64,000 nt of DNA, taken from the NCBI GenBank assembly GCA_947456245.1, contig CANGPS010000002.1, forward strand, positions 1-64,000, written 5' to 3'. This DNA is from Acidimicrobiaceae bacterium (GTDB taxonomy: Bacteria; Actinomycetota; Acidimicrobiia; Acidimicrobiales; RAAP-2). The position numbers and the translations under genes were made by a program. A model generated the notes under the pieces. The model had not been told where the DNA came from. It worked only from the letters and a program-made list of their open reading frames with translations, and did not search any database. Shown piece by piece: positions 1 to 64,000 of this stretch. Within the stretch, counting starts at the first letter, position 1. Each line of letters starts with the position of its first letter.

Positions 1-653
1 AGCTCGAGGCCAAGGCCGGCCTCGACCGGCCGATCCTGCTCCACGCCATCTTGGAGACGGCGCGTGGCGTGGCCAACGTCGAGGAGATCTGCGCCGCCTC
101 GCCGCGCATGCAGGGCCTGTCCCTCGGGCCGGCCGACCTCGCCGCCAACCGACGGATGAAGACCACCCGCGTCGGCGGCGGCCACCCGGACTACCTCGTC
201 CGCCAGGACCCGACCGACGGCGACATCAACGGACCACGGGCCGTGTTCCAGCAGGACCTCTGGCACTACACGATCGCCCGCATGGTCGACGCCTGCCAGG
301 CCAACGGCATCTTCGCCTTCTACGGGCCGTTCGGCGACATCGCCGACACCGTGGCCTGCGAGGACCAGTTCCGCAACGCCTACCTGCTCGGCTGCGTGGG
401 CGCCTGGTCGCTCCACCCGGCCCAGATCGACATCGCCCGGCGCGTCTTCTCCCCCGCCGTCAATGACGTCCGTCACGCCCGTCGGGTCATCGCTGCCATG
501 GGTGACGGGACCGGTGCCGTCATGCTCGACGGAAAGATGGAGGATGATGCCTCGGTCAAGCAGTGCCGGGTGATGATCGAGCTCGCCGACGAGCTTGCCG
601 CCCGTGACCCCGAGCTCGCGGAGCTCTACTCGACGATCACCCTGGAGGACTGA
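1..653 (+). CDS. mcl1: L-malyl-CoA/beta-methylmalyl-CoA lyase-like protein, 5' end outside window
   Basis: HpcH/HpaI aldolase (CitE) superfamily. The reading frame is open from base 3, so the gene starts upstream of the window; the TTG at 51 used by the ORF track is internal. The visible 216 residues contain [20 protein letters not shown] and the following GGGHPDY, strongly reminiscent of bacterial malyl-CoA lyase (Mcl1), and a C-terminal [13 protein letters not shown] that resembles the HP-Q region of CitE-type enzymes. Family knowledge: Mcl1 reversibly cleaves L-malyl-CoA to acetyl-CoA and glyoxylate, or beta-methylmalyl-CoA to propionyl-CoA and glyoxylate, in the cytoplasm. It sits 2 nt before a second CitE-type gene, which suggests one operon. 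The exact substrate is inferred. Confidence 0.82.
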
Positions 654-655
654 CG

Positions 656-1534
656 ATGACCGATGCGAACCTGCGCCCCCGTCGCAGCGTGCTCTACATG
701 CCCGCAGCCAACGAGCGTGCCCTCGAGAAGGCCAAGGACATCGCCGCCGACGCGCTGATCTTCGACCTCGAGGATGCCGTCGCCCCGGATGCCAAGGCCG
801 AGGCGCGCGAGCGTGCCTGCGCCATGTTCGCCGGTGGTGGCTACGGCAGCCGGGAGATCACCATCCGGGCCAACGGCATCGGGACCCCCTGGCACGACGA
901 CGACCTGGCCGCCATCTCGGCCGCCGGTCCAGACGGCGTGGTGGTCCCCAAGGTCAACTCTGTGGCCGACGTGGCTGCGATCGAGGCGGCGCTCGAGCGC
1001 CACGGCGCTCCCGACCGCACGAGGATCTGGGCGATGCTCGAGACGCCGATCGCCATGCTCCACGCCGAGGAGATCTGCGCCGCCTCCGAGCGGCTCTCCG
1101 TCCTCGTCATGGGCACCAACGACCTGGCCAAGGAGCTTCACGCCCAGCGGGTGCCGAGCCGGCAGCCCCTCATGGGAGGGCTCTATCTGAGCCTGCTCGC
1201 CGCCCGAGCCGCCGACAAGGTCATCCTCGACGGCGTCTTCAATGACATCAAGGACGAGGCGGGCTTCCTGGCCGAGTGCCAGGTGGGTCGCCAGATGGGC
1301 TTCGATGGCAAGACGCTGATCCACCCCAGCCAGGTCGAGCCCTGCAACGGGGCGTTCTCTCCCGAGCCCGCCGAGATCGAGCTGGCCGAGCGCATCATCG
1401 CCGCGTTCGAGGAGGCCGAGGCCGAGGGCCGGGGCGTGGTCACCGTCGATGGCAGGATGATCGAGAACCTGCACGTCGACGAGGCACGACGGGTGCTCGC
1501 CATCCGCGACGCCATCGCCGACGCCTCGAACTGA
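656..1534 (+). CDS. CitE-like (HpcH/HpaI aldolase family) lyase or malyl-CoA thioesterase
   Basis: 292 residues, the normal CitE length. N-terminal RRSVLYMPAANERALEKAK and the metal/acyl-CoA region FDLEDAVAPDAKAEAR are the CitE/Mcl signature; ETPIAML and the C-terminal LIHPSQVEPCN follow the TIM-barrel pattern. The start is supported by GGAGG 7 nt upstream, lying in the end of the preceding gene. Family members are citrate lyase beta subunits, malyl-CoA lyases or, for the Mcl2 type, (3S)-malyl-CoA thioesterases. No citrate lyase alpha or gamma subunit is visible, so a classical citrate lyase is unlikely; pairing with the Mcl1-like gene suggests a role in malyl-CoA/glyoxylate metabolism. Substrate assignment is inference. 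Confidence 0.85.
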   Translation: MTDANLRPRRSVLYMPAANERALEKAKDIAADALIFDLEDAVAPDAKAEARERACAMFAGGGYGSREITIRANGIGTPWHDDDLAAISAAGPDGVVVPKVNSVADVAAIEAALERHGAPDRTRIWAMLETPIAMLHAEEICAASERLSVLVMGTNDLAKELHAQRVPSRQPLMGGLYLSLLAARAADKVILDGVFNDIKDEAGFLAECQVGRQMGFDGKTLIHPSQVEPCNGAFSPEPAEIELAERIIAAFEEAEAEGRGVVTVDGRMIENLHVDEARRVLAIRDAIADASN

Positions 1535-1583
1535 CCCACGAGGCCCTCGGGCATCGGGTTGCCCCTAAGGCGAGGCGGCGAGG

Positions 1584-2510
1584 TCAGCTCGGCGAGCGGG
1601 CGAACTGGCACCCGGTGCCGACCGAGAAGCGGACCACCGATCCCGGCAGTGGGCCGGGGGCAGATGCCACGAGGGCCAAGGCGGCGGTCTCCGATCGAAG
1701 CTCGACGCGGACTCCGTCCTCGAGCGGGATGCGTCGGACCACGGTCGCCTCGAACTGACCATCATCAGACAGAGACACGTCCCCGACGCGAAGGCGGCGA
1801 ACGACGTCCCCTTCGACCAGTGATCCGGTGAAGCCGACGAAGTCGGCGACCCGCTCCGTGGCCGGCGACCTGAACACCTCCTCTGGCGATCCGACCTGCT
1901 CGAGCACCCCATCGAGGAGTACGGCGACCCGATCTGCCAGCGCCCATGCCTCGGCACGATCATGCACAACGATCACCGTGGCCCGGTCGGGCGACCGCAG
2001 GACGCTGGCCGCGTCATAGAGCAGGTCCGCTCGGGCTCCGGCATCGAGACCGGCGAAGGGCTCGTCGAGCAGGAGGATCTCCGGCTCCACCACCACACCT
2101 CGGGCGAGGTGCACCCGCCGTGCCTCTCCTCCCGAGAGCGTCGAGGCCGACCGACCAGCGAGGTGCTCGACACCAAGGCGCTCGAGTGCCGCATGCGCCC
2201 GGTCCCGCCGCTCGGATCTCGTCGTCCGTTGCCCCGACCACCGCAGGGCCAGCTCGACGTTCTCCTCGACCGTGCGGTTGGCGAGGGCGGGTGTCTGCAG
2301 GAGCGTCGCCACCCGACCCCGGGCATCAACATGCCCGCTCGCCGGCGTCAGGAGTCCAGCGCACGCTGCCAGCAGGGTGGACTTCCCCACCCCGTTCGGC
2401 CCGAGGATCGCGAGGACCTCGCCCGCCCGAACCGACAGGTCGATGTCACGAAGGAGTGGCGCTCCCCCCCGGTCGATTCGGAGGCGCTCGACCACGAGGC
2501 GATCGCTCAT
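1584..2510 (-). CDS. tupC: Tungstate/molybdate ABC transporter ATP-binding protein (TupC-like)
   Basis: 308 residues. Walker A GPNGVGKST near residue 35, ABC signature LSGGEARRVHLARG, Walker B EILLLDEP and the switch-histidine stretch VIVVHD form a complete ABC ATPase. The last 80 or so residues look like a TOBE-type beta domain, common in oxyanion importers. The ORF-track start at 2747 is a run-through into the permease gene; the ATG at 2510 overlaps the permease stop by 4 nt (ATGA), implying translational coupling. It should power uptake with the permease and binding protein upstream. Tungstate rather than molybdate is inferred from the TupA-like binding protein. Confidence 0.88.
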   Translation of the reverse strand: MSDRLVVERLRIDRGGAPLLRDIDLSVRAGEVLAILGPNGVGKSTLLAACAGLLTPASGHVDARGRVATLLQTPALANRTVEENVELALRWSGQRTTRSERRDRAHAALERLGVEHLAGRSASTLSGGEARRVHLARGVVVEPEILLLDEPFAGLDAGARADLLYDAASVLRSPDRATVIVVHDRAEAWALADRVAVLLDGVLEQVGSPEEVFRSPATERVADFVGFTGSLVEGDVVRRLRVGDVSLSDDGQFEATVVRRIPLEDGVRVELRSETAALALVASAPGPLPGSVVRFSVGTGCQFARSPS

Positions 2511-3232
2511 ACGGCGATCCTTCGTACAGCCCGAGCGTCCGTGCGGCGGCCGTGCTGGACCAGCGTGGCAAACGCAGTGAGGACGAGGACGACACCGAGC
2601 AAGATGACCCCGAGCGCGATCGCCTCGGAGTAACGACCTTGGGCGACGGTCGTCAGGATCGCCCCGGCGATGGTCTGCGTCTGCAGGTTGATGTTTCCGC
2701 CGACGATCACGACCGCACCGACCTCGGAGAAGGAGGCGCCGATACACGCGACGGCCGCCACCATCACGCTGACCCGAGCCTCGGCCATAGCCAGGAGCAT
2801 GGACTGAGTGAAGGATGCGCCGAGAGCGCGGGACTGCTCGAGCAGGTTCGGGCTCACTGCCTGCGCCCCGGTCGCCACGATGGCCACGACGATCGGGAGG
2901 TTCAAGATCGTCTGAGCCACGACCATCCCCGGCACGGTGTAGACGAGGTCGAGGGCCCCGAGGGGACCCGAGCGGCTGATGAGCAGGAAGACGACCAGGC
3001 CCACCAGCACCGGTGGGAGCCCGAATCCCCCGTTGGCAGCGATGAGGGCGACCCGTCGACCTCGGAACCGACCGATCCCGAGTGCGAGCCCGAGCGGGAC
3101 CCCGAGCACCAGGGCAACCACGGTCGACCCGAAGGCGAGCTCGAGGGTGACGGTGACCACCGAGCGCAGTTGCGCGTCAGGATGGCAGATGAGGTGCCAG
3201 GCCTCCGCCAGGCCAGAGAGGATGAAGTGCAC
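2507..3232 (-). CDS. tupB: Tungstate/molybdate ABC transporter permease (TupB-like)
   Basis: 241 residues with about five to six hydrophobic spans. The cytoplasmic coupling loop reads SRALGASFTQSMLLAMAEAR, matching the EAA loop of TupB/WtpB permeases, and the C-terminal half has ASFSEVGAVVIVGGNI, a recognisable TupB stretch. GTG start with only a weak purine-rich ribosome site, 47 nt after the binding-protein gene; the stop overlaps the ATPase start. Inner-membrane component moving the oxyanion released by the binding protein. Sulphate or molybdate permeases are the nearest alternatives, but the short length and the neighbours favour Tup. Confidence 0.86.
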   Translation of the reverse strand: MHFILSGLAEAWHLICHPDAQLRSVVTVTLELAFGSTVVALVLGVPLGLALGIGRFRGRRVALIAANGGFGLPPVLVGLVVFLLISRSGPLGALDLVYTVPGMVVAQTILNLPIVVAIVATGAQAVSPNLLEQSRALGASFTQSMLLAMAEARVSVMVAAVACIGASFSEVGAVVIVGGNINLQTQTIAGAILTTVAQGRYSEAIALGVILLGVVLVLTAFATLVQHGRRTDARAVRRIAV

Positions 3233-3279
3233 CGCAGCTCGTCAGCACGCCGGCCCGACGAGGGCGTCAGCCGCCACCG

Positions 3280-4596
3280 TCATCCGCCGGGGGTGGAGAT
3301 GGTCCCGGCCGGCACGACGGCCGACTGACGGAACGAGGTGGGGGGGCTGCCCACCATCTGATCGGAGTACGACGGCGTGAAGACCACGTAGGCACCCGGC
3401 CGACGAAGGGTGAACGTCAGGCGGAACCGACCGTCTGACCCGACTGTGCCGCTGCCGACGTCGACGGTGGATCCCACGTGGCGGAGCATCACCGGTTCGC
3501 CGGTGAGGGGTGGATCAAGCGGGAAGCGCGGTCGCAGCGTCCCGGTCACGGTGAGCTTCGAGCCCAGTGCCGCCGTCTTCGGGACCGGGCGACTCACCTG
3601 GATCACCGGCCGGGCGTCAGGGACGAAGGCGGGATTGACCCGGGACGGATACGTCCCGATCTTGGCCTGGGTCTCCAGCGAGGTCAGGTAGTCAAGGAAT
3701 GCCAGTGCACCTCGGAGGTTGAGATGCAGGCTGGGGAACTTCTTCGGGTTGACCGCATACGCGTGATACGGGTTGGCCATGAGGTCGGCACCGCCGATGG
3801 CTCCCGCTCCCGTGTTGCCGCTCGCCACCACCACGAGCTGATCGACCACGCCGCGCGACGCCACGGCGTTGAAGGTGCCCCGGTCGGTCAGCGTGTAGCA
3901 CGCACCCGAGGCGAACGGGCACTGCTCGGTCACCTGGAGGTTCGCCGACTGCCCTGAGCCGGTCGTGTGGTACCACGCAGCATCAGTGGTTGTCCCCGGT
4001 GTCCCGGGCTCGCCCTTGGTGTTCAGCGGGATCCCAGTCTGCTTCCAGATCACCAGCTCCTTGACGTTGGTACCCGACTCGTCGCCCCTCGAGACGAAGT
4101 CGGCCTTGCCGGCATCGCCAGCCCGGGCGACCTCACGGAACGCCGCCGTCACGTCTCCCTTTGGTCCGTCGCCGACCTTGGCCGGGTCATCCCTTGCGCC
4201 GACGGTGACGAAGTCCGAGGTCATCACCAGGCGCCCTCCCGGCTCCTGCGAGAAGCCGGCCGCCACGAAGCTGGCCTCGGCGGTGGTGCTGTGCGTGAGC
4301 ACCGCGTCGGCCTGCCCGGCCTGGGCGTTGGTGATCGCCTGCCCCGTCCCAGCCGAGACGTACTTGAGCCGATATTGCGGATAGGCCCGCGCGAACCCGG
4401 GCTCGATCACCGCCTGGAGGAGGCCCGAGTCTGTCGGGGAGGTGCCGCCCTGGACCACCACCGTCGACACAGGCCGAGTCGTCGTGGTTCCCTTCGCCGT
4501 GGTCGATCGGGAACCCGTCCCGATGATGACGAGGGTGGCGATGAGCGCCACCACCACGACCATTCCGATCACCAGGGTGCGTGACCTCGAGCTCAT
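3280..4596 (-). CDS. tupA: Tungstate-binding protein (TupA-like) with an extra C-terminal beta domain, membrane anchored
   Basis: 438 residues, longer than usual TupA proteins (about 270-300). Residues 5-30 form one hydrophobic segment without a lipobox, so the protein is probably anchored by an uncleaved signal. The core (about 45-325) carries VVQGGTSPTDSGLLQAVIEP, resembling the TupA oxyanion-binding TTTS-x-TGL element, plus VSRGDESGTNVKE, typical of the family. The last 100 or so residues, with LTVTGTLRPRF and DGRFRLTFTLRRPGAYVVF, look like an Ig-like beta sandwich not normally found on TupA. The start has GGAGGGA 4 nt upstream. Captures tungstate or molybdate outside the membrane for TupB/TupC. 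Confidence 0.86.
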   Translation of the reverse strand: MSSRSRTLVIGMVVVVALIATLVIIGTGSRSTTAKGTTTTRPVSTVVVQGGTSPTDSGLLQAVIEPGFARAYPQYRLKYVSAGTGQAITNAQAGQADAVLTHSTTAEASFVAAGFSQEPGGRLVMTSDFVTVGARDDPAKVGDGPKGDVTAAFREVARAGDAGKADFVSRGDESGTNVKELVIWKQTGIPLNTKGEPGTPGTTTDAAWYHTTGSGQSANLQVTEQCPFASGACYTLTDRGTFNAVASRGVVDQLVVVASGNTGAGAIGGADLMANPYHAYAVNPKKFPSLHLNLRGALAFLDYLTSLETQAKIGTYPSRVNPAFVPDARPVIQVSRPVPKTAALGSKLTVTGTLRPRFPLDPPLTGEPVMLRHVGSTVDVGSGTVGSDGRFRLTFTLRRPGAYVVFTPSYSDQMVGSPPTSFRQSAVVPAGTISTPGG

Positions 4597-4636
4597 CGTT
4601 CCCTCCTCGTCGTTTCGTGCACGATCGTCGGCGTCA

Positions 4637-5032
4637 TCACTGCGGCACCTCGATGACCACGTTCGTCGACTTCACCGACGCGGTGGCGAGGTCGCCGACC
4701 TTGAGGTCGAGCTCGTCGGCCGCCTCACGGGTGATGAGCGACACCAGTCGATGCGGCCCGGAGTGCACCTCGACGAGGGCGGTGATCTTGTCCCTCTCGA
4801 CCCGGGTGATGATCCCGGTGAACCGGTTTCGGGCGGTCTGGGGCGTGATCGACTCGGTCGCGAACGCCTTGGCTTGATCACGCAGGTGCTCGACGAGGTC
4901 GGCGCCCTCGATCGTGCGATGTCCACCGGCGGAGCGGGTCGAGGCAAGGCGACCGTCGTCGCACCACCGCCGCACCGTGTCGGCGCTGACCCCGAGGAGA
5001 TCGGCTGCCTGAGAAGAGCTGAAGCTGGTCAC
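4637..5032 (-). CDS. HTH-TOBE oxyanion-responsive regulator
   Basis: 131 residues from a GTG start at 5032. Residues 1-55 are an excisionase/MerR-type helix-turn-helix (SSQAADLLGVSADTVRRWCD, then RSAGGHRT) and residues 70-131 are a single TOBE/Mop domain (NRFTGIITRVERDKITALVEV to VKSTNVVIEVPQ), which in related proteins binds molybdate or tungstate. It lies 40 nt before tupA on the same strand, so it probably senses the transported anion and controls the operon and itself. The ORF track extends to ATG 5089, but that adds a hydrophobic stretch not seen in the family. Neither start has a convincing ribosome site, so the start is the weak point. Confidence 0.82.
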   Translation of the reverse strand: MTSFSSSQAADLLGVSADTVRRWCDDGRLASTRSAGGHRTIEGADLVEHLRDQAKAFATESITPQTARNRFTGIITRVERDKITALVEVHSGPHRLVSLITREAADELDLKVGDLATASVKSTNVVIEVPQ

Positions 5033-5253
5033 CTCGCCACTGTGCCTGAGGTCGCCTTCGAGGACAAGCCAAAACCCCGGAAATACCATGAGATGAGCAT
5101 GAGAATGGTCTTAGAACTCAATGAAAGCATTGGCATAACTTGTAGGTGCAAGTCCTCATGCGGCCACGACCTCACTCAGGGTCGGCGATAGAACGGGGTC
5201 CGCACGCGACCAGTGACAGCCAAATGACGACCAACGAGCACGAGCGAGGCACG
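5033..5253. other. AT-richer divergent regulatory region between the tup regulator and the thioesterase
   Basis: About 220 bp, of which 5090-5155 is clearly richer in A and T than anything around it. This is the only plausible place for the promoter of the HTH-TOBE/tup operon and an operator for its product. I see no clean -35/-10 pair. Short repeats of ATGAG/CATGAG occur at 5087-5101 on the plus strand. Confidence 0.5.
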
Positions 5254-5922
5254 ATGAGCAGCCACGACCAGACCCCTGAGCAGTACACGAGCCGCTCACG
5301 GCTTGCGGCCGCCGCCGCCCTTCGTCGGCTCGGGGACGCGATCGTCAGCCATCAGGTCGACGATGCGGACCTCGAGGAGCTCACCGAGGCGGTCTCCGGG
5401 TTCACCCAGATCGTCGAGCGAGGTCCGGCTCGCCTTCATGGGTTCTTCCAGCCGGGACGACCCGACCTCGCCGGCGAGCGACCCGAGCCGATCGAGGGTG
5501 CGCCGCTCGCGACGCTGCCCGATTGTGTGATCTCTGGGCTGGCCAACCCCATGGGCGTGGCGGCCACGTTCTTCGAGGAGGGGGAGGAGGCCATCTGTCG
5601 GGTCGAGCTCGGTCACGCCTTCGAAGGAGCACCCGACCGCGCCCACGGAGGCATCGTCTCAGCCATCTTCGACCACACCATGGGCTTGGCCACCGCCGCC
5701 ACGCCGGCGTTCACCGGGTGGATCACGATCACCTACCGGGCACCCACGCCGCTGCACACCCCGCTCGAGATCCGGGCAAGGATCACCGAGCGCGACGGCC
5801 GCAAGCTCACCGTCACCGCCGAGATGCTCGTCGACGGTGCGGTCATCGTCGAGGGAGAAGGGCTCTTCATCACCTTCGATCTGGCCAAGGTGATGGGCGC
5901 GGCCAGCGACGCGGGGCGCTAG
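5254..5922 (+). CDS. PaaI/4HBT-type hotdog acyl-CoA thioesterase
   Basis: 222 residues from ATG 5254, which has GAGG 4-8 nt upstream; the ORF-track start at 5146 and the ATG at 5224 lack a ribosome site. Residues 100-210 form one hotdog domain: HAFEGAPDRAHGGIVSAIFDH is the HGG-type active-site helix region of PaaI/4HBT thioesterases, followed by the beta strands ITITYRAPTPLHTPLEIRARI. It should hydrolyse a cytoplasmic acyl-CoA thioester; the substrate is unknown. The N-terminal 90 residues are helical and variable. The TAG stop overlaps the stop of the convergent gene in the shared sequence CTAG. Confidence 0.8.
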   Translation: MSSHDQTPEQYTSRSRLAAAAALRRLGDAIVSHQVDDADLEELTEAVSGFTQIVERGPARLHGFFQPGRPDLAGERPEPIEGAPLATLPDCVISGLANPMGVAATFFEEGEEAICRVELGHAFEGAPDRAHGGIVSAIFDHTMGLATAATPAFTGWITITYRAPTPLHTPLEIRARITERDGRKLTVTAEMLVDGAVIVEGEGLFITFDLAKVMGAASDAGR

Positions 5923-7187
5923 CGGCTGAAGCGGATCTCGACGGGAGTGGATCGCTCCTCGAAGACGAAGTCGGCGCCGGTGCTGAACTCGGTGAGCCGC
6001 ACGTCCTCGTGCTTCGTCCGCTCGTGATCCCCTCGAAGCACCTCGATCACCAGCTCGGCATCGGTGTCGTGGACCACCTCGCAGACGAGCCATGGGTCGA
6101 CCGCCAGGACGATGGCATCGAGCGCCTCGAGGTGTCCATCCTCGAGGAGCGTCGGCCAGGCCCCATCGATGAAGGCCGGTGCACACCGATCGAACCGGAT
6201 CGTGAGCCTCCCGTCGATCTCGATCGAGCAGCCGGTGTAGGCCGCAGGGAGCAGGCTCGGACTCCACGCCAGCACCTCCGCCACGTCCGCGAGGCTCTGT
6301 CCGAGGTGGAGGTGGGCGGCGATGCGAGCTGCCGCCACCCCCGCCACCCCCGTGAACTGGTGCCGCAGGAGCTCCCTGGCATCGCCAGGCGATGCGGTGC
6401 GGAGAGCGGTGGCCCTGAGGAACGAGAGCGCCAGCAGGTGGCCCTGCAGGCACACCTCCTCGGTCATCCGCCTCAGGGCCGAGGCGGACCACTCGCCGAA
6501 CTCGAGGTCGGAGAGGAGAGGACCGGCGTAGTCGCCTCGTCCGATGTCGTCGAGATCGACGTCCTCGAGGTCGAGCCGTGCCGCCTCCGTCCGGGCGATG
6601 TCCTTGGCCTCGTCAGGGACAGGGAGCTCCGGATGAGCGTCATCGATCGTCACCGTCCACGCGCAGTGTGGGCTTCGATTCGCCGGGACGCGCGGCGGGC
6701 GGTGGATCGGTCGGACCTGGGCTCGTGGATTCGAGGCGGTGGCCGTGGCGTCGAAGGTGGGATCCTCAATCTCGTGGCACATGGCGAAGACATAGTCATC
6801 ACCCATGGGCTCGACATCCATCAGGGCACCGCAATGGTCGAGCCAGAACTCGCCGTGATAGGCGTCGGTCATGGCGAAGCGGAAGTCGAGGAACTGCGGC
6901 GGCGCGCCGATGTCGAGCTGGATGTTCTTGAAGATGGTCTCGACCGTGTCGCCCTCGAAGCCGAGGGCGCGCTGCATCCGCTTGGAGTAGACGGGGCTGG
7001 CCCCCTTCCACTCATCGATGGCGATGTCGCGCATCGTGTCGGCCCCGAAGGTCGCGATCAGGTGCGGCATGCCCGCCCGGTCAATCAGGTGTCCGGCGAG
7101 CAGGAGCTCAGGCAGCATGGAGGCGAGCTCGTCCCGGCTGCGCTCTGAGAGCCGCGGTGGGACGCTCTGCACCTGGTCTTGCGTCAT
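5919..7187 (-). CDS. Large conserved actinobacterial protein of unknown function
   Basis: 422 residues; ATG 7187 has GGAGGGG 4 nt upstream, better than the track start at 7223. No signal peptide or membrane span. The most conserved-looking part is the first half: DEWKGASPVYSKRMQRALGF, FWLDHCGALMDVEPMG and CHEIEDPTFDATATASNPRA followed by RPIHRPPR. These Cys/His/Asp-rich motifs look like an active or metal-binding centre, and I have a weak recollection of similar hypothetical proteins in actinobacteria, but I cannot name a family. A relationship to ATC_hydrolase-type proteins is possible and unproven. It ends in a CTAG shared with the thioesterase stop and is divergent from the DUF1611 gene. 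Confidence 0.75.
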   Translation of the reverse strand: MTQDQVQSVPPRLSERSRDELASMLPELLLAGHLIDRAGMPHLIATFGADTMRDIAIDEWKGASPVYSKRMQRALGFEGDTVETIFKNIQLDIGAPPQFLDFRFAMTDAYHGEFWLDHCGALMDVEPMGDDYVFAMCHEIEDPTFDATATASNPRAQVRPIHRPPRVPANRSPHCAWTVTIDDAHPELPVPDEAKDIARTEAARLDLEDVDLDDIGRGDYAGPLLSDLEFGEWSASALRRMTEEVCLQGHLLALSFLRATALRTASPGDARELLRHQFTGVAGVAAARIAAHLHLGQSLADVAEVLAWSPSLLPAAYTGCSIEIDGRLTIRFDRCAPAFIDGAWPTLLEDGHLEALDAIVLAVDPWLVCEVVHDTDAELVIEVLRGDHERTKHEDVRLTEFSTGADFVFEERSTPVEIRFSR

Positions 7188-7419
7188 CACACCCCTCCGA
7201 TCAGGTTCGCCCGGGCTCGGCACCTCGACCCCCGGGCCCGGCCCGCCTCACGGTAGCCCCGGCTGGCAGACGATGGTCGGGAGACCATGCTGCCCATCGC
7301 CCGAGCACCCGAGTCCGGTAGGCTCAGGTTCCACGCTGAGTGGGGACCCCCCGTTGATCCCGATCCTCACGGATCGCGATCCTCCTGTCGCCTCCTCTGA
7401 GCTCGTCTCAAGGAGAACC
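7188..7419. promoter_or_regulatory. Divergent intergenic region before the DUF1611 gene and the 422-aa unknown
   Basis: 232 bp. On the plus strand TAGGCT at 7319-7324 fits a -10, immediately followed by CTCAG-N8-CTGAG, a small inverted repeat that could be an operator. On the minus strand TACCGT at 7250-7255 fits a -10 for the unknown gene. Both downstream genes have Shine-Dalgarno sites, so leaders of roughly 55-90 nt are expected. Activity is inferred from position only. Confidence 0.4.
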
Positions 7420-8553
7420 ATGTCCCCTGCTTCCAAGCAGACCCCCCTCGCCTCGGCGTCACGCGCGCATCGGCCCACCGCAGTCGTCTACTGCGAAGCC
7501 AACTTCGGCCTCCCTGACGGGAAGACTGCCAATGGGCTGGTCCGCTCCTCGGAGCGCTATGACATCGTGTCGGTCATCGACAGCTACCTCGCCGGCCGGG
7601 ACGCAGGCGACATCCTCGACGGCACCCCGAATGGGATCCCGATCGTGGGCGACCTCGACCACGCCGTCGTCCTCCACGGGGAGACCCCAGACGTGATCAT
7701 CTTCGGCGTCGCCCCGTCGAGCGGCATGCTGTCGAATGCCGAGCGGAGCGTCCTGCTCGGCGCGATGGCGCGAGGCATGGGCGTGGTCAACGGCCTCCAC
7801 GAGTTCCTGAACGACGATCCCGAGTTCTCCAGCTCGGCCAAACGCCATGGCGTGACGATCGACGATGTCCGCAGACCGGCCGACAAGCGAGACCTCCGGA
7901 TGTTCACCGGTCGCATCGATGAGGTCTCGTGCCCGCGGATCGCCGTCCTCGGCACGGACGGGGCCGTGGGCAAGCGGACGACCGCCACCCTCGTGACCAC
8001 GGCGCTCAGAGCCCGGGGAATCGCTGCCGTCATGGTCAGCACAGGCCAGACCGGGATCATCCAGGGCGCCCGCTTCGGGGTCGCCCTCGATGCCATCCCC
8101 TGCCAGTTCTGTTCCGGTGAGGTCGAGGCGGCCGTCCTGGAGGCTTTCGAGACCGAGCACCCCGACGTCATCATCATCGAGGGCCAGGGAGCGCTGAGCC
8201 ATCCTGCCTACCTCAGCTCAACCTTCATCCTGCGGGGAGCCCGGCCTGATGCAGTCATCCTCCAGCACGCACCGGCACGCCGCTTCCTCGGTGACTTCCC
8301 AGACGTCCCAACACCAGACCCGCGCAGCGAGATCACCCTCATCGAGACCTTCGCTGACACTCGCGTCATCGGGCTCACCCTCAACCACGAGGGCATGAGT
8401 GACGCGGAGGTCACCGCGGCGATCACCCTCTACCAGCTCGAGCTCGGCATCCCTGTCACCGATGCCCTCACGCGCCCTGAGCACCTGCTCGTCGACATGG
8501 TGGTCGCCGCCTTCCCTCAGCTCGAGCCTCGCCCCCTCGTCGTCACGGCATGA
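7420..8553 (+). CDS. DUF1611 family protein (DgcN-like, P-loop)
   Basis: 377 residues from ATG 7420, preceded by AGGAGAACC; the track ORF extends 134 codons too far upstream. N-terminal Rossmann-like half (about 20-160) and a C-terminal nucleotide-binding half with GTDGAVGKRTTATLV, a P-loop-like motif, then VSTGQTGIIQGARFG and IIIEGQGALSHPAY. This is the DUF1611 architecture. Family knowledge: DgcN, a DUF1611 protein from a marine bacterium, was reported to act as a D-glutamate N-acetyltransferase in D-glutamate catabolism with the epimerase DgcA. Here no DgcA-type enolase is adjacent; instead the stop overlaps the start of a PLP racemase-like gene by 4 nt. A D-amino-acid role is inferred. 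Confidence 0.85.
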   Translation: MSPASKQTPLASASRAHRPTAVVYCEANFGLPDGKTANGLVRSSERYDIVSVIDSYLAGRDAGDILDGTPNGIPIVGDLDHAVVLHGETPDVIIFGVAPSSGMLSNAERSVLLGAMARGMGVVNGLHEFLNDDPEFSSSAKRHGVTIDDVRRPADKRDLRMFTGRIDEVSCPRIAVLGTDGAVGKRTTATLVTTALRARGIAAVMVSTGQTGIIQGARFGVALDAIPCQFCSGEVEAAVLEAFETEHPDVIIIEGQGALSHPAYLSSTFILRGARPDAVILQHAPARRFLGDFPDVPTPDPRSEITLIETFADTRVIGLTLNHEGMSDAEVTAAITLYQLELGIPVTDALTRPEHLLVDMVVAAFPQLEPRPLVVTA

Positions 8554-9671
8554 GCACGCCGAGGTTGGAGGTTCGCCTCGACCTCATCGAGCACAATGCC
8601 CGGACCGTCGTCGAGCGGCTCCGACCGCTCGGGATCGCTGTGTCCGGCGTCACCAAGGCGTCGCTCGGCGATCCTCTGATCGCGTCGGCCATGCTCGCAG
8701 GAGGGGTGTCGTCCCTCAGCGATTCGCGCATCGAGAACATCGAGCGCCTGCGCGAGGGAGGGATCACCGGCGAGATCATGCTGATCCGCTCGCCCATGCT
8801 CAGCCAGACCGATCGGGTGGTGGACGCCGCCGACGTCTCGATGAACACCGAGATGCGCGTCCTCGAGGGCCTCTCTCGATCGGCCTGGCGACGCGGGAGG
8901 ACCCACGGCGTCATCGTGATGGTGGAGCTCGGCGATCTCCGGGAAGGGGTCATGCCCGACGAGGCCGAGGCGATGATCAGCCGGACGCAGGACCTTCGTT
9001 CCCTCGTCATCCGCGGCATCGGGGCCAACCTGGCGTGCCAGAGCGGTGTCATTCCCGATGCGGCCAACATGACCGTCCTCTCCGACCTCGCATGCTCGAT
9101 CGAACGGTCGCTCGGCCTGCACCTCGACATCGTCTCTGGCGGCAACTCCGCCAACCTCGGGTGGGCCATGGACGGGCGGCGGTTGGTCGGGCGCGTCAAC
9201 CACCTCCGGCTCGGAGAATCGATCCTCCTCGGTCGAGATCCCGTCGACCGGTCACCCATCGCCGGGCTGGATGCTGGGGCCTTCACCGTCGTCGGCGAGG
9301 TGATCGAGGCGAAGGCGAAGCCTCCGTCCCCATGGGGGAGCGTCGGGCAGACAGCCTTCGGCGAGCCCCTCGATCTCCAAGACCGGGCCGAGGGCAGGAG
9401 CCGCATCATCGTCGCACTGGGTCGCCAGGACCTCGACGTCGACGGAATCACGGCTCCTCCACCTCTTGAGGTCCTCGGAGCGAGCAGCGACCACCTGATC
9501 CTCGGCACCACCTTGCGGCCACCGCCCGTCGGCTCGGAGGTCCGAGTCGCCCCGGCCTATGGGACGCTTCTTCGAGCCATGACCTCGCCGTCTGTTTCAG
9601 TCGAGCACCTCGAGGATGCGAGCGGAGCACCCAGCCCCCTGCGACACCGAGTCCACCAGAGCGACTGGTAG
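8550..9671 (+). CDS. Alanine/ornithine racemase-like PLP enzyme
   Basis: 373 residues, fold type III alanine-racemase N-terminal barrel. The PLP lysine is in SGVTKASLG near residue 37; LSDSRIENIERLR matches the ornithine racemase (Orr) stretch GDSRIEN, and SGGNSANLG fits the phosphate-binding loop. The C-terminal 120 residues form the beta part. ATGA overlap with the DUF1611 gene indicates tight co-expression. Family members interconvert L and D forms of alanine, ornithine or related amino acids. The substrate cannot be read from sequence, and a biosynthetic alanine racemase role is less likely because such enzymes usually have a longer typical Alr C-terminus. Confidence 0.85.
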   Translation: MSTPRLEVRLDLIEHNARTVVERLRPLGIAVSGVTKASLGDPLIASAMLAGGVSSLSDSRIENIERLREGGITGEIMLIRSPMLSQTDRVVDAADVSMNTEMRVLEGLSRSAWRRGRTHGVIVMVELGDLREGVMPDEAEAMISRTQDLRSLVIRGIGANLACQSGVIPDAANMTVLSDLACSIERSLGLHLDIVSGGNSANLGWAMDGRRLVGRVNHLRLGESILLGRDPVDRSPIAGLDAGAFTVVGEVIEAKAKPPSPWGSVGQTAFGEPLDLQDRAEGRSRIIVALGRQDLDVDGITAPPPLEVLGASSDHLILGTTLRPPPVGSEVRVAPAYGTLLRAMTSPSVSVEHLEDASGAPSPLRHRVHQSDW

Positions 9672-9763
9672 GTCGGGTCACGGCGAGCGAGGACGACCTC
9701 CGGCGCGTCTCGGGGACAAGCTCGAGGGGCAGGCCATCGCGCTCGCTGTGCCACGCTTGGAGC

Positions 9764-10387
9764 ATGGCGACCCGGGGACGACCACCACTCCTGAGCAACG
9801 AGACCATCCTCGATGCTGCGCTCGCCGCGTTCGCCACCAATGGCTATGCCGCCACCTCGGTGCGAGCCCTCAACGCATCCCTCGGTCTCAGCCACGAGGC
9901 CATCACCCAGCGCTTCGGTGCCAAGCCGGATCTCTTTCGAGCGGCCGTTGCCCACGGTTTCGAGATGTTCATCGTCGAGTTCGATGAGGAGGTCTCGGCG
10001 CCCGATGCGTCCGACGACCTCGGGCAGCTTCGAGCAATCGTTCGGGCGTTCATCATCGCCACCTCCCACCACCCGACCTTGGGCGAGCTGCTCCACCGGG
10101 AGGAGTTCAGCTCAGAGGACCGAGAGGCCCTCGTGACGAGCGTCGGCATGATCGAGCGCATGGCTACCGTGGCTGCCCTGCTCGATCGCCTCCATTCCCA
10201 GGGCCTCATCGAGGAAACCCCGCTGCGCCAGCTGTGGTTCCTGGCGCAGAGTGGGGCCGCGCAACTGCACTTCCCCGGCGTCGCCGGGATGTTCGACCCG
10301 TTCGATGGTCCCGTCGACCGGGACCAGACGATCGAGTCGATGACGGACGCCATCATGCGAAGCATGGGCGTCACCGGTGGGCGCTGA
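9764..10387 (+). CDS. TetR/AcrR family transcriptional regulator
   Basis: 207 residues. Residues 14-60, ETILDAALAAFATNGYAATS to GLSHEAITQRFGAKPDLF, are the TetR DNA-binding domain; the rest is the usual helical ligand-binding domain. Neither a good ribosome site nor a TANNNT hexamer sits before ATG 9764, so the start is only moderately certain. It lies 92 bp after the racemase gene and may regulate it or act elsewhere. Its last 10 bases, including the TGA stop, lie inside the 3' end of the tRNA-Val gene on the other strand. Confidence 0.85.
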   Translation: MATRGRPPLLSNETILDAALAAFATNGYAATSVRALNASLGLSHEAITQRFGAKPDLFRAAVAHGFEMFIVEFDEEVSAPDASDDLGQLRAIVRAFIIATSHHPTLGELLHREEFSSEDREALVTSVGMIERMATVAALLDRLHSQGLIEETPLRQLWFLAQSGAAQLHFPGVAGMFDPFDGPVDRDQTIESMTDAIMRSMGVTGGR

Positions 10388-10451
10388 GGGACTCGAACCC
10401 CCGACCTGCTGAATGTAAGCCAGCTGCTCTAACCAACTGAGCTAAGCGCCC
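10378..10451 (-). tRNA. tRNA-Val (anticodon TAC)
   Basis: On the minus strand the sequence folds as a complete cloverleaf: acceptor GGGCGCT/AGCGCCC, D arm GCTC-AGTTGGTTA-GAGC, anticodon arm GCTGG-CTTACAT-TCAGC giving anticodon TAC (valine, GTA/GTG codons), variable AGGTC, and T arm GGGGG-TTCGAGT-CCCTC. Position 73 is A. The terminal CCA is not encoded (CCG follows). The 3' end overlaps the tail of the TetR gene by 10 nt. Confidence 0.95.
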
Positions 10452-10475
10452 GGAGGGGCCAAGCGTAGATCGGCC

Positions 10476-11219
10476 TCAGATGCGGTGTGAGCGGACCTGA
10501 GCCACCAGCCGGTCAGCGAGGGCTTCGGTCCCGGCCACCAGGGGTCGCCGCGGGACGTCGGCGATCACGGTGAGCTCATCCCCGTCGATCGAGCGCACGT
10601 GTGCGCCCGCCTCCTGCGCGATGTGGAGGCCGGCGAGGTAGTCCCATGGGTGGATGGTGGCGCCTCCTGCTTGGAGGTAGGCGTCGAGGGCCCCCTCGGC
10701 CACCAAGCAAATCTCGAGCGCAGCCGCCCCCATCGTGCGCACCTGGGCCCAACCCTGATGGCCGGGAAGCACGCCGTTGACGCCCACGATGGCGAGCTCG
10801 GCATCCTCGGTCGTCGACGCTGTGATCGGCACTCCATCGCGAGTTGCGCCGCCTCCACGGGTCGCCTCGTAGGCGACCCCAGTGGTCAGGCTCCGGACCA
10901 GCGAGACCAGCGGGCCGTGCTCGTCGAGTGCGCACAGGCTGATGCAGCTGAAGGGGATACCCCGATCGGTGTTCGTCGAGCCGTCGACCGGATCGATCAC
11001 CACGGTGATCGCGCCATCTCCTCGGGCACCCGACTCCTCGGAGAAGACCGAGAGCCCACGGTCGAGCAGCACGCCACAGGCGGCGTCATCAGCGACCAGA
11101 TCGAGCTGATACTGGGTCTTGCGCTGCCCTGACAGACCACTGCCGTCGAAGGTCGACAGGGCTCCGACGACGGCGTCAGCGCTGGCTCGCAGGGCGTCGA
11201 GGATCTCATCCGTGGTCAC
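10476..11219 (-). CDS. Inositol monophosphatase family protein
   Basis: 247 residues. VFSEESG near residue 58, IDPVDGSTNTDRG near 75 and HPWDYLAGLHIAQEAGA near 190 are the metal- and substrate-binding motifs of the IMPase/FBPase/HisN superfamily, with the key Asp and Glu residues present. It probably dephosphorylates a sugar or inositol phosphate, or histidinol phosphate, in the cytoplasm with Mg2+; the exact substrate is open. GTG start at 11219 is set by TAGGTT placed 6 nt upstream, a predicted leaderless promoter. Divergent from the next gene with only 49 bp between them. Confidence 0.9.
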   Translation of the reverse strand: MTTDEILDALRASADAVVGALSTFDGSGLSGQRKTQYQLDLVADDAACGVLLDRGLSVFSEESGARGDGAITVVIDPVDGSTNTDRGIPFSCISLCALDEHGPLVSLVRSLTTGVAYEATRGGGATRDGVPITASTTEDAELAIVGVNGVLPGHQGWAQVRTMGAAALEICLVAEGALDAYLQAGGATIHPWDYLAGLHIAQEAGAHVRSIDGDELTVIADVPRRPLVAGTEALADRLVAQVRSHRI

Positions 11220-11225
11220 CTCGCC

Positions 11226-11231
11226 AACCTA
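11226..11231 (-). promoter_or_regulatory. Predicted leaderless -10 (TAGGTT) for the IMPase gene
   Basis: TANNNT hexamer with 6 nt to the GTG at 11219; no well-placed Shine-Dalgarno between them. Confidence 0.6.
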
Positions 11232-11255
11232 GCGAGCACGACGCGGCTCCCCCGC

Positions 11256-11261
11256 TATCCT
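11256..11261 (+). promoter_or_regulatory. Predicted leaderless -10 (TATCCT) for the unknown gene at 11269
   Basis: TANNNT hexamer with 7 nt to GTG 11269. With the TAGGTT at 11226-11231 it makes a back-to-back promoter pair in 49 bp. Confidence 0.6.
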
Positions 11262-11268
11262 CGACCAC

Positions 11269-11826
11269 GTGGCAGCCATCGACGTCGCCGGGTACGTAGC
11301 CGAGCTCAAGGATCACTCCGTCGACCACGGGTTCCACGTCCACGACGAGCGGCACTTCGTCGAGACCTACTCCCTGCGCCAGGTCTGGGAGGTCGACCTC
11401 CACCCGGAAGAGGGGTGCGGAGGGCCGCTGGACCTGCACCTGGCCCTCGACGTCGACCCCCGAGTGCTGCTGTCCTTCGAGGATGCGGTCATCGGCCTCG
11501 GCGACGAGGAGGACCCTCCCGACGAGTTCCACTTTCCGCTGATGTTCACCTGGGCGCTGCCACCCCTGCCTCACGGCCCGGACCTGCTGCGCCTGGCCAT
11601 CGACCTCGCCGGCATCGGAGGGATCGACCTCCCACTCGAGGTGTCCGCCATCGACTCCTTCGCCTCCGCCACCGACGCCTCAGAGCGTCGTCTCACGATC
11701 GTCGCTCGCCGACCGATCTCCCTCGCCCGGATCCTCAAGGGCGAAGAGCTCCTCTGCGACGTCTTCGACCGGTGCGCCTCCGTCAGCGACTTCCTCCTCG
11801 AGAGCGCCGACGCATGGCTCGGCTGA
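11269..11826 (+). CDS. Conserved-looking protein of unknown function
   Basis: 185 residues, acidic (many Asp and Glu, few Lys), no membrane span. Start GTG 11269 is fixed by a TATCCT hexamer 7 nt upstream. The sequence opens with VAAIDVAGYVAELKDHSVDH and contains HVHDERHFVETYSLRQVWEV, which suggests a mixed alpha/beta cytoplasmic domain. I do not recognise a family. Its end overlaps the start of the lipoprotein gene by 13 nt, so the two are probably translated from one message. Confidence 0.7.
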   Translation: MAAIDVAGYVAELKDHSVDHGFHVHDERHFVETYSLRQVWEVDLHPEEGCGGPLDLHLALDVDPRVLLSFEDAVIGLGDEEDPPDEFHFPLMFTWALPPLPHGPDLLRLAIDLAGIGGIDLPLEVSAIDSFASATDASERRLTIVARRPISLARILKGEELLCDVFDRCASVSDFLLESADAWLG

Positions 11827-12200
11827 CGACCCGGCGCTCCCGGCTCGCCATCCCGGCCGCACTCGTCGCGGCAGGCCTGGCACTCAGCGCCTGCGGGAGT
11901 GGTGGGGCGACCGCCAACGCGCGCACCGCGTGCAAGAAGGTCGATCGCTCCCTGGCCATCTACAAGCAGGCCACGACCGACCCTGTCCCGAGCAACAGCG
12001 ACGAGCTCCAGAACAAGTCACAGGCGCTCCTGCTCTCGGCGCTCGGGGACGCCGCTCGTGCCACGTCCGCCGACGGGAGCTTCAACGCACTGATGACGAC
12101 CTTGTCCGAGGCAACTCGGGTCCCCGAGGGGCTTCTGGTCGCGTCGCTCAGCCGTCAGTGCAAGGTCGTGCTCTCCGACACGCCCTACCTGGCCCAGTAG
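11814..12200 (+). CDS. Small putative lipoprotein
   Basis: 128 residues. After TTRRSRLAIP comes a hydrophobic stretch ending in the lipobox LSAC (ALVAAGLALSAC), so the mature protein is probably lipid-anchored at Cys 27 or so on the outer face of the membrane. The mature part is about 100 residues, helical, with a conserved-looking Cys pair (TACKKVD and RQCKVV). No family recognised. ATG 11814 lies inside the previous gene; the track ORF starting at 11415 is a frame extension. It ends 9 nt from the convergent aldehyde dehydrogenase gene. Confidence 0.72.
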   Translation: MARLTTRRSRLAIPAALVAAGLALSACGSGGATANARTACKKVDRSLAIYKQATTDPVPSNSDELQNKSQALLLSALGDAARATSADGSFNALMTTLSEATRVPEGLLVASLSRQCKVVLSDTPYLAQ

Positions 12201-12209
12201 GGCCGGCGA

Positions 12210-13679
12210 TCACACCGTCGGGGTGTAACCAGCCGGAAGGTTGATCGACTTGGTCTCGAGGAAGCTGTCGAGGCCCTCAGGCCCGAACTCCCGGCCGATG
12301 CCCGACTGCTTGAAGCCGCCGAAGGGGCTGGCGAAGTCGATCGGGGTGTTGGAGTTGAGCATGTAGGTGCCAGTGCGGACCTGTCGCGCCACGCTGAGCC
12401 CGCGGTCGTTGTCGGCGGTGAACACCGAGCCGCACAGGCCGTAGTCGGAGTCGTTGGCGATCGCCACGGCATCGTCATCGCCGTCGTGCGGGATCACCAC
12501 GAGGACCGGTCCGAAGATCTCCTCCTGGGCGATGGTCATCTTGTTGTCGACGCCGGCGAAGATCGTCGGCTCGACGAACCAACCATGGGACTCACCAGAC
12601 GGGCGGCCGCCGCCGATGGCGACGCGCGCTCCCTCCTCGATCCCCTTGGCGATGTAGCCCTCGACGCGATCGCGCTGACGGGAGGCCACGAGCGGACCGA
12701 CCGCCGTGCCCATGTCCATGGGGTCGCCGGTCGGCCACGCCTCGGAGATCTGCTGGCAGATGGCATCGACGACCTCGTCGTAGCGGCCACGGGGGGCCAC
12801 GATGCGGGTCTGGGCGATGCAGGCCTGGCCGTTGTTCATCAGCGCGTTGGGCAGCAGCATCGGGAGGGTCGCGTCGAGGTCGACGTCGTCGAGCAGGATG
12901 GCGGCGGACTTGCCCCCGAGCTCGAGCGTGCAGCGCTTGAGCTGCTCGCCGCAGAGCGAGGCGATCTTCTTGCCGGCCACGGTCGAGCCGGTGAAGGAGA
13001 TCTTGTCCACGTCCGGGTGCGTCACCAGCGCCTCGGAGACCTCACGGCCGGCCGGGACGATCGAGAGCACGCCGTCAGGAAGGCCGCACTCGGCGAGGAT
13101 CTCAGCGAGCCGGAAGGCGTCGAGCGGGGTCTCCGGGGCGGGCTTGAACACGACCGTGCAGCCAGCGAGCAGGGCCGGGGCCAGCTTGGCGGCGGCCAGG
13201 AACAGCGGCACGTTCCACGGGGCGATGGCGCCCACGACGCCGACCGGCTCACGGGTGACGAGCACCTCCGGGCTGAGCACGCCGGAGCGGACCGAGTCGA
13301 GCGAGTAGGTCTTCGACAGCTCGGCGAAGTAGTTGAAGATCATCAGCGGGGCACCCACCTGGGCGAGCTGGCTGAACAGGATGGGCGTGCCCATCTCCGC
13401 CGTGATGAGCTCGGCGATCGAGGGAAGCTCCTCCCCGAGCCGAGCCGCCACCTTGGCGAGCACCTCGCCCCGCTCGGCGAGCGTCATGCGTGGCCAGGGA
13501 CCCCGGTCGAATGCCTCGCGGGCGGCAGCCACGGCTCGGTTGATGTCGGCGACGGTGCCGTCGGGGACGGTGGCGATCACCTGCTCGGTGAAGGGCGAAA
13601 TGACCTCGATCGTCCCTGTTCCCTCCGGGGCCACCCACTGGCCACCGATGTAGAGCTTGTCGTAGCTGGTCACCGACAT
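12210..13679 (-). CDS. NAD(P)-dependent aldehyde dehydrogenase
   Basis: 489 residues, the standard ALDH length. Catalytic Cys in NNGQACIAQTR, general-base Glu in LELGGKSAAIL, the cofactor loop FTGSTVAGKKI and IAPWNVPLFLAAAKLAPAL are all present. ATG 13679 has GGAGGG 7 nt upstream; the earlier ATG codons in the track ORF do not. Oxidises a cytoplasmic aldehyde to its acid; the substrate is not determinable. Divergent from an APH-type kinase gene, an arrangement seen around acyl-CoA dehydrogenase and ALDH catabolic loci, though no dehydrogenase is adjacent here. Confidence 0.92.
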   Translation of the reverse strand: MSVTSYDKLYIGGQWVAPEGTGTIEVISPFTEQVIATVPDGTVADINRAVAAAREAFDRGPWPRMTLAERGEVLAKVAARLGEELPSIAELITAEMGTPILFSQLAQVGAPLMIFNYFAELSKTYSLDSVRSGVLSPEVLVTREPVGVVGAIAPWNVPLFLAAAKLAPALLAGCTVVFKPAPETPLDAFRLAEILAECGLPDGVLSIVPAGREVSEALVTHPDVDKISFTGSTVAGKKIASLCGEQLKRCTLELGGKSAAILLDDVDLDATLPMLLPNALMNNGQACIAQTRIVAPRGRYDEVVDAICQQISEAWPTGDPMDMGTAVGPLVASRQRDRVEGYIAKGIEEGARVAIGGGRPSGESHGWFVEPTIFAGVDNKMTIAQEEIFGPVLVVIPHDGDDDAVAIANDSDYGLCGSVFTADNDRGLSVARQVRTGTYMLNSNTPIDFASPFGGFKQSGIGREFGPEGLDSFLETKSINLPAGYTPTV

Positions 13680-13791
13680 GTCATTCCCTCCCATGTGACG
13701 GGATCCCCGTCCTTGATCGAGATGGTAGCCACTCCGCCGCACACCGGTCGCCTCGGTCCCGGGGTCCCGAGCACGATGCTGCGACGGTGCG

Positions 13792-13797
13792 TAGTCT
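13792..13797 (+). promoter_or_regulatory. Predicted leaderless -10 (TAGTCT) for the APH-type kinase gene
   Basis: TANNNT hexamer with 7 nt to ATG 13805 and no Shine-Dalgarno. Confidence 0.55.
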
Positions 13798-13804
13798 CTG
13801 GCCC

Positions 13805-14899
13805 ATGCCTGAGCTCACCGAGCGCGATCCTGCGCACCTCTCCGCCGTCTTCTCCTCCTGGCTCGCCACCCAGCTCGGCGAGGAGGCCGACCCGTCGATC
13901 GTCGAGGTCCACGCCCCGGGGGCTAACGGCTTCTCCAACGAGACCATCCTCATGACCGCGAGATGGACTGAGGACGGCGAGACGGCAGACCACCGACTCG
14001 TGGTGCGGGTCCACCCCACCAAGCACACCCTGTTCCTCGATGCGGACTTCTCGCTCCAGTACGAGGTCCTCAAGAACCTCCAGGGCCAGCCCACCGTGCC
14101 GGTGCCCGACCTGCGCTGGTACGAGGAGGACCCGTCGGTGCTCGGCGTGCCCTTCTTCGTGATGGACCACGTCGAGGGCCGCATCCCAGCGGACAACCTG
14201 CCGTACACGATGGAGGGCTGGCTCCTCGAGTCGACGCCCGAGGAGCAGGAGACCCTGTGGTGGTCGGGCATCGAGGCGCTGGCCGCCATCCACACCCTCG
14301 ACTGGCGAGCCCTCGGGTTCGAGTTCCTGGCTGACGCGACGCACGGCGAGCCCGGGCTCGACCGGAACATGGCCTACTACCGCCGCTTCCTCGACTGGGC
14401 GGCCGGCGACCGGCCCCAGCCCACCGCCGAGGCGGTGTGGGAGTGGCTGGTGGCCAACAAGCCCGAGGAGCACGGACCGGTGGTGCTCTCCTGGGGTGAC
14501 AGCCGCATCGGGAACATCATCTGGGACGACGACTACAAGGCCGCAGCGGTGATCGACTGGGAGATGGCCGCCCTCGGGCAGCCGGAGCTCGATCTCGGAT
14601 GGTGGCTGTACTTCGACCGCCAGTTCTCCGAGGGCCTCGGCGTCCCCCGTCCGATCGGGTTCCCCTCGCACGAGGAGACCATCGCTCGCTATGAGCAGCT
14701 GATCGGGCGCAAGGTGGGGGACCTGTTCTGGTACCAGATCTTCGCCGGATGGCGCTTCGCCGTCATCATGTGCCGCCTCAGCGACCTGCTGATGGGATCC
14801 GACCTCTTGCCGGCCGACTCCGACATGGGGACCAACAACCTCGCCACGCAGTTCATGGCGCAGCTGCTCGAGCTCCCGTCGCCAGCCGACGCCGGCTGA
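13805..14899 (+). CDS. Phosphotransferase family protein (APH/ACAD10-like kinase fold)
   Basis: 364 residues from ATG 13805, chosen over GTG 13787 because a TAGTCT hexamer sits 7 nt upstream. Kinase-like motifs: LSWGDSRIGNIIWDDD is the Brenner-type catalytic loop (HGD/D-x-R-x-x-N form, here WGDSRIGN) and AVIDWEMAALGQPELDLG the metal-binding DFG-equivalent. This actinobacterial subgroup commonly lies near acyl-CoA dehydrogenases and is related to the kinase part of ACAD10, which phosphorylates hydroxyacyl-CoA. True aminoglycoside resistance is unlikely. The substrate here is inferred only to be small and hydroxylated. Confidence 0.83.
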   Translation: MPELTERDPAHLSAVFSSWLATQLGEEADPSIVEVHAPGANGFSNETILMTARWTEDGETADHRLVVRVHPTKHTLFLDADFSLQYEVLKNLQGQPTVPVPDLRWYEEDPSVLGVPFFVMDHVEGRIPADNLPYTMEGWLLESTPEEQETLWWSGIEALAAIHTLDWRALGFEFLADATHGEPGLDRNMAYYRRFLDWAAGDRPQPTAEAVWEWLVANKPEEHGPVVLSWGDSRIGNIIWDDDYKAAAVIDWEMAALGQPELDLGWWLYFDRQFSEGLGVPRPIGFPSHEETIARYEQLIGRKVGDLFWYQIFAGWRFAVIMCRLSDLLMGSDLLPADSDMGTNNLATQFMAQLLELPSPADAG

Positions 14900-14911
14900 C
14901 CGCCCGGCGGT

Positions 14912-15268
14912 TCAGCCGTCGAGCACGCCGGCGCCACGCAGGCGCCCGATGATCCACTCGACGCCGTCTGGGTCGACCATCGCCTCGGGCCAACCCACCA
15001 GGATCTCCTCCACGCGCTCGTGCGACGTCACGATGCCGAGCTTGCGCACGACGAGACCGTCGAGGTCCTCCGCATCGACGTAGATGTCACCGAAGGGGTC
15101 CTCGTAGGCCCCGGGGACGGGCTCACGCATGGTGTAGAGCTCTCCAGTGTCCTGCACCCAGCTCAGCTCGTAGCGGACGCCCTTGGCGTCGCGCCAGTCC
15201 CGTCCGAGCTCGATCTCCACCGAGGCACGACGGCGCTCGTCTTCCGCATAGAACTCTTCGATGTTCAC
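14912..15268 (-). CDS. Small conserved-looking protein of unknown function
   Basis: 118 residues from GTG 15268, with TACGCT 6 nt upstream; the track start at 15715 is an artefact of an open antisense frame. It is strongly acidic and begins VNIEEFYAEDERRRASVEIE, then has YELSWVQDTGELYTMREPVP and WPEAMVDPDGVEWIIGRLR. The pattern suggests a compact alpha/beta domain; no membrane span or signal. No family recognised. It is convergent with the kinase gene (12 nt apart) and divergent from the sigma-like gene. Confidence 0.68.
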   Translation of the reverse strand: MNIEEFYAEDERRRASVEIELGRDWRDAKGVRYELSWVQDTGELYTMREPVPGAYEDPFGDIYVDAEDLDGLVVRKLGIVTSHERVEEILVGWPEAMVDPDGVEWIIGRLRGAGVLDG

Positions 15269-15274
15269 TCCCTG

Positions 15275-15280
15275 AGCGTA
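15275..15280 (-). promoter_or_regulatory. Predicted leaderless -10 (TACGCT) for the 118-aa unknown
   Basis: TANNNT hexamer with exactly 6 nt to GTG 15268. The AGGGA between them abuts the GTG and is too close to act as a Shine-Dalgarno. Confidence 0.58.
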
Positions 15281-15356
15281 CCGCGATCGCTCCCACCCCA
15301 AGGGCCGTCCACCGGTGGGAGCGATGGGGGGAGCGGGCCTCGTCACCCTGCGGGGC

Positions 15357-16082
15357 ATGACACCACCACAGAACCAGCAGCTCGACCACCTCCGCTCAGA
15401 ATGGGCCGGGATCTCGCGAACCCGAGCCTCCAGGACGGCCACCGCACTGCTTGCCGCGGCCCACCCCTCCATCATGCGGCTCTCCCCGAGAGACCTCGGG
15501 GAGGTCGTCACCCTGCTCGAGCCAGGCAGTCGCCTCAGCCAGGTCGAGCGGGCACACCTCGCCGCCTGCCTGCTCGTCTCCGCGCCGGAGCACCCGCTCG
15601 TCGCCCGAGCGCTGCTCCAGACCCTGCTCCCGGGACTGGTCGGCGTGGCCAGGCGGCTGCGCTGGGGAGCTGGGACCGGCGACGATCCGTCGACGTTCCT
15701 CGCCGACCTGATCACCGTGCTGTACGAGGTGATCGTGGAGTGGGGTGGCCAGGATCGTCCCTACGCCGCCCCCGACCTGCTCAATGCCGCTCGATGCCGG
15801 ATGCGGCGTCGGATGGAGGCGATCGACGACCGGACGGTGGTTGGGCTCTCTCGGCCTGACGGGAGCGAGATCGAGCCGACGCCGAGCTTCGATGGTGATC
15901 CGACCGAGGATCTCGAGGCTCAGATCGCCGTGCTGTGCGAGGGAGATCCCATCGCTGCCGCCGGGCTCCTCGGGCGAGCCGTGCTCGGCTTCTCCTACAA
16001 GGAGATCTCCGAGATCACCGGCCACTCCCCCCGACTCCTCGCCGAGCGCAGCAGGGCGGCGGCGCGACGGATTTCCCGGTGA
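15357..16082 (+). CDS. Sigma-factor-like protein
   Basis: 241 residues from ATG 15357. The C-terminal 45 residues, GRAVLGFSYKEISEITGHSP followed by RLLAERSRAAARRI, read like sigma-70 region 4: helix-turn-helix with the YKEIAEITG pattern. The middle (DLITVLYEVIVEW, APDLLNAARCRMRRRME) resembles region 2 only loosely, so this may be a degenerate sigma factor or a DNA-binding protein built from sigma parts. It is 19 nt before a membrane-anchored protein and then the LysM-BTAD protein, so the three probably form one functional unit. Target promoters are unknown. Confidence 0.65.
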   Translation: MTPPQNQQLDHLRSEWAGISRTRASRTATALLAAAHPSIMRLSPRDLGEVVTLLEPGSRLSQVERAHLAACLLVSAPEHPLVARALLQTLLPGLVGVARRLRWGAGTGDDPSTFLADLITVLYEVIVEWGGQDRPYAAPDLLNAARCRMRRRMEAIDDRTVVGLSRPDGSEIEPTPSFDGDPTEDLEAQIAVLCEGDPIAAAGLLGRAVLGFSYKEISEITGHSPRLLAERSRAAARRISR

Positions 16083-16089
16083 GCAGATC

Positions 16090-16095
16090 TATGGT
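16090..16095 (+). promoter_or_regulatory. Predicted leaderless -10 (TATGGT) for the membrane-anchored protein gene
   Basis: TANNNT hexamer with 6 nt to ATG 16102, just after the sigma-like gene stop. Confidence 0.5.
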
Positions 16096-16101
16096 GCGCC
16101 G

Positions 16102-16752
16102 ATGCGCGACGCTGCATCGACCTCCCGCCCGGTGCGTCAGGGGCGCTGGATCCTGATGGCGTGCACGCTCGGGCTCGTGGCGATCACGATCGCAGCCCAT
16201 CGCGCCGCGCCACCGGGGAGGGCGTCCGTCGGGCCGACCGGCCCGTCGACCACCGTCGCCCACCACTCGATCCCGGCACCACGAGACACCGTCCCCACCC
16301 CGGCGACGACCACCCCCGGCCGGACCGCAGGCGCAGCACGGCCCACCGCGGCGAGGCCGGGCTCTCCGCCGGCGACCTCGGCGATCGTCGCCACGGCGAC
16401 GAGCCCGACCACCATGCCCGTCGGCGACAGCGGGAACCAAGGGTTCGGGCCCGCTGCCGTCACCCCGGTGACCGCCGCCCCCGTGGCGCCCGTCGTCTTC
16501 CGCGGGTGGCTGTCCGGCCCCGACTCCGTCTCCGCCACCTATGCCTTCGACGCTGCCGCCGGACGTGACGTGGTGGCCACCTGGTCGGGCGCCCAGCGGC
16601 TCGATCTCGCCGTCACCTGCCAGGGCTCCCCCGCCACCGCCAGCGGGGGGAGTGGCCTCGTGCTTCGGGCGGTCGGCGGGAGCTGCACGGTGACGCTCAG
16701 CGGACCCGATGATGTCTCCACCAGCACCTTCGAGATCGCGGTGCGACCATGA
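16102..16752 (+). CDS. Membrane-anchored secreted protein with a Pro/Thr/Ala-rich stalk
   Basis: 216 residues. One transmembrane segment at about 18-33 (ILMACTLGLVAITIAA), then a 110-residue low-complexity stalk rich in Pro, Thr and Ala, and a C-terminal domain of about 90 residues (VFRGWLSGPDSVSATYAFDA, then VTCQGSPATASG and GSCTVTLSGP) with two Cys that could form a disulphide; this looks like a small extracytoplasmic beta domain. The ATG is set by TATGGT 6 nt upstream. The stop overlaps the LysM-BTAD gene start by 4 nt. Function unknown; it may be an extracellular partner or anti-sigma-like partner of its neighbours. Confidence 0.72.
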   Translation: MRDAASTSRPVRQGRWILMACTLGLVAITIAAHRAAPPGRASVGPTGPSTTVAHHSIPAPRDTVPTPATTTPGRTAGAARPTAARPGSPPATSAIVATATSPTTMPVGDSGNQGFGPAAVTPVTAAPVAPVVFRGWLSGPDSVSATYAFDAAAGRDVVATWSGAQRLDLAVTCQGSPATASGGSGLVLRAVGGSCTVTLSGPDDVSTSTFEIAVRP

Positions 16753-19163
16753 GCGGCCGTCGCCTCGACGATGCGGCCACCGCCGGCCTCCTCGTCGGCG
16801 TCCCTGTCGTCCTGTCGTCTGTGGCCGGCGTCCCGACGGTCAACCTCTCCCTCACCGGGCCCAACCTTGTCGCGATGGCCGTCCTCGGCGCGTGGGCGGC
16901 ATGGGCCTGGTGCGTCATCGGGGTCGTCGTCGACACCGTCCGCATGGTCCGCGCCGCTGACGTGACCCTCGGGCGCCGCTCTGGGGCGCTCACCCGCCTC
17001 GCCGCCAGGATCGCCGGCCTGGTCATGGCGATCACCTCGATCTCGGCGACGCTTCCCGTCGCCGCCGCTCCCCCAGGCGCCGCGGAGACGCGCACCCACG
17101 TCGCCACAGCCACAGGCCCGAGCGCATCGGGGGCTCCGAGCACGCCCAGCGACCCCGCCGTCGTCGCTGCGCCATCGACCTGGACCGTCGCCCCCGGCGA
17201 CTGCCTCTGGACGATCGCCGAGCGGATCGAGGGCGATGGGGATGCCTGGACCGTGCTCGCCGACGCCAATCTCGGCCAGGTGATGGCTGACGGGAGGATC
17301 TTCACGGATCCGTCGCTCATCTACCCCGGATGGGTCCTGCAGGTTCCCTCAGCCATGGGCAGCGCAGCGGCCCCGTCGGCCGAGGCACCTGTGTGGGACC
17401 CTCCAACGGCCGCAGACCCCACACCGCCGGTGCCGGTCGGCACCAGCGAACCGCTGGCCGAGGTCCCCCTGTCCCCTCCTGAGACTGGGGCTCGTCATGC
17501 CTCGACAGCGGGCTCGGCATCCCCGTCCTTCGGCGATGCCGCGATCGTGGCCTCCAGCGTGCTCGGCGTGGGCGCTGTGACGCTCGGCCTGCTCCGCCGC
17601 CGTCGACGGCGGGTGGATCGCCACGCCCTCTCGGACGAGGACCTGCTGGACGCCGAGGTGCTCCTCGAGCAGTCGGCTGCCCTCCCCGGCCTGAGCCTGA
17701 CCGAGGCCGCACTGCTGCTCGCAGCCGATGACGGGGTGCTGACGGATCCAGGCCTCCTCTGCGTCGGGAGCGACGGCGCCCGCCTCTATCTCGGTGGGAT
17801 CCAGGTCTGGCATGCCGAGCCCTCGGATCTGCTCGGTGCGGCCGCCACCCTCGCCCCGCCGCCGGCGGCCCTCGCACCCCTCGGCGATCGCGAGGGGTCC
17901 TCGTGGTCGCTCGTGGTCCCGGCCGGTTCCACGGGAGCCATCGGCGGAAGCGCAGCGGCCGAGATGGTCGACCTCGCCCTCGACCTGCAAGGCGAGATGA
18001 CGTGGGGCCACCAGATCCACGCCGTCGCCTCGCAGGCCGACATCGAGGCGCTCGACCAGCTCCGCGACGGACTTCTGATCACTGATGATCCAGAGCTGGT
18101 CGGCGGTCGCCTCGCCGGGATCGTGGCCCAGGAGGATGGGTGCCTCGTGCGCGTCGACGATCACGGGGTGGACCTGCTCGAGGTGGGCCTGCGGATCGTC
18201 ACGCCGGGGCCGAGCCCGGTCGTGTCAGACCTCGTCGAGGACCCTGCACCGATCCAGCCTCGCCACGGCGATCGGCCAGCGACGCCGCCGACGTCCGACA
18301 ACCCACCCCGGCAGTCGGACGTCGGGCCGATGGTCCGCCTCCTGTCGACGACGCCCAGGATCGACGGCCTCGCCCAGCCCATCGAGCCGAAGCGTGCTCG
18401 GCGCGCCGTCGAGGTGGTCGCGTACATCGCGCTCCACGACCCTGACCCCGTCACCGGCGACCGGATCCGCACGCGCGTCCTCGGCTCGTCGAGCCAGGAT
18501 GCGGCCGCAAAGACGCTCTTCAACGTGACCAGTGCCGCCCGTCGCGGGCTCGGGCTGGCCGAGGACGGCGAACCGGTCCTGCCGATCGCCGACCGCTCCG
18601 GCTGCTACCGCCTCGGCAACGTGCTGACGAGCGACGTCGCCGAGCTCCACGCCCACCTCGCCTGCGCACGGCGAGGACGCGACGTGGACGCGCAGATGGC
18701 CCACCTGCGCGCCGCCCTCGAGCTGGTCGAGGGCGAGCCGCTTGCCGCCACCTTGTCCGGTTGGGACTGGTTCACCGTCGAGGGCCATCGAGCACGCCTC
18801 GAGACCGCCATCGAGGATGCAGCCGTCTGGCTCGTCGACCTGGCGCTCGACGCCGGCCTGGTCGACCTCGCCCAACTCGCCCTCGATCGGGCGAGACCTG
18901 CGGTGGCGCTCTCAGAGCCGCTCGCCTCGCGGGCGATGGAGCTCGCTGCGGCCCGGGGCAGCATGGTGGACCTCAAGCGGAGCTTCGCCGAGCTCGGAGC
19001 GGTCATCGATGAGCTCGACCCTGGGTGCTGGCCGGTGCTCGCCCACGAGGAGCGCTACCGCCAGCTCACCGAGCAACTTCGATCGACGCCCGCTCAGGCC
19101 AGCTTTGCGGCGATGGAGGCTGCTCCTCGCAGCACCAGCCCATCGGCTCCAGCCGCGCTGTAG
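16749..19163 (+). CDS. Membrane protein with LysM domain and cytoplasmic BTAD regulatory domain
   Basis: 804 residues. Two N-terminal transmembrane spans (about 11-60) and a third hydrophobic region near 90-110 lead into an extracytoplasmic LysM domain (STWTVAPGDCLWTIAERIEG to PGWVLQVP, about 150-200). A further span near 265-285 (IVASSVLGVGAVTLGLL) ends in the basic stop-transfer RRRRRRVDR. The cytoplasmic part has a central domain and, from about 535, a winged-helix plus BTAD-like TPR region (TLFNVTSAARRGLGLAEDGE to RLETAIEDAAVWLVDLALD). A peptidoglycan-binding outer part joined to a SARP-like inner part suggests wall-sensing regulation; that link is inference. Overlaps ddl antisense by 70 nt. 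Confidence 0.85.
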   Translation: MSGRRLDDAATAGLLVGVPVVLSSVAGVPTVNLSLTGPNLVAMAVLGAWAAWAWCVIGVVVDTVRMVRAADVTLGRRSGALTRLAARIAGLVMAITSISATLPVAAAPPGAAETRTHVATATGPSASGAPSTPSDPAVVAAPSTWTVAPGDCLWTIAERIEGDGDAWTVLADANLGQVMADGRIFTDPSLIYPGWVLQVPSAMGSAAAPSAEAPVWDPPTAADPTPPVPVGTSEPLAEVPLSPPETGARHASTAGSASPSFGDAAIVASSVLGVGAVTLGLLRRRRRRVDRHALSDEDLLDAEVLLEQSAALPGLSLTEAALLLAADDGVLTDPGLLCVGSDGARLYLGGIQVWHAEPSDLLGAAATLAPPPAALAPLGDREGSSWSLVVPAGSTGAIGGSAAAEMVDLALDLQGEMTWGHQIHAVASQADIEALDQLRDGLLITDDPELVGGRLAGIVAQEDGCLVRVDDHGVDLLEVGLRIVTPGPSPVVSDLVEDPAPIQPRHGDRPATPPTSDNPPRQSDVGPMVRLLSTTPRIDGLAQPIEPKRARRAVEVVAYIALHDPDPVTGDRIRTRVLGSSSQDAAAKTLFNVTSAARRGLGLAEDGEPVLPIADRSGCYRLGNVLTSDVAELHAHLACARRGRDVDAQMAHLRAALELVEGEPLAATLSGWDWFTVEGHRARLETAIEDAAVWLVDLALDAGLVDLAQLALDRARPAVALSEPLASRAMELAAARGSMVDLKRSFAELGAVIDELDPGCWPVLAHEERYRQLTEQLRSTPAQASFAAMEAAPRSTSPSAPAAL

Positions 19164-20203
19164 CGGCGGGTCGGTCGGGCTGTCGCCTCGGCCAGCAGGT
19201 CATCGAGGAGGCGGCCGAAGGGAACCAACGGGTCGATGAACAGGTAGCGGGCCAGGGAGCCGGGGATCGTGTTGATCTCGTTGACGACGATCTCGTCCCC
19301 ATTGGCGAGGAAGTCGATGCGGGCGACGCCTCGCACCCCAACCGCCTCGGCAACCCGTTCGGCCAGGGAGAGGATGGTCGCCGACTGCTCCTCCGGGAGG
19401 TCGGCGGGCAGCTGGCGCGGCGCACTCGCCATGCCCGCTCCGCCGACGTACTTGTCGGTGTAGCCGAGGATCTCTCCGGTGGCACCCGAGCGCAGCGGAC
19501 GCTCGATGGCGGAGAGCTCGAGCGCCGGATAGGTCCGGACTGCGACCTGGAGATCGCTGAGATCAGCGCGGAACGGCTCGAGGACGGCTCCCTGCGCGAG
19601 GTGTGGGTTCGAACTCAGGCGCGCCTTGGCCGCCGTCAGGTCGGCCACGACGTCGATGCCGATGGACGACCCGCCGAAGCGGGGCTTGATGATGTACGGC
19701 CCTGGGAACCCCGGGTCCTCGAGCGACGCCGTCAGCGCCACGCGGTCGAGCGTCGGGATGCCCGATGCCACCATCACCGACCCGAAGGCGAGCTTGTCCA
19801 TCCCGAGGGCCGCCCCAGCGAGGCTGGGACCCGTGTACGGGATGCCGGCGAGGTCGAGCGAGGCCTGCAGCGTCCCGTCCTCGCCCGGTCCTCCGTGCGT
19901 GCAGAGGATCACCGCATCGAGCTCGAGCGGCTTGGCCGCCCGCAGACGCCCTCCCTCGGGCACGAAGCCCCCGCCGTCACCGACGGTCAGGGTCAGCGAC
20001 GAGGCGCCCTTGGGCGCACCCTCGAGGAATGCACCGGCCTCGAGCGACGGGTCGACCTCGACGAAGGCCCCGAGCTTCGTCCAGTAGATGGCCCTCGTCG
20101 AGCGACCAGAGGAGAGCAGCTCGTGGGCAGCCTGGAGACCCGTCAGGATGCTCACGTCGTGCTCTGGCGACGGTCCACCGAACAGGACGGCGATCTCTCC
20201 CAC
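19094..20203 (-). CDS. ddl: D-alanine--D-alanine ligase
   Basis: 369 residues. VLFGGPSPEHDVSILTG at the N-terminus, THGGPGEDGTLQ (substrate loop), YIIKPRFGGSSIG (ATP grasp) and DFLANGDEIVVNEINTIPGS (metal-binding Asp, Glu, Asn) are diagnostic. It joins two D-Ala with ATP in the cytoplasm to supply MurF. GTG start with GAGGAG 5 nt upstream. It lies 43 nt downstream of murF on the same strand, so the substrate producer and consumer are co-transcribed. Its last 70 nt are antisense to the LysM-BTAD gene. Confidence 0.96.
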   Translation of the reverse strand: MGEIAVLFGGPSPEHDVSILTGLQAAHELLSSGRSTRAIYWTKLGAFVEVDPSLEAGAFLEGAPKGASSLTLTVGDGGGFVPEGGRLRAAKPLELDAVILCTHGGPGEDGTLQASLDLAGIPYTGPSLAGAALGMDKLAFGSVMVASGIPTLDRVALTASLEDPGFPGPYIIKPRFGGSSIGIDVVADLTAAKARLSSNPHLAQGAVLEPFRADLSDLQVAVRTYPALELSAIERPLRSGATGEILGYTDKYVGGAGMASAPRQLPADLPEEQSATILSLAERVAEAVGVRGVARIDFLANGDEIVVNEINTIPGSLARYLFIDPLVPFGRLLDDLLAEATARPTRRYSAAGADGLVLRGAASIAAKLA

Positions 20204-20246
20204 GCTGACTCCTCATCTCGTCTCTCGGCTCGTGGCTGAGCCCGAT

Positions 20247-21779
20247 CTAAGGGTAGTTGTCCGGGAGGTCGTTCTCGTAGAGGACGGCGTCGTCGACCCC
20301 GAGGTTGGCCCGGACCCAGGCGACCGCCTTCTCCCTCGTGGGAACAAGGATCCGCTTCGCCCTGCCGGCGCTGTCGATGCCCCGCAGCAGGCTCCGTCGG
20401 TTGGTCAGGCCCACCACCAGCACGACGTCGGCCACCTCGGCGGCCCGGCGACCGAACTGCTCGTTCTCCTGCGCCTGACGGGGTCCGAGCTCCACCATGC
20501 CAGGGGTCACCACGGCCCGCCGTCCGGCCACCGCCAGGCCGGAGAGGACCGAGAGCGCCGCGTCAGCACCGGCGGGGTTCGAGTTGAAGGTGTCGTCGAT
20601 CACCGTGACCCCGCTCGGCGCACGAGCGACACCCAGTCGGTTCTCGACCGTCGTGAGCGACGAGACGCGCCCGGCGACCTCAGCGGGGTCGAGACCGAGG
20701 GCGATGGCGGCGCCGATCGCACAGGCCACGTTCGTCGGCTGCAGGCCGGTCAGCACCGGGCTGGCACCAACCCTGGTGCCATCGATCTCGATGGCCCACG
20801 CCGTCTCGTCGGTGCTCACCACCACGTCGGCGTCCCGCCGGACCGAGGCCACCCGGATGACCCGCTTGCCGGCGATGGCGAGGCGGTCGGCGAGGCCGGA
20901 GAGGAGCTCGTCGTCGATGTTGATGACGACGACCTCGGCGCTCGGCGTGATCTCCGCCTTGGCGGCGAGGGTCACGTCGAGGCTCCCGAACCGCTCGAGG
21001 TGCACGGGACCGATGGCGGTCATCACGGCGATCGACGGCGGGCACCAGGCGCACATGTCGGCGATCTCCCCCGGCCCATAGGTCCCCATCTCGGCGACGA
21101 ACACGTCCGTCCCCTCGGCGAGGTGCTCGTTGATCGCCCGTGCGAGGCCGGCGCGGTTGTTGAACGAGCGCGGGGACGGGATGGTGGCGAGGTCGCCTGA
21201 GATGAGGCTGGCGAGATGGTTCTTGACCGACGTCTTGCCGTAGGACCCCGTGATACCCACGATCCGAGGTGCGACCCGCGCCAGTCGGCCGGTCGCCTGA
21301 TCCACGAACCGCCGTCCCGCCCGGTCCTCGAACGGCGCCAGGATCCCGGCCGCGACATCGATGGCCAGGGGGACGATCAGGACGCCGATGGCAACGGCGA
21401 GCATCGGACTAAGGAGGCTGAGAAGTGCCACCACGATGACCTCGACGAGCACGGCCACTCCGGCGAGGCTTCGGAGCCGACGCGTCCACGCCAGCTGCGA
21501 GGTGCGCCCCCGCACCGAGAGCCCGATCGGCCCGAAGGCCACGATCACCACCGGCGCTGCTGCGGCCAGACCGACGCCTACGGACGCCACGGTCCCGACG
21601 ACCGCGAGCGCGGCCCCAGCCACGTTCACCGGGGTCGCGGTCCACCATCGCAGCGCGAAGCGGCTCGTCGACCCCGGGAGGTAGTGCTCGCGCTGGGCGA
21701 CGCGGAGCCAGCGGAGCCCGGCGAGGCCGGCCGCACCGAGACCGAGGATGGCCACAAGGGTCGCCAAGACGGTCGTCAC
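20247..21779 (-). CDS. murF: Membrane-domain Mur ligase, MurF-like (UDP-MurNAc-tripeptide--D-Ala-D-Ala ligase)
   Basis: 510 residues from GTG 21779, which overlaps the hydrolase stop by 4 nt; the track start at 22478 runs through the hydrolase. Residues 1-145 hold about four to five hydrophobic spans instead of the usual MurF substrate-binding N-domain. The central ATPase begins at GITGSYGKTSVKNH, with SFNNRAGLARAINEHL, EMGTYGPGEIADM and DDTFNSNPAGADAAL as in MurF. It should add D-Ala-D-Ala to the muramyl peptide, here held at the membrane. Linkage to ddl supports MurF over other Mur ligases. The missing N-domain makes the acceptor uncertain. Confidence 0.87.
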   Translation of the reverse strand: MTTVLATLVAILGLGAAGLAGLRWLRVAQREHYLPGSTSRFALRWWTATPVNVAGAALAVVGTVASVGVGLAAAAPVVIVAFGPIGLSVRGRTSQLAWTRRLRSLAGVAVLVEVIVVALLSLLSPMLAVAIGVLIVPLAIDVAAGILAPFEDRAGRRFVDQATGRLARVAPRIVGITGSYGKTSVKNHLASLISGDLATIPSPRSFNNRAGLARAINEHLAEGTDVFVAEMGTYGPGEIADMCAWCPPSIAVMTAIGPVHLERFGSLDVTLAAKAEITPSAEVVVINIDDELLSGLADRLAIAGKRVIRVASVRRDADVVVSTDETAWAIEIDGTRVGASPVLTGLQPTNVACAIGAAIALGLDPAEVAGRVSSLTTVENRLGVARAPSGVTVIDDTFNSNPAGADAALSVLSGLAVAGRRAVVTPGMVELGPRQAQENEQFGRRAAEVADVVLVVGLTNRRSLLRGIDSAGRAKRILVPTREKAVAWVRANLGVDDAVLYENDLPDNYP

Positions 21780-22546
21780 CGCTCCACCTCGACCAAGACC
21801 GCGTCGATCGCCGTCCTGACGGCCGCCGGAGCCTCGGTCATCGTCAGGTGCCCAGCTCCGGGGACGATGGTCACCGAGACCCACGGTGCGCCTCCGGCCT
21901 CGATCAGCGACGCTGCTCGCTCCGCCACATCCCTCGGCACGTCGGCGTCGTGCTCCCCCCAGACCAGCGCCACCGGCACCGCAAGGCGCCCGAGCTCGGC
22001 GTCGAACGACTCGTTGATGACCGTGACCAGGGTGTCGCGCATGACGCCGGTGGCGGCGTTGTAGTCCGCCGAACCCGAACGGCGCCGCACATCCTCGAAG
22101 CGCTGGTCGCTGAGGAGGTGGGCGCGGTGGAGCGCCCGGATTGCCCGGTAGCGCCAGGGGGGCTTCGTGGACGTGGTGCGTCTCAGGACCGGAGCTCCCA
22201 CCAGCACGAGGCCTGCGACCAGGTCGGGTCGACGGTCCGCCAGGGACACAGCCACCCGACCGCCGTGCGAGTGCCCCACCACCACCACCGGGCGGCCGAC
22301 CCCCTCGATGACGGGGATCAGGGCCTCGGCGTAGTCCGAGGACCCCCACGGGGTCGATGGGGCCGGAGACGCTCCGAACCCCGGGAGGTCGAACGAGATC
22401 CCAGGGAGGGATCCAGCCTCGGGGAGCGCCAGCACGCCCACCGCGTCTCGGTGGCTCCGCCCCCATCCGTGGAGGCACACGACCCGTGGGTCGCCGTCAC
22501 CCACGATCTCGCCGAAGATCGCGCCATCGGCGAACGCGCTCAGCAT
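21776..22546 (-). CDS. Alpha/beta hydrolase
   Basis: 256 residues. Oxyanion region CLHGWGRSHRD, nucleophile elbow VVVGHSHGGRVA (Ser near 93), acid Asp in WGEHDADVP and His in VPGAGHLTMTEAP give a complete catalytic triad. Cytoplasmic, no signal peptide. It is the first gene of the hydrolase-murF-ddl set, coupled to murF by GTGA; the substrate is unknown. ATG 22546 is the only start in frame because a stop lies shortly upstream. A 14-codon ORF on the same strand (22584 to 22540) ends across this start. Confidence 0.85.
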   Translation of the reverse strand: MLSAFADGAIFGEIVGDGDPRVVCLHGWGRSHRDAVGVLALPEAGSLPGISFDLPGFGASPAPSTPWGSSDYAEALIPVIEGVGRPVVVVGHSHGGRVAVSLADRRPDLVAGLVLVGAPVLRRTTSTKPPWRYRAIRALHRAHLLSDQRFEDVRRRSGSADYNAATGVMRDTLVTVINESFDAELGRLAVPVALVWGEHDADVPRDVAERAASLIEAGGAPWVSVTIVPGAGHLTMTEAPAAVRTAIDAVLVEVER

Positions 22547-22644
22547 GACCGGCTCGTCGTCTGGCGCGCGAGATCAGGGTCCATCGGACGCCAAGCCTAC
22601 AGAGCCGGTCTCTGACGACCGGCGACCCGGTCACGTGCTCTGGC

Positions 22645-22650
22645 TACGGT
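22645..22650 (+). promoter_or_regulatory. Predicted leaderless -10 (TACGGT) for the helicase operon
   Basis: TANNNT hexamer with 7 nt to ATG 22658; no Shine-Dalgarno. Confidence 0.58.
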
Positions 22651-22657
22651 TGGCGCC

Positions 22658-24277
22658 ATGGACCTCGATCGTCGAGCAGACGACCAGCTCGCCCGGCTGA
22701 CCCCAGTCCAGCGCGAGGCCGTCACCGCCGGTGACCCCCGCCTCGCGGTCCTCGCCGGAGCCGGCGCGGGAAAGACCACGGTGCTGACGCTGCGCGTCCG
22801 GGAGATGGTGGCGTCCGGCATCGATCCTCACCACCTGCTCGTGGTCACCTTCTCCCGCCGTGCCGCCCAGGAGCTCCGCGACCGGCTGTGGCGGCTCGAC
22901 ATCGAGGGGGTCCGATCGGGGACCTTCCACGCCACCGCGCTCGAGCTGCTCGAGGTGCGACGCGCCGAGCAGGGCCTCGGGCCTCCCCGCATCCTCCCCG
23001 ATCGTCGTCGGAGCCTGGCGCGCATGCTCGAGTCCATCGGGCGCACGATGGCCCGATCCGCCCCGGCCACGCTCGACACCGAGATCTCCTGGGGAAAGGG
23101 GCACGGACTCGAGCCGAGGACCTACGAGGACGGGGCGCGCCGAGCGAGCCGGAGGACCTCGCTCCCATCCAAGGTCATCGCCGAGCTCTGGGGTCGCTAC
23201 GAGGAGGGGAAGGGCCGCTCGGGGATGCTCGACTTCGACGACCTAATCATCGACGCCGCCGAGGCACTGCGCGACCCGACCTTCGCCAAGGCCATCCACT
23301 GGCGGACCCGTCATGTGCTGGTCGACGAGTTCCAGGACGTCAGCCCGATGCAGTTCCTGCTGATCGAGCGCCTCATGACGCCAGACACCACCCTGTTCTG
23401 CGTCGGAGACCCGAACCAGTCCATCTACGGCTTCAACGGAGCCGACCCCACGTTGCTCGCCAACCTGCACGCATCGTTCCCCGGACTGCGCACCATCACC
23501 CTCGACGACAACCACCGCTCCACCCCCGAGATCGTCTCCGCCGCGGCGACCGTCCTGCCCTCCGGAGAGGTCCGGGCGATCGCGTCGACGCGGTCAGCCG
23601 GTCGCCCCCCGAAGATCGTCGCCTGCTCCGACGACGCGGCGGAGGCGGCCATGGTCGTCGACGCCGTCCTCAGCGGGCGGGGACCCGGGACCCCCTTCGC
23701 TGCGCACGCCGTGCTGGCGCGAACCAACGCCCAGCTGCAGGCCGTGGCGGCTGCCTGCGAGGCCGCCGGCGTGCCCCATCGGCTGCTGGCCCCCGACCTC
23801 TCCGAGGAGGAGGCCGACGGCTTCGACGGGTCGCCGAGGCGCCGAGGCTGGCGGGACGACGAGCAGGAGGCAGAGGATCCCGACGCCATCGTCCTGGCCA
23901 CCTTCCACCGATCCAAGGGCCTCGAGTGGCCTCGGGTCTTCGTGATCGGGGCCAGCGCGGGCCTGGTCCCCCATGCAGCCGCCACGACGCCAGCGGCGCT
24001 CGCCGAGGAGCAGCGCCTCCTGTACGTGGCGCTCACCCGGGCCGGGAGCGACCTCACCGTCTCCTGGGCTCGGCGGAGGGACGGCGAGGAGCGACGTGGA
24101 GCACCCGAGCGCACGATGTCGCCGCTGCTCGACGCCATGGCTCGGGAGCTAGCCCGACAGGAGGAGGCCGCACGGCCGGCCACCGCCGAGCGTGCGCACA
24201 GCCACCTCGCGGCGATGCGGCGGCAGGTGGCCGAGGCGCGCCGACAGCGCGAGGATGGCCGCGAGGAGGTCCCATGA
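22658..24277 (+). CDS. Short UvrD/PcrA-like superfamily 1 DNA helicase
   Basis: 539 residues against about 700 for PcrA/UvrD. Present motifs: Q motif LTPVQREAV, Walker A AGAGAGKTT, Ia VTFSRRAAQELRDRL, II HVLVDEFQDVSPMQ, III VGDPNQSIYGFNGAD, IV DDNHRSTPEI, V ATFHRSKGLEW and VI LLYVALTRA. The 2B subdomain appears reduced, which explains the short length. It should translocate 3' to 5' on single-stranded DNA in repair or processing. It begins an operon whose next two genes are metabolic (ATGA then GTGA overlaps), an odd combination. Confidence 0.92.
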   Translation: MDLDRRADDQLARLTPVQREAVTAGDPRLAVLAGAGAGKTTVLTLRVREMVASGIDPHHLLVVTFSRRAAQELRDRLWRLDIEGVRSGTFHATALELLEVRRAEQGLGPPRILPDRRRSLARMLESIGRTMARSAPATLDTEISWGKGHGLEPRTYEDGARRASRRTSLPSKVIAELWGRYEEGKGRSGMLDFDDLIIDAAEALRDPTFAKAIHWRTRHVLVDEFQDVSPMQFLLIERLMTPDTTLFCVGDPNQSIYGFNGADPTLLANLHASFPGLRTITLDDNHRSTPEIVSAAATVLPSGEVRAIASTRSAGRPPKIVACSDDAAEAAMVVDAVLSGRGPGTPFAAHAVLARTNAQLQAVAAACEAAGVPHRLLAPDLSEEEADGFDGSPRRRGWRDDEQEAEDPDAIVLATFHRSKGLEWPRVFVIGASAGLVPHAAATTPAALAEEQRLLYVALTRAGSDLTVSWARRRDGEERRGAPERTMSPLLDAMARELARQEEAARPATAERAHSHLAAMRRQVAEARRQREDGREEVP

Positions 24278-25665
24278 GCGACGACGAGCTGGTGGCGCTG
24301 CTGGTGGAGGCAATCGGGGCCGAGGCCGTGACATCGGGCGAGCACGTCAACCCAGACGATCTCCACGACGAGTCGCTCCACCCCTCGTTCGGCACCCCGG
24401 CGTGCGTGGCGAGGCCAAAGACGACAGCCGATGTCGTGGCCATCGTCGAGATCGGACGTCGCACCGCCACCCCCATGGTCGCCAGAGGGTCCGGGACCGG
24501 GCTCTCCGGCGCGGCCATCCCCACCGACGGGTGCATCGTGGTGGCCTTCGATCACATGGCGTCGATCCTCGAGATCGACCTCGCCAACCAGGTGGCCGTC
24601 GTCCAGCCGGGCGTGACCCTGGCCCAGCTCGACGACGCCCTCCTCGGCACCGGCTACCGCTACCCCGTCCAACCCGGCGAGCACTCCGGCTCGCTGGGCG
24701 GCAATGTCTCGACCAATGCCGGAGGGATGCGAGCGGTGCGCGACGGGGTGACGCGCAGCCACGTCCTCGGCCTCGAGGTCGTGCTGGCCGACGGCTCGGT
24801 GCTCCGCACTGGGGGCAAGATCGTCAAGAGCTCGTCGGGCTACGACCTCACCCAGCTGCTCGTGGGCTCAGAGGGGACGCTGGCCCTCGTGACCGAGGTC
24901 ACGGTGAAGCTCTCGGCGAGGCTCGATCACTCGACGACCCTCGTCGCCGCCTTCGCCGACCTCGACGGCGTCGCCGACGCGCTCCCCAACCTCGTCAGCG
25001 ACGGCCTCACCCCCGCGGTGCTCGAGTACATCGACGCCCTGACCATGGCGGCGATCACGGGATCGGCTGGCATCGAGCTGTCCATCCCGGCCGAGGTGGT
25101 GGCCGCCTCCGGCGCCTACCTCGTCGTCGTCCTCGAGGACTCCTCGGCCGATCGCCTCGAGGGCGACCTCGAGGCGACCGCCCTCGCCCTCGAGGCCCAC
25201 GGCTCCATCGACACCTACGTCCTCTCCGGCTCGCAGGGTCCCCGCCTCATCGAGGCGCGGGAGCGGGCCTTCTACGTGGCCAAGGCGAACGGTGCCACCG
25301 ACATCGTCGACATCGTGGTACCTCGGGCCGAGGTGGCCCCCTACCTGGCGGAGGTCGGACGGATCGCCCAGGCTCACGAGACCTTCCTCACGGGCTGCGG
25401 ACACGTCGGGGACGGCAACGTCCACATGTCGATCTTCGAGGGCGATCCCGAACGGCGGACCGCGCTGCTCGACGAGCTGTTCGCCGCCGGGCTCCGCCGC
25501 GGCGGCCAGATCTCCGGCGAGCACGGGATCGGATCCGCCAAGCGTGATGCCTACCTGCGGCTCAGCGACCCTGTCAGACTCGACCTCGAAGCTCGCATCA
25601 AGGAGGCCTTCGACCCCGATGGCCTCCTCAACCCCACCCGCGGGGGTGGAAGGAGTCCGAAGTGA
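24274..25665 (+). CDS. FAD-linked oxidase, GlcD/LDH family
   Basis: 463 residues from ATG 24274 (ATGA overlap with the helicase stop). FAD-binding PCMH domain: VARGSGTGLSGAAIPTDGCI, VQPGEHSGSLGGNVSTNAGG and SSSGYDLTQLLVGSEGTLA; C-terminal VAO domain with GCGHVGDGNVHMS and SGEHGIGSAKR. This family oxidises 2-hydroxy acids such as glycolate or D-lactate, passing electrons to a membrane or electron-transfer partner. No GlcE or GlcF partner is adjacent. Coupling to a ThDP enzyme suggests a 2-hydroxyacid to 2-oxoacid to aldehyde route, which is inference. Confidence 0.9.
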   Translation: MSDDELVALLVEAIGAEAVTSGEHVNPDDLHDESLHPSFGTPACVARPKTTADVVAIVEIGRRTATPMVARGSGTGLSGAAIPTDGCIVVAFDHMASILEIDLANQVAVVQPGVTLAQLDDALLGTGYRYPVQPGEHSGSLGGNVSTNAGGMRAVRDGVTRSHVLGLEVVLADGSVLRTGGKIVKSSSGYDLTQLLVGSEGTLALVTEVTVKLSARLDHSTTLVAAFADLDGVADALPNLVSDGLTPAVLEYIDALTMAAITGSAGIELSIPAEVVAASGAYLVVVLEDSSADRLEGDLEATALALEAHGSIDTYVLSGSQGPRLIEARERAFYVAKANGATDIVDIVVPRAEVAPYLAEVGRIAQAHETFLTGCGHVGDGNVHMSIFEGDPERRTALLDELFAAGLRRGGQISGEHGIGSAKRDAYLRLSDPVRLDLEARIKEAFDPDGLLNPTRGGGRSPK

Positions 25666-27227
25666 CCAACGGTGCCCAGTCCCTCCTCTCGACCCTCGTC
25701 GCCTCTGGGGTCGACGTGTGCTTCGCCAACCCGGGAACGTCCGAGATGCACTTCGTCGCGGCCCTCGACGACGTCCCCGCCATGCGAGGCGTCCTCACCC
25801 TCTTCGAGGGCGTGGCCACCGGTGCCGCTGACGGGTACGGCCGCGTCACCGACCGGCCTGCCGCCGTGCTGCTGCACCTCGGACCCGGCCAGGGCAACGG
25901 GCTCGCCAACCTCCACAACGCTCGCCGGGCGCGCACGCCGCTGCTGAACATCATCGGCGACCACGCCCTGAGCCATGCCGACTTCGATGCGCCGCTGGCC
26001 AGCGACATCGCCGCCGTGTCTGCCACGGTGTCGACAGCGGTCATCACGTCGACGTCGCCCGACGAGGTCAGCACCGACGCGGTCGCCGCCATCGAGGCGG
26101 CCATGGGTCCGCCCTCGGGGGTCGCCACCCTCATCCTGCCGGCCGACGTGTCCTGGGGTGCCACCACCTCGGCACCCGCCGCCGCCCCCCTCCCCGTCGA
26201 GCGGACCCCGGCGAGCGACAGCGAGATCATGCTGACCGCCAGGGCGCTGCGCTCGGCGCAGCGCCCCATCCTCCTCGTCGGCGGGCGGGCGGCCCGATCC
26301 GGTGCGCTCGAGGACGCCGCCCGCGTCGCCGAGTGCACCGGCGCCACGCTCCTCGTCGAGACCTTCCCCTCGATCTCCACCCGAGGAGCAGGCACCCCGG
26401 TCGTCAACCGCCTGAGCTACCTGCCGGAGTTCGCTGCCAGCCAGCTCGAGGGGTGCGACCTCCTCGTCCTCGCCGATGCAGCGTCACCGGTGTCCTTCTT
26501 CGCCTACCCGGGCCTCGAGGGCGACCTCGTACCAGACGTCACCGAGGTGATCGTCCTCGCCGACGCCAGCCAGGACGCCCCCGGATCGCTCGCCGCGCTG
26601 GCCGCCGCGCTCGATGCTCCTGCGCAAGTCGCCAACCGCAACCCCGCCGGGCTGTCCGAGATCCCGACCGGTCCGCTCACGAGTGCCGCGCTCGCCGCCG
26701 CCGTGGCCGCCACCATCCCCGAGGGGACCGTGGTGGTCGACGAGTCGAACACCGGGGGGATCTACCTCGCCGGCGCCACCGCCGGCGCTCCCACCCACGA
26801 CTGGCTCGCCCTCACCGGCGGCGCCATCGGCTACGGCCTCCCGGCCGCGCTCGGTGCCGCCATCGGGCGACCGGAGGCGAAGGTCCTGTGCCTCGAGTCC
26901 GACGGCAGCGCGATGTACACCCTCCAGGCGCTCTGGACCATCGCGCGCGAGGGCCTGGACGTGACCACGGTGATCCTCTCGAACCGCTCCTATGCCATCT
27001 TGACGATGGAGCTCGCTCGGGTCGGGGCATCAGCGGAGGGGACGGCAGCGAGCTCGATGCTCGACCTGTCGAACCCGGAGATCGACTTCGTGTCGCTTGC
27101 CGGCGGCCTCGGCATCCCGGCCAGACGGGTGACGACGGCCGAGGACCTCGCCGCCGCGCTGGCCGCCTCCTTCGCCGGAGATGGGCCCACCCTCATCGAG
27201 GCCGTGCTGCCCGCCGGCCTGGGCTGA
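25662..27227 (+). CDS. Thiamine diphosphate-dependent enzyme, acetolactate synthase/benzoylformate decarboxylase-like
   Basis: 521 residues from GTG 25662, overlapping the GlcD stop (GTGA). PYR domain: VCFANPGTSEMHFVAALDD and the catalytic Glu in LTLFEGVATGAADGYGR; PP domain: CLESDGSAMYTLQALWTIAR with NRSYAILTMEL fits the GDG-x25-N ThDP/Mg2+ motif in variant form (ESDGS). Length and motifs match the actinobacterial acetolactate-synthase-like/benzoylformate decarboxylase-like subgroup, not biosynthetic IlvB, and no regulatory subunit is nearby. It likely decarboxylates or carboligates a 2-oxoacid made by the adjacent flavoprotein. Confidence 0.87.
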   Translation: MTNGAQSLLSTLVASGVDVCFANPGTSEMHFVAALDDVPAMRGVLTLFEGVATGAADGYGRVTDRPAAVLLHLGPGQGNGLANLHNARRARTPLLNIIGDHALSHADFDAPLASDIAAVSATVSTAVITSTSPDEVSTDAVAAIEAAMGPPSGVATLILPADVSWGATTSAPAAAPLPVERTPASDSEIMLTARALRSAQRPILLVGGRAARSGALEDAARVAECTGATLLVETFPSISTRGAGTPVVNRLSYLPEFAASQLEGCDLLVLADAASPVSFFAYPGLEGDLVPDVTEVIVLADASQDAPGSLAALAAALDAPAQVANRNPAGLSEIPTGPLTSAALAAAVAATIPEGTVVVDESNTGGIYLAGATAGAPTHDWLALTGGAIGYGLPAALGAAIGRPEAKVLCLESDGSAMYTLQALWTIAREGLDVTTVILSNRSYAILTMELARVGASAEGTAASSMLDLSNPEIDFVSLAGGLGIPARRVTTAEDLAAALAASFAGDGPTLIEAVLPAGLG

Positions 27228-27245
27228 TCGACGGCGTCCGGCCCC

Positions 27246-28016
27246 TCAGGGGAGGTCGACGTCGATCACGACCGGCGCATGGTCCGAGGGCTTGACCCCC
27301 TTGCGGGCGTCACGATCCACGAAGGCCCCGGTGACGAGCGGAGACAGCGCAGGCGACGTGAGCGCGAGGTCGATGCGCATCCCATGTCCCTTGTGGAAGG
27401 CGCCGTCGCGGTAGTCCCACCAGGAGTAGACCCCGCCCTCTGGGTGGAACCGGACGAACACGTCCTCATAGCCGAGGGCGAGGACGGCCTCGATGGCGGC
27501 TCGCTCCGGTCGGCTGACGTGGGTCATGCCCTCGAGTGCCGCCATGTCCCAGACGTCGGCGTCAGCCGGTGCCACGTTGAAGTCGCCGAGCGCCACCACC
27601 AGGGCATCGGGGGGCTGCTCGGCCAACCGAGAGCGCAGCCGATCCAGCCAGGCCAGCTTGCCAACGTAGTGCTCGGAGTCGAGCGTCCGACCATTGGGCA
27701 CGTAGCAGCTCATCACCCGGACGCCGGCGCAGGTGGCCGCGATCAGTCGGGCGCCCTGCTCGTCCTCGGGCGAACCGAGGCCGACCTCGACCTCCTCGAG
27801 GCCCACGCGGCTCACGATGGCCACCCCGTTCCACCGCCCCTCGCCATGGTGAACCGAGGTGTAGCCCGCCTCCTCGAGGTCAGCGAAGGGGAACTTCTCG
27901 TCAGCCTGCTTGGTCTCCTGGAGGCACAGCACGTCGGGCTGCATCGTCGACAGCCAGTCCAGGACCCGAGGGAGTCGGACGTTCATCGAGTTGACGTTCC
28001 AGGTGGCGATCCGCAT
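27246..28016 (-). CDS. xthA: Exodeoxyribonuclease III
   Basis: 256 residues. MRIATWNVNSMNVRLPRVLD, catalytic Glu in CLQETKQADEKFP, GDFNVAPADADVWD and the C-terminal SDHAPVVIDV are the exonuclease III/AP endonuclease motifs. Mg2+-dependent nuclease for base excision repair. Its ATG overlaps the stop of the FabZ-like gene by one base (TGATG), so it is probably translated by reinitiation. It is convergent with the ThDP gene, 18 nt apart. Confidence 0.94.
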   Translation of the reverse strand: MRIATWNVNSMNVRLPRVLDWLSTMQPDVLCLQETKQADEKFPFADLEEAGYTSVHHGEGRWNGVAIVSRVGLEEVEVGLGSPEDEQGARLIAATCAGVRVMSCYVPNGRTLDSEHYVGKLAWLDRLRSRLAEQPPDALVVALGDFNVAPADADVWDMAALEGMTHVSRPERAAIEAVLALGYEDVFVRFHPEGGVYSWWDYRDGAFHKGHGMRIDLALTSPALSPLVTGAFVDRDARKGVKPSDHAPVVIDVDLP

Positions 28017-28441
28017 CAGCGGGGCTCACCGTCCACGATGACGAAGAGCAGCTGGGCCTCGCATGCGATCCCACCCCCCACGGTCGCCCGGCCGAGGCCC
28101 TTCCCGGCTCGGGCGCTGAGCTGGGTCACCGTCAGCTCGAGGTCGAGGCGCTCGCCCGGCACCACCTGGCGTCGGAATCGCGCGCGCTCGATGCCACCGA
28201 AGAGGGGCAGCTTCCCGGCGTAGCGCTCGTCGGAGAGCACGGCCGTGGCGCCCACCTGGGCCAACGCCTCGACCATGAGCACACCCGGCAGGGTCGGGCG
28301 ACCAGGGAAGTGCCCGGCGAAGAACCACTCGTCACCCGTCAGGTTCCAGTGCCCCCTGGCGCTCTCACCGGGGACGATCTCGTCGATCTCATCGACGAGC
28401 AGGAAGGGCGGACGGTGGGCGATCAACTCGGTCGGGTCCAC
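28016..28441 (-). CDS. fabZ: FabZ-like 3-hydroxyacyl-ACP dehydratase
   Basis: 141 residues from GTG 28441, giving the normal FabZ length; AGGGG lies 4 nt upstream and the track ORF to 28519 overextends. Active-site motif WFFAGHFPGRPTLPGVLMVE with catalytic His and Glu, preceded by HRPPFLLVDEI, is the FabZ hallmark. Dehydrates 3-hydroxyacyl-ACP in type II fatty acid synthesis. The remote location from fab genes is unusual; a specialised dehydratase is possible. It follows the NYN ribonuclease-like gene by 7 nt and overlaps xthA by one base. Confidence 0.9.
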   Translation of the reverse strand: MDPTELIAHRPPFLLVDEIDEIVPGESARGHWNLTGDEWFFAGHFPGRPTLPGVLMVEALAQVGATAVLSDERYAGKLPLFGGIERARFRRQVVPGERLDLELTVTQLSARAGKGLGRATVGGGIACEAQLLFVIVDGEPR

Positions 28442-28448
28442 AGCGCCC

Positions 28449-29855
28449 CTAGGCCAGCTCGACCTCGGCCACCCGGCGGGCGGCGTCGACGGCCACGACG
28501 CGGAAGGATCGCTCATCACGACGCGACAAGACGTCCCGGGCCTTGGTCGGCGGCGGATCCCCCAGGCGCTCCGTCGGGGCGTAGCAGCGGAAGACCCGAC
28601 CCTCGTCGAGGGCCACGTCCACCATCGCCCCGTGGCTCGTGAACGCCGACACGGTGGCGCTGATCACCGCGCCCACCTCGTGGGTGGCGATGAACGAGAG
28701 GAAGTCGAGCGGCTCGTTGATCGGGGTTCCCTTGGCGGCCATCGCGTCCCCGCCACGACCCCCGCCGGCGGCCGTCTTCTTGGCAGGCGCCTTCGTGGCG
28801 GACGCGGCCTTCTTCCCAGCCTTCTTCGCCGGGGTGGCCGCGGGTGCGTCGTCCTCGGTGGCGTCGACCGGAGCTGACCCTGTGCCGCTTCCCCGACCTC
28901 GCCCACCGCGGCTCCGTCGGCGACGGGGACGAGCGTCCGGCTCGGGCTCGGGATCGGGCTCGGGCTCGGGCGTCGCTGCCGCCGTCCTGATGGCCTCCGC
29001 GTCCTCTCCGGAGAGCGACGACGAGTGGCTGGCCACGACGACGCCGATCCCCGCTGCGAGCGCCTTGATCGCTCCGTTGTCGAGCTCGAGCTCCTTGGCC
29101 AGGGCATAGGCCCTGACCTTGGGCAGCGGCACCGGCTCGGCGGCCTTCTGCCTGATGGCCTCGACCTGCTCGGCCGTCAGCGTGGAGGAGTGGCTCGGGA
29201 AGGTGATCTTGATGGATCCGGCGAGGTCCTTGAGCCCCTTGGTGTCAAGCCCGAGCTCCTTGGCCAGGGCATAGGCCCGCATCGGCTCGGCCGGGACGGG
29301 GACCAGCTCCTTCGGGGTGAGCACATCGCCCACCTTCGGCGTGGAGCCGTCGGGCCGGGTCACGGCGAGCTTGGCCGCGGGGACCGTCTTGGGAGCGTTG
29401 CGCCGGACGGCGGCGGTGGCGGCCCGGCTCTTCGGGCCCCGCACCGGGTTGCGCGGCGTGAAGATCCACCCCACGCCCGGCACCGGCTTGCCACCGACCA
29501 GGCGACCCTCCTCGAAGAGCCACGGGTGCTCGCCGTGGAACTCCTGGAACGAGTCGTTCGAGAGCACGATCCCACCGGTGCGCTTGGCGATCTTGAGCAC
29601 GAAGGCATCGCCACGCCCCACCGTCCCTGCGGGTGGGGAGACCACCTCCCCGTTGAGCTCGGCCTCCTTCAGTCGATCGCGGTCCTTCGCGTCGATGCGG
29701 TGCTCGAACGTCGCGTCCACCACCACGACGACGTCCGCGTCGGGATGCTCTTCGAGGTAGGCGGTGACGGCGTCCTCGAGCTGCGACAGGCTCGGGAGCG
29801 TTCGGCCCTCGGTGGCCAGGTTCGATCCGTCGACGACGACGTGGGTGCTTGCCAT
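28449..29855 (-). CDS. NYN (Zc3h12a-like) ribonuclease domain fused to two IF2_N repeats and a C-terminal S1-like domain
   Basis: 468 residues from ATG 29855, with GAGGAG 3 nt upstream. Residues 1-115: NYN/PIN-like fold, HVVVDGSNLATEG, VVVVDATFEHRID and IVLSNDSFQEF with the Asp residues expected for Mg2+-dependent RNA cleavage. Residues about 200-250 and 260-310: two repeats RAYALAKELGLDTKGLKDLA and RAYALAKELELDNGAIKALA, each ending in a SHSS-LT or SHSSSLS segment, the IF2 N-terminal domain pattern. Then an acidic/basic linker with PEPEPDPEPEP and lysine/alanine stretches, and an S1-like beta barrel (VISATVSAFTSHGAMVDVAL). RNA cleavage is predicted, not shown. Confidence 0.85.
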   Translation of the reverse strand: MASTHVVVDGSNLATEGRTLPSLSQLEDAVTAYLEEHPDADVVVVVDATFEHRIDAKDRDRLKEAELNGEVVSPPAGTVGRGDAFVLKIAKRTGGIVLSNDSFQEFHGEHPWLFEEGRLVGGKPVPGVGWIFTPRNPVRGPKSRAATAAVRRNAPKTVPAAKLAVTRPDGSTPKVGDVLTPKELVPVPAEPMRAYALAKELGLDTKGLKDLAGSIKITFPSHSSTLTAEQVEAIRQKAAEPVPLPKVRAYALAKELELDNGAIKALAAGIGVVVASHSSSLSGEDAEAIRTAAATPEPEPDPEPEPDARPRRRRSRGGRGRGSGTGSAPVDATEDDAPAATPAKKAGKKAASATKAPAKKTAAGGGRGGDAMAAKGTPINEPLDFLSFIATHEVGAVISATVSAFTSHGAMVDVALDEGRVFRCYAPTERLGDPPPTKARDVLSRRDERSFRVVAVDAARRVAEVELA

Positions 29856-29913
29856 GGGCTCCTCAGTCAACCATCTGCGGGCCCCGCCATCGGCCACCCT
29901 GCCCCATGCGCCC

Positions 29914-32900
29914 TCACAGGTCGGCGAAGGCACGCCGGAGGAGGTCCTCCTGCTCGGCCCGGTGGACGAGGCCGCTCCCGGTGGCCGGGCTGGCGCTCTC
30001 GGCCCGTGCCACGTGCCGCAGGACCAACCGATCGCGCATCTCGCGGTGGAACTGGTGGTGGGCGAACGGCCACGCCCCCATGTTCTTGGGCTCCTCCTGC
30101 AGCCACACGAGCTCGGTCGCCTGCTGGTAGCGACCGATGACCTCCTCGATCTGCTCGTCGGGCCACGGGTAGAGCTGCTCGACCCGGACGATGGCCGTAG
30201 CGGCCGCCACCGGAATGCCGTCGGCCGCCAGCTCGGCGCGGCGGGCCATGGCCTCGTGCGCCACCTTGCCCGAGGCCATGATGATCCGCCGCACGGCCGC
30301 CGGATCGGCGTCGAGGTCGTCGAGCACCGGGAGGAAGGCGCCCCCGGCCAGCTCGTCGAGGCTCGAGCGCGACGCCTCGGCCCGGAGCATCGACTTCGGC
30401 GTCATGACGACGAGCGGGGTCAGGCGCTCGCGTCGGACCTGCGCACGGAGAAGGTGGAAATACTGCGCCGCCGTGGTGGGCACCACGACCCGGAGGTTGT
30501 TGCGGGCGCACAGCGTGAGGAACCGCTCGATGCGAGCACTCGAGTGCTCGGGCCCCTGTCCCTCGTACCCGTGGGGCAGGAGCATGACCAGGCTGGCGAT
30601 CTGCCCCCACTTGTCCTCAGCGGCCACCAGGAAGTTGTCGATGATGATCTCGGCGCCGTTGACGAAGTCCCCGAACTGGGCCTCCCACATCGTGAGCGAC
30701 TCGGGCGACTCGACCGAGTAGCCGTACTCGAAGCCGAGGACGGCGTACTCGCTCAGCAGCGTGTCGCGGATCGTGAAGCGGGCGGGGTCGGTGCCGAGGT
30801 TGGCGAGCGGAACCCACTCCTCGCCGTCGGCGTGGTCGACCAGCACCCCGTGGCGCTGGCTGAACGTCCCGCGCCGGGTGTCCTCACCCGTGAGCCGCAC
30901 ATTGGTCCCCTCGATGAGGAGCGACCCCATGGCGAGCGCCTCGGCCAGCGACCAGTCGACGCTGCCCTCGGCGACCATGGTCCGGCGCTGCTCGAACTGA
31001 CGGGCCAGCTTCGGGTGCAGGGTGAACCCGTCCGGCACCGAGACGGTGGCCTCGGCGATGCGCAACAGGACGGCCTCCGGGACGCCCGTCATCGGCGCCG
31101 GGGGGTCGGCGGGCACCTCATGGAGCGGCGGGGAGGTGAGCACCGGTGCCTCACGCTCTCGGACCTCGTCGAGCACCGCCTGGAGGCGAGCACCGAAGGC
31201 ATCGAGCGCTGCCTCGGCCTGCTCGATCGTCAGGTCGCCGCGACGCACGAGGGTCTCGGTGTAGAGCTTGCGCACGCTGCGCATCTCCTCGATCGTGCGG
31301 TACATCAGCGGCTGGGTGTAGCTCGGGTCGTCACCCTCGTTGTGGCCGTGCCGTCGATAGCAGACCAGGTCGATCACCACGTCCTTGTGGAAGCGCTCCC
31401 GGAAGGCGAACGCCAGGCGCGCCGCTCGCACGCAGGCTTCTGGGTCGTCGCCGTTCACGTGGAAGATCGGCGCCTGGACCATCTTGGCCACGTCAGTCGA
31501 GTAGTAGCTCGACCGCGCTGCCGAGGGGCTGGTCGTGAACCCGACCTGGTTGTTGATCACCACGTGGACGCTGCCGCCCGTTCGGTAGCCCGACAGCTCC
31601 GAGAGGTTCAGCGTCTCGGCCACGATCCCCTGCCCGGCGAACGCCGCATCCCCGTGGACCAGGATGGCCAGCACCGGGAAGTCGTCGACACGGGTGCGGA
31701 AGGCCTCCGGGGTGCCATCGGTGGGCGGAGCGAGCTGGTCCTGCCTCGCCCGGGCCATGCCCTCGACCACGGGGTTGACCGCCTCGAGGTGCGAGGGGTT
31801 CGAGGCCATCGTCACCGGCATGGGCAGCCCTGAGAGGCCCACCAGCGTGCCGCTGGCGCCCTTGTGGTACTTCACGTCGCCCGAGCCCTGGACGCTCTCG
31901 GGGTCGAGGTTCCCCTCGAACTCCGAGAAGATCTCGCCGTAGGACTTGCCGACGATGTTCGCCAAGAGGTTGAGGCGACCACGGTGCGCCGTGCCGAGGT
32001 AGACCGCCTTGGTCCCGGCGACCGCCGCCGCGTCGATGAGAGCGTCGAGCGCCACGACCGTGGACTCCGCCCCCTCGAGTCCGAACCGCTTCTGGCCCAC
32101 GTACCGGGTGTGCAGGAACCGCTCGAAGACCTCGGCCGCGTTCAGGCGGTCGAGGATGTGACGCTGCTCCTCGACGCTCATCGTGGCGTCTCCGCCCTCG
32201 ACCTGCGATTGGATCCAGGCCTTCTGCTCTGGGTCCTGGATGTGCATGTACTCGATGCCGAGCGTGCGGCAGTAGGCGTTGCGGAGGATCGAGAGGATCT
32301 CCTCGAGCGTCGCCGTCGGCGCCTCGGTGAGGCCGTCGGTCAGGAAGGTCCGCGGCAGGTCCCAGATCGTCAGGCCGTAGGTCAGGGGGTCGAGCTCTGG
32401 GTGCAGCTGCGGGGGTTCCGCCGAAAGCGGGTCGAGGTCGGCGTCGAGGTGCCCACGGACCCGGTACATGTTGATCAAGCTGTGGACCTTGAGCTGCTTG
32501 GTGATCTGCTCGAGGTCCCCTGATTCCGTCGACTCGGCGGAATTGGAGTCCTTGCGCCACTGCGAGGGCTCGTAGGGGATGCCGAGCGAGGAGAAGACCT
32601 CGTCGTAGAACCCGTGGCCACCCGTGAGCCGCTCGGCCACGTTCTTGAGGAACAGACCAGATTCGGCACCCTGGATGATCCTGTGGTCATAGGTCGAGGT
32701 GATGGTGAGGACCTTCCCGAGCCCGAGGTCCGCCAGCATCCTGGGGTCGGCGGCCTCGAAGCCCGCCGGCCAGCCGATGGAGCCCACGCCGATGATGGCG
32801 CCCTGTCCCGGCATCAGCCTCGGCACCGACTGCACGGTGCCGAGCGTCCCCGGATTGGTCAGCGAGATCGTCGAGCCGGCGAAGTCATCCGGTCCGACGG

Positions 32901-33567
32901 TCCCTGCGTGGACCTTGCGCACGAGATCCTCGTAGGCGAGCAGGAAGGTCCGGAAGTCCATGGTGTCGGCGGCTCTGATGCATGGGACCATCAGGTTGCG
33001 GGTGCCATCAGCCTTCTCGACGTCGACGGCCAGTCCGAGACCGACATGGTCCGGTCGCAGGACTCCGGGAGTGCCCCGGTCATCGACCGCCTCGACGAAG
33101 CTGGCGTTCATGGCCGGGATGTCTGAGAGCGCTCGGACGATGGCGAAACCGATCAGGTGGGTGAAGCTGACCTTCATGCCCGTCGTCCGCACGAGCTGGT
33201 CGTTCAGGGCGGCTCGGTTGACCTCGAGCAGGCGGGCGGGGACGGTTCGGACCGAGGTGGCGGTCGGCACGCCGAGGCTGGCCACCATGTTGGTCACGAT
33301 CCTGGCGGCGGCACCTCGCAGCGGCGTGGCATCCGGGACCGGCGTCGCCACCGGGGCGCTGGCCGGCGTCGATGGTGCCGGGGCGGGCGGCGGCTGGGAC
33401 TGCGGGCGGTAGTCGACGAAGAACTCACGCCAGCTCTCCGACACCGAGGCCGGGTCGGCCAGGAAGCATCGGTACATGTCATCGACCAGCCAGGCGTTTG
33501 GACCGAAGGACCCGCCAGCAGCCGTCCCCGAGCGGCGGCTGGGACCAGAACTTCCCTGCGGTGCCAT
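29914..33567 (-). CDS. kgd: Multifunctional 2-oxoglutarate decarboxylase/dehydrogenase E1 with fused succinyltransferase domain (Kgd/OdhA type)
   Basis: 1217 residues, the size of mycobacterial Kgd. N-terminal NAWLVDDMYRCFLADPASVS, Pro/Ala linker, then an E2-like catalytic domain (about 85-320) with the active-site TYDHRIIQGAESGLFL, and the E1 ThDP part from about 340 (THRGRLNLLAN, GDAAFAGQGIVAETLNLS, RRHGHNEGDDPSYTQP). It decarboxylates 2-oxoglutarate in the TCA cycle; the fused layout is typical of actinobacteria. The start ATG 33567 has TAGGCT 6 nt upstream, a predicted leaderless promoter. Divergent from a hydrolase gene that has its own TANNNT. Confidence 0.96.
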   Translation of the reverse strand: MAPQGSSGPSRRSGTAAGGSFGPNAWLVDDMYRCFLADPASVSESWREFFVDYRPQSQPPPAPAPSTPASAPVATPVPDATPLRGAAARIVTNMVASLGVPTATSVRTVPARLLEVNRAALNDQLVRTTGMKVSFTHLIGFAIVRALSDIPAMNASFVEAVDDRGTPGVLRPDHVGLGLAVDVEKADGTRNLMVPCIRAADTMDFRTFLLAYEDLVRKVHAGTVGPDDFAGSTISLTNPGTLGTVQSVPRLMPGQGAIIGVGSIGWPAGFEAADPRMLADLGLGKVLTITSTYDHRIIQGAESGLFLKNVAERLTGGHGFYDEVFSSLGIPYEPSQWRKDSNSAESTESGDLEQITKQLKVHSLINMYRVRGHLDADLDPLSAEPPQLHPELDPLTYGLTIWDLPRTFLTDGLTEAPTATLEEILSILRNAYCRTLGIEYMHIQDPEQKAWIQSQVEGGDATMSVEEQRHILDRLNAAEVFERFLHTRYVGQKRFGLEGAESTVVALDALIDAAAVAGTKAVYLGTAHRGRLNLLANIVGKSYGEIFSEFEGNLDPESVQGSGDVKYHKGASGTLVGLSGLPMPVTMASNPSHLEAVNPVVEGMARARQDQLAPPTDGTPEAFRTRVDDFPVLAILVHGDAAFAGQGIVAETLNLSELSGYRTGGSVHVVINNQVGFTTSPSAARSSYYSTDVAKMVQAPIFHVNGDDPEACVRAARLAFAFRERFHKDVVIDLVCYRRHGHNEGDDPSYTQPLMYRTIEEMRSVRKLYTETLVRRGDLTIEQAEAALDAFGARLQAVLDEVREREAPVLTSPPLHEVPADPPAPMTGVPEAVLLRIAEATVSVPDGFTLHPKLARQFEQRRTMVAEGSVDWSLAEALAMGSLLIEGTNVRLTGEDTRRGTFSQRHGVLVDHADGEEWVPLANLGTDPARFTIRDTLLSEYAVLGFEYGYSVESPESLTMWEAQFGDFVNGAEIIIDNFLVAAEDKWGQIASLVMLLPHGYEGQGPEHSSARIERFLTLCARNNLRVVVPTTAAQYFHLLRAQVRRERLTPLVVMTPKSMLRAEASRSSLDELAGGAFLPVLDDLDADPAAVRRIIMASGKVAHEAMARRAELAADGIPVAAATAIVRVEQLYPWPDEQIEEVIGRYQQATELVWLQEEPKNMGAWPFAHHQFHREMRDRLVLRHVARAESASPATGSGLVHRAEQEDLLRRAFADL

Positions 33568-33573
33568 GCCAGC

Positions 33574-33579
33574 AGCCTA
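33574..33579 (-). promoter_or_regulatory. Predicted leaderless -10 (TAGGCT) for kgd
   Basis: TANNNT hexamer, 6 nt to ATG 33567. Confidence 0.62.
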
Positions 33580-33620
33580 ACGGGGTGCTCTCGGCCGTCC
33601 TCCCGGAACCTCGACGCCGG

Positions 33621-33626
33621 TAGGTT
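33621..33626 (+). promoter_or_regulatory. Predicted leaderless -10 (TAGGTT) for the hydrolase gene at 33633
   Basis: TANNNT hexamer, 6 nt to ATG 33633. It pairs back-to-back with the kgd hexamer across 65 bp. Confidence 0.62.
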
Positions 33627-33632
33627 GGCCCC

Positions 33633-34454
33633 ATGAGCACCACGCGCGCGGCGAGGCACGGCTTCGGCACGGAGACGGAGATCACCGGACGCGGGATCGA
33701 GCTGTTCATCCGACCTGCCCGCGACCCCGCAGGGGCCGTGGTCATGGTCCACGGGACGCTTGACCGTGGTGGCAGCTTCACCCGAATGGCCCGGCGGCTC
33801 GACGGGCTCGACTGCGTCGCCTTCGACCGACGGGGCTACCAGTCCTCCCGCTCGCTTGGCGGTGCAGCGACGCTCTCCGACCACATCGAGGACCTCCAGA
33901 GCGTCTTCGAGCAGATCAGCGACCGCGGCCCGATCACCCTCGTCGGGCACAGCTTCGGCGGCGTCATCGCCCTCGCCACGTCCCTGGCACTGCCGGGTGC
34001 CGTGGGGTCCGTCGTGGCGTACGAGCCCCCGATGCCATGGCTCTGGGAGGGTGGACACCCGCACCGTGGGGTCCCGGTCGACGGTGACCCCGCCATCGAG
34101 GTCGAGCAGTTCTTCCGACGCATGGTCTCCGATGTCGCCTGGGATCACCTGGGTGAGGAGGAGCGCGCCGAGCGCGTCGCCGATGGGGCCGGCCTCATCA
34201 GCGACATGCGCATCATCCGGGCCGAGACCCCCTTCACCCTCGAGGACATTGCCGGACTCGAGGTGCCGCTGACCATCGTCATCGGCGCCTCCGCCACCGG
34301 CCACCGCCTCGCCGCAGAGCGCGTCGTTGACGCCGCCAGCGACGGCAACTTGGTCACCATCGAGGGAGCACCTCATGGCGCCCACCTCTCCCACCCAGAC
34401 ACGCTTGCCGAGATCGTGTCCCGGCATGCCGCACGAAACGAGGGCCATCGATGA
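33633..34454 (+). CDS. Alpha/beta hydrolase
   Basis: 273 residues. HGTLDRGGSFTRMARRL, FDRRGYQSS and nucleophile elbow LVGHSFGGVIAL (Ser near 112) are clear; the catalytic His is probably in GAPHGAHLSHPD. Where most members have an Asp (G-x-x-D), this one has VIGASATGHRLA, so the acid residue may sit elsewhere or be missing. Substrate unknown. The stop overlaps the epimerase gene start (ATGA), indicating a two-gene unit. Confidence 0.84.
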   Translation: MSTTRAARHGFGTETEITGRGIELFIRPARDPAGAVVMVHGTLDRGGSFTRMARRLDGLDCVAFDRRGYQSSRSLGGAATLSDHIEDLQSVFEQISDRGPITLVGHSFGGVIALATSLALPGAVGSVVAYEPPMPWLWEGGHPHRGVPVDGDPAIEVEQFFRRMVSDVAWDHLGEEERAERVADGAGLISDMRIIRAETPFTLEDIAGLEVPLTIVIGASATGHRLAAERVVDAASDGNLVTIEGAPHGAHLSHPDTLAEIVSRHAARNEGHR

Positions 34455-35362
34455 AGGTCATGATCTCCGGAGCCACAGGGCTCATCGGCAGCGCGCTAAG
34501 CGCCGCACTGGTCGAACGAGGCGACGAGGTGGTCACGCTGGTCCGCCCCGACGGACGCGCCGCCACAGGGACGACGGTCTCGTGGAGCCCGTCGGAGCGC
34601 TCGATCAACATGGCAGCCCTCAACGACCTTGGGGCCATCGACGCGGTGGTCCACCTCGCCGGAGCCGGAATCGCCGACAAGCGCTGGACCGAGGAGCGGA
34701 AGGCCGAGATCCGCGACAGCCGGGTCGACGGGACTGCCACCCTCGCCACCGCGGCCGCAGAGATGACGACGAAGCCATCGGTCTTCGTGTGCGGGTCCGC
34801 CATCGGATGGTACGGCTCGCGAGGCGACGAGATCCTCGATGAGCGCTCCACCGCTGGGGACGGGTTCCTCGCCGAGGTCTGCGTAGCCTGGGAGGATGCC
34901 GCCCAGCCAGCGGTGGACGCAGGCATCCGGACCGTCATGGCGCGGACGGGCATCGTGCTCAGCGCCGACGGCGGGGCGCTGGCCAAGCAGCTCCCGCTCT
35001 TCCGAGCTGGGGTGGGTGGTCGCCTGGGACCGGGATCGCAGTGGACCAGCTGGATCTCACTCGTCGATGAGGTCCGTGCGCTGCTGGCTCTCATCGACGA
35101 CCCCGGGTTCTCTGGGCCCGTGAACCTCACCGCCCCCGAGCCGGTGCGCAACGTTGACTTCACGAAGGCCCTCGGTCGGGCGGTCCACCGACCCACCCTG
35201 CTCCCGGTCCCTCCGCTTGCCCTCAAAGTCGCCCTCGGCTCTGAGCTCGTCGACGAGGCACTGCTGGCATCCCAGCGGGTGCTTCCTGCCGAGCTGGAGG
35301 CCCGAGGCTTCGCCTTCTCCGACAGGACCGTCGACGAGGCGTTCGCAGCGATCCTCGGCTGA
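34451..35362 (+). CDS. TIGR01777 family NAD(P)-dependent epimerase (SulA/YfcH-like)
   Basis: 303 residues. Rossmann motif MKVMISGATGLIGSALSAAL, GAGIADKRWTEERKAEIRDS, the YxxxK-type region replaced by WYGSRGDEILDE, and a C-terminal DUF1731-like segment ending LEARGFAFSDRTVDEAF. This is the extended short-chain dehydrogenase family TIGR01777; the physiological reaction is not established. Co-translated with the upstream hydrolase. Confidence 0.88.
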   Translation: MKVMISGATGLIGSALSAALVERGDEVVTLVRPDGRAATGTTVSWSPSERSINMAALNDLGAIDAVVHLAGAGIADKRWTEERKAEIRDSRVDGTATLATAAAEMTTKPSVFVCGSAIGWYGSRGDEILDERSTAGDGFLAEVCVAWEDAAQPAVDAGIRTVMARTGIVLSADGGALAKQLPLFRAGVGGRLGPGSQWTSWISLVDEVRALLALIDDPGFSGPVNLTAPEPVRNVDFTKALGRAVHRPTLLPVPPLALKVALGSELVDEALLASQRVLPAELEARGFAFSDRTVDEAFAAILG

Positions 35363-35389
35363 ACCCTGTCGGTCAGCGGGGGTGGCGGC

Positions 35390-35395
35390 TACCAT
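35390..35395 (+). promoter_or_regulatory. Candidate -10 (TACCAT) for the peptide transporter operon
   Basis: TANNNT hexamer 53 nt before ATG 35449. Unlike the leaderless genes, this one would leave a leader of about 45 nt carrying the AAAGGGA ribosome site. Confidence 0.4.
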
Positions 35396-35448
35396 CTTGG
35401 TGACGTGACGGCCATTCTCGTGGCCGCCCGAGGAAAGGGATCACCGCC

Positions 35449-37329
35449 ATGAGAGCACCGTTCCGCCGACTGCTGGCCACAGGCCTCGCTGCAGCTGCCC
35501 TCAGCTCCAGCGCCGTCGTCGTCGCACCGACCCTCGCCGGGGCCGCTGCCAAGCCCACCCAGGCCACCTGGGCCGAGGCGCCGCAGACGCCGCCGAACTA
35601 CATCTTCCCCTTCATGCCGCTGCAGTACTTCAGCGTGTCGACCATCAATAACTTCCAGTTCCTGATGTTCCGGCCGCTCTACTGGTTCGGCCAGGGCAAG
35701 ACCCCGAACCTGAACCTTCAGCTCTCGCTGGCCAACGATCCGACCTACTCGAACGGCAACAAGACCGTCACGGTGAACCTGAAGAACTACCAGTGGTCCA
35801 ACGGGGAGAAGGTCACCGCCGATGACGTGATGTTCTGGATGAACATGCTCCACGCCGACAAGGAGCAGTGGGCCGACTACACGGCCGGCACCGGCATCCC
35901 TGACGATGTCAGCTCGATCACGGTGAACTCGCCGACCAAGATCACCTTCCAGCTCAAGGCGCCGGTGAACACCCACTGGTTCACCTACAACGAGCTCTCC
36001 CAGATCTCCCCCATGCCATTGGCCTGGGACAAGACCTCCGATGCGGCCGCCGCCGGATCCGGGGGCTGCGCCAAGGCGGCGTACGGCACGGCCGACGCCA
36101 AGTGCGATGCAGTGTTCACCTACCTGTCAAAGGCCTCTGGCTTCGACCCGGCGAACCCCAAGGGAGCGAACGACTCGCTCAGCACCTACGCCACCAACCC
36201 GTTGTGGCAGGTCGTCGACGGTCCGTGGAAGCTGTCGAAGTTCGACGCCTCCGGGAACATCGAGTTCGTCCCGAACACCAAGTACTCCGGGCCGATCAAG
36301 CCGACCCTGAAGAAGTTCATCGAGGTCCCCTTCACGACCGACACCGCGGAGTTCAACGCCCTCGTCGGCGGCAAGATCGATGTCGGCTACCTCCCCTCGG
36401 CCAACATCACCTCGCCGGCCAAGAGCCCGTTCAAGGCTGGGCCGAACAACTCGAGGCTCGGGAACTTCACCCTCGACCCGCTCTACTCGTGGTCGATCAA
36501 CTACTTCCCGTACAACTTCCAGTCCACGGGCGACGAGGGCAACGCCGGCAAGATCTTCAGCCAGCTGTACTTCCGCCAGGCGTTCCAGACCCTGGTGAAC
36601 CAGACGGCCTACATCTCCAAGATCTGGAAGAACTACGGCATCCCGACCTATGGTCCGGTCCCGACCTACCCGCCTAACTCGTTCGCCTCGAGCTACGAGA
36701 AGAACAACCCGTACCCCTACAGCGTCAGCAAGGCCAAGTCCCTGCTGACCAGCCACGGGTGGAAGGTCGTGCCGAACGGCACCAGCACCTGCGTGCGCCC
36801 CGGCTCGGGCAAGAACCAGTGCGGCAAGGGGATCCCGGCGGGCGCCAAGCTCGACTTCACCCTCGAGTACGCCACCGGTGGCACGGCGCTGGCCCAGCTG
36901 ATGAACGTCGAGAAGTCGTCGTGGGCCCAGGCGGGCATCAACGTCACGCTCCGTGGCGCCTCGTTCAACACGGTCCTCGGCCACGCGGTGCCCTGCACGG
37001 CCGGCGAGTCGTGCGACTGGCAGCTCGAGAACTGGGGCGGGGGCTGGGTCTTCGCCCCGGACTACTACCCCACCGGTGAGGCCATCTTCCAGACCGGTGC
37101 CGGCTCCAACTCGGGCAGCTACTCGAGCGCCACGGCTGACCGCCTGATCAAGGCCACGACCGACGGCAACGTCTCGCTGACGAACTACGAGAACTTCCTC
37201 GCCAAGGACCTTCCCGCCGTCTACCAGCCGAACCCGGTGACCTCGCTGACCGAGATCCGCAAGGGCCTCAAGGGCGTGACCCCGCAGAGCCCGCTCTTCT
37301 CGATCACCCCTGAGGCCTGGCGCTTCTAG
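35449..37329 (+). CDS. Peptide/oligopeptide ABC transporter substrate-binding protein (SBP family 5)
   Basis: 626 residues. Signal peptide: RRLLATGLAAAALSSSAVVV to LAGAAAKP, with cleavage likely after AGA; no lipobox, unusual for a Gram-positive binding protein. The mature part has the family 5 pattern NLKNYQWSNGEKVTADDVMF near residue 120 and YLPSANITSPA, RQAFQTLVNQ further on. Four Cys in the region of CVRPGSGKNQCGKG and CTAGESCDW suggest two disulphides. Ribosome site AAAGGGA 11 nt upstream. Binds a peptide or similar ligand outside the membrane for the two permeases downstream. Confidence 0.92.
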   Translation: MRAPFRRLLATGLAAAALSSSAVVVAPTLAGAAAKPTQATWAEAPQTPPNYIFPFMPLQYFSVSTINNFQFLMFRPLYWFGQGKTPNLNLQLSLANDPTYSNGNKTVTVNLKNYQWSNGEKVTADDVMFWMNMLHADKEQWADYTAGTGIPDDVSSITVNSPTKITFQLKAPVNTHWFTYNELSQISPMPLAWDKTSDAAAAGSGGCAKAAYGTADAKCDAVFTYLSKASGFDPANPKGANDSLSTYATNPLWQVVDGPWKLSKFDASGNIEFVPNTKYSGPIKPTLKKFIEVPFTTDTAEFNALVGGKIDVGYLPSANITSPAKSPFKAGPNNSRLGNFTLDPLYSWSINYFPYNFQSTGDEGNAGKIFSQLYFRQAFQTLVNQTAYISKIWKNYGIPTYGPVPTYPPNSFASSYEKNNPYPYSVSKAKSLLTSHGWKVVPNGTSTCVRPGSGKNQCGKGIPAGAKLDFTLEYATGGTALAQLMNVEKSSWAQAGINVTLRGASFNTVLGHAVPCTAGESCDWQLENWGGGWVFAPDYYPTGEAIFQTGAGSNSGSYSSATADRLIKATTDGNVSLTNYENFLAKDLPAVYQPNPVTSLTEIRKGLKGVTPQSPLFSITPEAWRF

Positions 37330-37349
37330 CCCCGAGAGCCCCGAGCACT

Positions 37350-37385
37350 GACGAGATCCCCGCCCAACTGGGCGGGGATCTCGTC
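37350..37385 (+). terminator. Perfect 16-bp hairpin between the binding-protein and permease genes
   Basis: GACGAGATCCCCGCCC, loop AACT, then the exact reverse complement GGGCGGGGATCTCGTC. No run of T follows, so it is either a U-less terminator common in high-GC genomes or an mRNA-stabilising hairpin that raises binding-protein expression over the permeases. A TAAGGT hexamer follows it. Confidence 0.85.
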
Positions 37386-37396
37386 GTCTCTGGCAG

Positions 37397-37402
37397 TAAG
37401 GT
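37397..37402 (+). promoter_or_regulatory. Predicted -10 (TAAGGT) for the permease genes
   Basis: TANNNT hexamer with 8 nt to ATG 37411, directly after the hairpin, suggesting the permeases have their own leaderless promoter. Confidence 0.48.
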
Positions 37403-37410
37403 CAACCGAC

Positions 37411-38364
37411 ATGCTCGGCTACATCGTCCGACGAACGCTCCAGGCGATCGTCGTGATCCTCGGGGTGACGCTCATCGTCTTCCTCCTGAGCCAGCTCATC
37501 CCCGGCGGGCAGGCTCGCGCCGCTCTCGGCCCGAAGGCCACCCAGCTCCAGATCGCCCACTTCAACCACGTCAACGGCTACGACGAGCCGCTCTGGGTGC
37601 AGTACTGGCACTACATCCTCAACATGGTCCGCGGCGACTTCGGCTACTCGTACAAGAACAACCAGGGCGTCGCTCAGCTCATCATGCAGCGGCTGCCCAA
37701 GACCATCACCCTGGTCGGGGCCTCGACGCTGCTCGCCCTCGTCATCGCCATCCCGCTCGGCATGGCCCAGGCCGTGAGGCGGAACCGACCCTTCGACTAC
37801 GTCATGACCGCGGTCAGCTTCATCCTCTACGCCATGCCGGCCTTCCTGATCGGCGAGCTGCTGATCCTGCTCTTCAGCTTCACCTTGAACTGGTTCCCCT
37901 CGCAGCCCCCGTCAGACGCGTCCGCCTGGGCCGTGTTCACCAACCCGGTGGCCTTCGTGCTCCCCGTGGCCTCCCTCGCCGCCCTCACCATCGCCGCATT
38001 CAGCCGCTACATGCGCTCATCGGTCCTCGACACCGTCGCTGAGGACTACATCCGGACCGCCAGGGCCAAGGGGGCCAGCCCGCGTCAGATCCTCTGGGGC
38101 CATGCGATGCGCAATGCCATGCTCCCGATCATCACGCTGCTCGGCCTCAGCCTCCCCGCCATCGTCGGCGGGGCGCTGATCATCGAGGACGTCTTCAACT
38201 ACCCGGGCATGGGTCTGCTGACCGTGCAGGCGGCGAACAACGACGACATCCCGCTCATCCTCGGGACGACCCTCGTGGCCACCATCGCCACGGTCGTCGG
38301 GTCGCTCCTCGCCGATGTGCTCTACGCCGCCGCCGACCCCCGCATCCGACTTGGAGGTGACTAG
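37411..38364 (+). CDS. Peptide ABC transporter permease (DppB/OppB type)
   Basis: 317 residues, six transmembrane spans, opening MLGYIVRRTLQAIVVILGVT as in DppB. The coupling loop DYIRTARAKGASPRQILWGH is the EAA motif, and IEDVFNYPGMGLLTVQA near 265 is characteristic. Inner-membrane channel half; pairs with the next gene. TAAGGT 8 nt upstream supports the start. Confidence 0.93.
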   Translation: MLGYIVRRTLQAIVVILGVTLIVFLLSQLIPGGQARAALGPKATQLQIAHFNHVNGYDEPLWVQYWHYILNMVRGDFGYSYKNNQGVAQLIMQRLPKTITLVGASTLLALVIAIPLGMAQAVRRNRPFDYVMTAVSFILYAMPAFLIGELLILLFSFTLNWFPSQPPSDASAWAVFTNPVAFVLPVASLAALTIAAFSRYMRSSVLDTVAEDYIRTARAKGASPRQILWGHAMRNAMLPIITLLGLSLPAIVGGALIIEDVFNYPGMGLLTVQAANNDDIPLILGTTLVATIATVVGSLLADVLYAAADPRIRLGGD

Positions 38365-39333
38365 GTGCGGATCGACCCCTTCGAGGCGCAGCCGCTCGCA
38401 GGCGACGACGGCCCTGACAGCGCCATCCTCCCCATGCACGACGACCAGCTGGCCGCTGAGGCCCTCAAGGGCCGCTCTGGGTTCCTGCGCTCGATGGTCC
38501 GGGTCTTCGCCGAGAACAAGCTCGCCGTGGCCAGCCTGATCACCCTCGTCTTCATCGTCGGGTTCTGCTTCCTCGGCCCGCTGATCTACGACACCAACCA
38601 GACCAATGCCAACGACGCGCTGCTCAACTCCGTGCAGAACGCACCGCCGAGCTGGAGCCATCCGCTCGGGACCGACGACAGTGGCTTCGACGTGATGGGG
38701 AGGATCATGTTCGGGGGCCAGATCGCCCTCATCGTCGGGTTCTTCTCGGCCATCGTGGCCACCATCATCGGCGTGGCCTATGGGGCGCTCTCGGGCTTCT
38801 TCGGAGGCTGGTTCGACGCGCTGGCCATGCGCTTCGTGGACATCGGGCTGTCGATCCCGGTGCTGTTCCTCCTGATCGCCCTCGTGGCCATCTACCGCCC
38901 CACCGCGCCGCTGCTGATCTTCGTGATCGCCGCCGTCTCCTGGCTCATCCCCGCCCGGCTGATCCGGGCCGAGACCCTGTCGCTCAGGACGCGCGAGTAC
39001 GTCCAGGCGGTCAGGACCTTCGGCGGGACGAGGCGACGCATCATCGGCCGCCACATCGTGCCGAACTCGGTGGGCACGATCGTCGTGTTCGCCACCTTCG
39101 ACGTGGCGGACTCGATCCTGCTGCTCGCCGCCCTGGGGTTCCTGGGCCTCGGCGTCCCGGCCCCGCAGACCGACTGGGGGACGATGCTCTCGAACGGCGT
39201 GAACTACGCCTCGAGCGGGTACTGGTGGGAGATCTACCCGGTCGGCATCGCCATCGTGCTCGTCGTGGTCTCGCTGAACTACATCGGCGACGCGCTGCGC
39301 GACGCCCTCGAGGTCCGGCTCCAGCGCAACTGA
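38365..39333 (+). CDS. Peptide ABC transporter permease (DppC/OppC type)
   Basis: 322 residues. N-terminal cytoplasmic extension of about 50 residues, then six spans. HPLGTDDSGFDVMGRIMFGG is the DppC/OppC signature and EYVQAVRTFGGTRRRIIGRH the EAA coupling loop. The GTG start follows the TAG stop of the previous gene with no gap and uses GGAGG 7 nt upstream within that gene. Forms the heterodimeric channel with its neighbour. Confidence 0.93.
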   Translation: MRIDPFEAQPLAGDDGPDSAILPMHDDQLAAEALKGRSGFLRSMVRVFAENKLAVASLITLVFIVGFCFLGPLIYDTNQTNANDALLNSVQNAPPSWSHPLGTDDSGFDVMGRIMFGGQIALIVGFFSAIVATIIGVAYGALSGFFGGWFDALAMRFVDIGLSIPVLFLLIALVAIYRPTAPLLIFVIAAVSWLIPARLIRAETLSLRTREYVQAVRTFGGTRRRIIGRHIVPNSVGTIVVFATFDVADSILLLAALGFLGLGVPAPQTDWGTMLSNGVNYASSGYWWEIYPVGIAIVLVVVSLNYIGDALRDALEVRLQRN

Positions 39334-39343
39334 AGTCCGCCGC

Positions 39344-41377
39344 TCAGCTCGAGGCGAGCGCGACCGGCGTGGCCAGCGGGTGATGGCAGGCCGCCATGCT
39401 CCCTGAGGTGAACTCGGTGAGCTCTGGCTCGAACTCGGCGCACTGCTCGTCCGCCCGTGGGCAGCGGGTCCGGAAGCGGCAGCCCGAAGGCGGGCGGACC
39501 GCCGAGGGGAGCTCCCCCGTGATCTGCCGCCCCCGACGTCGGCGTGCCTCGAGGGGGTCAGGAACCGGCACTGCATCGAGGAGGCCTTGGGTGTAGGGGT
39601 GGGCCGGCGTGCGCAGGAGGACCTCGGTGGGGCCGATCTCGACCATCTTGCCCAGGTACATCACCGCGATCCTCGTGGCCATGTAGCGCATGACCGCGAG
39701 GTCGTGACTGACCATCACCATCGTCAGCCCCTTGGCCGCCTGCAGATCCTTCATGAGGTTGAGCAGCTGCGCCTGGATCGACACATCGAGGGCCGACACG
39801 GGCTCGTCAGCGATGAGCAGTGCCGGGTCGAGTGCCAGGGCTCGGGCGAAGCCGATCCGTTGCCGCTGGCCGCCCGAGAACTCGTGTGGATAGCGCTCGG
39901 CGGCCACCGCCGGCAGCCCGACCTCCGCCAGAAGGTCGGCCACGCGTGCTCTGCGATCCGCCGAGGAGCCGATCTCCTGGATGTCGAGGGGCTCTCTGAT
40001 GATCGAGCCGACCGTCATCCGGGGGTCGAGCGATGCGTAAGGGTCCTGGAACATCAGGGCCAGCTGCCGCCGGGCCCGGCGCAGCTCGGCGCCACGCAGA
40101 GAGAACAGGTCGCGGCCCTCGAACTCCGCTCGACCGGCATCGGCGCTCTCGAGCTGCATGAGCAGCTTGGCGACGGTCGTCTTCCCACAGCCCGACTCCC
40201 CCACGATCCCGAAGATCTCCCCGGAGCGGACGGCGAAGGAAACGTCGCTGACGGCTTTGACCGAGCCGGTCGCACGTCTAAAGAGCCCGCCTGAGTAGAT
40301 GGGGAACTCCTTGACGAGGCCCGAGACCTCGAGCAGAACCGGCGCCTCGGCCTCGCCCGCCGACTCGACCGCCACGAGGCGGGACGTCGATCCGAGCTCA
40401 ACGGCGGCCGGACCGTCGACCGGGTGGAAGCAGGCCGCCGAGTGACCCTCGTCCACCATGGTCAGGGGCGGTTCCTCCGACCGGCATCGCTCGGTGGCGA
40501 ACGAGCAGCGCGGGGCGAACCGACAGCCGACGATCGGAGCAGAGAGATCCGGCGGCATGCCGGGGATGCTGGCGAGGCGATCCGTGGTGGACTCCACCGA
40601 GGGGACCGAGGCGAGCAGCGCAGCGGCATAGGGGTGGCGCATCGCGGTGAACAGCTCGGCGGTGGGCGCCTCCTCGACGACCTTGCCGGCGTACATCACC
40701 GCCACCCGGTCGGCCCGACCGGCGATCACCCCCATGTCGTGGGTGATCAGGATCACGGCCATCCCGAGGCGCTCGCGCAGGGAGTCGAGGAGGTCGAGGA
40801 TCTGCGCCTGGATCGTCACGTCGAGGGCCGTCGTGGGCTCGTCGGCGATCAGCAGCTTGGGTTCGCACACCAGCGCCATGGCGATCATCACTCGCTGCCG
40901 CAGGCCGCCGGAGAGCTCATGGGGATATTGGTCGAGGCGCTCCTCGGGCTGAGGCATCTCCACCATCTCGAGCACCTCGAGGGCTCGCTGGCGAGCCTCG
41001 GCCGCCGTCACTCCTCGGTGGAGGCGCATCCCCTCCGCGATCTGGCGGCCGATCTTCATGGTCGGGTTGAGCGAGGTCATTGGATCCTGTGGGATCAGCG
41101 CCACCTCGTTGCCACGGACGTGCTCCATCTCTCGCTCGCTGAGGGTCGCCAGATCGCGACCCGCCAGCTCGATCGAACCACTCACCACCGATCCGTTCGG
41201 TGGCAGCAGCCGCATGATGGAGAGTCCGGTGGTCGACTTGCCGCACCCCGACTCGCCGACGACGCCCAGGCACTCGCCGGGGCGGATCTCGAACGAGACG
41301 CCGTCGACGGCGGTCACCTCGCCATGGTGCAGCCTGAACTGGGTCACGACGTCGGTCAGTCGCAGCACCGGATCCAT
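39344..41377 (-). CDS. Fused peptide ABC transporter ATPase (DppD-DppF type)
   Basis: 677 residues holding two complete ABC units joined by a linker at about 320-345. First unit: Walker A GESGCGKSTTGLS, signature LSGGLRQRVMIA, Walker B LLIADEPT, and the oligopeptide C-terminal region CRFAPRCSFATERC. Second unit: GESGCGKTTVAK, FSGGQRQRIGFARA, LLIADEP, and CRFRTRCPRADEQC. The Cys clusters resemble those of oligo_HPY domains. It probably powers the convergent binding protein-permease set 10 nt away, although it has its own promoter (TAGCAT, 6 nt before ATG). Confidence 0.94.
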   Translation of the reverse strand: MDPVLRLTDVVTQFRLHHGEVTAVDGVSFEIRPGECLGVVGESGCGKSTTGLSIMRLLPPNGSVVSGSIELAGRDLATLSEREMEHVRGNEVALIPQDPMTSLNPTMKIGRQIAEGMRLHRGVTAAEARQRALEVLEMVEMPQPEERLDQYPHELSGGLRQRVMIAMALVCEPKLLIADEPTTALDVTIQAQILDLLDSLRERLGMAVILITHDMGVIAGRADRVAVMYAGKVVEEAPTAELFTAMRHPYAAALLASVPSVESTTDRLASIPGMPPDLSAPIVGCRFAPRCSFATERCRSEEPPLTMVDEGHSAACFHPVDGPAAVELGSTSRLVAVESAGEAEAPVLLEVSGLVKEFPIYSGGLFRRATGSVKAVSDVSFAVRSGEIFGIVGESGCGKTTVAKLLMQLESADAGRAEFEGRDLFSLRGAELRRARRQLALMFQDPYASLDPRMTVGSIIREPLDIQEIGSSADRRARVADLLAEVGLPAVAAERYPHEFSGGQRQRIGFARALALDPALLIADEPVSALDVSIQAQLLNLMKDLQAAKGLTMVMVSHDLAVMRYMATRIAVMYLGKMVEIGPTEVLLRTPAHPYTQGLLDAVPVPDPLEARRRRGRQITGELPSAVRPPSGCRFRTRCPRADEQCAEFEPELTEFTSGSMAACHHPLATPVALASS

Positions 41378-41383
41378 CGGTCG

Positions 41384-41389
41384 ATGCTA
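41384..41389 (-). promoter_or_regulatory. Predicted leaderless -10 (TAGCAT) for the fused ATPase, overlapping the rnhB stop
   Basis: TANNNT hexamer, 6 nt to ATG 41377. Its TAG is the stop codon of rnhB. Confidence 0.58.
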
Positions 41390-42103
41390 GCCCTGCGACC
41401 TCGGAGAATCCGCTACGGAACGCTCCCACGGGATCGTGTCGACGAACCTCCAGCTCCGCCGGTGCAGCGGAGTCAGCCCGTAGCCACGGAGCGCGGTCTG
41501 GTGCGCCGCCGACGGATAGCCCACATTGCGGTCGAGGTCGAAGGCCGGGAAGCTCTCCGCCAGCTCGGCCATCAGGCGATCTCGTGCGACCTTGGCCACC
41601 ACCGAGGCGGCCGCTACGGTCGCGCAGGTCTGGTCGGCCTTGACGATCGCCTCGACCACCCGAGGAGGGGTCGCCCTCCAGCGATGCGAAGCCACAGCCG
41701 CCGAGAGCGCCAGGCTGGACGGGAACAGCAGGTCGAGCGGGCCGTCGACGATCACCGCGTCTGGGACCTCGTCGAGGTCCTCGATGGCCCGACTGGCGGC
41801 GAGCGCGATGGCGCCGCGCATGCCGAGCCCATCGCACTCGGCCGCAGAGGCGTGGCCGACCGCGCGTCCGGCCGCCCAACCCACGATGGCTGGGATCAGC
41901 CGCTCTCGGGCAGCCGAGCTGAGGAGCTTCGAGTCGCGAAGCCCGACCGGGGCGGGCTCCGCCACATCGGTGATGACCACGACGCCCACCGACACCGGTC
42001 CCGCCCAGGCCCCTCGGCCCACCTCGTCGATCCCCGCCACCGAGCGCGCCCCTCCGGCGAACAGTCGCTCCTCGGCCGAAAGGTCCGGCACCGGTCGACT
42101 CAT
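41387..42103 (-). CDS. rnhB: Ribonuclease HII
   Basis: 238 residues from ATG 42103; the track start at 42454 runs into the ligase gene. VAGIDEVGRGAWAGPVSVGV carries the catalytic Asp-Glu pair; VIVDGPLD, IVKADQTCATVAAASVVAKV and the downstream DRLM supply the other metal ligands. Cleaves RNA in RNA-DNA hybrids and at misincorporated ribonucleotides. ATGA overlap with the upstream ligase gene implies coupling. Its TAG stop is part of the next gene's predicted -10. Confidence 0.93.
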   Translation of the reverse strand: MSRPVPDLSAEERLFAGGARSVAGIDEVGRGAWAGPVSVGVVVITDVAEPAPVGLRDSKLLSSAARERLIPAIVGWAAGRAVGHASAAECDGLGMRGAIALAASRAIEDLDEVPDAVIVDGPLDLLFPSSLALSAAVASHRWRATPPRVVEAIVKADQTCATVAAASVVAKVARDRLMAELAESFPAFDLDRNVGYPSAAHQTALRGYGLTPLHRRSWRFVDTIPWERSVADSPRSQG

Positions 42104-43530
42104 CGCAGCAGATGGCGCTGGAGCTTGCCCAGGGCGTTGCGCGGCAGGGTCGTGGCGGGGATGTAGCGACGGGGTCGCTTGTAGGCGCTCAGCACCTCCG
42201 CGCAGGCCTCCAGGGCGTCGTGATCGATCTGACCGTCGTCGGTGACCACGTGGGCGACCACCTCCTCGCCCCACTCTGGCGAGTGGACGCCGACCACGGC
42301 CACCTCCACGACGCCGGGTGCGCCACTGAGGACGTCCTCGACCTCTGCGGGGTAGACGTTGAACCCCCCGGTGATGATCAGCTCCTTGCTCCGTCCACAG
42401 ACCACCAGGTAGCCCGCCTCGTCGGTGCGGACGATGTCCCCCGTCTGCATCCACCCATCGGTGAGCACCTCGGACGTCGCACCGGGCTTGCGCCAGTAGC
42501 CGGGAAACACGGTGGGGCCCGAGACCCTGAGCTCGCGAGGAGGCTCGCCGGAGGCCGGGGCGTCGAGCACGACGCCGGGCAGCGCCCGGCCGACCGTCCC
42601 GGCCCGCCGGTCGCCATCGAGGGGGTTCGATACCGTGAGGAGCGTCTCGGTCATCCCGTAGCGCTCGAGGATGGGCGCCCCGAGCCGGGCGAAGGCCTCG
42701 AAGAGATCGACCGACAGCGGAGCCGATCCCGACACCAGCAGGCGAAGGCCAGCCACCGTCGCCACATCAGGATCCGAGGCGAGCCGATGGAGCATGGTCG
42801 GCACGCAGAAGGCCATCGTGACCACGTATTGTCGCATCGACGCGAGGAAGTCGCAGGCCTCGAAGGCCGGCTGGAGGACGACGCTCCCACCCGAGGCCAG
42901 CCCGGTCATCAGCGCCACCACCAGGCCATGGACGTGGAACAGCGGGAGCGCGGTCAGCAGACGATCGTCAGCGGTCCACCCCCACGCCTCGAGGAGCGCA
43001 TCAGCCTCTGCTGCGAGGTTCCCGTGCGTGATCATGGCCCCCTTGGGGTCCCCCGTCGTGCCGGACGTGTACACGATCAGCGCGAGGTCGTCCCTGCCGA
43101 CCACCGCCGGGTCGCTCGACCCCTCTGGCGTCGGGAGGTCGGCTGCGGTGCTCCACGTCCACCCCGGCACGATCCGCCCGGGTTCCTCCGAGCTCACCAC
43201 CAAGGCTGGCTCGACGTCATCGATCACCGTGCGGCGCTCGGTCGCGGACTGCCGGGTCGACACCGGCACCAGGACCAACCCGGCATGCAGCACGGCGAGC
43301 GCCGCCACGACGGACGACATCGATGCCTCCGCCTCCCACACCACGCGGTCTCCCGGGCGGCACCCGAGCGCCAGGAGGCCAGCGGCGACCGACGCCGTCC
43401 GTCGACCGAGGTCACCTCCGGTCAGCCATATTCCGGCGCCATCATCGACCAGCAACGTCTGCGCCTGGGGGGCCGTCGCCCATGCCCGGGCCCATCGCTC
43501 GGGCAGCGAGAGCACTCGGTCGGCAGCCAC
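42100..43530 (-). CDS. AMP-dependent acyl-CoA synthetase/ligase
   Basis: 476 residues from GTG 43530. ATP loop VYTSGTTGDPKGAMITH, ERYGMTETLL, GWMQTGDIVR, GRSKELIITGGFNVYPAEVE and the catalytic Lys in LPRNALGKLQRHLL are all present. Short N-domain and motif spacing resemble malonyl-CoA or short/medium acyl-CoA synthetases; the substrate is not determined. TACGAT 6 nt before the GTG defines the start. It shares a 46-bp divergent region with the mannosidase gene. Confidence 0.91.
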   Translation of the reverse strand: MAADRVLSLPERWARAWATAPQAQTLLVDDGAGIWLTGGDLGRRTASVAAGLLALGCRPGDRVVWEAEASMSSVVAALAVLHAGLVLVPVSTRQSATERRTVIDDVEPALVVSSEEPGRIVPGWTWSTAADLPTPEGSSDPAVVGRDDLALIVYTSGTTGDPKGAMITHGNLAAEADALLEAWGWTADDRLLTALPLFHVHGLVVALMTGLASGGSVVLQPAFEACDFLASMRQYVVTMAFCVPTMLHRLASDPDVATVAGLRLLVSGSAPLSVDLFEAFARLGAPILERYGMTETLLTVSNPLDGDRRAGTVGRALPGVVLDAPASGEPPRELRVSGPTVFPGYWRKPGATSEVLTDGWMQTGDIVRTDEAGYLVVCGRSKELIITGGFNVYPAEVEDVLSGAPGVVEVAVVGVHSPEWGEEVVAHVVTDDGQIDHDALEACAEVLSAYKRPRRYIPATTLPRNALGKLQRHLLR

Positions 43531-43536
43531 CCGAGC

Positions 43537-43542
43537 ATCGTA
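43537..43542 (-). promoter_or_regulatory. Predicted leaderless -10 (TACGAT) for the acyl-CoA ligase gene
   Basis: TANNNT hexamer, 6 nt to GTG 43530. Confidence 0.6.
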
Positions 43543-43564
43543 GGACGACGACCAGGCCCGGATC

Positions 43565-43570
43565 TATCCT
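43565..43570 (+). promoter_or_regulatory. Predicted leaderless -10 (TATCCT) for the alpha-mannosidase gene
   Basis: TANNNT hexamer, 6 nt to ATG 43577; only 22 bp separate it from the opposing TACGAT, so the two polymerases would occlude each other. Confidence 0.62.
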
Positions 43571-43576
43571 CTGCAA

Positions 43577-46231
43577 ATGACTTCACGACGCGTCGCCATC
43601 GTGCCCCACACCCACTGGGACCGTGAGTGGTACGAGCCCTACCAGTCCTTCCGCATGAAGCTCGTCGAGCTCCTCGACACGCTCATCCCGCTCATGGAGG
43701 AGGACCCCTCGTATGCACGATTCATGCTCGACGGGCAGATGGCCGTGGTCGACGACTACCTCGAGGTCCGACCGGAGAACGAAGCGCGCCTCCGGGCGCT
43801 GACCGAGGCCGGCCGCATCAGCGTCGGACCCTGGTACATCCTGATGGACGAGTTCCTGGTCTCCGGCGAGACCATCGTTCGCGACCTCGAGATGGGACTC
43901 GCACGAGGCGCCGACTTCGGTGGCGTGATGGAGGTGGGCTACCTGCCGGACATGTTCGGGCACGTGGCCCAGATGCCGCAGATCCTTCGCCTCGCCGGGT
44001 TTGGTGATGCCGTGCTGTGGCGTGGCGTCGGTTCCGCGGTGACGAAGAACGGCTTCCTCTGGGAGGGCCCCGACGGGTCGGTCGTCCGGACCGAGCTGCT
44101 CCCCGTCGGCTATGGGAACGGCGCCGCGCTACCCGCAGACCCTCAGGCACTCGTCCGTCGGGTCGGGGACCACATCGAGGAGGTCAAGCCCTACCTGTTC
44201 GACGAGCTGCTCTTGATGAACGGTTCGGACCACCTGCACCCCCAGCCGTTCCTCGGTGCCACCGTGGCTGCGGCCAACGCTGCGCAGGATGATCTCCACT
44301 TCGAGATCACCACGCTGCCCGACTACCTGTCTCGCGTTCCGCAGGACGGCCTCGAGCACTGGGCTGGCGAGCTGCGGTCAGGCTTCCGGGCCAACGTCCT
44401 CATGGGGGTCACCTCCAACCGCGTCGACGTGAAGCGGGCCAACTTCCTCGCCGAGCACGAGATCGAGCACCGGGCCGAGCCGCTCGCCGCCCTGTTCCTC
44501 CGCCGGGAGGACTATCCGACGCGCCTCTTCGAGCTCGCGTGGCGAGAGATGATCCGCAACAGCGCCCACGACTCGATCTGTGCCTGCTCGGTGGATGAGG
44601 TGGTCGATGCCGTCCTCCACCGCTACAGCGAGGCCGAGCAGATCGGCGCGGGGGTCTCACGTCGAGCGATCAAGGCGCTGGCGGCATCGCTCCCCACGAG
44701 TGGGCCGAACATCCTCAACCTCTCGCACCGTCGCCGTGGCGGGGTGATCGAACTTGTCGTGACAGGAGACGAGATCGACCTCTCCTCTGCACAGGTCCTG
44801 TCGGAGTCCACCGGGTTCCCCGGCGAGATGAAGCTCGACGCCGACACCGTCCGGACGGTGCTCGGCCTCCTGCAGGGACCCAAGATCGAGAACGACGCCT
44901 GGATCCAGGAGGTGACTGTCTCCGATGAGGCCGACGGGCTCCACCTGTCGCTGCTGATCGGCCCCGAGGAGGTGCCGGGCGTCCCCATCGCTGAGGCCAA
45001 GCAGGACGTCTACACCGCCCTCGGTGCGCGTCCGGAGGCCATGGTCTACATGAAGATGGTCCAGCCCAAGATCCGCCGGATCCTGGCTCGGTGCGGCGAC
45101 ATCCCCGGCTACGGGTGGGCACCGTTCGCCGCCGCCCCCCTCGCCAACCCGGCCACGGTCTCCGATGACGGCGCCGTGACCCTGAGCAACGGCCGGCTCA
45201 CCGTCGTCATCGACGCCGATGATGGGACCTTCGCGATCAATGGGATCCCGGGGTACGGGCGCCTCGTCGATGGCGGGGACTTCGGAGACAGCTACAACTA
45301 CTCCCCGCCCTCGGCCGACCGCATCGTCGATCGCCCCACCACGGTGTCGGTCGAGGTGTCGGAGCAGGGCCCCGTCCGGGCCAGCGCCGTGATCACCACG
45401 ACCTATGAGGTCCCCGCCGAAGTCGCCGAGGACACCAGCCAGCGCTCGGGGACCGTCTCACTCGAGGTCCGCACCGAGCTGAGCCTCCTCGCCGACGACG
45501 GCGCGCTCCGGGTGGCGACGACGTTCATGAACCTCGCCCGCGACCACCGCCTCCGGGTGCACCTCCCCATGCCAGCGCCCGCCGACCACTCCCTCGCCGA
45601 GTGCGCCTTCGGGACCGTGCGCCGAGGGCTGACGGCCGAGGGTCGTTTCGACGAGCTCGGGCTCCCGACCTTCCCCTCCCGGCGATTCGTCCAGGCCGGC
45701 GGCATGACCGTCGTCCACGAGGGCCTCAACGAGTACGAGCTCGTCGGCATCGCAGACGGCAAGGCCACCGAGGTTGCGCTGACGCTGGTGCGCTCCACCG
45801 GCATGCTCTCCAGGCTGGGCATGAAGTACCGCCCGCTCCCCGCAGGACCGCTCACCCCCGTGGAGGGCCTCCAGCTCGTCGGAACGACCATCGTGTCGCG
45901 CTACGCCATCTGCTTCGACGCTACCGACCCGTATGCCATCGCGGAGGACATCCTGCTCCCCCTCGAGTCAGTGGGCTCCCGGGGCGGCGGTGGCTTGCCG
46001 GCCACCGGCAGCGCACTCGAGATCGGCGGAGCGGAGATCTCGAGCCTGCGGCGTCACGAGGGTCACCTCGAGGTCCGGCTCTTCAACCCGTCGGCGGACC
46101 CGGCCTCGGTCACCCTTCCCGGCCGTTCGGGCACGATCGTCGACCTGCGCGGGAACCCCTTGCGCGATGTCGAGGGCTCCTTCACGCTGCGCGGCCACGA
46201 GATCGCCACCCTCGTGCTCGACGAGGACTGA
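43577..46231 (+). CDS. Alpha-mannosidase, glycoside hydrolase family 38
   Basis: 884 residues. N-terminal catalytic barrel: IVPHTHWDREWYEPYQSFRM (zinc His and Asp), nucleophile region YLPDMFGHVAQMPQIL, and NSAHDSICACSVDEVVDAVLHR, the second zinc-His segment. The remainder is the GH38 middle helical and C-terminal beta domains. No signal peptide, so cytoplasmic turnover of mannosides or mannosyl-glycerate-type solutes is likely. The start is fixed by TATCCT 6 nt upstream. Ends head-on with gpsA in TGATCA. Confidence 0.93.
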   Translation: MTSRRVAIVPHTHWDREWYEPYQSFRMKLVELLDTLIPLMEEDPSYARFMLDGQMAVVDDYLEVRPENEARLRALTEAGRISVGPWYILMDEFLVSGETIVRDLEMGLARGADFGGVMEVGYLPDMFGHVAQMPQILRLAGFGDAVLWRGVGSAVTKNGFLWEGPDGSVVRTELLPVGYGNGAALPADPQALVRRVGDHIEEVKPYLFDELLLMNGSDHLHPQPFLGATVAAANAAQDDLHFEITTLPDYLSRVPQDGLEHWAGELRSGFRANVLMGVTSNRVDVKRANFLAEHEIEHRAEPLAALFLRREDYPTRLFELAWREMIRNSAHDSICACSVDEVVDAVLHRYSEAEQIGAGVSRRAIKALAASLPTSGPNILNLSHRRRGGVIELVVTGDEIDLSSAQVLSESTGFPGEMKLDADTVRTVLGLLQGPKIENDAWIQEVTVSDEADGLHLSLLIGPEEVPGVPIAEAKQDVYTALGARPEAMVYMKMVQPKIRRILARCGDIPGYGWAPFAAAPLANPATVSDDGAVTLSNGRLTVVIDADDGTFAINGIPGYGRLVDGGDFGDSYNYSPPSADRIVDRPTTVSVEVSEQGPVRASAVITTTYEVPAEVAEDTSQRSGTVSLEVRTELSLLADDGALRVATTFMNLARDHRLRVHLPMPAPADHSLAECAFGTVRRGLTAEGRFDELGLPTFPSRRFVQAGGMTVVHEGLNEYELVGIADGKATEVALTLVRSTGMLSRLGMKYRPLPAGPLTPVEGLQLVGTTIVSRYAICFDATDPYAIAEDILLPLESVGSRGGGGLPATGSALEIGGAEISSLRRHEGHLEVRLFNPSADPASVTLPGRSGTIVDLRGNPLRDVEGSFTLRGHEIATLVLDED

Positions 46232-47263
46232 TCAGGCTTCGTCGTGGACGAGGCCCCGATAGAGGGTCTCGTCCCACTCGACTCGGGCCGGACGGTCCAT
46301 CAGGTTGAGTAGCGCACGTCGGGGGCTGGTCGTCCCCGCCACGATCTGGGCCACCTGCTCGCAGATTGGCATCTCGATCCCCTCGGCGGCGGCGAGCCTC
46401 ACCAGAGGCCCTGCCGTCTTCACCCCCTCCGCCACCATGTGCATCGAGTCGATGATCTCGACCAGGTCGCGACCCTGCCCGAGCGCGAAGCCGACCGATC
46501 GGTTCCTGCTCCTCTCGCTCGTACAGGTGGCGATCAGGTCACCGACGCCGGCGAGGCCACCGAAGGTGAGGGTCTGGCCACCCATGGTGATGCCCAGTCG
46601 ACCCATCTCCGCCAGGCCTCGGGTGATGAGCGCCGATCTGGTGTTGTCACCGAACCCGAACCCGGCAGCGATGCCGGCGGCGATGGCGAGGACGTTCTTC
46701 GTTGCGCCTGCGATCTCACATCCGATCACGTCGGTTGATGTGTAGACCCGCAGGGTCGACGAGTGGAGCATGGTCTGGACAAGGACAGCCGCCGACTCCT
46801 CCTCGCAGGCCACGATGCACGCGGCGGGCTCGCCCTGGGCGATCTCCGCCGCCAGGTTTGGCCCGGTGAGGACACCGGTCGTGGCCTGCGGCACCACCTC
46901 AGAGATGACCTGGGACATGCGGAGCATCGAGTCGGCCTCGATCCCCTTCGACAGGCTGAACACGGGGGTCCCCGGAGCGATCAGGGGTGCCGCCTGCTCG
47001 AGGACCGCCCTCGTCCCGTGCGAAGGGACGGCCATCAGGACCGCATCGGCGCCCTCGAGCGCGACCTCGAGGCTCGACGATGCTCCCAGCTGGTCGGACA
47101 GCGCGAGTCCAGGCAGGTAGCGCTCGTTGGTGTGCCGCAGCGAGATCTCGTCGGCCGTGGCCGCAGAGCGGGCCCAGATCACCGTGGTGCACTGCGGGGC
47201 AGCCAGCGAGGCGAGCGCCGTGCCCCATGAGCCTGCTCCGACGACGACCAGCTTCTTCCCCAT
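46232..47263 (-). CDS. gpsA: Glycerol-3-phosphate dehydrogenase [NAD(P)+]
   Basis: 343 residues. VVGAGSWGTALASLAA (nucleotide loop), LSKGIEADSMLRMSQ, VLTGPNLAAEIAQGEPAA, catalytic Lys in EIAGATKNVLAIAAG and RNRSVGFALGQG are the GpsA motifs. Makes sn-glycerol-3-phosphate from dihydroxyacetone phosphate for phospholipids. TAGGGT lies 6 nt before the ATG. Stop abuts the mannosidase stop with zero spacing. Confidence 0.95.
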   Translation of the reverse strand: MGKKLVVVGAGSWGTALASLAAPQCTTVIWARSAATADEISLRHTNERYLPGLALSDQLGASSSLEVALEGADAVLMAVPSHGTRAVLEQAAPLIAPGTPVFSLSKGIEADSMLRMSQVISEVVPQATTGVLTGPNLAAEIAQGEPAACIVACEEESAAVLVQTMLHSSTLRVYTSTDVIGCEIAGATKNVLAIAAGIAAGFGFGDNTRSALITRGLAEMGRLGITMGGQTLTFGGLAGVGDLIATCTSERSRNRSVGFALGQGRDLVEIIDSMHMVAEGVKTAGPLVRLAAAEGIEMPICEQVAQIVAGTTSPRRALLNLMDRPARVEWDETLYRGLVHDEA

Positions 47264-47269
47264 GCGCCA

Positions 47270-47275
47270 ACCCTA
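47270..47275 (-). promoter_or_regulatory. Predicted leaderless -10 (TAGGGT) for gpsA
   Basis: TANNNT hexamer, 6 nt to ATG 47263. Confidence 0.6.
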
Positions 47276-47374
47276 CGATCACGCGGCCCGAGAATCCATC
47301 GCGACCGCCAAGCAGGGGCGCCCTGCCACACCGGGTCCAGGTCTACGATGAGGCCCGACAGGGGGTGGGACGAG

Positions 47375-49003
47375 GTGGTGAGCAGAGACGAGTACGACGC
47401 CGACTACGCAGCCTCCCGACTGCGCAAGGATCGCTTCACCACGATGTCCGGCGTCGAGCTCGAGCCGGTCTACGGCCCTGCGGATGGCGAGTTCCCCGGC
47501 CAGTTCCCCTTCACGCGCGGGGCCTTCGCCTCCATGTACCGCTCGAAGGTGTGGACGATGCGCCAGTTCGCCGGCTTCGGGTCCGCTGCGGACACCAACC
47601 AGCGCTTCCGCCAGCTCCTCGCCGACGGCGGCACGGGGCTCTCCACCGCGTTCGACATGCCCACCCTGCTCGGCCTCGATTCCGATGACCCGCTGGCTCG
47701 AGGCGAGGTCGGCCGCGCTGGCGTGGCCGTCGACACGGTCGAGGACATGGGAAGTCTGTTCGCGCAGATCGACCTGTCGGCGGTGACCACGTCCATGACG
47801 ATCAACTCCGCAGCGGCCGTCCTCCTCGCCATGTACGTCGTGGTCGCGGAGGAGGGAGGGACCCCACGCTCGGCACTCGGAGGGACGCTCCAGAACGACA
47901 TCCTCAAGGAGTACCAGGCGCAGAAGGAGTACGTGTTCCCCCCGCGGCCCTCGGTGCGCCTCGTCACCGACGTGGTGGCCTTCACCGCGGCGCAGATGCC
48001 GCGATGGCATCCGATCTCGATCTCCGGCTACCACATCAGGGAGGCGGGATCGACGGCGGCCCAGGAGCTCGCCTTCACGCTCGCCAACGGGTTCGCCTAT
48101 GTCGAGGCGGCCCTCGAGGCCGGGCTTCCCATCGACGACTTCGCTCCTCGGCTCAGCTTCTTCTTCAACGCGCACATCGACTTCTTCGAGGAGATCGCCA
48201 AGTACCGCGCCGCTCGGAGGATCTGGGCGCGATGGCTCCGCGATCGCTACGGCGCCCAGGCCACCAAGTCGCTGACCCTCAAGTTCCACACCCAGACCGC
48301 CGGCGTGTCACTCACCGCCCAGCAGCCAGAGGTGAACCTCGCCCGCGTGGCCATCGAAGCGCTCGCTGGCGTGCTCGGCGGGACCCAGTCGCTGCACACC
48401 GACTCCTACGACGAGGCGCTCGCCCTGCCGACCGAGAAGGCGGCCCGGCTCGCCCTTCGCACCCAGCAGGTGATCGCCGAGGAGACCGGGGTGACCAACG
48501 TCGCCGATCCGCTCGGGGGCTCGTGGTTCGTCGAGTCGCTCACCGACGCGCTCGAGTCCCAGGCGGAGGAGATCTTCGCCGAGCTGCTCGGGCGTGGAGA
48601 CGGCTCGCTCCTCGAGGGCGTGCTCCACGCCATCGAGGAGGGCTGGTTCCAGAACGAGATCGCCGACGCCGCCTATCGGTTCCAACGGGACCTCGGGCGG
48701 GGCGACGCCGCGATCGTCGGCGTCAACATCCACACCGACGGCGATGATCGCGAGGTCCCGCTGCTGAGCATCGATCCGATCGTGGAGGCCGAGCAGCTCG
48801 CCCGCCTGGCACAGGTCAAGGCGCACCGAGACCCCAGGGCCGTCGCCGACGCCCTCGCCCGCATCAGCGCTGAGGCTGCCGACCCGTCGATCAACCTGAT
48901 GCCGGCACTCATCGACGCCAGCATCGCCCGGTGCACGGTCGGCGAGCAGATGTCCGCCATGCGATCCTGCTTCGGCACGTGGGTGGAGCCCCCGCTCTCG
49001 TGA
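47375..49003 (+). CDS. Coenzyme B12-dependent acyl-CoA mutase, large subunit
   Basis: 542 residues from GTG 47375 (AGGGGG 9 nt upstream). The track ATG at 47348 overlaps a TACGAT hexamer and would precede the predicted transcript start, but remains possible. Barrel motifs FTRGAFASMYRSKVWTMRQF and TGLSTAFDMPTLLGLDSDDP are typical of methylmalonyl-CoA/isobutyryl-CoA mutase. The residue equivalent to Arg207 of methylmalonyl-CoA mutase is Gln (NDILKEYQAQKEY), as in isobutyryl-CoA mutase, while the Tyr89 equivalent is kept (MYRSK). So it is not a standard methylmalonyl-CoA mutase. The B12 domain is a separate gene overlapping by GTGA. Confidence 0.9.
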   Translation: MVSRDEYDADYAASRLRKDRFTTMSGVELEPVYGPADGEFPGQFPFTRGAFASMYRSKVWTMRQFAGFGSAADTNQRFRQLLADGGTGLSTAFDMPTLLGLDSDDPLARGEVGRAGVAVDTVEDMGSLFAQIDLSAVTTSMTINSAAAVLLAMYVVVAEEGGTPRSALGGTLQNDILKEYQAQKEYVFPPRPSVRLVTDVVAFTAAQMPRWHPISISGYHIREAGSTAAQELAFTLANGFAYVEAALEAGLPIDDFAPRLSFFFNAHIDFFEEIAKYRAARRIWARWLRDRYGAQATKSLTLKFHTQTAGVSLTAQQPEVNLARVAIEALAGVLGGTQSLHTDSYDEALALPTEKAARLALRTQQVIAEETGVTNVADPLGGSWFVESLTDALESQAEEIFAELLGRGDGSLLEGVLHAIEEGWFQNEIADAAYRFQRDLGRGDAAIVGVNIHTDGDDREVPLLSIDPIVEAEQLARLAQVKAHRDPRAVADALARISAEAADPSINLMPALIDASIARCTVGEQMSAMRSCFGTWVEPPLS

Positions 49004-49416
49004 CCGAGCAGCCCATCCGCGTCCTGCTGGCCAAGGTGGGCCTCGACGGTCACGATCGCGGGCTCAGGGTCATCGCTCGGATCCTGCGCGATGGAGGCTG
49101 CGAGGTGATCTACGGCGGCCTCCGCCAGACTCCCGCGATGATCGCAGCCGCCGTGCTTCAGGAGGACGTGGACGTGGTGGGGCTCTCCATGCACAACGGA
49201 GCGCACCTGACTCTCGCTCCCGACGTGATCGCTGCCCTCGGCGCCGTCGGCCTCGACACCCCCGTGATCGTCGGGGGGATCATCCCCGACCATGACCTCG
49301 AGGCCATGGGCGACGCCGGCGTCGCCGCCATCCTCGGACCCGGCGCGTCGAACGACGACGTGCTCGCCGCCGTCACGCGTGCGGCAGGCGACCGGGGCCA
49401 GGCGGGCGCCCGATGA
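49000..49416 (+). CDS. Cobalamin-binding small subunit of the acyl-CoA mutase
   Basis: 138 residues from GTG 49000. The base-off B12 motif D-x-H-x-x-G is present in VGLDGHDRG, followed by VGLSMHNGAH and VGGIIPD. It supplies adenosylcobalamin to the large subunit; the two-polypeptide layout matches isobutyryl-CoA-type mutases (IcmA/IcmB). The GTGA overlap ensures equal production. No G-protein chaperone (MeaB/IcmF-like) is in the window. Confidence 0.92.
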   Translation: MTEQPIRVLLAKVGLDGHDRGLRVIARILRDGGCEVIYGGLRQTPAMIAAAVLQEDVDVVGLSMHNGAHLTLAPDVIAALGAVGLDTPVIVGGIIPDHDLEAMGDAGVAAILGPGASNDDVLAAVTRAAGDRGQAGAR

Positions 49417-49446
49417 CCCCTCGCAGGCGGTCTGCCACGAGGGTCA

Positions 49447-49452
49447 TACACT
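49447..49452 (+). promoter_or_regulatory. Predicted leaderless -10 (TACACT) for cofC
   Basis: TANNNT hexamer, 7 nt to GTG 49460. Confidence 0.57.
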
Positions 49453-49459
49453 TCGGGCA

Positions 49460-50101
49460 GTGAACGAGCCCGATGACGCCGAGGCGATCCCGGCGAGCCT
49501 CGACGGCTGCGAGGTCATCCTCGTACCGGTGAAGGCCTTCACCGAAGCCAAGGTGCGCCTCACCGCTGCGCTCGGGTCAGAGGCTCGCGCCGCGCTGGCC
49601 CGTCGTCTCGCCGAGGGTGTGATCCGGGCTGCCGACCATGGGCCCGTCGCGGTGGTGTGCGACGACGACGAGGTCGCATCATGGGCGGCGCAGCTCGACA
49701 CCATCGTGATCTGGGCACCGGGGAAGGGTCTCAACCGAGCCGTGGCGTTCGGGGTCAGCGAGCTCGAGGCGCGGGGAGCCAGCCGGATCACCATCGTGCA
49801 CGGCGACATCCTCGACCCGTCCGGCCTCTCCGACCTCCCCAGGGTGGACGGCATCCTCCTCGTCCCCGACCTGCGAGAGGACGGGACCAACATCATCAGC
49901 CTGCCGTCAGGCGCCACCTTCGAGTTCGCCTACGGACCGGGATCGTTCCACCGTCATCGATCGGCGGCATTGGCTGCCGGACACGAGGTGACCGTCGTCC
50001 GAGACGTGCTGCTCGGCCATGATGTCGATCGGCCGAGCGACCTGCCCCACACCAAGCCCGGACGCGACGGTGGGGGCCCGAAGGCCCCCACCTCGCATTG
50101 A
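49460..50101 (+). CDS. cofC: 2-phospho-L-lactate (phosphoenolpyruvate) guanylyltransferase, coenzyme F420 biosynthesis
   Basis: 213 residues from GTG 49460, set by TACACT 7 nt upstream; the track start at 49292 lies in the mutase gene. Nucleotidyltransferase motifs VPVKAFTEAKVRL, VVCDDDEV, KGLNRAVAFGVSEL, IVHGDI and LLVPDLREDGTNIISLP match CofC/FbiD. In actinobacteria this enzyme activates phosphoenolpyruvate with GTP for F420. No other F420 genes are in the window. Confidence 0.91.
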   Translation: MNEPDDAEAIPASLDGCEVILVPVKAFTEAKVRLTAALGSEARAALARRLAEGVIRAADHGPVAVVCDDDEVASWAAQLDTIVIWAPGKGLNRAVAFGVSELEARGASRITIVHGDILDPSGLSDLPRVDGILLVPDLREDGTNIISLPSGATFEFAYGPGSFHRHRSAALAAGHEVTVVRDVLLGHDVDRPSDLPHTKPGRDGGGPKAPTSH

Positions 50102-50116
50102 GCTGACGCTCGGGAC

Positions 50117-50533
50117 CTAGCGGCGAGAAGCCGCCTTCTTGGCCGGAGCCTTCTTCGTCGCCTTCTTGGCGGCGACCTTCTTGGCCGGGGCCTTCTTGGT
50201 GACCTTCTTGGCAGCGGCCTTCTTGGCCGGAGCCTTCTTCGTCACCTTCTTGGCCGGGGCCTTCTTCGTCACCTTCTTGGCCGGGGCCTTCTTCGTCACC
50301 TTCTTGGCCGGGGCCTTCTTCGTCACCTTCTTGGCCGGGGCCTTCTTGGCCGGAGCCTTCTTGGTGACCTTCTTGGCCGGGGCCTTCTTCGTCACCTTCT
50401 TGGCGGCGACCTTCTTGGCCGGAGCCTTCTTGGTGACCTTCTTGGCAGCGGCCTTCTTGGCCGGGGCCTTCTTGGTGACCTTCTTGGCAGCGGCCTTCTT
50501 GGCCGGGGCCTTCTTCTTTGCGGCAGTAGCCAC
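50117..50533 (-). CDS. Lysine/alanine/proline-repeat histone H1-like protein
   Basis: 138 residues made almost entirely of [12 protein letters not shown] and KKVTKK units; ends in KKAASRR. No HU-like domain is visible, so it is a free-standing H1-like tail, expected to bind DNA or RNA electrostatically and help compact the nucleoid. GTG start with a perfect AAGGAGGT 7 nt upstream, the strongest ribosome site in the window, implying high expression. A 68-nt hairpin-forming sequence sits just before that site. Proteins of this kind occur in several actinobacteria, often as tails of HupB. Confidence 0.86.
50139..50520. repeat. In-gene tandem repeats encoding KKAPAKK/KKVTKK units
   Basis: About a dozen copies of a roughly 30-base unit (on the plus strand, ttcttggccgg ggccttcttcgtcacc and variants) in register with the reading frame. 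Expect length variation between strains by slippage or recombination. Confidence 0.85.
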
Positions 50534-50892
50534 TTGGAGTACCTCCTTGGGTTTCCGTTGCTACGCAGCCGTCGCGAGACGAGGCGGAGCCGACTGGAGT
50601 CGGCTGCGTCGAAGTGCAACGGAGGTAGTTGAGTGGACCCACCCGCCGTGTTCGTCAGCCTCCCAGCTGTCGAACGTGGTCGAAGTGGCACACGACCTCC
50701 AGCAGGATTCTCCGCTGCCGTCGCGACGCACTGCGCCCTGCAGGCCGTCAACTGGCACGCGGCCACCTGACTCCATGCTCGGCGCACTGCTCGCAACGCA
50801 CATCGACATCACCTCATGCTGTTGGCTTTCCATAGTTGACTTCATCGCCGATGCCGGGTCAAGCATCGCGACCACGCGACCGTTGTCCCAGC
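50534..50892. other. Intergenic region between the histone-like gene and the TraG-like gene
   Basis: 359 bp without a supportable gene. It contains the Shine-Dalgarno at 50541-50548 (minus), the inverted repeat 50555-50622, and near the plus-strand gene TTGACT at about 50832, a -35-like site, with an imperfect TTGAC/GTCAA inverted repeat. The remainder, about 50640-50820, shows nothing I can name. Confidence 0.6.
50555..50622 (-). repeat. Nested inverted repeat in the leader of the histone-like gene
   Basis: Arms CCGTTGC (50555-50561) with GCAACGG (50616-50622), then ACGCAGCCG (50563-50571) with CGGCTGCGT (50601-50609), enclosing GCCGACT-GG-AGTCGGC (50589-50604) as an alternative hairpin that competes with the second stem. 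As RNA it ends 6 nt before the ribosome site; as DNA it could form a cruciform next to the conjugation-type genes. Confidence 0.75.
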
Positions 50893-52239
50893 ATGAGCTC
50901 GACCATGGTCGGACAGGTCGAAGGCGGTCCTGCACACGCCGGCATCCTCCTCGGACGCGATGCCCGGGGATGGGTCTGGTCCGGCCATCAGCGAAGCACC
51001 CTGGTGCTCGGGCCGACGAGATCGGGGAAGACCACCAGCATCATCATCCCCAACGTCCTGAGCGCCCCGGGCTCGGTCGTGCTCACCTCGACCAAGCTCG
51101 ACGTGATCGACGCGACCTGCGCGTCTCGCCAGGAGGTGGGCCACACGCTGCTCTTCGACCCACTTGGCGCAACCCCCGTCCCGAAGGGCATCACCTCTGT
51201 CGGCTGGTCACCGCTGAGCGCCGCGACGACGTGGGATGGCGCCATCGACATGTCGAGTGCGATGGTGACCGCGGCACAACGGCGCGCCCGAGGCGCACCG
51301 GCCGGTGACCACTGGTCGGAGCGAAGTGCCGCCCTCCTCTCGACCCTGCTCTTCGCCGGTCGAGCCGCCGACCTGCCGCTCTCCCGCCTCGTCGGCTGGG
51401 TGGATCGACACGCCGGCGAAGAGGCACTCGAGATCCTCGGGGACCGTGCCGGCTCCGACCACCCGGCAATGGCGCTCCTCACCGGCATCCTGGCCACCGA
51501 CAGCCGAGAGCAGTCAGGGATCTGGTCGACCACCTCAGGGGTCCTCGGCGCATACCGATCGCTCGGCGCCCTCGCTGCCACCGAGCGCGACGTCCTCGAT
51601 CCCGACGCATTCGCCGATGGCGCCCACACGCTCTACATCTGCGCCAGCGGCCGCAGCCAGGAGCTCGCAGCCCCGCTCGTGGTCGGGCTCCTGTCCGAGA
51701 TCCGGGCAGCCGCCTATCGTCGCAACGACGTGTCCCGGCCCGTCCTGTTCGCCCTCGACGAGCTGGCGAACATCGCCCCCCTGCCTGACCTCCCTCAGAT
51801 CGTGAGCGAAGGAGGGGGCCAGGGGCTGCTGACCATCGGCTGCCTCCAGGACCTCTCGCAGGCCCGAGTGCGATGGGGACCGGAGGCCGACGGGTTCCTC
51901 TCGCTCTTCTCGACCACCCTGCTCCTCGGTGGCGTCGCGGATCGGACAACGCTCCGAGCGTTCCACGATCTGGCCGGACGGGCGACGGTCGCTCGCGTCT
52001 CTCGATCGGCCGCTCGCTCCGGCCCGAGGCGGCGGAGCGTCACCGAGACCTGGAGCACGACCGAGGAGCCTGTGATCCCACTGGATCTCGTGGCGAGGGG
52101 GCGACCCGGTGCCGGGCTGCTCCTCGATGCCACCAACTCGGTCGGATGGGTGCCGCTCACCGTCGCCCACCGAGACGAGCCCTGGGCCTCGCTCACCGGA
52201 CGCACACGTCCGAGGCTGCTCACCGAACGCCATCGATGA
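50893..52239 (+). CDS. TraG/TraD/VirD4-type ATPase, soluble form
   Basis: 448 residues from ATG 50893 (GTT-rich, no clear ribosome site; ATG 50905 is an alternative). Walker A LVLGPTRSGKTTSIIIPNVL, VVLTSTKLDVIDAT, Walker B VLFALDELANIAPLPDLPQI and IGCLQDLSQAR match type IV secretion coupling proteins. The usual N-terminal membrane helices are absent, so it is a cytosolic T4CP core of the TraG type. Function would be to pump relaxase-bound DNA to a channel, but no VirB-like genes are nearby. Convergent with the relaxase gene, overlapping by 20 nt. Confidence 0.88.
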   Translation: MSSTMVGQVEGGPAHAGILLGRDARGWVWSGHQRSTLVLGPTRSGKTTSIIIPNVLSAPGSVVLTSTKLDVIDATCASRQEVGHTLLFDPLGATPVPKGITSVGWSPLSAATTWDGAIDMSSAMVTAAQRRARGAPAGDHWSERSAALLSTLLFAGRAADLPLSRLVGWVDRHAGEEALEILGDRAGSDHPAMALLTGILATDSREQSGIWSTTSGVLGAYRSLGALAATERDVLDPDAFADGAHTLYICASGRSQELAAPLVVGLLSEIRAAAYRRNDVSRPVLFALDELANIAPLPDLPQIVSEGGGQGLLTIGCLQDLSQARVRWGPEADGFLSLFSTTLLLGGVADRTTLRAFHDLAGRATVARVSRSAARSGPRRRSVTETWSTTEEPVIPLDLVARGRPGAGLLLDATNSVGWVPLTVAHRDEPWASLTGRTRPRLLTERHR

Positions 52240-53410
52240 ACAGCTCGGCCCTGTCGGACCGGACCCGGGAGCGAGAGGCCTCGTCGAGCCACCATGCCAG
52301 CTCACGCCGATCCGTCGGCCGAGGTCCGAGCCGCGCCAAGGTCCGCCAGGTCGGGAGCACCGCCGGGCTCAGGACCACCTCCGCAGCGCCACGCCCCAGA
52401 GGATCCTCGATCCGGCCGAGGATCTCGCCCATCGCGGCGACTGTCATCCCCGACGTCGCCGCCGTTGCCACCGACTCGACGAGCGTCCTCGCGGTCAGCG
52501 GACGATCGTGCAGGACCCCAGCGGCTCGGTGCTCATCGAGGTGACCGACCGAGCGGGCGAAGCGCGGTGGGTCATCGAGCGTGACCACCCGGCTGCGGCG
52601 GATCGACCAGCGCTCGAGCGCCTCGGCCCTCGTCTGCGCCACCTTCGTCGGACGGTCGAGGACCCCTCGACGGACCTCCTCGGAGCGGCCGCTGAGGGCC
52701 AGGCACTCGCCGTCAGAGATCCCCTCGATGCGCGGTTCCCCATCAGCTCCCCTCAGGAAGGTGAGTCCAAGGCGCGCCGTGAGCTCTGACCGCAGAACGC
52801 TTCGATACACGGCATCAGCCGCCCTCGCGTGGGCGCGGAGCGCCACGACGTCGAGAGCGCCGAACCGCCCGTCGCCCGCCCTCGCCCTGTTGGCGAGCAG
52901 CACATGGCTGTGCAGATGAGGATCACCGGACCGGCTCGCACCGTGGGTGAACCCAGCCGCCACGACGCCCTCGGCGTGGAGCCAGGCCCGCTCTCCGCCG
53001 GGACGCTGTCTGATCACCCCGGCCGCCCGGTCCTCGAGGTAGCCGAGTGCCGCCCCGACGGCCTCCTCGTGGCCGAGCACGGCCGATCGGGCCACGCTCT
53101 CGTCAGGCGACGCCATGAGGAGGCTGGCCGGCTTGGGTGCGGCGAAGATCAGATCGACGGCTGCCCGTCGCTGACGCACGCTCGGGGTGATCGTGCCGCC
53201 CGGGCGCCGCCCCGAGAGGATCAGCTCGAGGACCTCGGGCTCGATCCGGCCCTCGAGGCCGATGGTCGACGCCGCCGTCCCGAGCCATCGCCCACGCATA
53301 GCTCCATCGAAGAGGTCAGCGACCTCTCGTGCGGGATCGTCGAGCAGGTAGCGCCCGGTGGCGTCCTTGAGCGACGTGATCCTCAGCACCCGTCGAGCCT
53401 CATGGCTCAC
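52220..53410 (-). CDS. MobF/TrwC-type relaxase domain protein without helicase
   Basis: 396 residues; MobF relaxases are usually over 900 because of a C-terminal helicase, absent here. Core motif: VAAGFTHGASRSGDPHLHSH carries the three metal-binding His (H-x-H-x-H form). Candidate nicking Tyr in DATGRYLLDD near residue 21; APKPASLLMA and the ADAVYRSVLRSEL helix also match TrwC N-domains. GTG 53410 overlaps the pafBC stop (GTGA), so translation is coupled to a DNA-damage regulator. It faces the TraG-like gene. Confidence 0.87.
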   Translation of the reverse strand: MSHEARRVLRITSLKDATGRYLLDDPAREVADLFDGAMRGRWLGTAASTIGLEGRIEPEVLELILSGRRPGGTITPSVRQRRAAVDLIFAAPKPASLLMASPDESVARSAVLGHEEAVGAALGYLEDRAAGVIRQRPGGERAWLHAEGVVAAGFTHGASRSGDPHLHSHVLLANRARAGDGRFGALDVVALRAHARAADAVYRSVLRSELTARLGLTFLRGADGEPRIEGISDGECLALSGRSEEVRRGVLDRPTKVAQTRAEALERWSIRRSRVVTLDDPPRFARSVGHLDEHRAAGVLHDRPLTARTLVESVATAATSGMTVAAMGEILGRIEDPLGRGAAEVVLSPAVLPTWRTLARLGPRPTDRRELAWWLDEASRSRVRSDRAELFIDGVR

Positions 53411-55347
53411 ACGGTCGCGGCATACCTCCTCAGGACCCGCTCAGCCGTCGCCCGACCGCAGCCCACGAGGTCGACGGGGCCCAGCACGCTGGCGTCGGGT
53501 CCGGCCTGCAGGAGGAGTCGGCCGAACCACAGCGTGCTGAGGACCGACAGCGCGACCACGATGCGGCCGTCCTCCTCGACGTGCCGGCCCACGATCGGGA
53601 CCGAGTCGGCCACCCAGCGGGCGCCGGGGCCAAGGACCACCAGCGCGGTCTCGGCATCATCGGACTCGATGAGCTTGACGCCGTCGGCCGCACCGACGTC
53701 GATGCCTGGCCGGCGAGCGCCGACATCTCGCACCGACTTGAAGCGGTCGGCATGGAAGATCCTGAAGTCCTCACGGGCGGTGCACCACGCCCACACGTAC
53801 CACTGACCATCGTGCACCTCGCACTTCAGGGGGTCGATGACCCGCTCGGTCTCGACCTCGGTCGAGTCCGCCAGATAGACGACCTCGAGCTCGCGGGCCT
53901 CCTCGCATGCCTTGGTGAGCTCGGCGAGGAAGGGCGGCTGCGGGATCTCGATCACCACCGACTTCGCCGCCGCCAGCGCGGTCTCGAGCTTCGCCACCGC
54001 CGATGCGAGCGGCCCCTCGGCCCCTCCCCCGGAGACCTCGAGCAGCATCTTCGACGAGGTCACGAGCACCATGGCGTCAGGGGCCGAGAGCTGTCTGGTG
54101 CGCTTGAGGTCCGGAAGGCTCGCCGTGACCGTGTGGGCATCGACGATGATGTCCATCAGCTCGCCCGGAGAGTAGGGCGGGCGACCGAAGCAGGCTGCGA
54201 ACTCGAGTTCGGCGACGACCTCGGCGACCGTCATGCCGAACCTGGCGGCCACCTCGGAGGTGTCCACCGTGCCGACCTCGGCCAGCCACTCCAGCATGGC
54301 GAACAGGCGCTGGAGCCGGCGCTCCGTCGGCGTCATGCTGAGGCCCGTCGGCCCCGTCGGCTCCACCGAGGGGTCCAGCTCGCTGGCATCCGACACCGAG
54401 ACCGGCGCCGGGTCAGGCTGCTGCGCCACCGACTCGAGCCACTCGACCATGGACGCGCGCGCCGCCGCGGGAGACACGACGACGGCCGAGTCGAGCAGGC
54501 CGATCACCCAGGAGCGGGCCTGCTTCCAGGATCGGATGGGGATCGACAGGCGGGCCGAGCCGTCGCTGCGGCGCTCGGTGGCGTAGCCGCCGCCGAGCGC
54601 CTGCTCGAGCCGCCACGCTGCGCTGGCGTCGACGTCGAGGACGAGGGTCTCGGTCGCCTCCTCCTCGTCGACGGCGCTCGGCACGCTCAGGATGCGACCG
54701 CTGTCGGCCACCCCAGCCGGCACCACGCCGCTGCCGCGAGGTCCGATCGAGGGCTCAGACTCGATGCGGTCGACCCGGAAGTTCTTCGCCACCTTGTCCG
54801 CCGTGTCGTAGGCCTCGAGGTACCAGTGACCGAGGAGGAACCGCAGGGCAATGGGGTACACCTTGCGCTTCACGCCCGAGTAGTCGAACCGGGTCTCTGC
54901 CTCCATGAAGATCCCCTGGTAGAGCACGGGGCTGTAGGGGGACACGTCGACGTCCATCACCGGAGAGGCCGACGTCACGTTCCCCAGGCCGATCTTGGAC
55001 AGGCCGTCGACCTCGCTCACGCCGTTGACCGCCACCGCCGCCAGCGCGAGGTCGAGGGCTGCGATCTCCCGGTCCGTCAGATCGAGATCCGGCAGGTAGT
55101 AGGTGGCGGGATCGATCCGGTAGCGGTAATCGTTGGCCGAGCCGCTCTCGATCACCTCGACCTCGACGCCACGCTTGCGCAGCAGCACCTTGTCTCGCTC
55201 GAACTGCTGGCGCGACGCCGACGGCGAGGAGTTCGGATAGTTCGGGAGCTCGTTGACGATCTGGTCGAGGGTGAGGCCCTGCGGAGCGTTGAGCAAGGTC
55301 ATCGTGAGGTCCACGAGCCGCTCGATGGTGTTGTCGTTGGCTGCCAT
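53407..55347 (-). CDS. pafBC: Fused PafB-PafC WYL-domain transcriptional regulator
   Basis: 646 residues: an HTH-WYL unit (1-320) and a second one (about 340-646). First HTH near 10-60 (LTLDQIVNELPNYPNSSPSA); WYL motif GHWYLEAYDTADKVAKNFRVD. Second HTH TVDTSEVAARFGMTVAEVVA; WYL motif GQWYVWAWCTAREDFRIFHA. Family knowledge: PafB and PafC form the LexA/RecA-independent DNA damage activator of actinobacteria, often as separate genes next to pup/proteasome and tatA. Here they are fused, the Tat genes are missing, and a relaxase follows. TATCCT 6 nt before ATG predicts a leaderless promoter. Confidence 0.93.
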   Translation of the reverse strand: MAANDNTIERLVDLTMTLLNAPQGLTLDQIVNELPNYPNSSPSASRQQFERDKVLLRKRGVEVEVIESGSANDYRYRIDPATYYLPDLDLTDREIAALDLALAAVAVNGVSEVDGLSKIGLGNVTSASPVMDVDVSPYSPVLYQGIFMEAETRFDYSGVKRKVYPIALRFLLGHWYLEAYDTADKVAKNFRVDRIESEPSIGPRGSGVVPAGVADSGRILSVPSAVDEEEATETLVLDVDASAAWRLEQALGGGYATERRSDGSARLSIPIRSWKQARSWVIGLLDSAVVVSPAAARASMVEWLESVAQQPDPAPVSVSDASELDPSVEPTGPTGLSMTPTERRLQRLFAMLEWLAEVGTVDTSEVAARFGMTVAEVVAELEFAACFGRPPYSPGELMDIIVDAHTVTASLPDLKRTRQLSAPDAMVLVTSSKMLLEVSGGGAEGPLASAVAKLETALAAAKSVVIEIPQPPFLAELTKACEEARELEVVYLADSTEVETERVIDPLKCEVHDGQWYVWAWCTAREDFRIFHADRFKSVRDVGARRPGIDVGAADGVKLIESDDAETALVVLGPGARWVADSVPIVGRHVEEDGRIVVALSVLSTLWFGRLLLQAGPDASVLGPVDLVGCGRATAERVLRRYAATV

Positions 55348-55353
55348 CTGCCG

Positions 55354-55359
55354 AGGATA
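55354..55359 (-). promoter_or_regulatory. Predicted leaderless -10 (TATCCT) for pafBC
   Basis: TANNNT hexamer, 6 nt to ATG 55347. Confidence 0.62.
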
Positions 55360-55399
55360 CGCCGGCGGCGGCGGTTTGGCTCCCGCGATCGATCGCTGC

Positions 55400-55789
55400 C
55401 TATGCAGGACCGCTCATCACGACATCGGTGATGGCCATCGCTCGATCCATGGCCTTGCACATGTCGTAGATCGTCAGCCCAGCGACGGTGCACGCCGTCA
55501 TGGCCTCCATCTGCGCCTGGCGCCCGAGGTCGACCACCCGAACCGAGACGTCGATCCACCCCTCGCCGACCTGGAACGTGACCTCGACCGCGCTCGGAGC
55601 AGTTCGGAACGATGCCGGCAGCAGGTCGGCCGTGCGCTTCGCCGACTGCACGGCGGCGATGCGGGCAGCGGCGAGGACGTCGCCCTTGGCGACGGCAGCG
55701 GCGGCGACGGCAGCGGAGGTCGCCGGATCCATCACCACCCGACAGCGAGCGGTCGAGTCGACCTCCTCGGTGGCCCCGGTCTCCAGCAC
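55400..55789 (-). CDS. Truncated MoaC-like protein lacking the catalytic histidine
   Basis: 129 residues from GTG 55789, with TACACT 7 nt upstream; the track start at 55900 adds unrelated sequence. MoaC-like KGDVLAAARIAAVQSAKRTA and GLTIYDMCKAMDRAM keep the equivalents of E. coli Lys51, Asp128 and Lys131. The LIPLCHP segment with His77 reads LLPASFRT here, and Glu112 of VEMEA is Gln (QMEAMTA). About 20 N-terminal residues including MVDVS are missing. A normal cyclic pyranopterin synthase activity is therefore doubtful. It could be a regulatory or structural paralogue, or a decaying gene. Same strand as pafBC, 52 nt before it. Confidence 0.85.
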   Translation of the reverse strand: MLETGATEEVDSTARCRVVMDPATSAAVAAAAVAKGDVLAAARIAAVQSAKRTADLLPASFRTAPSAVEVTFQVGEGWIDVSVRVVDLGRQAQMEAMTACTVAGLTIYDMCKAMDRAMAITDVVMSGPA

Positions 55790-55796
55790 GGGGTGA

Positions 55797-55802
55797 AGTG
55801 TA
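55797..55802 (-). promoter_or_regulatory. Predicted leaderless -10 (TACACT) for the moaC-like gene
   Basis: TANNNT hexamer, 7 nt to GTG 55789. Confidence 0.57.
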
Positions 55803-55836
55803 CGACCGCGTCGCGGCCATGCTGCTCTCGGGAGGC

Positions 55837-55842
55837 TAGAAT
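55837..55842 (+). promoter_or_regulatory. Predicted -10 (TAGAAT) for the FmdB/Ruc-like gene
   Basis: Its last base is the first base of the CIRCE-like element, so a repressor bound there would block the promoter. The message would have a leader of about 45 nt with a GGAGG ribosome site. Confidence 0.6.
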
Positions 55843-55868
55843 TGGCACTCTTACGAGCCGACTGCCAA
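55842..55868 (+). promoter_or_regulatory. CIRCE-like HrcA operator
   Basis: TTGGCACTC, 9 nt, GACTGCCAA. The consensus CIRCE is TTAGCACTC-N9-GAGTGCTAA: 8 of 9 left-arm and 7 of 9 right-arm bases agree, with the exact 9-9-9 spacing. It begins at the end of the TAGAAT hexamer before the FmdB/Ruc-like gene, a natural repressor position. Confidence 0.78.
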
Positions 55869-55892
55869 CGCACCCTGACCCGGAGGAGCGTC

Positions 55893-56237
55893 ATGCCCAC
55901 CTACGAGTACGCCTGCACCAAGTGCGGACACCAGTTCGAGGTCGTCCAGTCGTTCTCCGATGACGCCCTGACGAAGTGCCCCGAGTGCCGCGGGAAGCTG
56001 CGCAAGGTCTTCGGCTCCGTGGGCATCGTGTTCAAGGGCAGCGGGTTCTACAAGAACGACAGCCGGGGCGCCACGTCCTCGACCACCTCCGCTGGCAGCA
56101 CCGACACCGCCACCAGCACGTCGTCCGACTCGTCCAGCTCCGATGCCGCCTCGTCGACCACGAAGGCAACTGCCGAGACCCCTGCAGCCAAGCCAGCGAA
56201 GGCTCCTGCCAAGAAGTCGGCGGCGAAGTCCGACTGA
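55893..56237 (+). CDS. ruc: FmdB-type zinc-ribbon protein, Ruc-like redox-regulated chaperone
   Basis: 114 residues from ATG 55893 (GGAGG 6 nt upstream). Residues 1-55 are a zinc ribbon: MPTYEYACTKCGHQFEVVQS with CTKC, then KCPECRGKLRKVFGS with CPEC, all four Cys present. Residues 60-114 are disordered, rich in Ser, Thr and Lys. This matches mycobacterial Ruc (Rv0991c), described as a chaperone activated by oxidation of its Cys cluster and belonging to the HrcA regulon; the CIRCE-like site in front agrees. Stop abuts the tldE stop in TGATCA. Confidence 0.88.
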   Translation: MPTYEYACTKCGHQFEVVQSFSDDALTKCPECRGKLRKVFGSVGIVFKGSGFYKNDSRGATSSTTSAGSTDTATSTSSDSSSSDAASSTTKATAETPAAKPAKAPAKKSAAKSD

Positions 56238-57593
56238 TCAGGTCCCAGAGACCTGCATGTCTCCGATCGCCACGGTCTGGCCAGCGGCGACCCCCGGCAG
56301 CCAGGTCAGGTCGGCACCGATGCCCACGATGCTCATGAGCATCTTCTGGAACGTCGAGGCGACGGTGACCTCTCGGATGGGCTCCGCCAGCCTTCCATCT
56401 CGGATCATCAGGCCTTCGGCTCCGACGGAGAAGTCCCCGCTGACCGTGCTCACCCCGGAGTGCACACCGGTGATCGACTGCACGTAGAGGCCCTCGCCGA
56501 CGTCCGAGAGGAGCTCCTCGGCCGATCGGTCGCCCGGGGTCAGCACCAGCGCCCGACACCCGGCGCCCGGGCTGCCGGCCAGCCCCCCACGAGCGGCGGA
56601 GCCGGTCGACGAGACTCCCGCCCGTCGTGCCGAGACGGTGTCGTAGACGAACTGCCGCAGCAGCCCTCCGTCGATCAGGACGTTGCGGCGGCAGGCCAAG
56701 CCCTCTCCGTCGAGCGCCGAGGCGCCGTAGGCCCGCAGGTCGGTCGGGTCGTCGACGAGCGTGAACCCATCGACGGCGACCGCCTCGCCGAGGTGCCCCT
56801 CGAAGAAGGAGCGGCCGCGACCGACTGCGTCTCCGCTCAGCGCGCCGCTGAGCACGCCGAGGATCGTCGAGGTGACCCGGGGATCGAAGACCACGGTGGT
56901 CCTAATGCTCCGCCCCTTCGTCGCTCCGAGCATGCGCACCGAGCGCTCGACCGCGTCGCGCGCAGCCGCCTCGGGATCCAGCGCTCCCGGCCCGCGCCCG
57001 ATCGAGAACCCGGATCCCGTCTGGGTCTCGTCGGCGGATCCCGCCAGGGTGGCCACCGACAGGAAGGCGCTGGTCCGCTCGGCGGTGGCAGAGATCCCGG
57101 TGGTGGACACCAGCGCCATCTCCGAGCGGCTGTCGCCGTAGTCAGCGTTGTCGACGGAGCGGATCCTCGCGTCACCCGATCGGGCGGCCGACTCGACCGC
57201 CTTGACCAGGGCGATCTTCTCGTCGACCGTCACGAGGTGGGCAGCGGGGTCCACGAGGTCGACGGCTGCGGGGGTCACGCCATCCGGCGAGGCGAAGATC
57301 ACCATGGGATCCGGCGAAGCGAAGGTGGCGTTCTCTCTCGCCGAGGCCAGCGCGTGGGCGATCACATCCGGGTCAAGCGAACCGGCCGACGCCACCCCCA
57401 CCCGCGCCCCATCAGGGCCAGGCAGCAGGACCCGGATGCCGATGCCGGCTGAGGTCGCCGTCGACAGGCTCTCGATCTCCCCCTCGTAGACGCGGATCTC
57501 GGTGTCGGTGCCTCGGGCAGCGTACGCCTCGATCTCCTCGCCGCCCTGCGCCTGCGCCACCACCCTCGCCGCGATGTCGTGGAGCTCGCTCAT
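56238..57593 (-). CDS. tldE: TldE/PmbA-type metalloprotease partner
   Basis: 451 residues from ATG 57593, overlapping the tldD stop by 4 nt; the track start at 57680 overextends. EIRVYEGEIESLSTATSAGIG, TVVFDPRVTSTILGVLSGAL and CRALVLTPGDRSAEELLSDV follow PmbA/TldE. It lacks the HExxxH zinc motif, as TldE does, and forms the inactive half of the TldD/TldE heterodimer that degrades unfolded or precursor peptides. The ruc-like gene convergently abuts it. Confidence 0.92.
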   Translation of the reverse strand: MSELHDIAARVVAQAQGGEEIEAYAARGTDTEIRVYEGEIESLSTATSAGIGIRVLLPGPDGARVGVASAGSLDPDVIAHALASARENATFASPDPMVIFASPDGVTPAAVDLVDPAAHLVTVDEKIALVKAVESAARSGDARIRSVDNADYGDSRSEMALVSTTGISATAERTSAFLSVATLAGSADETQTGSGFSIGRGPGALDPEAAARDAVERSVRMLGATKGRSIRTTVVFDPRVTSTILGVLSGALSGDAVGRGRSFFEGHLGEAVAVDGFTLVDDPTDLRAYGASALDGEGLACRRNVLIDGGLLRQFVYDTVSARRAGVSSTGSAARGGLAGSPGAGCRALVLTPGDRSAEELLSDVGEGLYVQSITGVHSGVSTVSGDFSVGAEGLMIRDGRLAEPIREVTVASTFQKMLMSIVGIGADLTWLPGVAAGQTVAIGDMQVSGT

Positions 57594-58993
57594 GCCGCCG
57601 TCCCCCCGATGGTCACGCCCGTAATCCGCAGCGTGGGCTGGCCGCACCCGACGGGGACGCTCTGCCCATCCTTCCCGCACGTCCCCGGCATCATCGAGAA
57701 GTCGTTCCCGAGCGCATCGATGCGCCGGAGCACCTCAGGACCGTTGCCGATGAGGTTGGCGTCCCTGAGCGGCTCGGTGATCCGGCCGCCCTCGATGAGG
57801 TAGGCCTCGGTGGTGCCGAAGACGAAGTCGCCGGTGGCGGTGTTGACCTGACCTCCGCCGAGCTTGGCCACGTAGACGCCCTCCGGCGTCTGAGCGATGA
57901 TATCCTCCGGGTCCTCCTCCCCGCCGAGCAGGAAGGTGTTGGTCATCCTGACCATCGGGAGGTCCTTGTAGGTCTCTCGCCGTCCATTGCCGCTCGAGGG
58001 TCGCCCCTCCTTGCGAGCTCGGAGCCAATCCCACATGTAGTCCGTCAGGATCCCGTCCTCGATCAGGACGTTCCGCTGGGCCGGACGGCCCTCGTCATCG
58101 ATCGCCGAGGTCCCCCACTCGCCGGCCACCGTGCCATCGTCGACGAGCGTGACGAGCGGGCTCGCCACCTGCTGGCCGACCTGCCCGCAGTAGACCGACG
58201 AGTCCTTGACGATGTGATCCGCCTCGAGGCCGTGGCCACACGCCTCGTGGAACAGGACCCCACCGGAGCCCCCGGCCAGGACCAGCGGCACCTCGCCCGA
58301 TGGGGCCGGACGGGCCGCCAGCTTGGCCATCGCCCGTCGGGCGGCCACCCGGCCCATCTCCTCCACGTCTGCACCATCAAACAGCTCGAAGCCCTGGGTG
58401 CGGGCCAGCGACTCGAAGCCCGTCTGGAGGCCGGTGTCCCCGGTGGCGACGCACATCACGTTGAAGCGCGTGCGGACCTGATCATCGCTGGCGTAGACCC
58501 CATCGGTGGTCGCCACCAGGATCCGCCGTCGCCCCTCGCCGTAGGACGTGGTGACCTGCGAGATGCTCGCCCCCGCCGACCGAGCGGCGTCATCGGCCCG
58601 CTCCAGGAGCGCCAGCTTGTCAGCGGTCGGGACGTCGTCGAGGAGGTGGCGCACCGGTGCCTCATGGCGCCGCCGGCGCTCGAGCGGAGCGATCTTCGTG
58701 CCACCGCCGCCCTGCCGGGCGACCGCTGCGGCCGCTCGTGCTGCGCTCAGGAGGCCCTCCTCGCTGAGATCCGCGGTGTGCGCGAAACCAGTCGTGTCGC
58801 CAACCACCACCCGGATGCCGGCTCCCCGGGAGCTGCCGGTCGAGAGCTCCTCGATCCGGCCGTCGTCCCTCGAGGCGCTTCGGGAGGTCCGATCCTCGCA
58901 GAAGATCTCCGCCATGTCGCCGCCTCGCTCGACGGCGGCGGAGAGAACCCGCTCGATCAGGGCGGTCTCGATGAGGTCTGGGGATGCAGGCAC
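57590..58993 (-). CDS. tldD: TldD-type metalloprotease
   Basis: 467 residues from GTG 58993, fixed by TACGAT 6 nt upstream; the track start at 59047 would lie before that promoter. Zinc motif HEACGHGLEADHIVKDSS, DDGRIEELSTGSSRGAGIRV and MRLMTNTFL-type segment MVRMTNTFLLGGEEDPED match TldD. With TldE it forms a heterodimeric protease acting on small unfolded peptides, including modified peptide precursors in some systems. No RiPP precursor is seen beside it. Confidence 0.94.
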   Translation of the reverse strand: MPASPDLIETALIERVLSAAVERGGDMAEIFCEDRTSRSASRDDGRIEELSTGSSRGAGIRVVVGDTTGFAHTADLSEEGLLSAARAAAAVARQGGGGTKIAPLERRRRHEAPVRHLLDDVPTADKLALLERADDAARSAGASISQVTTSYGEGRRRILVATTDGVYASDDQVRTRFNVMCVATGDTGLQTGFESLARTQGFELFDGADVEEMGRVAARRAMAKLAARPAPSGEVPLVLAGGSGGVLFHEACGHGLEADHIVKDSSVYCGQVGQQVASPLVTLVDDGTVAGEWGTSAIDDEGRPAQRNVLIEDGILTDYMWDWLRARKEGRPSSGNGRRETYKDLPMVRMTNTFLLGGEEDPEDIIAQTPEGVYVAKLGGGQVNTATGDFVFGTTEAYLIEGGRITEPLRDANLIGNGPEVLRRIDALGNDFSMMPGTCGKDGQSVPVGCGQPTLRITGVTIGGTAA

Positions 58994-58999
58994 CGCCTC

Positions 59000-59005
59000 A
59001 TCGTA
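59000..59005 (-). promoter_or_regulatory. Predicted leaderless -10 (TACGAT) for tldD-tldE
   Basis: TANNNT hexamer, 6 nt to GTG 58993. Confidence 0.6.
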
Positions 59006-59059
59006 CCGGTCGCCTGTGGCACACGACCCGAGGACGACGTGGCCCACGGGCCGGGTTGG

Positions 59060-59065
59060 TAGCCT
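59060..59065 (+). promoter_or_regulatory. Predicted -10 (TAGCCT) for dxs
   Basis: TANNNT hexamer 20 nt before ATG 59086, giving a leader of about 13 nt; back-to-back with the tldD hexamer across 54 bp. Confidence 0.45.
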
Positions 59066-59085
59066 TGGATGGTGGTGAGACGAGC

Positions 59086-61008
59086 ATGATCCTTCCTCAG
59101 ATCGAGACGCCTGAGGACCTGCGCTCCCTGTCGATCGAGCAGCTCGAGGAGCTCGCTCAGGAGATCCGCTCGTTCATCGTCGAGACGGTGACCACCACCG
59201 GTGGCCACCTCGGCTCCAACCTCGGGGTCGTCGAGCTCACGCTCGCCCTCCACCGGGTCTTCGAGTCCCCCAAGGACCCGATCCTCTGGGACACCGGGCA
59301 CCAGGCCTATGTGCACAAGCTGCTCACCGGCCGTCGCTACGGGTTCAAGGACCTGCGCCAGCAGGGCGGGCTCTCCGGCTACCCCAATCGCGCCGAGTCC
59401 GAGCACGACTGGATCGAGAACTCGCACGCGTCGACCGTCCTGTCCTACGCCTACGGCGTGGCCACCGCCTACGAGCTCGAGGGCCAGCTGGCGGGCCACG
59501 GAGGAGAGCGACGCGTCGTCGCCGTCATCGGAGACGGTGCCCTGACCGGGGGCATGGCCTACGAGGCCCTCAACAACCTCGGGCACTCGGGCCGCCGGGT
59601 CGTGATCGTGCTCAACGACAATGGCCGCAGCTACGCCCCGACCATCTCGCAGCTCTCACAATCGCTGACCAGCCTGCGGCTCCACCCGACCTATGTCCAG
59701 GCACGCGAGCGGCTCCGCCACATCCTCCGAGAGATCCCCGCCGTGGGCGAGGCCGCCTACTCGGGCGTCCACGGCGTCACGAGCGCGCTGCGTGAGCTTG
59801 TGGCCCCGCACACCTTCTTCGAGGCCCTCGGCGTCCGCTACGCCGGTCCCATCGACGGCCACGACATCACCGCCGTCGAGCAGGCGCTGCGCAATGCCGC
59901 CGGCTGGGATGGTCCGATCGTCGTCCACGTGCTGACCCAGAAGGGTCGTGGCTATGCGCCGGCCGAGGAGGACGAGGTCCAGCGCCTCCACGACGTGAAG
60001 GTCGTCGCCACCGTGGCCGACGTCGACGATGGCGCCGACATCGCCCCGGCCACCTACACCGACGCGTTCTCGCGCTCCCTGCTCGCTGCGGCGGCCGCCG
60101 ACCCGAGCATCGTGGCGCTGACGGCAGCCATGCCCGGGCCCACCGGGCTGCTCCCCTTCGAGGCCGCCCATCCCGATCGCTTCGTCGATGTGGGCATCGC
60201 CGAGCAGCACGAGATGACGGCTGCCGCCGGCATGGCCATGGGAGGCCTGCGCCCCGTGGTCGCCGTGTACTCGACCTTCTTCACCCGCGCCGTGGATCAG
60301 GCCACCTACGACGTGGGCATGCACAACCTGCCGGTGACGATCGTGCTCGACCGTGCCGGGATCACCGGCGACGATGGGGCGAGCCACCATGGGGTCCTCG
60401 ACCTCGCCCTGTGCCTGACCATCCCGAACATGACGGTGTTCGCCCCCTCGTCCACCGCCGAGGTCGACGCCATGCTGACCACCGCGCTCAGCCTCGACGG
60501 CCCAGCCACCCTCCGCTTCCCCAAGACCCCGCCCGAGCCGCTCGACGGTGAGGTGGGCCAGGGCCTCGCCAGCCGGACGATCCGCGAGGGGGACGGCGCC
60601 CTCTGCCTGCTCGGCGTCGGCAAGATGACCGCCCGGTGCCTCGCTGCGGCCGCCATCCTCGAGCGCGACCATGGCATCGAGGCCACGGTCATCGACGTGC
60701 GCGTCGTCAGCCCGCTCGACCCCGAGATGCTCGCCCTCGCCGGTCGGCACCGCTGCGTGGTCACCGCTGAGGACGGGATCCGAGTGGGCGGAGCGGGGTC
60801 CCACATCGCCGCCGCACTCACCGAGTCAGCGGCAGCCCTCGGACGGACGGCTCCGCCCGTCACCATCCTCGGGACGCCCAAGGCCTTCTTGTCGCAGGCC
60901 AAGCCCGACGTGATCCTCGCCGAGCTCGGGCTCGACGCCGAGGGGATCGCCGCGTCGAGCCTCGGCGCCTGGTCACGCGCCGCTGCGTCGCCGCAGCCTC
61001 AGGCCTGA
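59086..61008 (+). CDS. dxs: 1-deoxy-D-xylulose-5-phosphate synthase
   Basis: 640 residues from ATG 59086, normal Dxs length; the track start at 58984 is inside tldD antisense. TTGGHLGSNLGVVELTLALH, WDTGHQAYVHK, ThDP motif GDGALTGGMAYEALNN, VGIAEQHEMTAAAGMA with the catalytic Glu, and DRAGITGDDGASHHG. Condenses pyruvate and glyceraldehyde-3-phosphate for the MEP isoprenoid pathway and for thiamine and pyridoxal. Single gene, not in an isoprenoid cluster. Confidence 0.96.
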   Translation: MILPQIETPEDLRSLSIEQLEELAQEIRSFIVETVTTTGGHLGSNLGVVELTLALHRVFESPKDPILWDTGHQAYVHKLLTGRRYGFKDLRQQGGLSGYPNRAESEHDWIENSHASTVLSYAYGVATAYELEGQLAGHGGERRVVAVIGDGALTGGMAYEALNNLGHSGRRVVIVLNDNGRSYAPTISQLSQSLTSLRLHPTYVQARERLRHILREIPAVGEAAYSGVHGVTSALRELVAPHTFFEALGVRYAGPIDGHDITAVEQALRNAAGWDGPIVVHVLTQKGRGYAPAEEDEVQRLHDVKVVATVADVDDGADIAPATYTDAFSRSLLAAAAADPSIVALTAAMPGPTGLLPFEAAHPDRFVDVGIAEQHEMTAAAGMAMGGLRPVVAVYSTFFTRAVDQATYDVGMHNLPVTIVLDRAGITGDDGASHHGVLDLALCLTIPNMTVFAPSSTAEVDAMLTTALSLDGPATLRFPKTPPEPLDGEVGQGLASRTIREGDGALCLLGVGKMTARCLAAAAILERDHGIEATVIDVRVVSPLDPEMLALAGRHRCVVTAEDGIRVGGAGSHIAAALTESAAALGRTAPPVTILGTPKAFLSQAKPDVILAELGLDAEGIAASSLGAWSRAAASPQPQA

Positions 61009-61018
61009 CGAGCGCGGC

Positions 61019-61762
61019 TCAGGGCTTGTTGGCGCCGTTGCGCGCCACGAACTCCCCGACCTCCTGGTAGGCCGGGATCGACTCCCCCGCATCCCCCCAG
61101 AAGCCGGGCTGCACGTCGTACGCCACGTGGCCGGCACCGATGAAGTGGTTGTTCACGTCGGTGATCTCGAGCTCGCCTCGGGCCGAGGGCTCGAGGGTCT
61201 TGACCACGTCGAAGACCTCGGACGCGTAGCAATAGACGCCGGTGACGGCGAAGTGGCTCGGCGGGACCTCGGGCTTCTCGATGATCCGGACGATCCGGCC
61301 GTCCTCGTCCATCTCCGGGACGCCGAGGTGCGAGAGGTGCGTCGGGTCGTCCATCTTCGACAGGACCAGCCGGCAGCCCTGGGGGTTGGCCCGGAACGCC
61401 TCGATGGTGGGCCTGAACGTGTGCTCGAAGATGTTGTCCGCCAGCATCACCACGATGGGGCCGCCCTTGGCAAAGCGCTCGCCGAGGCCCAATGCCTCGG
61501 CGATGCCGCCGGCGTTCTCCTGGACGGCGTAGGAGAGTCCCTCGAGGCCGTAGGAGGAGCCGTCACCGAGCATGCGCATGAAGTCGCCCACGCGCTCGCC
61601 ACCGGTCACGATCAGGAGCTCGTCGATGCCGGCCGCCACCATGGCCTCGACCGACCACTCGACCATCGATCGGTCGTAGACCGGGAGCAGGTGCTTGTTG
61701 GTGATGCGGGTGAGTCGGTTCAGGCGAGAGCCCGTCCCACCAGCCAGGAGGATGCCGCGCAT
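61019..61762 (-). CDS. Sugar nucleotidyltransferase, RmlA-like
   Basis: 247 residues, shorter than standard RmlA (about 290). GILLAGGTGSRLNRLTRITNKHLLPVYDRS is the nucleotide-binding loop; LADNIF replaces the usual GDNIF/LGDNI, and PGFWGDAGESIPAYQ closes the active site. Probably makes dTDP- or UDP-glucose for surface polysaccharide. The close spacing to an alcohol dehydrogenase looks coincidental. TAGGCT sits 6 nt before ATG 61762 and overlaps the stop of the upstream gene. Confidence 0.88.
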   Translation of the reverse strand: MRGILLAGGTGSRLNRLTRITNKHLLPVYDRSMVEWSVEAMVAAGIDELLIVTGGERVGDFMRMLGDGSSYGLEGLSYAVQENAGGIAEALGLGERFAKGGPIVVMLADNIFEHTFRPTIEAFRANPQGCRLVLSKMDDPTHLSHLGVPEMDEDGRIVRIIEKPEVPPSHFAVTGVYCYASEVFDVVKTLEPSARGELEITDVNNHFIGAGHVAYDVQPGFWGDAGESIPAYQEVGEFVARNGANKP

Positions 61763-61768
61763 GGTCGG

Positions 61769-61774
61769 AGCCTA
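61769..61774 (-). promoter_or_regulatory. Predicted leaderless -10 (TAGGCT) for the RmlA-like gene, overlapping the ADH stop
   Basis: TANNNT hexamer, 6 nt to ATG 61762; its TAG is the stop codon of the alcohol dehydrogenase gene. Confidence 0.6.
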
Positions 61775-62887
61775 GATCGAGGAGATTTCGAGGACGCCTC
61801 GGGCGACCTGTCCGGCGTGCATGGCCTCGACGATGTCCCGGAAGGCGTCGAGGGGTCGCGTCATGGTCACGAGCTCGTCGAGCTTGAGTCGCCCTGCCTT
61901 GTAGAGGTCGACCATGAGGCCGACATCGTGGTGCGGGCGGGAGGAGCCGTAGCGGCAGCCGAGGAGCCCCCGGTCGACATAGGCCAGCGAGTTGATGTCG
62001 ACGGCGACCTCGGTCCCCCGGGCCGGGATGCCCAGCGCCACCGCGTTGCCGCCCCAGTCGAGGACGTCGAGGGCGTTGCGGAGCACCGCCGGGTGACCGA
62101 CGCAGTCGAACGCCCAGGTCGCCCCACCCATCGGGTTGAGCGCACCGGCCGCCGACTCGCGGTTCGGCGGGAGCAGCTCGCGCACGGCCGCCACCGCATC
62201 GGTGGTCGAGGCGTCGATGAAGTCGGTGGCACCGAACTGGCGGGCGAGGCCCTCCTTGGACGCCAGCATGTCCACGCCGATGATCCTCGTCGCGCCTGCG
62301 ATCTCGAGCCCCTGGATCACGTTGAGGCCGATGCCGCCGACGCCGAACACGACCGCCGTCTCGCCGGGGCGGACCTGGGCGCGGTTGAGCACGGCGCCGA
62401 CGCCGGTGAGCACCCCACAGCCGATGAGGCACGCGGAGGTCAGGGGCACGTCCTTGGGAATGCGGACCGCCTGCACCTCAGAGACGATGGTCGACTCGAC
62501 GAACACGCTGGCGGCGGCGAAGTTCGACGCCTCCTCGCCCTTGTAGGTGAAGGGGTGCGAGACATTGCCCAACGAGGCTCGGCACCACGTGGGATGACCG
62601 GTCGAGCAGGCCCGACAGACACCGCAGCTGGCCAGCGTGGCGATGACCACGTGGTCGCCTGGCTTCACCGAGCGCACCTCGGAGCCGACGGCCTCGACCA
62701 CACCGGCACCCTCGTGGCCGAGCACGGCCGGAGGCTTCCACGGGATCGTCCCGTTGATCACCGAGAGGTCGGAGTGGCACACGCCAGCTGCCGCCACGGC
62801 CACACGGACCTCCTTCGGCCCGACGTCGCGCAGGCCGAGGTCCTCCGTGACCTCGACGCCATCACCGGTGTAGACGATTCCCCTCAT
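61772..62887 (-). CDS. Zinc-dependent alcohol dehydrogenase, class III-like MDR family
   Basis: 371 residues from ATG 62887 with GGGAGAG upstream; the track start at 63337 overextends. Catalytic zinc Cys in AAGVCHSDLS and His in LGHEGAGVVEAVG; structural zinc Cys cluster CGVCRACSTGHPTWC; NAD loop VVFGVGGIGLNVIQGLEIAG. The motif set matches actinobacterial NDMA-type or class III alcohol dehydrogenases. Oxidises an alcohol to an aldehyde, a plausible partner for the acyl-CoA ligase upstream, though the substrate is unknown. Confidence 0.91.
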   Translation of the reverse strand: MRGIVYTGDGVEVTEDLGLRDVGPKEVRVAVAAAGVCHSDLSVINGTIPWKPPAVLGHEGAGVVEAVGSEVRSVKPGDHVVIATLASCGVCRACSTGHPTWCRASLGNVSHPFTYKGEEASNFAAASVFVESTIVSEVQAVRIPKDVPLTSACLIGCGVLTGVGAVLNRAQVRPGETAVVFGVGGIGLNVIQGLEIAGATRIIGVDMLASKEGLARQFGATDFIDASTTDAVAAVRELLPPNRESAAGALNPMGGATWAFDCVGHPAVLRNALDVLDWGGNAVALGIPARGTEVAVDINSLAYVDRGLLGCRYGSSRPHHDVGLMVDLYKAGRLKLDELVTMTRPLDAFRDIVEAMHAGQVARGVLEISSI

Positions 62888-62942
62888 CGCTTCTCTCCCT
62901 CTTCTGGGCGCTCTCGCCCCATTGAACCCACGAACTCCATGA

Positions 62943-64000
62943 TCATGCCCCGAAACGCTCTCGCAGCTCACGCTTGAGGACCTTGCCGCTCGCGTTGGTG
63001 GGCAGCACATCGACGAACTCGACCCGGCGCGGCACCTTGTAGTTGGCCATGGCACCTCGAGCGAAGGCGATGACGTCGGCTGCGAAGGCCTCGTCGTCGC
63101 GCCCGTCGGCCTCCCGGACCACCACCGCGCAGCCGACCTCGCCGAGCCGCTCGTCAGGCAGGCCGACCACCGCCACCTGGGCGATGCCGGGACAGGCCCG
63201 CAGCATGGACTCGATCTCCGCCGGATAGGCGTTGAAGCCTCCGGTGACGTACATGTCCTTGAGGCGGTCGGTGATGATGACGTTCCCCTCGGCATCCATG
63301 GTCGCCACGTCACCGGTGTGCAGCCAGCCATCCGCATCGATCGCCTTGGCCGTCTCCTCGGGGTTCTCGAAGTAGCCCGGCATCACGGTGTAGCCACGGA
63401 CGACGATCTCGCCGGGCTGCCCGCGCTCGAGCTCGGTCCCATCAGGCCCGACCACGCGCACCTCGATCCCCGGGATGGCTCGTCCCGAGGTCGACGAGAT
63501 GGTCTCCGGGTCGTCGTCGGCCCGGCACATGGTCACCACCCCGGTCGACTCGGTCAGCCCATAGGCGGTCAGCACCGTCTCAAACCCGAGCTCCTCGCGC
63601 ATGGCGACCACGAGCTCGACCGGGACCACGGCCGCCCCGGTCACCCCGAGGCGGAGCGATCCGAGGTCGACGCTGCCTCGCCGAGGGTGGGCCAGGATCG
63701 ACTGGTAGAGCGTCGGCGGCCCTGGGAGCATCGAGATCGACTCGGCGCCGATCCGGTCGAGGACGGCGTCGACGTCGAAGACCGGCTCGGGGATCACCGC
63801 CGCCCCCGCCATCAAGGCTGCGAGGAGTCCGGCCTTGTAGCCGAAGGTGTGGAAGAAGGGGTTGACGACGAGGTAGCGGTCACCACGGCGAAGGCCGACG
63901 ATCGACGCCCAGGTGGCGAAGGTCCGCAGGGTCTGGCGGTGCGTCGTCATCGCTCCCTTGGGGCTCCCCGTCGTGCCCGACGTGAAGACCAGGTCGCAGA
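62943..64000 (-). CDS. AMP-dependent acyl-CoA synthetase, 5' part outside window
   Basis: Visible C-terminal 352 residues. The frame stays open to the window edge, where TSGTTGSPKGAMTTHR forms the ATP loop, so the track ATG at 63950 is internal. VNPFFHTFGYKAGL, AYGLTESTGVVTM, GWLHTGDVATMD, DRLKDMYVTGGFNAYPAEIE and Lys in NASGKVLKRELRERF complete the ANL family set; the FGYKAGLLAALMAG segment resembles FadD3-type enzymes for ring-derived acids. Substrate is inferred. 55 nt before the ADH gene, same strand. Confidence 0.9.
   Translation of the reverse strand, partial: CDLVFTSGTTGSPKGAMTTHRQTLRTFATWASIVGLRRGDRYLVVNPFFHTFGYKAGLLAALMAGAAVIPEPVFDVDAVLDRIGAESISMLPGPPTLYQSILAHPRRGSVDLGSLRLGVTGAAVVPVELVVAMREELGFETVLTAYGLTESTGVVTMCRADDDPETISSTSGRAIPGIEVRVVGPDGTELERGQPGEIVVRGYTVMPGYFENPEETAKAIDADGWLHTGDVATMDAEGNVIITDRLKDMYVTGGFNAYPAEIESMLRACPGIAQVAVVGLPDERLGEVGCAVVVREADGRDDEAFAADVIAFARGAMANYKVPRRVEFVDVLPTNASGKVLKRELRERFGA

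Follow-up and report, generated by a model that had tools for sequence, protein, structure and literature searches.

The locus and its genes

The window (the whole stretch of DNA that was analysed, 64,000 nucleotides) carries on its minus strand a gene whose product joins an NYN domain, two IF2_N repeats, a linker and an S1 domain, here called NYN-S1. The gene and its neighbours are as follows.

29914..33567, minus strand: kgd-type multifunctional 2-oxoglutarate dehydrogenase/decarboxylase, the upstream neighbour (Pfam; same strand, 58-bp gap)
28449..29855, minus strand: coding sequence of 468 aa, NYN - IF2_N - IF2_N - linker - S1 (an ATG-started frame of 468 codons that matches these coordinates exactly)
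28016..28441, minus strand: FabA/FabZ-like dehydratase (PF07977, E 1.8e-25; start inferred from sequence, 7 bp past the NYN stop)
27246..28016, minus strand: exonuclease III/AP-endonuclease-like gene, last in the run of four (PF03372)

The hexamer GAGGAG is found just upstream of the ATG of the NYN-S1 gene (at about 29859-29864), and GC at the third codon position reaches 90%. The frame is open in the orthologues, whose proteins are 41-81% identical, and is therefore not a product of chance. Across 27246-33567 the gene lies between kgd and the FabA/FabZ-like gene, as it does in most of the order.

The domains and the nuclease site

The initial annotation had proposed, from the sequence of the window, an endoribonuclease-type NYN domain followed by two IF2_N repeats, a charged linker and an S1-like barrel. 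This order is borne out by profiles, by an AlphaFold model with a PDB fold search and by the conservation of the catalytic set, which all agree, and both the nuclease fold of the N-terminal domain and the identity of the repeats have survived profile search. The features of the nuclease domain are listed first.

29424..29846, minus strand: NYN / Zc3h12a-type PIN-like ribonuclease domain, residues 4-144 (PF11977, PDB folds, family profile)
29829..29831, minus strand: D9 in the motif DGSN (with N12 at 29820-29822), which the alignment places on the Regnase-1 strand IDGSN; invariant
29715..29717, minus strand: D47 in VVVDATF, an extra invariant acidic residue of the NYN-S1 family (invariance)
29607..29609, minus strand: D83 in RGDAF, matched in the alignment by D226 of Regnase-1, the second Asp of DDRF; invariant
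29553..29555, minus strand: D101 in SNDSFQEF, aligned with D244 in SNDTYRDL of Regnase-1; invariant

The Pfam model PF11977 (RNase_Zc3h12a) covers residues 4-111 with E 7e-10 and 39.3 bits against a curated cut-off of 23, and it matches all 17 members of the family alignment. A sequence search of the PDB gives Regnase-1, ZC3H12B/C and KHNYN as relatives of this domain, and the NYN-S1 family profile reaches ZC3H12A with E 8e-6. The AlphaFold model, which was built with 17 sequences, is of high confidence for most of the N-terminal domain and the whole C-terminal domain and poor in the middle; the best Foldseek matches of its N-terminal part are the PIN domains of Regnase/ZC3H12C (5h9v, 7ndk, 3v34; E about 1e-6). 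The conserved Asp set of the NYN site, which had been put forward as a check, was found intact: D9, N12, D83 and D101, together with D47, are invariant in 20 diverse family members, and the position of Regnase-1 D225 is occupied by Gly in the alignment. In Regnase-1, D226 and D244 are catalytic and their double mutation abolishes activity (PMC4772114). Since every domain assignment stands and no residue of the catalytic set varies, the NYN-S1 protein is likely to be an endoribonuclease, with an activity that would be metal-dependent.

Compared with Regnase-1/ZC3H12A, ZC3H12C and KHNYN, the protein has in common the NYN/PIN-like domain, the catalytic set (DGSN, D83, D101) and the fusion of a nuclease to RNA-binding modules. 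It differs from them in being bacterial, in carrying an S1 domain and a basic linker rather than CCCH or KH modules, in having GD where the DD pair would stand, and in its IF2_N repeats. Membership of the Rae1/YacP family, also bacterial NYN-fold endoribonucleases and in that case linked to translation, was rejected, as PF05991 (NYN_YacP) has no match in the protein or in the genome; Rae1/YacP belongs to a different NYN family and has neither S1 nor IF2_N.

The remainder of the protein is made up of the following parts.

29145..29288, minus strand: IF2_N repeat 1, about residues 190-237, N1-type (PF04760 23 bits; N1 model 37.0, N2 model -0.6 bits)
28986..29120, minus strand: IF2_N repeat 2, residues 246-290, N1-type (PF04760 28.8 bits; N1 model 37.0, N2 model -0.3 bits)
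28722..28967, minus strand: disordered linker, residues 297-378, an EP repeat and then R/K/A/G-rich (pLDDT <50 for most of 308-372; composition)
28452..28721, minus strand: S1 (OB-fold) domain, residues 379-468 (pLDDT about 97; bS1 structures)

Between the NYN domain and the first repeat, residues 162-181 (29313-29372) hold a motif, KLAV.RPDGS.PK.GDV, that is conserved in many family members, including some without IF2_N.

The IF2_N module is best known from the translation initiation factor IF2, which has two such subdomains, N1 and N2. On the whole protein PF04760 gives two matches with E 1.5e-11 and 44.3 bits; relative to the curated cut-off of 25.3 bits, repeat 2 lies above and repeat 1 just below in the whole-genome search. 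Elsewhere in the genome the module occurs only in IF2 itself (twice, on contig C4). Models of N1 and N2 were built from the IF2 of Acidimicrobiia, and neither recognises the other subdomain; as the scores above are about zero for N2, the 30S-docking N2 type was rejected for both repeats. The IF2_N segment of the AlphaFold model is of moderate confidence only, because the relatives used in the structure prediction were without IF2_N, and for this segment it is the sequence profiles that support the fold. From IF2 the protein differs in being without a GTPase, an N2 and initiator-tRNA domains: by Pfam only PF11977 and PF04760 are significant, and neither the GTPase nor the C-terminal tRNA-binding domains of IF2 are found.

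The C-terminal domain is modelled as a helix and a five-stranded barrel (pLDDT about 97) that superposes on bS1 of M. tuberculosis with 1.7 A rmsd over 85 columns. The Pfam S1 model (PF00575) matches 13/17 family members, with the window protein itself below threshold, and the family profile matches chains of ribosomal protein S1 up to E 1e-27 (for E. coli bS1, summed over domains). Along E. coli bS1 this profile scores 17-23 bits on stretches that we take to be D3-D6, 9 bits on D2, and has no match on D1. In bS1, ribosome anchoring falls to D1-D2 and mRNA binding to D3-D6. Being closest to D3-D6 in sequence, the S1 domain of NYN-S1 seems suited to holding RNA rather than to anchoring on the ribosome; it shares the fold of bS1 and differs from it in standing alone, rather than as one of four to six S1 domains, and in being fused to a nuclease.

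The linker is Lys/Ala-rich across the family, with great variation in length and sequence. Histone H1-like Lys/Ala repeats, likewise of greatly varying length, are seen in other family members (loci L023, L025, L017, L008), either in the linker or in a tail after S1.

An order-wide family with a lineage-specific IF2_N pair

Matches to the NYN-S1 family were found in 59 of the 61 relatives examined, all of the same order, Acidimicrobiales (one of the 59, G056, being a weak match that spans the IF2_N region only), and the gene is single-copy in nearly every genome. It adjoins kgd in most of them, usually with a FabA/FabZ-like and then an exonuclease III-like gene on the other side. Outside the class, no full-length match was obtained in 297 Actinomycetota genomes that sample the phylum evenly; matches there are made solely through the S1 domain of other proteins, presumably bS1. 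All this suggests a housekeeping gene passed on by vertical descent, and the enzyme is probably a core RNase of the Acidimicrobiales, which are bacteria of soil and water. The family has apparently not been described before.

NYN domains are also known in CRISPR-associated RNases (PMC11346440), and a toxin or defence effector would be another way to read the nuclease. This is very improbable and was rejected: the gene has a single copy, its vertical conservation next to kgd extends over the order, in core-genome synteny, the PADLOC match is negligible (E 0.04), and no antitoxin or CRISPR-like genes are present among the flanking genes examined.

The IF2_N pair has a much narrower distribution than the family. 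It is present in 8/8 genomes of two genera (six of the genus of the window and both of a related genus), and the other 73 of the 81 genomes have no IF2_N beyond the two matches accounted for by IF2. Most orthologues being without it, the pair was rejected as part of the family core. In a tree of the NYN domain all eight genomes with the pair cluster together (support 80/92), and a single change is found in 81% of bootstrap trees; the pair was probably gained once, in the genus of the window and one related genus.

As to their source, the repeats match the N1 of IF2 from the same genomes at about 44% identity, and all NYN-borne repeats form one group in the tree, apart from those of IF2, with support 100/99. 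Both observations led to the rejection of a recent copy of the organism's own IF2, and they also indicate that the repeats may have a partner other than that of IF2 N1. In two species repeat 1 and repeat 2 are 75-77% identical to each other, which suggests recent duplication or homogenisation there.

A further explanation takes IF2_N for a generic structural spacer, or for an element of weak self-association or nucleic-acid binding, within a linker that evolves fast; the repeats would have no specific partner, and the enzyme would be an ordinary NYN-S1 nuclease of mRNA decay. In its favour, the linker varies widely in sequence and length, most members do without IF2_N, the repeats drift, with the second nearly lost to recognition in the related genus (5-10 bits with the N1 model), and the N-terminal region of IF2, disordered part included, is able to drive phase separation (PMC11838494). 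Against it, both repeats retain most of their LAKEL and SHSS cores in the six species of the genus to which the window belongs, and the independent fusions of N1 alone to RNase E (below) suggest a portable function. On balance such a spacer is unlikely.

IF2_N on unrelated endoribonucleases and its possible partners

An absence of IF2_N from RNase E was rejected: it was seen in 0/30 loci read with short flanks, but reading deeper N-terminal flanks in another order brought the fusion to light. An N1-type IF2_N lies near the N-terminus in 16 of 45 actinobacterial RNase E/G loci (E 1e-8 to 4e-3; L162, L172, L175 and L184 among them), the 45 loci coming nearly all from one actinobacterial order, that of genome G110 and not that of the window; an N2-type IF2_N is found in 0/45. 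By Pfam, 4/5 of the checked RNase E loci with IF2_N are above cut-off and in frame with RNase E/G. In G110 itself, PF04760, PF10150 (RNase E/G) and an S1 domain share one open frame of 1382 aa (L145:901-5046), and in several RNase E/G proteins the S1 domain follows IF2_N and precedes the catalytic domain. In the genome of the window, RNase E/G is encoded on contig C4 and has no IF2_N.

The two groups of enzymes are alike in combining an endoribonuclease with N1-type IF2_N and, in several RNase E/G, with S1; their catalytic domains are unrelated (PF10150 has no match in the window protein by Pfam), and RNase E mostly carries a single IF2_N near the N-terminus. Judged from sequence, N1-type IF2_N has been joined independently to two unrelated endoribonucleases, NYN-S1 and RNase E. 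Signal peptidase I (Peptidase_S26) of two actinobacterial genomes also has the module within its N-terminal part (L146:1066-2274 and L147:470-2047, one of the two matches being just below cut-off), which makes it a mobile module that is not specific to nucleases.

The claim that no characterised bacterial protein has this layout fits the papers searched, where neither NYN-S1 proteins nor IF2_N on ribonucleases were found described (subscription titles lay mostly outside the search, so that this is weak evidence); the combination of IF2_N with an endoribonuclease, however, has its parallel in actinobacterial RNase E.

The reading that we prefer, with a probability of about one half, is a chromosomally encoded housekeeping metal-dependent endoribonuclease in which RNA is held by S1 and the IF2_N pair docks to the machinery of transcription or translation initiation. 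The Regnase-type NYN domain would cut single-stranded RNA at the D9/N12/D83/D101 site, with the RNA held by the C-terminal S1 domain and the basic flexible linker. The two N1-type repeats, inserted into the linker in the two carrier genera, would bring the enzyme to whatever IF2 N1 binds, either an early transcription-translation factor such as NusA or the 30S initiation complex, so that cleavage would fall mainly on mRNAs that are nascent or at initiation. In E. coli, N1 binds NusA directly, as seen by pull-down, in-cell cross-linking and tracking, and this needs the C-terminal part of NusA with its AR repeats (PMC12297416). The NusA of the organism (408 aa) has an acidic tail only and no AR-repeat match, which weakens NusA as the partner. 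The occurrence of IF2_N on signal peptidases and its absence from most of the NYN-S1 family also speak against this reading.

The initial annotation had suggested a ribosome-associated RNase, for example in quality control. Of this, the endoribonuclease is likely, given the domains and the invariant site; association with the ribosome is not supported by N1-type repeats and an S1 domain like D3-D6 of bS1. In its fuller form, IF2_N and S1 would place the NYN domain on the 30S/70S in the manner of Rae1/YacP. The nearest functional precedent for an NYN enzyme linked to translation is Rae1/YacP of Bacillus subtilis, an NYN-fold, ribosome-dependent endoribonuclease whose mRNA cleavage takes place in the A site of the ribosome (PMC11346440, PMC6613710); N1 speeds the recruitment of IF2 to 30S complexes in E. 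coli (preprint PMC13345285); the S1 domain is bS1-like; and with no YacP in the genome such a niche could be open. It is N2, however, that docks on h16 of the 16S rRNA in the 30S subunit (preprint PMC13345285), and with repeats of the N1 and not the N2 type, ribosome binding does not follow directly from IF2_N. The closeness of the S1 domain to mRNA-binding domains rather than D1-D2 also speaks against this reading, as do neighbour genes that are metabolic rather than translational, and it is rather unlikely.

The architecture, in which RNA-binding modules are joined to an NYN RNase, is of a known kind; the point of interest is the recurrent capture of N1 by unrelated endoribonucleases, at a time when the role of IF2 N1 is only now being worked out. 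Tentatively, N1-type IF2_N may be a portable module for docking to the early gene-expression machinery, whether NusA/RNA polymerase or the 30S initiation complex, captured independently by NYN-S1 and RNase E and targeting cleavage to nascent or initiating mRNAs. How much this matters depends on the binding partner of IF2_N: if N1 does dock these enzymes on RNA polymerase or on ribosomes at initiation, bacterial mRNA decay would be physically linked with transcription and translation, in a way that is testable.
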